A stretch of DNA of 35,246 nucleotides from Candidatus Omnitrophota bacterium (GTDB taxonomy: Bacteria > Omnitrophota > Gorgyraeia > Zapsychrales > Fredricksoniimonadaceae): positions 1 through 35,246 of the forward strand of contig JABDFL010000010.1 in the NCBI GenBank assembly GCA_013286575.1. The letters run 5' to 3'. Under the pieces are notes generated by a model. It did not search any database and was not told the origin of the DNA. It worked only from the letters and a program-made list of their open reading frames with translations. This document shows, in pieces, positions 1-35,246 of the stretch. How positions within the stretch are numbered: position 1 is the stretch's first letter; each line of letters opens with the position of its first letter. The translations under genes and the position numbers were made by a program.

Positions 1-305
1 AGAATTTCGCCCAATTGCGCCAAGTCTACAATTCTCTTATCCTGGCCACATGGTATAAAAAGAAAATCAAAGACAGCATTTTAGCGCAGGTTTATGAGAA
101 CAGGAATAAAGTCGCAGGAGTCAATATCAACGACCCCTTGGAAAAACAGAAGATATATGAGCGCTATCTGCAGGCATTTAAGAAGGGCGTCTACAACTAC
201 ATCAAAGAAGAGACCGACCCGCTGATATCTCTAAAGCAGGTTGTCCAAATTTTGGCGCAATCATTGCCAAATCCAAGCCTCCTGAAAAATATTTCCTCGG
301 GATAA
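1..305 (+). pseudogene. 3' part of the conserved N-terminal module of a large Omnitrophota-type protein; 5' end outside window, frame interrupted by TAA at 303-305
   Basis: Frame is open from the window edge (NFAQLRQVYNSLILATWYKKKIKDSILAQVY...YLQAFKKGVYNYIKEE) and aligns with NFAQLRQIVSGMILATWYKRALKESLLGKIY...YLKAFKKGVYNYIKED in the 13292-20851 protein. The TTG at 15 is internal, not a real start. Confidence 0.7.
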
Positions 306-341
306 CCTGCTGCGTCAGCGGATCCGGCGCAAGTTTCAGAA

Positions 342-3300
342 TTGGATTACAATGCGTTTTTAGTGGATGTTGATGCAAGCCCTGTGGGAATTAGCTTTAA
401 TAATGATTTTGCAATGGCATCAAAAGAGGCAAGGCGTGTTTTAAAAGAAGGTGATGATTTGTTAGGAGTTTTACAAGAATACATTGATGAACATATTAGA
501 AATCTTAAGACGTACGCACAAGATACAGATTATAAACTACTGGAAACGTTTAAAATCTTTTCAGATGCGAATAAACGTTATCGCACGCCCCGAAGGGAAA
601 TTTTGGAAAAACTCAGAGGGATGATTTCAGAAGAGCTGAAAAGATCAGCAGAAAAGCATTTTTCTCCAGAGCGGACAGTTACGGCAATTTTGGAATCCGA
701 AGGCACTATATTAGATGCGAAAGATATTGAATATCTGTATAGGGAACGTTTCGGGATGGGTGATGGAATTAAAAGCGTTAAGCAGATGGGTTATATTTTG
801 GAAAGGTATTATACCGGGGTTCCTTTTCTCAGAAAAATGTTAGATAAGGGGGTGGTAGGTCCCCAAACGATTTTGACCCTTCCTCCTGTACGGGTTGATG
901 AATTGTTGATTTGCTTAGACGCATTCTCTAAAAGGGAAGAGCTTTTGGATGTTGAAAAAGGTACGTTTTTATTTGGTATGCCAAATTTAAAACATGTAAT
1001 AGCATCAGACACGGATAATTTTTTAGAAGCTGCAGAAATTTTGAATGAGGCCTACAACGATGTCATAAGTGCTTATGATTTTTTAGTATTCGAGAAAAAA
1101 TTATCTTCTGCCGTGATTGATGAAAATTTTTATTTGAATCCAAAGAATTTTGTTTTTGCTATGTCTATATTGGGAAAACTTATCCAATCCCAGGAAGGAA
1201 AGGCCCGGATTGAGAAATATTTAAAAGGTAATAAGATCGATATTGAGGGCATCCTCAGAGATCACCCAAGTTCGGGTCAGGAAATAAGCGCTGCCAGAGG
1301 AAGCGTAAAATTCGTTGATCACCCTGTAAATACGGCCCCGGAAGACTTGGCTGCTTGGATGCGAGAGGTGAAGGCGAAGGGTGTTTTATCCCAAACAGTC
1401 GCTGATTTTCAAGCATTATGGTCGCAACACAGCCATTGCCCTGCCTTGGTTTTTCCGGAGACTTTAATAGAAAAAATCGTTGATAAAATTTCTATTTTGG
1501 ATTCACCTATTCTTCTCCAAGTCATGTTTGGGGATTTTCATCCGGATGTTATTGCCGCATTGAAAAATAGCGGCGTTCATTTTAGCCCTGAAGAAGAAAA
1601 TTTTATATGGAGAGTTTTCCAGCAAAAATATCCTGCCTGGGTTAACAGGGATTATTACCTTTTAGATCAAAGGGATTTTATCGGCGAATTTCTTAAAAGT
1701 AAACCCGTTGTTTCTTTGCTTGATATCGGATCCGGATCCAATGGGGAAGCTCTTGCTAAAATCAAGGAGCTTTACGGGGAAAAGCTGGATGCGGTAGGGT
1801 TAGATATGAATATTGATGAAGAAAATATTGCTCGCCAATATGGTGTAAAGTTGGTGCAGGGAGATGTCCGGCGTATGGAATTCGATAATGATTCCTTTGA
1901 TATTATTAATGAATATAAATTGATGGGTTATTTCCCCTCTTTACATGAAACCGTGAGTATATTACGGGAAATCATGCGTGTTTTAAGAGTAAACGGTGTT
2001 TTTATTTTTACAGATAGCTATAATTTTTACAAAGACGAGGCAAGATTGAGAACAATTTTAAATGGGTTAGGCTATGAGGTCAATATTCAAAAGGGGATGG
2101 CAGAGGCGCTTTATATCCGTAAAATGTCTTATAAAAGGCCAAATGGAAGTGCACAAGCCGTTATAAGCAATATTGAAGAAAGTTTAGTAGCAATAAATCC
2201 GACAAAAGATAAACCGACGTCTCAGGACCAGGCGATGAATGCGCGTACTCAACGGATTATCATGAGGAACTGGCCGTTTAATATGCCATTAAGGGATCAA
2301 CGCAAAATGTTGAGTATTTTGGAGGCTTGGACGAATAAAGTTTATTTATTCAACAGGGATTCTCAGTTCATTCGTAACTATGGGTTTAGTGCTGGAGATT
2401 ATGCGAGTGCTTTACATTATATTTTGTATATTATAATCAAAAATGAAAAAAGATTTAAACAACTTGACCTCACAAAGCATGGCCAATTCGTGGATATAAA
2501 GGGCCGGCAAAGCGATGTTGAGCTGTTAGTGACTGAATTTAAGAAAGTCGTCCCTAAAATTGAAGCCGGGATGAATGATCAGATCATAAAACGATTTGCC
2601 AGGGCTATGGCTATGCTTCTGACGAGGCAGAGCAGTTTTGAATTTTCTGATCAAAATTCGGAACCAAACCCAGAACCAATGAGTAAAATAAAGCTGGAAC
2701 AATCAGGCCCTGGACAGCTAACACTTTCCTTTCCTGAAAGCTTTCAGATGTCGACCTCTGATGTGTTGTATTTATTAAGAAGGTGGTTTTCCTTTAAATT
2801 TGAGGGAAAACTAACTGTTGTCGCCGGTGAACAGCCGAACACCTTTATTATCAAAAAAAGATCTAAAACCGGATCATGGGCGCCTTATCGAAGATCCTTA
2901 CAAAGAAATTTTATTAAACGTGTGCAAGATGCGGCGATGAATGTCAGTACTGCGACGAATCAATGGTCAGAATATTTTTTTCCTAAGCCTATTGATGCAC
3001 AGGTTTATAGCTATGCTGAGAAATTAATTCTTCAACAGGCGCATTTCAATCCCCAAACGGAAGGCAAAGAGATTGCTGCAGAGCAGGGATATTTAAGGTT
3101 GACCATATTTGGTAATAGTTTTGCCCAGGTTTATGATCAGGCAAGGGCTGATTACCTGGATTCTTTTCAAAAATACGGCTATGGGATGAGCCAATCAGGT
3201 TTCGCCTATAGTTTACTGGCTCATGCGGGGTTTGAAGCTACAGCCATGCCGAGGCTTAATTATTATTGGGAAATAAGTGATTTCGTGACCAAGCATAGTG

Positions 3301-4442
3301 ATTTTTATGTTCAACACAACGCCACACTGACATTTCCCGACCTCCAATACCTTTTTGGCTACCGTTCCACTCGATTTGAGGCCTTTTATAACCAGTTGGC
3401 GGCCCTTAGAAAAAGCGGTATTACCCATGAAAAAGTAGTAGAGACGATGGAAACCTTCTTGAAAGATACAGCTTATGCGGAATTGACCCTTTTTGTTCAA
3501 CGTAATAGGCACAGTGACTCCACCTATCGGCGCTGGGAAGGTGGTTCTCCTGAAACAGTGGCTCCTAAGCACGATAATCCTTATTTTATCGGGTTTTTAA
3601 AATTTCTTTTGCAATATAAGGCCAGCGAGGCATTTGCCAATTGGAAAAGGATCATTGCAGAAGGGGCCCATTATACAAGCACCAAGACAGATGAAGAATT
3701 AGTAACAGTATTGGGAAAAGAACAAGATGTGGTGGTTCTAACAAAAAATCAGGAAGCCGTAAGAGGCATGATTAGATTAACCATAGAAGCGTTAAATGAT
3801 CTGGACCTGGTTAATGCGAGAAGATTGTTAGAAAAAATTACTCATCATTATGAGACAGACATAAGCGAAGAGCAGAAGCCCATCTTAGTAAATTTATTAA
3901 CAGACTACAACAGGCTTTTTGGTAAATATAAAGAAGCGAAAAATGAGCCATTCATTATCAGGGAAGCTCATGAAGAATCTTTTACTGTTTTGGGTGTGAT
4001 GAAAAATCTGGTAACTGCATCTTTGCTTGCGGAAGCTTATAGAAATCAAATGAAAGCCAATCATCCAGATGCTGTAGGTGGCAATGTAAAAACTGCGGAT
4101 GAAATTGCCAAAACCATCAATAATGCAAGGGAGGAATTAAGAAAAGCATTAAATGCAAAAGTAGAACGAGCGAAAGCAAGGTCTGTCCAATTTCCAGATC
4201 AAGCAATGGTTGCAAAAGAGAATGAGGTCCACAGAAGCGATACAGGCGGTATCGATTTAACCTCTGACAAAGCCCTATCCGTTCAAAACAACGGCCAGGG
4301 GATTAAATTCCGTGTTGACCCCGCGATGCTTGAGCAATTGCAAAACGCCCCTGGCTTTACGCCGGTGATTATCAGCATCCAGCCGATGACCAACATCAGG
4401 GCCTTCTTAGGCCTTAAAGAAGATCCCCAGTCAATAGCATGA
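342..4442 (+). CDS. Large multidomain protein (remainder of the same gene, same frame as 1-305) with methyltransferase-like and J-domain-like segments and a C-terminal GGIDL module
   Basis: 1366-codon ORF. The frame continues upstream (PAASADPAQVSELDYNAF) directly from the TAA at 303, so this is probably one gene with an interruption. Confidence 0.8.
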   Translation: MDYNAFLVDVDASPVGISFNNDFAMASKEARRVLKEGDDLLGVLQEYIDEHIRNLKTYAQDTDYKLLETFKIFSDANKRYRTPRREILEKLRGMISEELKRSAEKHFSPERTVTAILESEGTILDAKDIEYLYRERFGMGDGIKSVKQMGYILERYYTGVPFLRKMLDKGVVGPQTILTLPPVRVDELLICLDAFSKREELLDVEKGTFLFGMPNLKHVIASDTDNFLEAAEILNEAYNDVISAYDFLVFEKKLSSAVIDENFYLNPKNFVFAMSILGKLIQSQEGKARIEKYLKGNKIDIEGILRDHPSSGQEISAARGSVKFVDHPVNTAPEDLAAWMREVKAKGVLSQTVADFQALWSQHSHCPALVFPETLIEKIVDKISILDSPILLQVMFGDFHPDVIAALKNSGVHFSPEEENFIWRVFQQKYPAWVNRDYYLLDQRDFIGEFLKSKPVVSLLDIGSGSNGEALAKIKELYGEKLDAVGLDMNIDEENIARQYGVKLVQGDVRRMEFDNDSFDIINEYKLMGYFPSLHETVSILREIMRVLRVNGVFIFTDSYNFYKDEARLRTILNGLGYEVNIQKGMAEALYIRKMSYKRPNGSAQAVISNIEESLVAINPTKDKPTSQDQAMNARTQRIIMRNWPFNMPLRDQRKMLSILEAWTNKVYLFNRDSQFIRNYGFSAGDYASALHYILYIIIKNEKRFKQLDLTKHGQFVDIKGRQSDVELLVTEFKKVVPKIEAGMNDQIIKRFARAMAMLLTRQSSFEFSDQNSEPNPEPMSKIKLEQSGPGQLTLSFPESFQMSTSDVLYLLRRWFSFKFEGKLTVVAGEQPNTFIIKKRSKTGSWAPYRRSLQRNFIKRVQDAAMNVSTATNQWSEYFFPKPIDAQVYSYAEKLILQQAHFNPQTEGKEIAAEQGYLRLTIFGNSFAQVYDQARADYLDSFQKYGYGMSQSGFAYSLLAHAGFEATAMPRLNYYWEISDFVTKHSDFYVQHNATLTFPDLQYLFGYRSTRFEAFYNQLAALRKSGITHEKVVETMETFLKDTAYAELTLFVQRNRHSDSTYRRWEGGSPETVAPKHDNPYFIGFLKFLLQYKASEAFANWKRIIAEGAHYTSTKTDEELVTVLGKEQDVVVLTKNQEAVRGMIRLTIEALNDLDLVNARRLLEKITHHYETDISEEQKPILVNLLTDYNRLFGKYKEAKNEPFIIREAHEESFTVLGVMKNLVTASLLAEAYRNQMKANHPDAVGGNVKTADEIAKTINNAREELRKALNAKVERAKARSVQFPDQAMVAKENEVHRSDTGGIDLTSDKALSVQNNGQGIKFRVDPAMLEQLQNAPGFTPVIISIQPMTNIRAFLGLKEDPQSIA
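1698..2130 (+). other. Class I SAM-dependent methyltransferase-like domain inside the large ORF
   Basis: LLDIGSGSNGEALAKIKELYG...VGLDMN...VKLVQGDVRRMEFDNDSFDIINEYKLMGYF...LREIMRVLRVNGVFIFTDS: motif I, acidic residue after beta2, D-V motif and post-motif 'RVLRVNGVFIF'. Confidence 0.75.
3975..4180 (+). other. J-domain-like segment with HPD motif
   Basis: FTVLGVMKNLVTASLLAEAYRNQMKANHPDAVGGNVKTADEIAKTINNAREELRKAL: YR..(M)K.NHPD..GG....AK.INNAREELRK pattern of DnaJ J-domains. Confidence 0.65.
4245..4442 (+). other. C-terminal GGIDL module shared with the 13292-20851 protein
   Basis: GGIDLTSDKALSVQNNGQGIKFRVDPAMLEQLQNAPGFTPVIISIQPMTNIRAFLGL versus GGIDLNSANLNLEIKRDGRGVPLPLADQDMAQLSRIQGFEPEIIDIRPAADLPILREL. 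Confidence 0.75.
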
Positions 4443-4449
4443 CGAAAGA

Positions 4450-4478
4450 TTGACATCTTCTTTCTGCAAATATAGAAT
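4450..4478 (+). promoter_or_regulatory. Sigma70-type promoter upstream of the DUF5678-like/retropepsin pair
   Basis: TTGACA (4450-4455), 17 bp spacer, TAGAAT (4473-4478). Confidence 0.55.
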
Positions 4479-4566
4479 ATAATCAAGTTATGATTTTTTA
4501 AAATCCGGGGGGTAAGCTCAATTGTATTCGAATAAAAATAAGAGCATCCATCAAATAATTGTAAAT

Positions 4567-4782
4567 ATGAAATCCACACTTACACGATCAAAAGTTAAGA
4601 CTGTTAATCAGTTAATTAAACCATACCCAGGCCGTTGGGTCGCGCTATCACAAGATGACACGTATGTTGTTAGTGTCGCTAGTAGTCCTAAAGCTGTTTT
4701 GAGCCAGGCTCGTAAAAAAGGTGAGACGAGTCCACATTTGGTCAAATCTCCTGATGGTTCAACATCTGCGATTGTCTTTTGA
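4567..4782 (+). CDS. Small DUF5678-like protein (upstream TTG start at 4522 also possible)
   Basis: MKSTLTRSKVKTVNQLIKPYPGRWVALSQDDTYVVSVASSPKAVLSQARKKGETSPHLVKSPDGS: GrWVAl...VV..s.s...vl..ar..G pattern. Stop overlaps the next gene's TTG (TTGA). Confidence 0.6.
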   Translation: MKSTLTRSKVKTVNQLIKPYPGRWVALSQDDTYVVSVASSPKAVLSQARKKGETSPHLVKSPDGSTSAIVF

Positions 4783-5222
4783 GCTATACCACCATTCCAT
4801 ATCAGAAAATTCAAATACCTGCCCGTGGTGATTTACCCTCTAAAATAGTTCATGCTCCCATCTTGAAGACAGCTTTATTGTATAAAGATAATGAGCCCTT
4901 TTATTTTGATTCTGTCGTTGATTCTGGTGCTGATTTTTGCGTATTTCCCGCAAGTTTGGGAGAACTCGCAGGCATAGATATTACTGAAGGCAGGAATGCT
5001 TTCACTTTTGGGGTCGGCGGTAAAGAAACGTTATACTTTCATAAAGTAAAGGTGCAGGTCACTATCAAAGATGAACCTTGGGTTTTTGAATGCCAAGCTG
5101 GATTTTCTACCAAAATGAATGCCAGAGGTGTAGGGTTTTTGGGAAGAGATGGCTTCTTTGATCTCTTTCAGGAGGTTGCTTTCAATCAAAAAACGAAAAT
5201 GTTTCGTCTTAAAGAATTTTAG
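4779..5222 (+). CDS. Retropepsin-like aspartic protease domain protein
   Basis: FDSVVDSGADFCVFPASLGELAGIDI...GVGG...VGFLGRDGFFDLFQEVAFNQKTKMFRL: single DSGAD active-site motif, 'LGRDGFF' motif. TTG start overlaps the upstream stop. Confidence 0.7.
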   Translation: MSYTTIPYQKIQIPARGDLPSKIVHAPILKTALLYKDNEPFYFDSVVDSGADFCVFPASLGELAGIDITEGRNAFTFGVGGKETLYFHKVKVQVTIKDEPWVFECQAGFSTKMNARGVGFLGRDGFFDLFQEVAFNQKTKMFRLKEF

Positions 5223-5240
5223 AGAGTCTAAGTAAGCTTG

Positions 5241-5269
5241 TTGACCTCAAGCCTTCAGCCTGTTAAAAT
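5241..5269 (+). promoter_or_regulatory. Promoter for tRNA-Pro
   Basis: TTGACC (5241-5246), 17 bp, TAAAAT (5264-5269), about 30 bp upstream of the tRNA 5' end. Confidence 0.5.
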
Positions 5270-5298
5270 ACCGCCCTTATTGATGGAATGATTATTTT

Positions 5299-5372
5299 CG
5301 GGAAGTAGCGCAGTTGGCTAGCGCGCTTCGTTCGGGACGAAGAGGTCGTGGGTTCGAATCCCGCCTTCCCGA
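5299..5372 (+). tRNA. tRNA-Pro (anticodon CGG), CCA not encoded
   Basis: Acceptor CGGGAAG/CTTCCCG, D-arm GCGC/GCGC, anticodon arm CTTCG-TTCGGGA-CGAAG, T-arm GTGGG-TTCGAAT-CCCGC, discriminator A. Confidence 0.92.
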
Positions 5373-5373
5373 C
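5356..5373 (+). repeat. 18 bp direct repeat copy 1 (tRNA-Pro 3' end, GAATCCCGCCTTCCCGAC)
   Basis: Exact copy recurs at 5476-5493, 120 bp downstream. Confidence 0.9.
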
Positions 5374-5446
5374 TTTTTATAGAAAAGGGATTCGAAGCCG
5401 AGTCGAGCGCCATTGGTCCGAGCGAGACCGGCCGGCTTCGGAGGAG

Positions 5447-5464
5447 GCCTGGCGAATGCCAGGC
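5447..5464 (+). other. Perfect 7 bp GC-rich hairpin GCCTGGC-GAAT-GCCAGGC between the direct repeats
   Basis: Self-complementarity read directly. Confidence 0.7.
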
Positions 5465-5475
5465 TGGGGGAGAAG

Positions 5476-5493
5476 GAATCCCGCCTTCCCGAC
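5476..5493 (+). repeat. 18 bp direct repeat copy 2 (displaced tRNA-Pro 3' end)
   Basis: Identical to 5356-5373. Confidence 0.9.
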
Positions 5494-5494
5494 C

Positions 5495-5614
5495 ATACGC
5501 TTACCCGCCTATATGTTGGATGAGATCAAGCTTTTGGCCAATAAGAAAGATGTTCCTTATCAATCACTCATGAAGGTTTTCTTGGCTGAAAAAGTAAAAG
5601 AAGAGTTAGCTTAG
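5495..5614 (+). pseudogene. C-terminal fragment of a ribbon-helix-helix/CopG-type antitoxin
   Basis: IRLPAYMLDEIKLLANKKDVPYQSLMKVFLAEKVKEELA matches the 'IRLP..ml.eik..A...gvPYQsLik..l.e' pattern of CopG/BrnA-like antitoxins. There is no credible start, and the upstream frame reads through the tRNA tail. Confidence 0.6.
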
Positions 5615-5626
5615 TTTGGTGTCCTA

Positions 5627-5896
5627 ATGGTTCGAGCCCATATTCATTTCTCAGGCACCGTTCAAGGTGTCGGTTTCCGCTATACCTGCCTTTCCTTTGC
5701 CCAAGCATTGTCCCTGACCGGGTGGGCCAAAAATTTATCCGACGGCAGGGTGGAAGTCGTTGCCGAAGGCTCCCGTGAGAAAATAGAAGAACTTATATCA
5801 AGATTAAAGAAGCAGTTTGGCGGTTTTATCCGGGACACAAATATTGAATGGTTGGAGGATAAGGGGGAATTTAGTAAATTTTTTGTTGTATTTTAA
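5627..5896 (+). CDS. acyP: Acylphosphatase
   Basis: [52 protein letters not shown]: classic GxVQGVGFR and GWxxNLxDGxVE motifs. Confidence 0.93.
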
Positions 5897-5897
5897 T

Positions 5898-8460
<2,563 letters not shown>

Positions 8461-8489
8461 CTTTACCAGCCACAAGGAATAAAGGGACC

Positions 8490-9377
8490 TTGAAAGCATT
8501 TATCGACGAGTTCTTGAATTACCTGTCCGTCGAGCGCGGCTTGGCCCGTAACACCCTTTTAGCTTACCGGCGTGACCTTGAAAAATACATCGAGTATCTT
8601 TCCCAAAAAAGCATTAAGGCGTCAAACCAGGTCAGCCGTGAGCACGTGTCTAATTTCATGTTTGATCTAAAGAAACATGATATGTCCGCAACATCGATTT
8701 GCAGGAACCTGGCAGCGGTCAAAATGTTCCATCGTTTTTTGGTACGGGAGAATTTGGCCAAGGAAGACCCCACGACGCTCGTGGACACACCGAAATTATG
8801 GACGCGCATACCTTCCGTATTGACCCAGGCGGAAATTGAATCGATGATCGCGGCGGCCTCGGGGAAAAAGGCCCAACAGGTCAGGGACCAGGCGATATTG
8901 GAGATTTTTTATGCCAGCGGCCTGCGGGTCTCGGAATTGGCAGATTTGAAGACTACAAGCATTAATTACGACGTGGGTTTTGTGCGGGCGGTGGGCAAGG
9001 GCAGTAAGGAGAGGATCATTCCTTTGGGCAAGAAGGCGCGTGAGGCCCTGCAGAAATATTTGCTCAAAGCCCGTCCTCAATTATTAAAGAGCCAGGCTAA
9101 TGATGTTTTATTTTTGAGCCGTTTGGGCAAAAAGATCAGCCGCCAGAGCTTATGGGCGGTGATCAAGTTTTACGCGCGAAAGGCGAATATCAAGAAAACG
9201 ATCAAGCCGCATACCCTGCGCCATACCTTTGCGACGCATTTATTGGAACACGGCGCGGACCTGCGGTCTGTCCAGGAAATGCTGGGGCACGCGGATATTT
9301 CCACGACGCAGATTTATACGCATGTGGATAAAGAGCGCCTAAAGAAGGTGCATAAACAGTTTCATCCGAGAAGCTAA
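8490..9377 (+). CDS. xerD: Tyrosine recombinase XerC/XerD
   Basis: N-terminal SAM-like 'FLNYLSVERGLARNTLLAYRRDL'; catalytic R...HTLRHTFATHLLEHGADLRSVQEMLGHADISTTQIYTHV. Confidence 0.9.
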   Translation: MKAFIDEFLNYLSVERGLARNTLLAYRRDLEKYIEYLSQKSIKASNQVSREHVSNFMFDLKKHDMSATSICRNLAAVKMFHRFLVRENLAKEDPTTLVDTPKLWTRIPSVLTQAEIESMIAAASGKKAQQVRDQAILEIFYASGLRVSELADLKTTSINYDVGFVRAVGKGSKERIIPLGKKAREALQKYLLKARPQLLKSQANDVLFLSRLGKKISRQSLWAVIKFYARKANIKKTIKPHTLRHTFATHLLEHGADLRSVQEMLGHADISTTQIYTHVDKERLKKVHKQFHPRS

Positions 9378-9387
9378 AGTAGCGCCG

Positions 9388-9559
9388 ATATGGTCAAATG
9401 GTATTGTTCCCGAAACGGGATATTTTGGCCGTCTGCTTCGGTTTACGTCAAAAATTTTCTAAAGATTCTCTTCATTTGGAAAATTTTTAACGTAATTCCT
9501 CGCAGACATTTGGCCAAAAATCCCTGATCGTTTCGTCCACAATACCATTTAACCATATC
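9388..9559. repeat. Long imperfect inverted repeat (MITE-like or structured RNA) between xerD and the nucleotidyltransferase gene
   Basis: Outer arms GATATGGTCAAATGGTATTGT (9388-9408) and ACAATACCATTTAACCATATC (9539-9559), 1 mismatch. Inner arms TTTTGGCCGTCTGC/GCAGACATTTGGCCAAAA and ACGTCAAAAATTTTC/GAAAATTTTTAACGT. Confidence 0.85.
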
Positions 9560-9579
9560 TTCACGAAGGCATCTAAAAA

Positions 9580-10299
9580 GTGAAAAATTTATTATCCAAT
9601 TTAAATCCTAAATCCTTGGCCTTGGCGCGGGATATCGGCCTTTTGGCGCAGAAGCAGGGTGCTGCGGCTTATCTGGTGGGCGGGCCGGTTAGGGATTTGA
9701 TGTTAAAGCATCCCAATGTTGATCTGGACATTGCGGTTGAAGGTAACGGTATTCGATTGGCTGATGGTTTTGCCGGCCTGCATCGCGGTGCCAAGGTAAC
9801 ACGCTACCCTGCTTTTAAGACGGCAACGGTGCATTTGCCGGATGGCTCCCTGGTTGATTTTGCGACTGCCCGTCAAGAGACCTACGTGCGGGGCGGTGCT
9901 TTTCCGGAGGTCGAACCTTCGAGCATTAAAAATGATCTTCTCCGCCGGGATTTCACCATCAATGCCATGGCCATCGCCATTAACCCCGAAACTTGGGGCA
10001 AGCTCGTGGACCCTTTCGGCGGCAGGACGGATTTGATCTCAAAGAAAATTCGCGTCCTGCACGAAAAAAGTTTTTTGGATGACCCTACACGTATTTTGCG
10101 GGCGGCCAGGTTTAAGGCGCGGCTGGGTTTTAAGATGGAGGCCAAAACGCTTCAATTGTTAAAATCTGCCATAAAAATTAAAGTGCTTGATACAATCAAG
10201 CCGCAGAGGTATCTTAAAGACTTTAATAAGCTCCTTAAAGAGCCTAAATCTAAAGAAGCTGTTAAGTGTTTAAAAGTATGGGATGCGTATAGATTTTAA
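9580..10299 (+). CDS. tRNA nucleotidyltransferase/poly(A) polymerase family, N-terminal region only (239 aa)
   Basis: AYLVGGPVRDLMLKHPNVDLDIAVEG...DFATARQETY...IKNDLLRRDFTINAMAI...DPTRILRAARFKARLGF. Confidence 0.85.
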   Translation: MKNLLSNLNPKSLALARDIGLLAQKQGAAAYLVGGPVRDLMLKHPNVDLDIAVEGNGIRLADGFAGLHRGAKVTRYPAFKTATVHLPDGSLVDFATARQETYVRGGAFPEVEPSSIKNDLLRRDFTINAMAIAINPETWGKLVDPFGGRTDLISKKIRVLHEKSFLDDPTRILRAARFKARLGFKMEAKTLQLLKSAIKIKVLDTIKPQRYLKDFNKLLKEPKSKEAVKCLKVWDAYRF

Positions 10300-10302
10300 A
10301 AA

Positions 10303-10328
10303 GATTGCTTCGCTGCGCTCGCAATGAC
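10303..10328 (+). repeat. Palindromic repeat family R1, short form (GATTGCTTCGCTGCGCTCGCAATGAC)
   Basis: GATTGC...GCAATGAC arms; more copies at 21467, 22417, 29430, 30045 and 32250. Confidence 0.85.
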
Positions 10329-10351
10329 ACAGATCGAAGGGAGTAATACAG

Positions 10352-10720
10352 ATGCGTATTGAAAAAGTCAATTCATCTATTAAACGGGAACTTGCTAATA
10401 TCATTTTGTTGGGTGAAGTGCGCGACCCGAGGATTTCTTTTGTGACCATTCTCAATGTGGACGTCAGCAAAGATCTGCAGCATGCCAGGGTCAAGTTTAG
10501 CGTACTTGCCGATACCCCTGAGAAGATCAATGCGGCGAAAGCGGGCTTTGAGAGCTGCCGCGGGTATATCCGCAAGCTGATCAGCCAGCGGGTGCCCTTG
10601 CGTTATACGCCGGAATTCCAGTTTATTTATGACAAAGGCATCAAACATGCGGCTGATGTTGATAAGGTCTTGGAAGAGATCAAACAATTAAAAACAGCCC
10701 AGGAAAGCCAACAACAATGA
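10352..10720 (+). CDS. rbfA: Ribosome-binding factor A
   Basis: RIEKVNSSIKRELANIILLGEVRDPRISFVTILNVDVSKDLQHARVKFSVL...R..ISQRVPLRYTPEFQFIYDKGI. Confidence 0.93.
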   Translation: MRIEKVNSSIKRELANIILLGEVRDPRISFVTILNVDVSKDLQHARVKFSVLADTPEKINAAKAGFESCRGYIRKLISQRVPLRYTPEFQFIYDKGIKHAADVDKVLEEIKQLKTAQESQQQ

Positions 10721-11679
10721 ACTCCTTTAAAACTGTTTTAAATACCATCCGCCGCCACCGCAAATTCCTGGTGACTTCCCACCATAATCCTGACGCGGAC
10801 GCGATATCCTCGGTGTTGGCGATGGCGATGTTTTTAAAAAGCCTGGGCAAGCAAGCCTATGTGCTTAATGAAGATGCCTGCCCGCAATGGCTTAAATTCC
10901 TGCCCGGGACCTCCCGGCTTAAAAAAGCCGGTGATGTAAAAAAATTGGACTATGACGCTGCCATTGTGCTGGACAGCGGTGACCTGGAGAGGGTAGGCGG
11001 CGTTAATAAATTTATCCAAAAGGGCAAGCCGCTGGTCAATATAGACCATCATGTGACCAATAAGGGTTTTGGCAGTGTCAATGTGGTCCGGTCCAAAGCG
11101 TCTTCCACCTGCGAGATGATATTTGATATGTTCCAAGAGGCCCGCCATCCGCTTAATAAGAATTTGGCCGTCCTTCTTTATGCCGGCATCATGACGGACA
11201 CGGGATCGTTCCGTTTTGAAAACACCTCCGCGCACACTCACGCCGTCGCTGAACAATTGATGGCTTTCAAATTCTCAGCGGCCCGCATGTATGACCGCCT
11301 TTATGTCGGGATACCGGTGGCGGACATGAAGATGTTTACGGACCTCATTCACGGCGCTAAATTACTCGACGGCAACAGGGTCTTTTGTGTGTCGTTGTCC
11401 AAGAAGGCGGCAGAGGGTTTCTCCAAGAGTTTTGACTTAAAAGAAAAATTATTCACCTTTTTGCGTTCGGTGGACGGCATTGAGGTGGTGGTGATTTTAA
11501 CTGAATTGAAGCCCAAGGAAGTGCGGGTCAATTTGCGCAGCCAGAATGATTTTGATGTGGCTGTTTTAGCCCAGCAATTCAACGGCGGGGGGCATAAAAA
11601 AGCCGCCGGCGGCAAGATCTATGACTCTCTTTCAAACGCGCAAAAAATAATTTGTTCCGCCATCCATAAAAAATTATGA
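10717..11679 (+). CDS. nrnA: DHH/DHHA1 phosphoesterase (NrnA-like oligoribonuclease/pAp phosphatase)
   Basis: TSHHNPDADAISSVLAM, VNIDHHVTNKGFG, DTGSFRFENTS, FNGGGHKKAAGG. Confidence 0.9.
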   Translation: MNSFKTVLNTIRRHRKFLVTSHHNPDADAISSVLAMAMFLKSLGKQAYVLNEDACPQWLKFLPGTSRLKKAGDVKKLDYDAAIVLDSGDLERVGGVNKFIQKGKPLVNIDHHVTNKGFGSVNVVRSKASSTCEMIFDMFQEARHPLNKNLAVLLYAGIMTDTGSFRFENTSAHTHAVAEQLMAFKFSAARMYDRLYVGIPVADMKMFTDLIHGAKLLDGNRVFCVSLSKKAAEGFSKSFDLKEKLFTFLRSVDGIEVVVILTELKPKEVRVNLRSQNDFDVAVLAQQFNGGGHKKAAGGKIYDSLSNAQKIICSAIHKKL

Positions 11680-12368
11680 AACTCCAAGCCGCTGTCCAAA
11701 ATTCTTTTCAGGGCATAGTGCTGGTCAATAAGCCCGCAGGCATCACTTCTCACGACGTGGTGGGCTTTGTCCGGCGCACGTTTAAAATGCGCCGCGTGGG
11801 GCATGCGGGCACGCTTGATCCGATGGCGACCGGCGTATTGGTCATTTTGCTGGGGAGTTCAACCAAGCTTTTTGATAAATTTGTGGCCTTTGATAAGACG
11901 TACCGGGCGACTTTGCGGCTGGGCCTTAAAACCACCACCGCGGACATCATGGGGCAGACCCTGCTGGAAAGGCCTTATGACGGTATTGATGAAGATGCGG
12001 TCAAAAAAGTCTTTGTGCAATTTACCGGCGAGATCGAACAAAAGCCTCCGATGGTTTCTGCGGTCAAGCATCAGGGAGAACGTTTGTACAAGATCGCCCG
12101 CCAGGGGATAGAGGTCGAACGCATTGCCCGCCGTGTCCGTATCGATGAGTTAAGGATCCTGCAATGCCGTCTGCCGGATGTGGAATTCCTGATGAGCTGC
12201 TCTAAAGGCACCTATGTGCGTCAATTGGCTGAGGATGTCGGCGAGATTTTAGGCTGCGGGGCGTGTATTTCCCAAATCGAGCGCACCAAGGTGGGGCCTT
12301 TTGACATCAAGGACGCCGTGACACTGGAAAATTTGAATGAAGGTCATATCCTTAAATGGCAGTTCTAA
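11676..12368 (+). CDS. truB: tRNA pseudouridine(55) synthase
   Basis: GIVLVNKPAGITSHDVVGFVRR...KRRVGHAGTLDPMATGVLVI...KPPMVSAVKHQGERLYKIARQG. Confidence 0.95.
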   Translation: MKLQAAVQNSFQGIVLVNKPAGITSHDVVGFVRRTFKMRRVGHAGTLDPMATGVLVILLGSSTKLFDKFVAFDKTYRATLRLGLKTTTADIMGQTLLERPYDGIDEDAVKKVFVQFTGEIEQKPPMVSAVKHQGERLYKIARQGIEVERIARRVRIDELRILQCRLPDVEFLMSCSKGTYVRQLAEDVGEILGCGACISQIERTKVGPFDIKDAVTLENLNEGHILKWQF

Positions 12369-13266
12369 GCTGCGATTGAAAAAAACCTGCGCTGCTATCG
12401 GTATTTTCGACGGGGTGCATCGCGGGCATCAGTATCTGATCAAAAAGATGACGGCATGCGCCCGGCGGCTTGGCGCCCAGCCCATTGTCATTACTTTTTT
12501 CCCTCACCCGGCCCATGTGCTTCGGCCTGATTTGAAATTGGGGTACTTAACTTCGCTTGATGAGCGTTTCCGTTTGCTTGGTGATTTGGGTGTCACGGCC
12601 TGCCTGGTCATTCCTTTTAACCGGACCTTTGCCAAAATCGAGCCTCAGAAATTTATTAAAGATATTTTGGTCAAAAAATCAGGGGTCAAGGCTGTATTTG
12701 TCGGTGAGGATTTCCGCTTCGGCAAGGACAGGAGCGGGGACATCGCTTTATTTGAAAAACTCGCTTTAGAATGCGGCTATGAAATGCACGCTGTGCCGGG
12801 CCTCAAGCAGGGACGGACGGTTATCAGCTCGACGCGTATTCGGCAGTCGGTGGGTGAAGGTAAATTAAAGGAGGCGGGACAGCTTCTGGGCCGTGGCGTG
12901 TCCATTTCAGGACATGTTGTCAAAGGCTCAGAGCGCGGTAAGGGCCTGGGTTTCCCGACAGCCAATATTGCCTATGAGGCGGATATTCTTCCGCCGCAAG
13001 GGGTGTATATTGTCAAAATTTTGCTGGGGAAAAAGGTTTATCCAGCCGTCGCTAATATCGGTACAAGGCCTTCGTTTGAAAAACAAATTTCCAAACTGCA
13101 TCTGGAAGCCCATATTCTTGATTTTTCAAAAGATATTTATGGCAAGCGTTTAGAGGTGGTATTTTTAAAGAAAATCCGCAATGAAAAGAAGTTTTCCAGC
13201 CCGGAAGAACTTGTCCGCCAGATCCAAAGAGACGAAGCCTTTGCCCGAAAATATTTTGGCAGATAA
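12337..13266 (+). CDS. ribF: Bifunctional riboflavin kinase/FAD synthetase
   Basis: IGIFDGVHRGHQYLIKKM, VGEDFRFGKDRSGD, SSTRIRQSVGEGKL, RGKGLGFPTANI. Confidence 0.95.
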   Translation: MKVISLNGSSKLRLKKTCAAIGIFDGVHRGHQYLIKKMTACARRLGAQPIVITFFPHPAHVLRPDLKLGYLTSLDERFRLLGDLGVTACLVIPFNRTFAKIEPQKFIKDILVKKSGVKAVFVGEDFRFGKDRSGDIALFEKLALECGYEMHAVPGLKQGRTVISSTRIRQSVGEGKLKEAGQLLGRGVSISGHVVKGSERGKGLGFPTANIAYEADILPPQGVYIVKILLGKKVYPAVANIGTRPSFEKQISKLHLEAHILDFSKDIYGKRLEVVFLKKIRNEKKFSSPEELVRQIQRDEAFARKYFGR

Positions 13267-13291
13267 CGCCAAAATATGGCATACTTTCTTC

Positions 13292-16200
13292 ATGTCAGGA
13301 TCATCTAAACTCTTTAAAGACATTATAAGCTGTTGGCTTATTGTGGCGTTTTTAGGCCTTTCGGTGTATGTCCCGCAAGCCCAGGCAGAAGATTTTGCTT
13401 CTACGCTTTTGCGATCCAAGGAACAGGGAATATTGGTCCATTTAAGTCCTGCCTACATTCCTGCTCACCTGATGGGGATGAGTATTCATACGGATAATCC
13501 TTTAAAATTTGACTTTTTAATCCATAAAGGTGATGGGAGTTTAAGCGGTACCCAGAAAAAGCAGGAATACACCAGGTTGGTCAAATATTTTTTGGCTTCA
13601 TTGACCATCCCTGATAAAGACCAGTGGGTCAACCTGTCTCCCTATGAGCATAATCGCATTATAGCGGATAATTTTGGCAAGACCGAGATGGGCCATGATC
13701 TTTTAGGCCAGGATTATTTATTGAAGCAAATGACATCTTCCCTGATGTATCCCGAATCCGGTTTAGGCAAGAGTTTTTGGAACGAAGTCTATTCAAAAGC
13801 CTGGACTGAATTTCATACAACCAATATTCCGGTCAATACCTTTAATAAGGTCTGGATAGTCCCTGACCAGGCCACTGTTTATGAAAGTGGTAATACGGCC
13901 TATATCATTCAAAGCCATTTGAAGGTGATGTTGGAAGAAGATTATCTGTCTTTGTCTAAACACGTATCAACCAGTACGCACACCATTGGTTCCCAAGTTA
14001 TCCGGGAAATCATCCTTCCCGCCCTGGAAAAAGAAGTCAACGAAGGCAAAAACTTTGCCCAATTGCGCCAAATCGTCAGCGGCATGATACTCGCCACTTG
14101 GTATAAAAGAGCACTTAAAGAATCCTTGCTTGGAAAAATTTATGCCGATAAGGGCAAGGTCAAGGGGGTGGACCAGGACCCGAGGACCAATGAAGAAATT
14201 TATCAGCAGTATCTGAAGGCTTTTAAAAAAGGCGTGTATAACTACATCAAAGAGGATGAAGATAAATATACTCATCAATCAATTCCAAGGAAGTATTTCT
14301 CAGGGGGATTTAATAGGGCGGCAGTTTCCATCGTTAAGGATATACCTGACAATTTGGTGCTCACGGTCCGGGATGAGTGGGCAAATGCAGCAATGGTGAT
14401 TGATAGGGCGATGGTAAATATATTGCCTTCAGCACAAGCGGCGAATGCGGCGGTGGCTTCCCGTAGAGCCATGGGACAAAGGTTGAAAGGAATAATGGCT
14501 TGGGTTTCATCTAATGTAAAATCCACCAGACGGTTGCCAGGCACAAACATAGTTGCTTTTGATTATAAAAAAGAAGGGCTGCGCCGTTTGGCTCAAGTAA
14601 CTATAGAAAATATAAATGCAAAGGAACAATCCCAGCCCAAGAATGTAAGGAATTATCTGATTGAAACAGTATTTAATAGTTATGTAGATCGGATAACAAC
14701 AGAGGATGCTCCTGCTTTTGCCCAGGTGTTAAATGAAGAATGGAGAGCCTCTGGTTTTAATGAAAGGTACGGGCCGCTTTTTGATTGGATCGTTCTTAGC
14801 ATGGGCGCTCAGGGAGGGTCTGTCAGCAGGGTTAAATATACTTATCAATGGATCTATCGCTTTTTAGAAGGCGGGAGTCCTTTAGAAAGGGCGTTTGGGT
14901 TATGGTTACTGGTAGTTGGGAATGTGTCCCATTTGCGGGAGCAAGGCCTGCACCCGGAATCTGATAAAAAAGGCGGCAGATTAATATATGCGGATAATAA
15001 TTTGATCATTGGTGATGGTTTAAATCCCGGAATTTTACGGGAATATATTCAATCAATATTGCGGCTAAATGAAATGGGGGAGCTTACTGAAGTATTGTCG
15101 GGGCCTGACGGAAATCCTAATACATTGGGGTTGACTCCAAAAGATTTTTTATTGTGGGGACTGGTTTTAGCTGCAGACCCCTCTATCCATGCGCCGTTTG
15201 AATATTTTAGTGACGCTAAATTGCATACATTGCAGGATATATTTGGGAAAGATATGACTTTTGATAAAGTTATGGTCAAAAGTTTGGAAAAAGCTTTCAG
15301 TCATATACCTAAAAATAGTTTAAAAGAGATACAGCCTTTACTGATGGAAGCATTTTCTGTAACAGATGAACAATGGGCAGTCAAAGGCTTCAAGTCTCCT
15401 TATTTTTACGGGTCTATTGATTTTATAAATAATTTGGTGAGATCTGATGATTTTCAAAATGATGTTTTTTGGCAAACTTATCCGTTAATGGATAGATTTA
15501 AAATGTTTCCGTTTTTGAGGAAATATTTACCCGCTTATAAAGTAGTCAGGGGTTTGATCGAGGCAAGGGATATTTTTGAAATAGACCACGACCAGAGCAT
15601 ATATAGAAACCTGGCCGTAAAACAAAATCCTGACGGGCTTAGAAAATTCTATGCGCAGACCTTCACGTCACGGCCTTTGGCGGTGCTTTTGCCGGATGTT
15701 GCCGCTGTATTTGATAAAGAAAAACAAGACGCGGCGATGCAAACGGATTCAACAGGCTCAAATGCGCCGAGTGGGCCTTATCGTGAACTTGACGGAGGAA
15801 GCAGGTTAATAAAAATTACTCCCAATGTGAATGCGTTCATTAACCGTATTAAAGCTAAAAAAGAAGGTGAGCGCCTTCAGGGCGCATTTAGAATTACATT
15901 TTCTTTAGAGGATCTCGGCATTATCGAGAGCTTCCCGATAGCAGGCATGTTGAATTATCATTATCAAAAATATGTGAATAACGTCCCTCAAGATGGCTAC
16001 GTAGACGTGTATGTTACGGATGCCTTATATAGAAAGAGTGTTCCAAGGATTGACTTTAAGATAAGGAAAGGCATTTCCAGCATACTGGTTTCAATCAATC
16101 CTTCCTATATCATAAGAATCGAAAAGGTTGATACAGTGCCTGAAGCGGTTTTTAAAAGCACGATGGTGGCTGAAATCCTCCAGACCAGCCAGGATTTGCC

Positions 16201-19200
16201 CAGCAAAGAGGCAATTATGGCTACGTTAAAAAACGTCAGCCTCGAAGAGTTTATTAGAAACATCGGTGAATGGTTAAACAAAAAACCTTTAATTACAAAA
16301 TTAATAGTACAGGCGCTATTAAAACAACGCCCCGGCATAATAAATTTCTTTCGCCCCATTGATCCTTATTTTAAGGAAGCCTTAGGCCTTAGATTTGACG
16401 CGGCGATGAGTGGTCCGTCAAGATTAGCGGAAAGATTTTCTGAGATTATAAATCAATTGAGCCGTTCATTCTATCCGAGGGACGCAAGAAAAAGCGGGTT
16501 ATTCAGGGAAAGCTTTAGGGGATTTCTTGACGAAATAGACCGGGGCCTTCCTTCCGTTGTTGCAAGGTCAATCAACAGGCGCTCTCTGGTGAGTATCGCA
16601 TTCGAATTCCACGCCCTTTTTCAGACTCAATTTTTATTGGATTATCTTCCTGATGCAATGGAAGTTTTGAAAGCTACCGCCCGAAGGAGTGCCAGTAAAT
16701 TTTCAGGAAATAAAATTTTACTTATGTACCAATTGGAATGGGACCTTGTTGCTGCCCATTACCTGAAGTTGGTAGGTAAAAAATTAGTTGAACGTAATGG
16801 TTTGGGCAGCTTTGTGCGGGTGAATAAATTAAGTAAAGGGGAAACCGCAATTGTCGATCTGATCCATACCATTTGGGTCCAATCAATGGGGGCAAAATAT
16901 GCAGCTACTAAAGGCGTGCTTTCAGGTTATTACCATGATCCCGGCCCTATGGGTTTGGATACTTGGGAACAAGTAGCGGAGTTATTAAAGTACATTAATG
17001 GAATTTGTGACCAAGAAGAAGTTATGTCTTTTTTATCTTCATTAGATGAGCTTTCCAGCGCCAAAGAAATGGACAGGCCCAGGCATTTGGAAATCGTTGT
17101 TCCAACAATCCTAATGACGGTAATCCCGCTTTTGCTCGGGAAAAGAAAAAATAGCATTCTTAAACCTCAAACAGATCAATTTGATCATTTAAGAGCCAGG
17201 CTTAACCGGCTTGTTAACAGGATGAACCGTTTGATTATAACAAAGCCCAACGGAAACAGAGATCCCGATTTGGTAAGAGAGTATGAAAGGCAAGTAAACG
17301 GTATTTTGGAAGAATTCTTTGTAGAAAGGCATTATTTGTCATTTAGTCAATACAGTTCCAATATGCTTTGGGGATTGAGGGAAGATCTCCGGACGGCACA
17401 AATTATTTTGGAAGTGCCGGATTTTTATGAATCAAATGGGAATGACATTAATGAGGTAATCAATTATATATTATGGATTGAAAAAACCCAAAATCGGGAT
17501 TTCTCTATGACGGCAGAGGAAGGTCAAGCTCAGATAAATAAGGACGCGGCGATGAATGTTGAGAACATAACATTAACAGATGATTTGAGGTCCAAGTTAG
17601 CTGCCACGGTCAACTCGCTATTTAAGGATGGGCGGACCAGAAAATCATTGAGGACGCTGGGTTTAAAAACGCTTTTGGATATCGTCATTGAAGAGGAAGG
17701 ATTTTTCCCTGATGAAATCAGGCAGGGTGTAAAAGCTATCGTAGATAAGCCTCCTTTTTCTTTCCACGCTGCCAGATCACAAAATAATAATATAGAAGCT
17801 TCAACGTCAGTCTGGAGTTTTTTGATGATCGTCAGGCAAGACTTGATCAAAGGTGCAGAATTAGGGGGCGCAGAAGCTCAAGATTTTGCGGAAGATAAAA
17901 AAGGGATCCAACAAACAACAAGGTCAATTATCGGCAAATTGGTCTTACAGGGGATAAAAACGGTGGGAGAGTTTAAATTTAAAGACAGGAACGATTTGAA
18001 AGAAGGGAAAGAGGGATTAACGGATGAGGAGACAGCTTTTTTAGCTGAACAGTTAAGAAAATATGGATTTCATCTAAAGGGAGAGGAGCCTGTCATCGAA
18101 CAGGTTGCCGTAATTCCGAGGGTTAAAAGAATAATACCTGCAGGGCCGATCAGCCTTGAATTAGAATTGGAAGCCGTAGATATGCCTGCTTCCATAAGAG
18201 GCATGATAGAAAAGATCGGGGCAGTGCCGGGAATTGAACGGGTGATCCAAGGCATGTATTCAGCGCATGCCAAGCGGGCCATTGACATATTGAAATGCGC
18301 GTCAAAATTGATCGATGAAGGCTATCTTTTAGTAGCTTTTGACTTGAATTTCGACATAGATCAAAACAATGGAAGGTTGCATATAGATATAGCGGCCAAG
18401 CACCCATCACCTATAGGAATGAAAACAAAAATAGATCTTTTCAATGTGGTCGATCCCCGGCCCAGGGTGCGTATGAACACTGAGCTTTATGAATATGGAT
18501 ATCCAGAAAAATGGGTCCAGTCAAACATACTCCAGGCACATACAGAATTACAAATGGAGAAATTCCTTAAGAAACTAAGCAGTGACGACGCTTACGGAAC
18601 ATTGCTGAACAGGCAATTAATAACACAATTAGGTGAAAACAACGGTCAAATAGTATTCGAATATTTTACGGGGTCGCCCAAAATCGGTATTTTTTATGTT
18701 GCACCGTACTCGGCGGGTTTTATTTATGTAGACGGGTTGGAGTACATTTATATCAGAAGATCAAGCGCTCCTTTGAGAGTTATGAACGCATTTTATGATG
18801 GCGATTTTCTTCCTAAGATCGTTCAGGAAGAGCTTGATCTTATGGACAATGTTTGTGCGAAGGCTTCTTTAGTAATAACTCAAAATGATAAACAAAGGCA
18901 TGTTAACGTAGGTCTTGTATATGTCCCATTATCTCTGAACACGGAAGAAACAAGTTTTGTTAAGAAACAGGCCAGGTACAGCCAAAGCAAGGCCAATGCC
19001 CAACCGACCATTGTCATTCTTGAAGATGATGCTGTTTTAGGGCAACTCCTGCAAAGAGATTGGCAAATAGAAGTTAATAATATGTTTGGAGAAGGCAAGG
19101 TGGGCGTGCAATGGGCCAAGACTGTCAAATATGCGAGGGAAATCCTTGAGTCATATCATGTTGCTTTAGTTGTTGCTGATACTGAGAATAGAGGTAGCCA

Positions 19201-20851
19201 ACAATGGATCGATTTTGTCCGGAAGAGAGCGGAAGAAGGCTTGATAAGTTCCCCTATTTTTGGTTCTAGTAAAAATAGTTTGAGATCATCAGAGTGGCCC
19301 TCAGTAAACGGTTTCGTCGGAGTGCTGGCGAAGCCATATGGTCCTGATGATATCCATGAAGCTTTGTTTAAAGTGGCTAAGAGTATTGAAAAGAGAATAG
19401 ATCTATATGAGCGATTTTTGTCTGCAGCATCTGTTGAGGCTGACAGGGCGATGAATGTTTCGGATATTTTGAACAAGCCCGGGCAGTGGCAGGACAGAGA
19501 AATCATAAGGATGAAAACAACGGCATTGCATCAATTGTCAAAAGAAGTGGATGCAAGTCGGCTATCGTTTGAGCACATACTTAAGGACAATAAATCTGTA
19601 CGACCCGAAGAAAGGGAGGTTTTTGAAGAAAATATTAAACGGCTAAAAAGCGGACTTAATAGGATTCGCACGCAAATCCTTGCCAGGGCGTTGTTAGAAG
19701 CGGTGGTTGAAAGAAGCGCTTTTGAAGCTGTGCCGCAATTCCGGGACGGCGGGGCCATATTTGACAAATTGGTCGAACGCGGCTATTTGAAAACCCGGTT
19801 TAAGGGAAAAAGCATCGCTGAGGCTAAACTATATGGTGTGCCCAGCGTTGATGATATTTTGAATATTTCTGAAGGAAGCATTTCTTATGAGGATGCTGAG
19901 AGGGCTGTCGGGATATTGCAGGAATCTTTGGGAGACCAGCCTTGGCGGAGTTTTGGAATGTTAATCAGTGATTATACTGCGCCGAAGGGCTTCGAAAGCG
20001 CCATAGCGACAAATCAAAAGCTTGACGTGTTAAGATTTTGGGCTGAAGAATTAAAAACAAAGGTAGTCAAGTTTCGGCGGCTAAGGACGATGCTCAGTCC
20101 ATCGGATGAGGAAGTTCAGGAATTTGATATTCAGGAAGATGCGGTCGCAGATGCTTTAGCCATAATTGATAAAGTGATCAAGCAATATGGGAACGCCTTT
20201 GCCAATGCCCGGATCATAGAAGTATCGGGAAAGGGTGAAACAAGCAAAAACAGCGGGACGAATAATGAGGATGTCGAAAAGGATGAAAAAGCTTTAATGG
20301 TTTTGAAGAATTTTTTAGACTGGCGAAAGATCGAGAAAGGGAACAAGGATTTAACGGAATTGATCGTTTTTTTAAAGCAATCAAGTCTTGGGGACCTGGA
20401 AAAGTGGAGATTTTTATTAAAACAAAAAAGATACGGCAAGGCCCCTGAAATGGGCCTGGTCTCTTTTCGCGTCTATCAAATGTTTATGCGGGAAAACCTT
20501 TTGGGCGCTGTCACCAATGAGCTTGTTGAACGAAGAATTGAATTTAGAATCCAGGCATTCAATGAGACCAGGCAGAAGGCTGCTGCAGCCGCAGCGATAG
20601 AAGATGCTGCAATGAGCAGTGATGAAAACCCCGGTGGTATTGATTTAAACTCCGCGAATTTGAATTTGGAAATTAAGCGTGATGGCCGTGGGGTGCCTTT
20701 GCCGTTGGCCGATCAGGACATGGCGCAATTAAGCCGCATCCAGGGCTTTGAGCCGGAAATTATTGATATTAGACCGGCCGCTGATTTGCCTATCTTAAGG
20801 GAGCTGCAGCAAAAATTGCAATCCGCTTCTGTTGTTTCCATCGGAAAGTAA
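13292..20851 (+). CDS. Giant (about 2519 aa) secreted multidomain protein with Omnitrophota-type N-terminal module, repeated DxAM seams, receiver-like domain and C-terminal GGIDL module
   Basis: ORF open 13181-20851. Best start is ATG 13292, giving signal peptide MSGSSKLFKDIISCWLIVAFLGLSVYVPQAQA-ED. Shares N- and C-terminal modules with the 1-4442 gene. Confidence 0.88.
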   Translation: MSGSSKLFKDIISCWLIVAFLGLSVYVPQAQAEDFASTLLRSKEQGILVHLSPAYIPAHLMGMSIHTDNPLKFDFLIHKGDGSLSGTQKKQEYTRLVKYFLASLTIPDKDQWVNLSPYEHNRIIADNFGKTEMGHDLLGQDYLLKQMTSSLMYPESGLGKSFWNEVYSKAWTEFHTTNIPVNTFNKVWIVPDQATVYESGNTAYIIQSHLKVMLEEDYLSLSKHVSTSTHTIGSQVIREIILPALEKEVNEGKNFAQLRQIVSGMILATWYKRALKESLLGKIYADKGKVKGVDQDPRTNEEIYQQYLKAFKKGVYNYIKEDEDKYTHQSIPRKYFSGGFNRAAVSIVKDIPDNLVLTVRDEWANAAMVIDRAMVNILPSAQAANAAVASRRAMGQRLKGIMAWVSSNVKSTRRLPGTNIVAFDYKKEGLRRLAQVTIENINAKEQSQPKNVRNYLIETVFNSYVDRITTEDAPAFAQVLNEEWRASGFNERYGPLFDWIVLSMGAQGGSVSRVKYTYQWIYRFLEGGSPLERAFGLWLLVVGNVSHLREQGLHPESDKKGGRLIYADNNLIIGDGLNPGILREYIQSILRLNEMGELTEVLSGPDGNPNTLGLTPKDFLLWGLVLAADPSIHAPFEYFSDAKLHTLQDIFGKDMTFDKVMVKSLEKAFSHIPKNSLKEIQPLLMEAFSVTDEQWAVKGFKSPYFYGSIDFINNLVRSDDFQNDVFWQTYPLMDRFKMFPFLRKYLPAYKVVRGLIEARDIFEIDHDQSIYRNLAVKQNPDGLRKFYAQTFTSRPLAVLLPDVAAVFDKEKQDAAMQTDSTGSNAPSGPYRELDGGSRLIKITPNVNAFINRIKAKKEGERLQGAFRITFSLEDLGIIESFPIAGMLNYHYQKYVNNVPQDGYVDVYVTDALYRKSVPRIDFKIRKGISSILVSINPSYIIRIEKVDTVPEAVFKSTMVAEILQTSQDLPSKEAIMATLKNVSLEEFIRNIGEWLNKKPLITKLIVQALLKQRPGIINFFRPIDPYFKEALGLRFDAAMSGPSRLAERFSEIINQLSRSFYPRDARKSGLFRESFRGFLDEIDRGLPSVVARSINRRSLVSIAFEFHALFQTQFLLDYLPDAMEVLKATARRSASKFSGNKILLMYQLEWDLVAAHYLKLVGKKLVERNGLGSFVRVNKLSKGETAIVDLIHTIWVQSMGAKYAATKGVLSGYYHDPGPMGLDTWEQVAELLKYINGICDQEEVMSFLSSLDELSSAKEMDRPRHLEIVVPTILMTVIPLLLGKRKNSILKPQTDQFDHLRARLNRLVNRMNRLIITKPNGNRDPDLVREYERQVNGILEEFFVERHYLSFSQYSSNMLWGLREDLRTAQIILEVPDFYESNGNDINEVINYILWIEKTQNRDFSMTAEEGQAQINKDAAMNVENITLTDDLRSKLAATVNSLFKDGRTRKSLRTLGLKTLLDIVIEEEGFFPDEIRQGVKAIVDKPPFSFHAARSQNNNIEASTSVWSFLMIVRQDLIKGAELGGAEAQDFAEDKKGIQQTTRSIIGKLVLQGIKTVGEFKFKDRNDLKEGKEGLTDEETAFLAEQLRKYGFHLKGEEPVIEQVAVIPRVKRIIPAGPISLELELEAVDMPASIRGMIEKIGAVPGIERVIQGMYSAHAKRAIDILKCASKLIDEGYLLVAFDLNFDIDQNNGRLHIDIAAKHPSPIGMKTKIDLFNVVDPRPRVRMNTELYEYGYPEKWVQSNILQAHTELQMEKFLKKLSSDDAYGTLLNRQLITQLGENNGQIVFEYFTGSPKIGIFYVAPYSAGFIYVDGLEYIYIRRSSAPLRVMNAFYDGDFLPKIVQEELDLMDNVCAKASLVITQNDKQRHVNVGLVYVPLSLNTEETSFVKKQARYSQSKANAQPTIVILEDDAVLGQLLQRDWQIEVNNMFGEGKVGVQWAKTVKYAREILESYHVALVVADTENRGSQQWIDFVRKRAEEGLISSPIFGSSKNSLRSSEWPSVNGFVGVLAKPYGPDDIHEALFKVAKSIEKRIDLYERFLSAASVEADRAMNVSDILNKPGQWQDREIIRMKTTALHQLSKEVDASRLSFEHILKDNKSVRPEEREVFEENIKRLKSGLNRIRTQILARALLEAVVERSAFEAVPQFRDGGAIFDKLVERGYLKTRFKGKSIAEAKLYGVPSVDDILNISEGSISYEDAERAVGILQESLGDQPWRSFGMLISDYTAPKGFESAIATNQKLDVLRFWAEELKTKVVKFRRLRTMLSPSDEEVQEFDIQEDAVADALAIIDKVIKQYGNAFANARIIEVSGKGETSKNSGTNNEDVEKDEKALMVLKNFLDWRKIEKGNKDLTELIVFLKQSSLGDLEKWRFLLKQKRYGKAPEMGLVSFRVYQMFMRENLLGAVTNELVERRIEFRIQAFNETRQKAAAAAAIEDAAMSSDENPGGIDLNSANLNLEIKRDGRGVPLPLADQDMAQLSRIQGFEPEIIDIRPAADLPILRELQQKLQSASVVSIGK
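18995..19395 (+). other. Response-regulator receiver-like domain inside the giant ORF
   Basis: TIVILEDDAVLGQLLQRDW...VALVVADTENRGSQQWIDFVRKRAEEGLISSPIFGSS...VLAKPYGPDDIHEALFKVAKSI: acidic pair EDD, candidate phospho-Asp in VVAD, conserved K in AKPY. Confidence 0.7.
20633..20851 (+). other. C-terminal GGIDL module (paralogous to 4245-4442)
   Basis: GGIDLNSANLNLEIKRDGRGVPLPLADQDMAQLSRIQGFEPEIIDIRPA. Confidence 0.75.
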
Positions 20852-20880
20852 CAAACTTTCTTTATTAAAATTCTTTTTCT

Positions 20881-20905
20881 GGATTCCCGCTTTCGCGGGA
20901 ATGAC
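20881..20905 (+). repeat. Palindromic repeat family R2
   Basis: GGATTCCCGCTTTCGCGGGAATGACA, followed by a half copy GTACGGGAATGACATA. Confidence 0.85.
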
Positions 20906-20955
20906 AGTGTTTGTAAGTACGGGAATGACATAAGACAAAGAACCTATTTTGTGTA

Positions 20956-20984
20956 TTGACAATGCTTTTGTCTGGGTCTATACT
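20956..20984 (+). promoter_or_regulatory. Sigma70-type promoter of the mraZ/dcw operon
   Basis: TTGACA (20956-20961), 17 bp, TATACT (20979-20984). Confidence 0.8.
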
Positions 20985-20993
20985 TGGTTTTAA

Positions 20994-21019
20994 GTGGAGC
21001 AAAGTGGAGGAGAGTGGAG
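20994..21019 (+). promoter_or_regulatory. MraZ-box: three GTGGAG direct repeats at exact 10 bp period
   Basis: GTGGAGCAAA GTGGAGGAGA GTGGAG at 20994, 21004 and 21014, between the promoter and the mraZ ATG. Confidence 0.8.
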
Positions 21020-21022
21020 TAG

Positions 21023-21463
21023 ATGTTTTACGGTGAATACAGCCATGGTATTGATACCAAAGGCCGTTTGATTTTGCCTGCCCGGTTCCGGGAAGTGGCG
21101 AAAGAAAACGGGATCGATAAATTTTTTGTCACCCGCGGGCTTGATAAATGTATTTTTATGTTCGCCGAAGGGGAATGGCGGCTGCAGGAGCAGCGCTTTA
21201 AGAACCTTTCTTTCACTAAAGGCGAGGCGCGTTCTTTCAACCGTATGTTTTTCTCCGGCGCCGTCGAGGTCTTGCCGGACAAGCAGGGGCGTTTTATCAT
21301 CCCCCAGTACCTTAAAGATTTTGCCGGCATCAAAAAAGATGCGGTGGTCATCGGGATTTCCAATCGCATTGAAATTTGGGAAACCGCGTCATGGCGGGAA
21401 TTTTTCAGTAAATCCAGCGGGGATTTTGAGAAAACCGCGGAGCATATGTTAGATGTTGATTAA
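21023..21463 (+). CDS. mraZ: Transcriptional regulator MraZ
   Basis: MFYGEYSHGIDTKGRLILPARFRE...FFVTRGLDKCIFMF...GAVEVLPDKQGRFIIPQYLKDFAGI. Confidence 0.95.
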   Translation: MFYGEYSHGIDTKGRLILPARFREVAKENGIDKFFVTRGLDKCIFMFAEGEWRLQEQRFKNLSFTKGEARSFNRMFFSGAVEVLPDKQGRFIIPQYLKDFAGIKKDAVVIGISNRIEIWETASWREFFSKSSGDFEKTAEHMLDVD

Positions 21464-21466
21464 AAA

Positions 21467-21502
21467 GATTGCTTCGTCGCCCTTCGGGCTCCTCGCAATG
21501 AC
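21467..21502 (+). repeat. R1 palindromic repeat, long form
   Basis: GATTGCTTCGTCGCCCTTCGGGCTCCTCGCAATGAC, beginning 3 nt after the mraZ stop. Confidence 0.88.
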
Positions 21503-21516
21503 ACCGGTGATAGAAC

Positions 21517-22413
21517 ATGAATGAAATATCTCATGTACCGGTCATGCCTAAGGAAGCCTTGGAATTGCTGCGCCTGCCGCAGGGCGGTGTGGCCGTGGAC
21601 GGGACCTTAGGTTTAGGCGGACATGCTTTTTTAATGGCCCAGGCATTGGGGCCTCACGGACATTTGATCGGTATTGATCGCGATAGCGCCTCTTTAGGGC
21701 TGGCCCAAAAGAAATTGGCTTCTCTTATTTTAAAGATTGATTTGTTAAAGGGGAGTTTCAGCACGCTTGATAAATTTCTTGCCGGCCTTAAAGTCAGCGC
21801 TGTCGACGGTATATTGCTGGACCTGGGGATCTCGAGTTTTCAGCTGGATGACGGGCAGCGCGGTTTTGCTTTCAGCCACGACGGCCCTTTGGACATGAGG
21901 ATGGACATAGAGGCCCAAGGGATGTCAGCAGCGGATTTGGTCAACACATTAAAGCAGGCTGAACTTGAGAAAATTATTTCAGAATACGGCGAAGAACGTT
22001 TTGCCCGCCGTATTGCCGAAGCGATCGTGATGCAGAGGTCCAGGGCAAAAATAACGACCACCAAGGGTTTGGCGGACATTATTTTGCGCGCCTTGCCTAA
22101 AGGTTATACCCGCGGGCGCATTCATCCGGCCACCCGCGCGTTTCAGGCCTTGCGCATTGCGGTCAATGAAGAACTGGAAGCGTTGTCTTTGGGTTTGGAA
22201 GTATGTTTCAGGGCGCTTAAGAAAGGCGGACGTTTGTGCGTGATTTCCTTCCATTCGCTGGAAGACCGCCTGGTGAAGAATAAATTCAAGTCTTTAGGCT
22301 TTGAGCAGGAAGGTGTTATTTTGACAAAAAGGCCGCTGGTGGCAAGTGATGAAGAATGTAAGGAGAATCCTCGTGCCAGGAGCGCGAAGATGAGAGGGAT
22401 TGAAAAAGCGTGA
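21517..22413 (+). CDS. rsmH: 16S rRNA m4C1402 methyltransferase
   Basis: HVPVMPKEALELL...VAVDGTLGLGGHAFLMA...DGILLDLGISSFQLDDGQRGFAF...VISFHSLEDRLVKNKFK. Confidence 0.96.
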   Translation: MNEISHVPVMPKEALELLRLPQGGVAVDGTLGLGGHAFLMAQALGPHGHLIGIDRDSASLGLAQKKLASLILKIDLLKGSFSTLDKFLAGLKVSAVDGILLDLGISSFQLDDGQRGFAFSHDGPLDMRMDIEAQGMSAADLVNTLKQAELEKIISEYGEERFARRIAEAIVMQRSRAKITTTKGLADIILRALPKGYTRGRIHPATRAFQALRIAVNEELEALSLGLEVCFRALKKGGRLCVISFHSLEDRLVKNKFKSLGFEQEGVILTKRPLVASDEECKENPRARSAKMRGIEKA

Positions 22414-22416
22414 AAA

Positions 22417-22442
22417 GATTGCTTCGCTGCGCTCGCAATGAC
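22417..22442 (+). repeat. R1 palindromic repeat, short form
   Basis: GATTGCTTCGCTGCGCTCGCAATGAC, beginning 3 nt after the rsmH stop. Confidence 0.88.
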
Positions 22443-22505
22443 ACTAGGGTTCGACGACCAAGAAAGCATTCACTAAAGCCTTTTGCGGGGCATTGAAAGG
22501 TCCTG

Positions 22506-22829
22506 ATGAGCTTAAAAGTTTATTTTAAAGTAGCCTCCTTTGTCACTATAATGGCTTTGTTGTACATCCATATGCAGATGAAAATTTTTGAATTATCCTA
22601 CAACGGCAAAGATAAGGAAAAAATCATCCATCAGTTGAATGACAGCAACGGCGCTTTGAGCCACCAGATCCTGACCCTTGAATCCGCTAATAATCTGGGC
22701 AATCAGCTCCTGGACCATGATAATAACAGTTTGCAGTTTATGGACAATGAACGCGTCATGAAGGTCATGGCGCCGGCTAAAGTCGAAAAACCCGTCTGGA
22801 ATATGTTTTCATTCTTAAACAGAGGTTAA
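22506..22829 (+). CDS. FtsL-like small division protein
   Basis: Position between rsmH and ftsI; one N-terminal TM segment (VASFVTIMALLYIHMQ) and a coiled-coil-like stretch. Weak sequence signature. Confidence 0.55.
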   Translation: MSLKVYFKVASFVTIMALLYIHMQMKIFELSYNGKDKEKIIHQLNDSNGALSHQILTLESANNLGNQLLDHDNNSLQFMDNERVMKVMAPAKVEKPVWNMFSFLNRG

Positions 22830-22830
22830 A

Positions 22831-24540
22831 TTGTTCCTGCGCAAGTATCCACTCCGCTTTGCGGTCGTGTGCATTGTTTTATTCATCGGTTTCGCTTACT
22901 CCATCGGCTTTTTGATCTTCATCCAGATTTTCCGTTCTGATTTTTTAAGTGATCTCGCCCAGCGCCAGCATGAGCATTCCATCGTCTTGGAACCCCGGCG
23001 GGGGACCATTTATGACCGCAACATGAGGGCCCTGGCCATCAATTTGCCGGTGTACTCCATTTATGCCAATGCCCGGGCCATGCACCAGGAAGGTGACATG
23101 GATGCAGTGGTGGAAAAAATGTCCGGCATTTTTAAAATAGACCCCAAACTGATCCGTGACAAACTGGACCGTGATAAATATTTCGTCTGGATAGCGCGCA
23201 AGGTCCCGCAGGAAGTTTATCTTTATATCAAGAATTTAAAATTGCCGGGCATCGGTTTTATTAAAGAGAGCAAACGTTTTTATCCCAACCAGAGTCTGGC
23301 CTCGCATTTGATCGGTTTTGCCGGCCTGGATAATAATGGCTTGGACGGCCTTGAGCGCGATTATGATAAATATTTGAAAGGGCAGCCGGGCCACGCCATC
23401 ATCCTGCGTGATGCCCATTCGAGAGAGCTGATGTTTGATAAGGGTTATATTGCTCCGGTGGACGGCTTTAGCGTTGTCCTGACCATTGATGAAACGATCC
23501 AGTATATCGCCGAGCGGGCCTTGGATCGGATGTACAAAAAATACAATTGCAAGGGGGCCAGCATTATCGTGATGGACCCAAGGACAGGCGAAATCCTGGC
23601 TTTTGCCAACCGTCCCACCTATAATTTAGAACAGGCCTCCAAAAGCACACCGGAGTCACGCACTGACCGCGCCATTGTTTTTACCTTTGAACCCGGCTCT
23701 GTATTTAAGATCGTGACGGCCTCAGCGGCCTTGCAGGAGGGTGTGATCAGCGAGAATAGCATGATCAACTGCGAGCATGGCGCTTACCGCGTGGCCAATC
23801 ATATTTTGCATGACCATGAACCTTTGGGCACGATCACCTTCAAGCAGGTCATTGAGCAGTCGAGCAATATCGGGACCACCAAGGTGGCCCAGCGCCTGGG
23901 CGCCCAGCGGGTCTATAATTACGCGCATCATTTCCGTTTTGGCATAAGGACGGGCATTGATCTGCCCGGCGAGGCCCAGGGGATATTAAAACCGGTGAGC
24001 CGATGGTCCAAGACGTCGATCGGTGCCATACCCATAGGCCAGGAAGTGACAGTCACACCGATCCAATTGATGGGGGCCATCTCGGCCATTGCCAATGACG
24101 GGACTTATATGCGTCCCTTTGTGGTGAAATACATCAAGGACGCCCAAAATCAAATCATTTATCAGCGCAGGCCTGAAATCCTGGATAAAGTCATTTCTAA
24201 ACTGACATCCAAACGGATGAAGGGTATTTTAAAAGGGGTGGTGGATGAAGGGACCGGCACCAAGGCGGCCATCAAGGGTGTCACTGTCGCCGGTAAAACC
24301 GGGACCGCGCAAAAAGTGGTCGGCGGTTCTTATTCACACTCGCATTTTTACGCGACCTTTGCCGGCTTTGCCCCGGTGGATAATCCCCGCCTGGCCTGTG
24401 TTGTGGTTTTTGACGATCCGCATCCGGCCTATTATGCATCTGAAGTGTCAGCGCCTGTTTTTTCCGAAGTGGTGGGGGATGCTTTGAAATACCTTAACAC
24501 CCAGCGGGAGCCTGCGACGGAAGATGATGCTCCCGGATAA
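22831..24540 (+). CDS. ftsI: Peptidoglycan transpeptidase FtsI/PBP (class B)
   Basis: EPRRGTIYDRNMRALA, FEPGSVFKIVTA (SxxK), SSNIGT, VAGKTGTAQK. Confidence 0.95.
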   Translation: MFLRKYPLRFAVVCIVLFIGFAYSIGFLIFIQIFRSDFLSDLAQRQHEHSIVLEPRRGTIYDRNMRALAINLPVYSIYANARAMHQEGDMDAVVEKMSGIFKIDPKLIRDKLDRDKYFVWIARKVPQEVYLYIKNLKLPGIGFIKESKRFYPNQSLASHLIGFAGLDNNGLDGLERDYDKYLKGQPGHAIILRDAHSRELMFDKGYIAPVDGFSVVLTIDETIQYIAERALDRMYKKYNCKGASIIVMDPRTGEILAFANRPTYNLEQASKSTPESRTDRAIVFTFEPGSVFKIVTASAALQEGVISENSMINCEHGAYRVANHILHDHEPLGTITFKQVIEQSSNIGTTKVAQRLGAQRVYNYAHHFRFGIRTGIDLPGEAQGILKPVSRWSKTSIGAIPIGQEVTVTPIQLMGAISAIANDGTYMRPFVVKYIKDAQNQIIYQRRPEILDKVISKLTSKRMKGILKGVVDEGTGTKAAIKGVTVAGKTGTAQKVVGGSYSHSHFYATFAGFAPVDNPRLACVVVFDDPHPAYYASEVSAPVFSEVVGDALKYLNTQREPATEDDAPG

Positions 24541-24548
24541 TCTAAAAT

Positions 24549-25997
24549 ATGCGCCTAAGTGAACTGCTCAAGGGAATTTATACCAAACCTTTGCCTGCCC
24601 ATTTTCAGGACCTTGAAGTCTTGAATATTTCCTGTGATTCGCGTGAGGAACAAAAAGACGGGCTATTCGTGGCTTTGCCGGGTTTTAAATTCGATGGAAA
24701 GGATTTTATCAAGGACGCAGTGGCCCGCGGGGCAAGGATAATTGCAGTGAAGGGGGATGGCGTAAATTCGGGGGGCGATATCTGTGTCTTAGAGGTGGAT
24801 GATCCAAAAAGTTTTTTGTATGCGATAGGCCGGCGATTTTACGGCAATCCCTCTGACAAAATTAAAAGTGTCGGCGTCACCGGCACCAATGGTAAAACCA
24901 CTGTTACGTATTTGCTCGAGTCTATTATCCATGCCGACGCCAAACGCTGCGGTGTCATCGGAACGGTCAATTACCGCATCGGTGAGAAAATTCTTCCTTC
25001 TAAAAATACCACTCCCGGATTTCTGGATAATCAGCGTTACCTGGCGCAATTGGTTGGCTCGGGTGTTGATTATTGCGTGATGGAAGCATCAAGCCATGCG
25101 CTGGACCAGGGGCGGCTGGAAGGGATCAGTTTTTCAGCGGGCATTTTTACCAATCTGACCCAGGACCATTTGGATTATCACAAGGACATGGAAGGTTATT
25201 TCAGGGCCAAGTCTGTTTTGTTTATCAGCCTTGCCTCGCAAGACGTGGCAGTCATCAATGCCGATGATCCTTATGGCCAGCGCCTTTTGCCGATATGCCA
25301 AAGCCGGATCTTTACCTATGCCATCGACGCGCAGGCAGATGTGCGGGCCCAAAATATAAATTATCATTTGAGCGGCACTCATTTTGAAATTGTTTTTCCC
25401 CAGGGCAGGATCAAAATCCATACCCGGTTTATCGGGAAACATAACATTTATAATATTTTGGCGGCATTTGCCTGGGGGCTGTCCCAGGACTTTAGCCCGG
25501 AGCTTATCCGCCGGGGCATTGAAAATCTGACCCATGTGCCGGGCAGGCTTGAGCCGGTTGAGAATAATAATGGTTTTTTTATATTTATCGACTACGCGCA
25601 TACCGAGGACGGGATCGTTAATGTGCTTAAGGCGCTCAGGGCTGTGAAGCCTGAAAAAATTATCATTGTTTTCGGATGCGGCGGGGACCGTGACCGTACG
25701 AAACGCCCTAAAATGGGGCGGGCAGCCTGCGATTTGGCGGATTATTCCATCGTTACCACCGATAATTCCCGCAGTGAAGACCCGCAGGCGATCATTGATG
25801 AAGTCGTGACAGGTTTTACAAAGAATAATTATGAAGCCTGCGTTGACCGCAAAGAAGCCATCGGCCGCGCGCTTAAAATGGCCCGGAAAAATGAAATTGT
25901 TTTAATTGCCGGTAAAGGCCACGAGGATTATCAAATATTCAAAGACCGTACCATTGCTTTTAATGAGCGGGAAATCGTGAAGGAATTATTGGGATAA
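24549..25997 (+). CDS. murE: UDP-MurNAc-tripeptide synthetase
   Basis: VGVTGTNGKTTVTYLLESI, NLTQDHLDYHKDMEGYF, IDYAHTEDGIVNVL, VFGCGGDRDRTKRPKM, IAGKGHEDYQ. Confidence 0.96.
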   Translation: MRLSELLKGIYTKPLPAHFQDLEVLNISCDSREEQKDGLFVALPGFKFDGKDFIKDAVARGARIIAVKGDGVNSGGDICVLEVDDPKSFLYAIGRRFYGNPSDKIKSVGVTGTNGKTTVTYLLESIIHADAKRCGVIGTVNYRIGEKILPSKNTTPGFLDNQRYLAQLVGSGVDYCVMEASSHALDQGRLEGISFSAGIFTNLTQDHLDYHKDMEGYFRAKSVLFISLASQDVAVINADDPYGQRLLPICQSRIFTYAIDAQADVRAQNINYHLSGTHFEIVFPQGRIKIHTRFIGKHNIYNILAAFAWGLSQDFSPELIRRGIENLTHVPGRLEPVENNNGFFIFIDYAHTEDGIVNVLKALRAVKPEKIIIVFGCGGDRDRTKRPKMGRAACDLADYSIVTTDNSRSEDPQAIIDEVVTGFTKNNYEACVDRKEAIGRALKMARKNEIVLIAGKGHEDYQIFKDRTIAFNEREIVKELLG

Positions 25998-27373
25998 TGT
26001 TTACGATCGCTGAAATTATAGAGGCGACCAAGGGAAGCTTGGTGCAGGGGGCTGCCCGGGGGCAAGTGCGGGCTGTTTGTATTGACTCGCGCGTTGTTAA
26101 AAAAGGGGAATTGTTTATTGCGGTCAAGGGTGAAGTTTTTGACGGGCATGATTTTATTGACGGTGTTATTGCCAAAGGTGTGCGTGTCCTGGTCGTGCAT
26201 AAACCTGTTAAGGTTAAAGACCCTAAAATCAGCGTTATCTTTGTCAAGGATACGGTGCGCGCTTTGGGGGACATCGCGCGTTTTCACCGTTTGCGTTTTA
26301 AAATACCGGTCATTGCCTTGACCGGCTCCGCAGGCAAGACCACGACCAAGGAAATGATCGCCGCTGTTTTAAGCCGCAAATATAAAGTTTTAAAGAATGA
26401 AGGCACCCAGAACAACCATATCGGCGTGCCTTTGACCCTGCTTAAATTAAAGCCGGTGCATCAGATGGTTGTTTTGGAATGCGGCACAAACCAGCCCGGT
26501 GACATTGTCTGGCTGGCTGATGTGGCGCGGCCTGACGTCGGTGTTTTTACCAATATCGGTGAGTCACACTTAGAAAAATTAAAGACCGTCAGCGGTGTCC
26601 TCAAAGAGAAATGGGCATTGACTTCTTTTATGGGGCCTAAGGACACGGTGATCATTAATGCTGACGATGCGCTGTTGTCCCGGCAGGCCCGGAAGAAAAA
26701 TGTTTTTAAGGTCATTGCTTTTGGTATTAAAGCCAAGGCGCTTTGGCGGGCTTCGGACATTCATATCCATTCCGGCCGGTATCTGAATTTCCGGGTGGGG
26801 GGAAAAATAGTGGAATTGAATTCCTGCGGCGTTAATAATGTTTATAATGCTCTCACGGCCATAAGCTGCGGTGTATTTTTTAAAGTACCTTTCCACCACA
26901 TTGTCCAGGCGCTCAAATCTTTTGAATTTCCGCAAGGACGCGGGCAAATTGTCCGTTTGGGACGAGGATGGCTCATTAATGATACCTATAATGCCAATCC
27001 CGTATCAATGAGATCGGCCCTGCAAACCCTGCAGGCCATTGAAACAGGTCAGAAGCGGATCTTTGTGGCTGCTGATATGCTGGAATTAGGCAAACAATCC
27101 AGGGCTTTGCATCAGGCCATGGGTGTAGTCATCGGGGCGGCGGGCGTGGATGTTTTGGTTACGGTGGGCCGTTGGGCCGGATTGATGGCAGCGAGCGCCA
27201 AGCGGCGTTTTAAAAAAATGCAGGTATTTGCTTGCAGAGATGTGGAGTCCGCGCAAAAATGTTTAGCAAAGGCCTTTCATAACGGGGATGCGGTTTTGAT
27301 CAAAGGCTCCAGGCGCATGCGGATGGAGCAGGTGGCTGAATTCTTACTGGCGTCACCAAAGGGCTCAGGTTAA
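25997..27373 (+). CDS. murF: UDP-MurNAc-tripeptide-D-Ala-D-Ala ligase
   Basis: ALTGSAGKTTTKEMIAAVLSRKYKVLKNEGTQNNHIGVPLTLL, NDTYNANPVSMRSAL, ADMLELGKQSRALH. Confidence 0.95.
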   Translation: MFTIAEIIEATKGSLVQGAARGQVRAVCIDSRVVKKGELFIAVKGEVFDGHDFIDGVIAKGVRVLVVHKPVKVKDPKISVIFVKDTVRALGDIARFHRLRFKIPVIALTGSAGKTTTKEMIAAVLSRKYKVLKNEGTQNNHIGVPLTLLKLKPVHQMVVLECGTNQPGDIVWLADVARPDVGVFTNIGESHLEKLKTVSGVLKEKWALTSFMGPKDTVIINADDALLSRQARKKNVFKVIAFGIKAKALWRASDIHIHSGRYLNFRVGGKIVELNSCGVNNVYNALTAISCGVFFKVPFHHIVQALKSFEFPQGRGQIVRLGRGWLINDTYNANPVSMRSALQTLQAIETGQKRIFVAADMLELGKQSRALHQAMGVVIGAAGVDVLVTVGRWAGLMAASAKRRFKKMQVFACRDVESAQKCLAKAFHNGDAVLIKGSRRMRMEQVAEFLLASPKGSG

Positions 27374-27418
27374 GCAAACGATCTAAAGAGGCCTTGGCCG
27401 AGCAAGAAAGAGGGAATA

Positions 27419-28507
27419 TTGTTTTATTTTTTATCGCAATATTATTATAATTCCACCCATTTTAACATTTTCCGCTATATCACTTTTCGCGCCGGCATGG
27501 CCGCGGTCACGGCTTTTTTGCTGTGCATGATATTGGGGCCCATATTTATCGAATTAACCAAACGCCGCCGTATCCATGAAGCAGCCAAACGGCAGGATGC
27601 CCCCGGCCTTGATGCGTTTCAGGTCAAAAAAGAAGGCACTCCCACCATGGGTGGGATTTTTATCGTCGCCAGTATTTTGATTTCGGTGGGCTTATGGGGC
27701 AATTGGTCAAACATGTTTGTGGTCATGACTTCCTGGGTCTGCCTGTCTTTCGCGGTGCTGGGGGGGATTGATGATTATATAAAATTGAAAGGGATCGGGC
27801 CGCATCGGGGGCTTTCTTCCAAGACCAAAGCTTTTTGGCAGGTGCTGATCGCTTTTATCGTCGGGATCTTTGTGTATTTGTACCCGTTTATAACGACCAA
27901 TCTGGATATTCCCTTCTTTAAGAATTTGATTATCAATCTGGGGCCGTTTTTTGTGTTCTGGGTGGTTTTAGTCGTGGTGGGCTCCTGCAATGCGGTCAAC
28001 CTGACCGACGGCCTGGATGGTTTGGCCATCGGCACCACCTTGATGGTGGCCTTTACCATGGCGATCTTATCTTATGTGACGGGTAACGTTGAGATGAGCG
28101 ATTATCTCTATGTTCCCTATGTGCCGGGGGCCGGAGAATTGACGGTTTTTGCTGCTGCCATTACCGGGGCGAGCCTTGGATTCCTGTGGTTTAATTGTTA
28201 TCCGGCGACGGTCTTTATGGGAGATGTGGGGTCGCTGGCATTGGGCGGGTCTTTGGGGATGATCGCTGTGCTGATCAAAAAGGAATTATGGCTGGTTGTT
28301 TTGGGAGGGGTCTTTGTTATCGAAGCAGGGTCTGTGATCCTGCAGGTATTTTCTTTCAAGCTTACGGGCAAGCGCATATTTAAAATGTCGCCCTTCCACC
28401 ATCATTTGCAGTTATCCGGCTGGAACGAAAATAAAATCATCGTTAGGTTCTGGATCCTCGCCATTATCCTGGCGATGCTGACGATAACGACGCTTAAAAT
28501 CCGTTAA
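27419..28507 (+). CDS. mraY: Phospho-MurNAc-pentapeptide transferase
   Basis: KKEGTPTMGGIFI, NAVNLTDGLDGLAIG, FMGDVGSLALGG, MSPFHHHLQLSGWNENKIIVRFW. Confidence 0.97.
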   Translation: MFYFLSQYYYNSTHFNIFRYITFRAGMAAVTAFLLCMILGPIFIELTKRRRIHEAAKRQDAPGLDAFQVKKEGTPTMGGIFIVASILISVGLWGNWSNMFVVMTSWVCLSFAVLGGIDDYIKLKGIGPHRGLSSKTKAFWQVLIAFIVGIFVYLYPFITTNLDIPFFKNLIINLGPFFVFWVVLVVVGSCNAVNLTDGLDGLAIGTTLMVAFTMAILSYVTGNVEMSDYLYVPYVPGAGELTVFAAAITGASLGFLWFNCYPATVFMGDVGSLALGGSLGMIAVLIKKELWLVVLGGVFVIEAGSVILQVFSFKLTGKRIFKMSPFHHHLQLSGWNENKIIVRFWILAIILAMLTITTLKIR

Positions 28508-28510
28508 GGT

Positions 28511-28706
28511 ATAAATTTATTATTTGATCATTGCATTCGGCTATTGTATTTTCTTCTCAGGCACGCTCGCCGAAACCAGCGTTTCGGCGTCGCTAGTCAC
28601 CAGGCTGCTTTACCCCGAACTGGACGTTCGGGGACCAGCTAAAGCAGCCTTCTACTACCTTCGAAGAAAACACAACGTCCGAATAAACGCATAAATAATA
28701 ATTTAT
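28511..28706. repeat. Long cruciform-capable inverted repeat element between mraY and murD
   Basis: Outer AT-rich arms ATAAATTTATTATTT.../...AAATAATAATTTAT; inner hairpins CGCCGAAAC-cagc-GTTTCGGCG (28568-28589) and AGGCTGCTTTACCCCGAAC-tggac-GTTCGGGG...TAAAGCAGCCT (28602-28650). Confidence 0.8.
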
Positions 28707-28713
28707 AATTTGT

Positions 28714-30039
28714 ATGTCTTTCAATCTCAAAGGTAAAAAAGTGACCATCATCGGTGCGGCGCGTAGCGGGATTGCTGTGGCTGACGTGGTGTTGCGTCTT
28801 GGAGGGATTGCTAAGATTTCGGAGGGGAAGGCGCTTGCGGAATTTAGGGATGTTTTGGATTCCCGGGTGATTGTTGAAGCTGGCGGGCACACCCGGAGTT
28901 TTATTGAAGATAGCGATTATGTCGTGCTGAGTCCGGGTGTGCGGTTGGATGCGGTGCCGGTGACGTGGGCACGGGCCCATGGGATTGAAGTGATGGGAGA
29001 GGTGGAATTTGCTTTTCGTTTGTGCCCTTGCCCGGTCGTCGCGGTGACCGGCAGCAACGGGAAAACAACGACTTCAACGGTGATCGCGGAGATTATTAAG
29101 CGTGCGGGGCGTAAGGTTTGTTTATGCGGGAATATCGGCTCTCCGTTTTCTAAACATGTATTGGATTTGAAGGCTTCGGACACGGTTGTGTTGGAAATCA
29201 GTTCTTTTCAGTTAGAGAGCACCATTCATTTTAAACCGCATGTGGCGGTATGGACGAATTTCAGCCAGAACCATTTGGACCGGCATAAAGACTTGGAAGA
29301 ATATTTTCAGGCCAAGTGTAAGATTTTTGCGAATCAGGATCCGAAAGATTTTGCGGTGTTGAATTATTCGGATGATCGACATCGGGAGTTGGCGGAACAT
29401 TTAAAAGCTAAAGTGCTTTTTTTTAAAAAGATTGCTTCGTCGCCTTCGGCTCCTCGCAATGACACAATGGTGGACAATCCTCATAATGGCACAATGGTGG
29501 ATAATTTTCATAATGACGTCATGGTCGATAATCCTAATTATCTGGCGGCGATGCAGGCGGCGTCGGCTTTGGGCATTAGTGAAGATATTTGTTTAAAGGT
29601 GTTTTCGGAATTTAAGGGAGTGGAGCACCGTCTGGAGTTTGTGCGGGATTTGGGGGGAGTTGATTTTATCAATGATTCTAAATCAACGACGGTGGAAGCG
29701 GGGCGATGGGCATTGGAGCGCGCACTTAAGCCCATGGTGATGATCTGCGGCGGGTTGGACAAGCATTTGGATTATTCACCTTTAAAACCTTTAGTGGCCC
29801 GGAAAGTCAAACATATGATCGCCATCGGCCAGGCGCGTGAGATCATGAAGGCGACCTTTGGTGATGTGGTGGCGGTGGATACTTTCACTTCTTTGGAAGA
29901 AGCGGTGAAAGCGGCCAGGGAAAAAGCAAAATCAGGCGAAGCTGTCCTGCTTTCACCGATGTGTGCGAGTTTTGATATGTTTAAGGATTATGAACACCGG
30001 GGACGGTGTTTTAAGGAGATTGTTAATAGTTTGAAATGA
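28714..30039 (+). CDS. murD: UDP-MurNAc-L-Ala:D-Glu ligase
   Basis: VAVTGSNGKTTTSTVIAEI, NIGSPFSKHV, NFSQNHLDRHKDLEEYFQAK, FINDSKSTTVEAG, LSPMCASFDMFKDYEHRGRCFKE. Confidence 0.95.
   Translation: MSFNLKGKKVTIIGAARSGIAVADVVLRLGGIAKISEGKALAEFRDVLDSRVIVEAGGHTRSFIEDSDYVVLSPGVRLDAVPVTWARAHGIEVMGEVEFAFRLCPCPVVAVTGSNGKTTTSTVIAEIIKRAGRKVCLCGNIGSPFSKHVLDLKASDTVVLEISSFQLESTIHFKPHVAVWTNFSQNHLDRHKDLEEYFQAKCKIFANQDPKDFAVLNYSDDRHRELAEHLKAKVLFFKKIASSPSAPRNDTMVDNPHNGTMVDNFHNDVMVDNPNYLAAMQAASALGISEDICLKVFSEFKGVEHRLEFVRDLGGVDFINDSKSTTVEAGRWALERALKPMVMICGGLDKHLDYSPLKPLVARKVKHMIAIGQAREIMKATFGDVVAVDTFTSLEEAVKAAREKAKSGEAVLLSPMCASFDMFKDYEHRGRCFKEIVNSLK
29430..29463 (+). repeat. R1 palindromic repeat translated in frame inside murD
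   Basis: GATTGCTTCGTCGCCTTCGGCTCCTCGCAATGACA, read as KIASSPSAPRND. Confidence 0.88.
29458..29538 (+). repeat. 27 bp x 3 in-frame tandem repeat in murD
   Basis: AATGACACAATGGTGGACAATCCTCAT / AATGGCACAATGGTGGATAATTTTCAT / AATGACGTCATGGTCGATAATCCTAAT, read as NDTMVDNPH/NGTMVDNFH/NDVMVDNPN. Confidence 0.9.
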
Positions 30040-30044
30040 TGAGA

Positions 30045-30080
30045 GATTGCTTCGTCGCCCTTCGGGCTCCTCGCAATGAC
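30045..30080 (+). repeat. R1 palindromic repeat, long form
   Basis: GATTGCTTCGTCGCCCTTCGGGCTCCTCGCAATGAC, 5 nt after the murD stop and 11 nt before the ftsW ATG. Confidence 0.88.
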
Positions 30081-30091
30081 ACGGAGATAAT

Positions 30092-31180
30092 ATGCGGCAG
30101 GAACGGGTTAATTTAACGATCACTGTTTTGACACTGATTTGTGTGGGCATTGTGATGATCTATTCTGCCAGCTGCGTCAATGCCATGCAGACCTATGGGG
30201 ACAGCCTGTATTATCTGAAACGGCACGTGTTCTTTTTGGCATTGGGGCTGGTGGCTTCATTTTTTATTTTGCGCATGGACTATCGACAGATCCAGCCGCA
30301 CGCGCGCATGCTGATCGGGATTTGCGCGGTCCTTTTATTTTTTGTCCTTATCCCTCATATCGGTTCTGAAAGTTATGGCGCCAGGCGGTGGTTTAAGCTG
30401 GGTGTTTTTCACTTTCAACCCTCTGAATTAGCCAAGCTTGCCATGATCATCTATACCGCGGATTTTTTGAGCCGCAAACAGCAGGTCATCAAAAGTTTCT
30501 GGCATGGTTTTGTGCCGCCTCTTTTAGTCATGGGTGTTTTGTGCGCTTTGACCGTCAAACAGCCGGATCTGGGCACCACCCTTGAAATAGCCGTGGTGAC
30601 CTTGACCATGCTGTTTTTAGGCGGTGCCAGGCTTTGGCATCTGGCGCTTATTTTTTGTTCCGCAGCACCTTTGCTTATTTATTTAATTGCCAAGGAGCCG
30701 TATCGCATGGCGCGCATCATTGCTTTCTTAGACCCCTGGCAGGACAGCCAGGGCATTGGATTCCAGTTGACCCAATCGCAAATTGCCCTGGGGTCAGGCG
30801 GGATTTTCGGGGTGGGGCTGGGGCACAGCCAGGCAAAACTTTTTTATCTGCCGGCGGCGCATACGGATTTTATCCTTTCTATTATCGGCGAGGAATTAGG
30901 TTTGGTGGGGACGCTCAGCATCATCATGCTCTTTAGCCTTTTCATCTGGCAGGGTACCCGCATTGTCCGGCAGACCAATAATCCTTTCGGGTATTTTACA
31001 GGCATGGGCATTGTGATGATGTTGGGATTACAAGCCGTGGTCAATGTGGGGGTCAGCATCGGGGCCTTTCCCACGAAGGGGCTGCCTTTGCCCTTTATCA
31101 GCTACGGCGGGTCAGCGTTGATTTTCCATTTGATGGCCATTGCCTTGCTTTTGAATATTTCAAAAACAGAGGATTACTGA
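30092..31180 (+). CDS. ftsW: Peptidoglycan glycosyltransferase FtsW (SEDS)
   Basis: YSASC, ARRWFKLGVFHFQPSELAKLAMI, KQPDLGTTLEI, YLPAAHTDFILSIIGEELGLVGTL, TKGLPLPFISYGGSALIFHL. Confidence 0.96.
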   Translation: MRQERVNLTITVLTLICVGIVMIYSASCVNAMQTYGDSLYYLKRHVFFLALGLVASFFILRMDYRQIQPHARMLIGICAVLLFFVLIPHIGSESYGARRWFKLGVFHFQPSELAKLAMIIYTADFLSRKQQVIKSFWHGFVPPLLVMGVLCALTVKQPDLGTTLEIAVVTLTMLFLGGARLWHLALIFCSAAPLLIYLIAKEPYRMARIIAFLDPWQDSQGIGFQLTQSQIALGSGGIFGVGLGHSQAKLFYLPAAHTDFILSIIGEELGLVGTLSIIMLFSLFIWQGTRIVRQTNNPFGYFTGMGIVMMLGLQAVVNVGVSIGAFPTKGLPLPFISYGGSALIFHLMAIALLLNISKTEDY

Positions 31181-32244
31181 TGAAGATACTCATTGCCACC
31201 GGCGGGACAGGCGGGCATATTTTTCCGGCCATTGAGACAGCCAAGGCCTTGAAGGTCCGCGGCCATCAGGTGAGCTTTGCCGGAGTTTTGGGGCCTGCTG
31301 AAGAAAAGATCAAAGCTTTGGACTTTCCTGCTTTTTCACTATCGGCGCAGGGGCTTGTTGACCGTTCATTTAAAGGGTGGATCAATTTTGGCAAGATCAT
31401 GTCCCAGGCGATATTTCGTTCTTTTGGGGTGGTGCGCAAAATCGCCCCTGATAAAATCATAGGCTTTGGCGGTTATGGGGCTTTCCCGGTTGTCATGGCT
31501 GGGTCTTTGATGCGATGTCCTGTCTTGATCCATGAACAGAATGTGGTCCCGGGCAAGGCCAATACAGTGCTTTCAAAGATCGTTAAAAAAATTGCCATTA
31601 GTTTTGAAGGCAGCCGCCGGTATCTTGATCCGGCCAAGGTGGTGTGGACCGGCTGCCCGTGCCATCACAGCGCTGTCCCGTCGAAATCTGAAGGGCTTCT
31701 TGCTTTTGGTCTTGAGGAGAATAAAAAAACGATCGTGCTTTTAGGAGGCTCTCAGGGCAGTCAGCGGCTGAATGAGATTTTTTTAGAACTGATGAAGGAT
31801 TTGTCCCTATCCGGGTTTCAGGCGATACACATGACGGGCAAAAAAGATTTTCCGTTATATGAAGCGCGTTACGGGCAGGCGAATTTACCGGTCAAGGTGT
31901 ACGCTTTTATCAACAATATCAGTCAGGCCTATGCTGCGGCAGACATTATCATTGCCCGCTCCGGTGCGGCGACAGTCAGTGAACTGGGGCTTTTGGGGCT
32001 GCCGTCCATTTTGGTGCCGTATCCTTTTGCCGGCAACCATCAAAAATATAATGCCGATGTCCTGGCAGGTGCAGGGGCTGCGATCATCATTGAACAGAAG
32101 GATTTGACTAAGGCATCTCTCAAAGAGGCCGTGACCCGTATGCTGTCTTCAAATTTTTCAAGGGAAGAGATATTAAAGAAAACGCAGGGCTTGTTTCAAA
32201 CGGACGCGGCGTTACAGTTGGCCTTGGTGGCGGAGGGGCTATGA
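31180..32244 (+). CDS. murG: UDP-GlcNAc:undecaprenyl-PP-MurNAc-pentapeptide GlcNAc transferase
   Basis: ATGGTGGHIFPAIE, IGFGGYGAFPVVMAG, IHEQNVVPGKAN, LLGGSQGSQRLNEIF, IARSGAATVSELGLLGLPSILVPYPFAGNHQKYNA. Confidence 0.96.
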   Translation: MKILIATGGTGGHIFPAIETAKALKVRGHQVSFAGVLGPAEEKIKALDFPAFSLSAQGLVDRSFKGWINFGKIMSQAIFRSFGVVRKIAPDKIIGFGGYGAFPVVMAGSLMRCPVLIHEQNVVPGKANTVLSKIVKKIAISFEGSRRYLDPAKVVWTGCPCHHSAVPSKSEGLLAFGLEENKKTIVLLGGSQGSQRLNEIFLELMKDLSLSGFQAIHMTGKKDFPLYEARYGQANLPVKVYAFINNISQAYAAADIIIARSGAATVSELGLLGLPSILVPYPFAGNHQKYNADVLAGAGAAIIIEQKDLTKASLKEAVTRMLSSNFSREEILKKTQGLFQTDAALQLALVAEGL

Positions 32245-33047
32245 AAAAAGACTGCTTCGTCGCTTCGTTGCGCTGGACTGCGCTTGCCGCAATGACACTA
32301 TGTGTCAATGTTGCTTTTGCTGACGACGTTCAGAGTGGGTGGCAGCAGACGAAGGGGCAGGATTTTATTGTTTATTACCGTTCGGATGTGCCTGATGATT
32401 TTGTGCAGACGACGATGGACACGGCTGAGGATGAATTAAAGGAGATCACGGACAATCTGGGCATCACTAATAATCAGTATTGGGCCTGGGACTCCCCGGC
32501 CAAGATCTATATTTATAGTGACCACAAGGACTATGTCAGAAATGCCGGCCAGGCAGGCTGGTCGCACGGGGCGGCTTTTGCCAAGGCGCGTACGATCAAA
32601 ACTTACCCGGAGGTCCAAGGGTTTTTTGATACCATCCTGCCTCATGAGTTGGGGCATATTGTTTTCAGGGATTACATCGGTTATACCGTCGGTGTTCCTT
32701 TATGGTTTGAGGAAGGTGTGGCTATTTACCAGGAGAAAGCCAAGCGTTTAGGGGCCGGTGATGATGTTCGCGCAGCGATTGAAAATGGTCAATTTATTCC
32801 TTTAACACAGCTCACAGGTGTGAGATTATATAAAGATTCCAAATCCCAGGTCGTGGATTTATTTTATTCTGAATCCGCCAGCGCTGTTTATTACATGATC
32901 ACGGAATTAGGTGAACAGGAATTTTATATGTTTTGCAATGAGATCAAAAATGGCACGCCTTTTCAGGATGCGCTCCATAAAGTTTATTTGAGGTTTGAAA
33001 CGATAGATGATTTGAATAAAGCGTGGGTTGAGTATTTGCAAGGATAG
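32241..33047 (+). CDS. Secreted gluzincin-like metallopeptidase (peptidase MA-like)
   Basis: Signal peptide MKKDCFVASLRWTALAAMTLCVNVAFA-DD; HELGH zinc motif followed by LWFEEGVAIY. Confidence 0.8.
   Translation: MKKDCFVASLRWTALAAMTLCVNVAFADDVQSGWQQTKGQDFIVYYRSDVPDDFVQTTMDTAEDELKEITDNLGITNNQYWAWDSPAKIYIYSDHKDYVRNAGQAGWSHGAAFAKARTIKTYPEVQGFFDTILPHELGHIVFRDYIGYTVGVPLWFEEGVAIYQEKAKRLGAGDDVRAAIENGQFIPLTQLTGVRLYKDSKSQVVDLFYSESASAVYYMITELGEQEFYMFCNEIKNGTPFQDALHKVYLRFETIDDLNKAWVEYLQG
32250..32298 (+). repeat. R1-related palindromic repeat forming the signal-peptide coding region
   Basis: GACTGCTTCGTCGCTTCGTTGCGCTGGACTGCGCTTGCCGCAATGACA: same ends as R1 with an expanded middle. Confidence 0.75.
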
Positions 33048-33051
33048 GATC

Positions 33052-34464
33052 ATGAGCAAACATTATCATTTGATCGGTATTGGCGGGATTGGCATGGGGA
33101 CCCTGGCTTCTTTGCTTTTGGATAAAGGGCATAAGGTGAGCGGCTCGGACTTGAAAGACAATGACATGTGCCGGGGGCTTCGCGCCAAAGGGGTGGTCAT
33201 CCATATAGAACATAAGACCAGCAATGTTGTTAAGGGCACTGATTATGTTGTCTATTCTTCCGCGGTCAGGGTCAATAACCCTGAACTTATTGAAGCAGTG
33301 AGCCGTAATGTTCCTGTCCTGCGCCGGGCAGAAGTATTGGCCCAGCTGGTCAACAGCCAGGTCGGGATCACCATTGCCGGCGCGCATGGCAAGACAACAA
33401 CGACGTCGATGGTTTCAAGCCTTTTGATCAACGCGGGCCTTAAACCCACGACCGCCATCGGCGGGATCATCAACGGCCAGGCGGCATATAATGCCAATTT
33501 AGGAGAAGGTAAATATTTTGTGGCTGAAGTTGATGAAAGTGACGGGACCTTCCTTTATTTTAATCCGCATTACTCAATCATTACCAATATGGATTTTGAG
33601 CACGTGGATTTTTATAAGAATTGGGAAGGCATCACCCAGGCCTATGCCAAGTTTATGGCCTGCACCAAGAAGGAGGGGTGTTTGATTGTCTGCGGTGAGG
33701 ACAAGAAGCTCATTGAGCTGGTGCGCCAACAGAAGGTCCCGGCAATCACTTACGGCATGAGCGACGAACAAGAGGTGTATGCCACGCGAGTGCTGACGGA
33801 CGGGTTCCAGTCTTCTTTTTCATGCCATACCAAGAAGGGCAAGCTGGGTGATTTTGAACTCAACGTCCCGGGCAGGCATAATATTTTAAATGCTTTGGCG
33901 TGCATCAGCCTGGGATTACAGCTGGGCATTCCTTATGAAGTCATGTTTAAGACGCTTAAGAATTTTACCGGGGTCAAACGCCGTTTCCAGTTGAAAGGCC
34001 GTGTCAATGAGGTGACGGTGATCGATGATTACGGCCATCATCCCACTGAAATTGCGGCGACCCTTAATGCCGCGCGCCTATTCCATCCCAAGCGCCTGGT
34101 CACTGTATTTCAACCTCACCGGTATTCCAGGACTAAATTTCTTCTGGATGAATTTGTAGGGTCTTTAAGCCTCAGCGATGAACTGGTATTGACGGACATT
34201 TATGCGGCCAGCGAGAAGGTCTCTGAAGGTGTGGGGATCGCGGCATTGCTTGAGAAATTACAAAAAATACTGGGGCCCAGGGTCGTGTTTTTAAAAAAAG
34301 AAGGCATTTTGAAGCATTTACAGGAGTATGTTCAGCCAGGCGACATGGTCATTTTTCTGGGGGCAGGGGACATTTATCATCTTTCCGATGAATTGGTTAA
34401 AATTTTAAATTTAGAAATGGATTCCCGCTTCCGCGGGAATGACAAGGCTTTGAGAGCATCATGA
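33052..34464 (+). CDS. murC: UDP-MurNAc:L-alanine ligase
   Basis: YHLIGIGGIGMGTLASLLL, IAGAHGKTTTTSMVSSLL, EVDESDGTFLYFNPH, FTGVKRRFQLKG, DDYGHHPTEIAATL, FQPHRYSRTK. ATG at 33052 preferred over the upstream 33028 start. Confidence 0.96.
   Translation: MSKHYHLIGIGGIGMGTLASLLLDKGHKVSGSDLKDNDMCRGLRAKGVVIHIEHKTSNVVKGTDYVVYSSAVRVNNPELIEAVSRNVPVLRRAEVLAQLVNSQVGITIAGAHGKTTTTSMVSSLLINAGLKPTTAIGGIINGQAAYNANLGEGKYFVAEVDESDGTFLYFNPHYSIITNMDFEHVDFYKNWEGITQAYAKFMACTKKEGCLIVCGEDKKLIELVRQQKVPAITYGMSDEQEVYATRVLTDGFQSSFSCHTKKGKLGDFELNVPGRHNILNALACISLGLQLGIPYEVMFKTLKNFTGVKRRFQLKGRVNEVTVIDDYGHHPTEIAATLNAARLFHPKRLVTVFQPHRYSRTKFLLDEFVGSLSLSDELVLTDIYAASEKVSEGVGIAALLEKLQKILGPRVVFLKKEGILKHLQEYVQPGDMVIFLGAGDIYHLSDELVKILNLEMDSRFRGNDKALRAS
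34419..34444 (+). repeat. R2 palindromic repeat translated as the MurC C-terminal tail
   Basis: GGATTCCCGCTTCCGCGGGAATGACA, read as M-DSRFRGND just before the stop. Confidence 0.88.
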
Positions 34465-35246
34465 GTCGTCAGTCATATGGAACAATAGGCGTGTTGATGG
34501 GAGGCTATTCCTCGGAGCGGGAGATTTCTTTGCGTTCCGGCCAGGCAGTGGCTGAGGCTTTGTCCCAGGAAGGCCACCGTGTTTTACCTTTGGATATAAC
34601 CACGGATGATACAGCCAAAATCATCCAGCAGATCCAGGCCATCCCGTTGGACATTGCCTTCATCGCCCTGCACGGGCGCCTGGGAGAGGATGGCGTGATC
34701 CAGGGCATTTTAGAAAAACTGGAAATCCCTTATACCGGATCGGGTGTTAAGGCCAGCCAACTGGCCTTTAACAAAATCCTGACCCAAAAAACACTTGAGG
34801 CGGCCGGTTTGCCGGTGCCGGCGCATTTTTTTATTACCGACGGAAGAAATGTGGATTTTAAAACGGCCTGGGCCCAGATCAAATCAACACCCCTGGTCGT
34901 CAAGCCTGCCTGCGAAGGGTCAAGCATCGGTGTGCATATTGTGCGCCACCCCTCCGAGTGGGAACCGGCTTTTAAAAACGCCTCAAGCTATGGGCCGCAG
35001 ATCATCGTCGAAGAATTTATCAAGGGCCGTGAATTCACCGCGGGGATCTTTGACCGCGAGGCCCTGGCCCCGGTCGAAATTTGTCCCAAATCGAATTTCT
35101 TTAGTTTCAACGCCAAATATCAAAAAGGGGCGACCCGGTACGTATGCCCGGCAGAAATCCCTGAACATTTGACCCGCAAAATCAAAGAGCTGTCAGTGGC
35201 CGCCTATAATGCTTTAGGCTGTGAGGGCTTTGCCAGGGTGGATTTG
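34461..35246 (+). CDS. ddl: D-alanine-D-alanine ligase (3' end beyond window)
   Basis: ATG 34461 overlaps the murC TGA. IGVLMGGYSSEREISLRSG, ALHGRLGEDGVIQGILEKLEIPYTGSGV, VVKPACEGSSIGV, EEFIKGREFTAGIF. Open to the window end. Confidence 0.95.
   Translation, partial: MSRQSYGTIGVLMGGYSSEREISLRSGQAVAEALSQEGHRVLPLDITTDDTAKIIQQIQAIPLDIAFIALHGRLGEDGVIQGILEKLEIPYTGSGVKASQLAFNKILTQKTLEAAGLPVPAHFFITDGRNVDFKTAWAQIKSTPLVVKPACEGSSIGVHIVRHPSEWEPAFKNASSYGPQIIVEEFIKGREFTAGIFDREALAPVEICPKSNFFSFNAKYQKGATRYVCPAEIPEHLTRKIKELSVAAYNALGCEGFARVDL

What the first reader, a model, noticed from the sequence alone, without database searches (positions are those of the whole stretch)
1..4442. Shared N-terminal and C-terminal 'bookend' modules around unrelated middles
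The 1-4442 and 13292-20851 genes share an N-terminal module (NFAQLRQ...ILATWYK...AFKKGVYNYIKE) and a C-terminal GGIDL...P.II.I.P module, but their interiors differ. This resembles a constant-ends/variable-middle architecture such as polymorphic toxins or exported cargo systems. Here the middles contain apparently cytoplasmic-type domains (methyltransferase, J-domain, receiver) behind a signal peptide.
Basis: partly seen in the sequence, partly recalled or inferred. Interest (0 to 1): 0.75.

Follow-up and report, generated by a model that had tools for sequence, protein, structure and literature searches.

The report
Exported bacterial proteins with tetrapeptide punctuation
Omnitrophota bacteria carry dozens of exported proteins that share the same two ends but hold almost unrelated enzyme modules in between, separated by a short genome-specific motif (usually Asp-x-Ala-Met) that looks like a cutting site, so these may be bacterial polyproteins.

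Summary
The bookends are real and belong to a large family. The N-module is about 340 aa including the signal peptide. It occurs about 25 times in this half-complete genome and in 52 of 55 searched genomes, all from its order. It matches no Pfam or NCBIfam family and no PDB fold. Nearly every complete copy ends in a GGID C-module. The middles are nearly all different: 43 of 15,400 pairs share homology.

It occurs 361 times against 21 expected, marks the edges of homologous modules, and is kept in orthologs whose linkers diverged. It varies by genome: DxAM only; D/N/S-x-AM; or SSP[VAIL] with no DxAM. That suggests a recogniser acting in trans, most simply a protease; cleavage itself is not shown.

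Middles are 11-fold poorer in cysteine than neighbouring proteins and under purifying selection. Two carry aldolase, TIM and GAPDH behind a signal peptide, with no mature cysteine except two at the GAPDH active site. Streptomyces plasmid homologs are surface-anchored with toxin-like domains.

Window gene 1 lacks most of its N-module and is interrupted by an in-frame TAA.

The parts
3..302 (+). C-terminal end of the gene 1 N-module (rest lies off the contig)
   Evidence: 57% identity to gene 2 over 72 aa, E 3e-27
303..305 (+). in-frame TAA separating the N-module remnant from the gene 1 body; disrupted gene or assembly error
306..4442 (+). gene 1 body (first TTG at 342)
405..416 (+). DFAM motif
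1719..2009 (+). methyltransferase module (PF08241)
   Evidence: E 6.5e-11
2226..2237 (+). DQAM motif
2928..2939 (+). DAAM motif
3981..4145 (+). possible J-domain (PF00226, below Pfam cut-off)
   Evidence: E 1.1e-4, 22.6 bits vs 27.8
4197..4208 (+). DQAM motif just upstream of the C-module
4245..4439 (+). gene 1 C-module (GGIDL...)
13292..20851 (+). gene 2, complete bookended precursor (ORF open from 13181)
13292..13387 (+). signal peptide ...YVPQAQA|ED
   Evidence: sequence
13388..14308 (+). mature N-module; AF2 pLDDT 82, pTM 0.83; no PDB or BFVD fold match
14402..14413 (+). DRAM motif after the N-module
15728..15739 (+). DAAM motif; ends the only module (res ~517-843) with a homolog in a congener
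16397..16408 (+). DAAM motif
17543..17554 (+). DAAM motif
19442..19453 (+). DRAM motif
20603..20614 (+). DAAM motif just upstream of the C-module
20633..20848 (+). gene 2 C-module (GGIDLNSANLNLEIKRDGRG...)

Best explanation
These genes encode exported multi-module precursor proteins (candidate polyproteins). A Sec-type signal peptide and a constant N-module of a fold with no match in PDB lead, a GGID C-module closes, and between them sit independently folding cargo modules joined by linkers that carry a short punctuation motif ([DN]-x-A-M in most of this order, SSP[VAIL] in other lineages). Shown: the architecture, the copy number, the variability of cargo, the motif, its position at module boundaries, its conservation, its genome-specific variants, the cysteine depletion and purifying selection. 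Inferred: export itself (signal peptides and cysteine loss), and that the motif is cut by a dedicated protease acting in trans, releasing cargo outside the cell or in a prey or host cell, perhaps between A and M. No protease was identified and no cleavage was observed. The destination and role of the cargo are open; delivery to prey or host is suggested by the predatory or parasitic lifestyle proposed for most of this phylum.
For: Family: about 25 N-modules in a 1.32-Mb, 52%-complete genome; 52/55 genomes of the 'relatives' search; 90/285 genomes of the phylum sample; 120/134 complete ORFs carry a C-module by HMM. Motif: D.AM 361 vs 20.9 expected in middles (17x), N.AM 5.5x, S.AM 2.4x, other first residues at or near 1x (H 1.8x on 10 counts), neighbours 0.97x; D.AL 0.88x and D.GM 0.43x, so A and M are required. 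Boundaries: ends of homologous segments lie near motifs 40 times vs 18.3+-3.6 by chance, and motifs lie inside segments 12 vs 36.4+-5.4; L193 has an extra ~200-aa module between two motifs compared with L190; in L209 a duplicated module is flanked by motifs. Position: within 80 aa after the N-module in 94/159 and within 30 aa before GGID in 50/140. Conservation: kept in L092/L116 while the linker diverged; D/N swap in L190/L193. Dialects: SSP[VAIL] 26 vs DxAM 0 in two genomes against 13:361 in the rest (Fisher 2e-31); D vs N/S 46:46 in one congener and 53:3 in another (3e-9). Linker composition: fewer hydrophobics within 10 aa. Export: signal peptides 144/158; cysteine 0.108% vs 1.216% in neighbours and 0.616% in neighbours with a signal peptide. 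Selection: pN 0.18 vs pS 0.73 in the L092/L116 middle. Met of 'NKAM' aligns with the initiator Met of standalone enolase.
Against: No cleavage data and no candidate protease. 30 of 156 longer middles have no DxAM and 54 of 140 C-modules have no recognisable motif variant just upstream, so the motif is not obligatory. Several genomes show neither dialect, though few of their proteins were sampled. Motif alanines lean to GCG (47% vs 29% for other Ala-Met and 25% for all Ala), which leaves a small DNA-level component unexplained. Fisher tests count motifs, not independent events. Genomes are incomplete MAGs.
Confidence: 0.6

Rival explanations
1. Uncut multidomain exported or surface proteins: the motif is a docking or hinge signal in linkers (bound by a scaffold, chaperone or modifying enzyme), and modules work as beads on a string.
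For: Giant ORFs in Omnitrophota have been interpreted as coats or adhesins (PMC10066038). The Streptomyces homologs keep cargo next to the anchor. A bound motif would also show dialects.
Against: Strict need for D, A and M fits cutting or binding but not a generic hinge. Motifs also separate the bookends from the cargo. TM-like segments are rare in middles (28 in 171,237 aa vs 551 in 214,275 aa of neighbours).
Confidence: 0.2
2. A polymorphic-toxin or effector system in the strict sense: cargo modules are antagonistic domains injected into competitors or prey, the bookends are trafficking domains.
For: Streptomyces homologs have toxin-like N-terminal domains by eye and LAxTG-like or TM anchors. 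Some cargo is effector-like (Fic, AvrB_AvrC, protein kinase, PP2C). The phylum is proposed to be predatory or parasitic (PMC10066038).
Against: Most recognised cargo is metabolic or regulatory (enolase, TIM, GAPDH, aldolase, PGM, hexokinase, HTH, HATPase, receiver). Several modules per protein, C-terminus constant, no immunity gene recognised in this window.
Confidence: 0.1
3. Motifs are fossils of DNA recombination seams or gene fusions, without function of their own.
For: GCG bias of motif alanines; Met of the motif aligns with the start Met of enolase.
Against: No extended DNA similarity around motifs and Asp codons near background; motif kept while flanks diverge and D/N exchanged; genome-specific variants across unrelated cargo.
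Confidence: 0.08

Closest known systems
Giant ORFs of Omnitrophota (PMC10066038; Lipocone paper PMC12419801)
   Same: Same phylum; large, poorly conserved proteins with few recognisable domains; the Lipocone paper lists methylases and histidine kinase-receiver domains in gigantic Omnitrophota proteins
   Different: Those are defined by length (>20 kb ORFs) and often have TM helices; here about 2-18 kb, few TM segments. In the passages read neither paper describes bookends or inter-module motifs
Surface-anchored toxin-like proteins on Streptomyces plasmids (e.g. WP_121549542.1, annotated hypothetical)
   Same: Homologous N-module core (hhalign 99.8%, E 2.8e-30 over 215 columns), GG[IV]D motifs, signal peptide, variable cargo
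   Different: Cargo precedes the N-module, one cargo region, C-terminal LAxTG-like or TM anchor, no DxAM seen
Viral and eukaryotic polyproteins or prohormone precursors
   Same: Several functional modules in one chain, separated by a recurrent short motif
   Different: Bacterial, exported; protease unknown; cleavage not shown; motif differs between genomes
Mitochondrial TPI-GAPDH fusions of eukaryotes (PMC3527533)
   Same: TIM and GAPDH in one targeted polypeptide
   Different: Here with aldolase (and enolase in one), behind a bacterial signal peptide, apparently permuted TIM, cysteine-depleted

Membership tests
Polymorphic toxin systems | constant N-terminal trafficking region with variable C-terminal toxin tip | tested here: not met
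   N-terminus constant, but the C-terminus is constant too; cargo lies between
Polymorphic toxin systems | cognate immunity gene next to the toxin gene | tested here: inconclusive
   window neighbours are ligA, recombinase, rbfA-truB-ribF and the dcw cluster; three small ORFs have no Pfam match
Type IX secretion cargo | C-terminal CTD (Por_Secre_tail or TIGR families) | tested here: not met
   no such Pfam or NCBIfam hit
LPXTG, LAxTG or PEP-CTERM anchored proteins | C-terminal sorting motif, TM helix and basic tail | tested here: not met
   Omnitrophota C-modules lack it by inspection and no NCBIfam hit; seen by eye in Streptomyces homologs
Polyprotein | several modules separated by a recurrent short recognition motif | tested here: met
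Polyprotein | proteolytic release at the motif | not testable with these tools
   no proteomic data; protease unknown
Omnitrophota giant ORFs | ORF longer than 20 kb | tested here: not met
   own-genome family ORFs up to 3212 aa, some open-ended; longest listed in relatives 5839 aa
Known protein families (Pfam, NCBIfam, PDB) | N-module matches an existing family or fold | tested here: not met
   no family hit, no Foldseek hit with E<=0.001 in PDB or BFVD

The most novel reading that the evidence does not exclude
Bacteria that export a block of lower glycolysis on one processed polypeptide. L154 and L203, from two genera, share a signal peptide, the N-module, an apparently circularly permuted TIM, GAPDH and an unknown module, plus an aldolase (class I FBA in L203, DeoC-type with enolase in L154), and are 50% identical over 1532 aa. 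They would work outside the cell or in a prey or host cell, and be cut apart by a protease whose recognition motif has changed between lineages.
Probability: 0.35. Interest if true: 0.95.

Novelty: categorically new. Interest (0 to 1): 0.85.

Why it matters
If the motif is a processing site, this is a large family of bacterial polyproteins, a format known mainly from viruses and eukaryotic precursors, and it gives the poorly understood large proteins of Omnitrophota a testable logic: cut at the motif and study the modules. The genome-specific variants offer a natural experiment for finding the recogniser. Cytosol-type enzymes, including glycolytic ones, with signal peptides and almost no cysteine raise the question of where they act. 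The N-module is a new domain shared with toxin-like surface proteins of Streptomyces.

Tried and rejected
Internal translation starts at the motif Met: Shine-Dalgarno-like sequence upstream in only 9/91 and 10/183 cases. DNA-level seam: little information outside the D, A and M codons. Decay of cargo: strong purifying selection in three pairs. C-module as a known sorting domain: no family hit; AF2 model too weak to search. N-module as a known fold: no PDB or BFVD match. Orthologs of the window middles in congeners: one 334-aa patch for gene 2, none for gene 1. Papers: no Omnitrophota polyprotein found. One search failed on a wrong frame and was redone. Pfam searches of the window family gave few cargo hits, so wider samples were scanned.

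Full report
Observation. Gene 2 (13292-20851) is a complete protein with a signal peptide, N-module and C-module. Gene 1 is truncated by the contig start and interrupted by TAA at 303-305. The N-module similarity is strong; the C-module similarity is weak pairwise but firm at family level. The interiors show no significant similarity to each other.

Family. The N-module has about 25 copies in this half-complete genome, matches no Pfam or NCBIfam family, and its AF2 model (pLDDT 82, pTM 0.83) has no PDB or BFVD match at E<=0.001. It is found in 52 of 55 searched genomes of the same genus, family and order and in 90 of 285 genomes sampled across the phylum; the copy numbers are capped at about eight scored candidates and are lower bounds. 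The 80 best loci of the genome-contig scan are nearly all labelled Omnitrophota. Of 134 complete N-module ORFs in the pooled set, 120 have a C-module by HMM; some of the rest look frameshifted.

Variable middles. Only 43 of 15,400 pairs of middles share BLAST homology. Gene 1's middle has no match in six congeners and gene 2's has one 334-aa patch. Recognised cargo includes methyltransferases, GNAT, PLD, phosphoribosyltransferase, HTH regulators, UDPGP, PGM/PMM, HATPase, receiver, GGDEF, HAD, MutS_V, enolase, TIM, aldolase, hexokinase, HPr, ACP, NUDIX, Fic, AvrB, kinase and PP2C. Most middle sequence matches nothing.

Punctuation. In the own genome D-x-A-M occurs 102 times in family ORFs against 5.1+-2.2 in shuffles and never in 25,741 aa of neighbours; ten of the 102 are D-P-A-M, mostly inside C-modules. 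In the pooled middles it is 361 vs 20.9. N.AM and S.AM are also enriched; changing A or M abolishes the enrichment. The motif marks the ends of homologous modules and avoids their interiors, sits in hydrophobic-poor linkers, follows the N-module and precedes the C-module, and survives divergence of its linker in orthologs. It is a protein-level motif: Asp codons are near background and there is no Shine-Dalgarno signal, but motif alanines prefer GCG, only partly a context effect of Ala-Met.

Dialects. Families outside the order use SSP[VAIL] instead: SSP 48 vs 4.8, D.AM 1 vs 1.6. Among the loci of the 80-locus scan two genomes use SSP[VAIL] (26) and no DxAM; one congener uses D and N/S equally, another D almost only. 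These counts are motifs, not independent events, and several genomes rest on one or two proteins. Still, one dialect across unrelated cargo within a genome points to a recogniser acting in trans.

Export. Signal-peptide-like starts are found in 144 of 158 by a home-made rule. Middles hold 0.108% cysteine against 1.216% in neighbours. In L154 and L203 the only cysteines after the signal peptide are two at the GAPDH active site (CQSTSC, CHTGSC); the standalone TIM and enolase of related genomes have one to three each.

Glycolytic cargo. L154 (3071 aa) carries TIM, a GAPDH N-domain, a DeoC-type aldolase and enolase; its enolase is 49% identical to a standalone one, with the initiator Met aligned to the Met of NKAM. 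L203 (2319 aa) carries TIM, GAPDH and class I FBA. They align at 50% over 1532 aa. Their TIM appears circularly permuted, the NWK segment following the rest; for L154 this rests on a weak HMM second domain (0.1 bits), the conserved motif and the ortholog, so it is likely rather than proven. L202 carries a TIM in normal order. In the family-wide search only these two proteins match over the whole TIM-GAPDH-unknown stretch; a third genome (G011) has a 1347-aa frame matching part of it. Nearly all genomes of the family that were searched also encode a separate full-length TIM and enolase. Catalytic residues were judged by eye.

Streptomyces. Six plasmids encode about 770-840-aa proteins with a homologous N-module core after a variable N-terminal domain and before an LAxTG-like or TM anchor. 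The N-terminal domains look deaminase-like or nuclease-like by motif only (no Pfam hit). Their GGIDF start resembles the Omnitrophota C-module weakly (hhalign probability 38%, E 3e-4).

Known work. Omnitrophota giant ORFs and a predatory or parasitic lifestyle are described (PMC10066038), and gigantic Omnitrophota proteins mixing methylases, kinase-receiver domains and peptidases (PMC12419801).

Noticed in passing
N- and C-modules of L015, L023, L025, L076, L117, L174 and others: Palindromic repeat elements (ATTCCCGCNNNNGCGGGAAT; read as VIPAKAGIQ or, on the other strand, DSRFRGND) are inserted in frame in loops of the bookends, 15 of 18 in the N-module, reminiscent of Rickettsia palindromic elements (from memory).
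   Followed up: partly
L154, L203: TIM modules with the N-terminal NWK segment after the rest of the barrel: apparent natural circular permutation.
   Followed up: partly
L023:1818-6638 (-): A second bookended gene split by an in-frame stop codon, like window gene 1; some relatives also have stops inside the N-module.
   Followed up: no
L209, L210, L211: Three IMG/VR 'viral' contigs carry bookended genes; possibly host contigs misbinned as viral.
   Followed up: no
L212-L217: Streptomyces plasmid proteins with toxin-like N-terminal domains, N-module homolog and surface anchor, annotated hypothetical.
   Followed up: partly
window:21023-35246: dcw cluster (mraZ, mraW, ftsI, mur ligases, mraY, ftsW, murG) directly after gene 2; the bookended genes lie among housekeeping operons, not on an evident mobile island.
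   Followed up: partly
L120 (G125): GGIDL occurs three times in one protein (positions 688, 1145, 1773), so the GGID element can be internal.
   Followed up: no
L105: A record labelled Elusimicrobia carries the N-module; label not checked.
   Followed up: no
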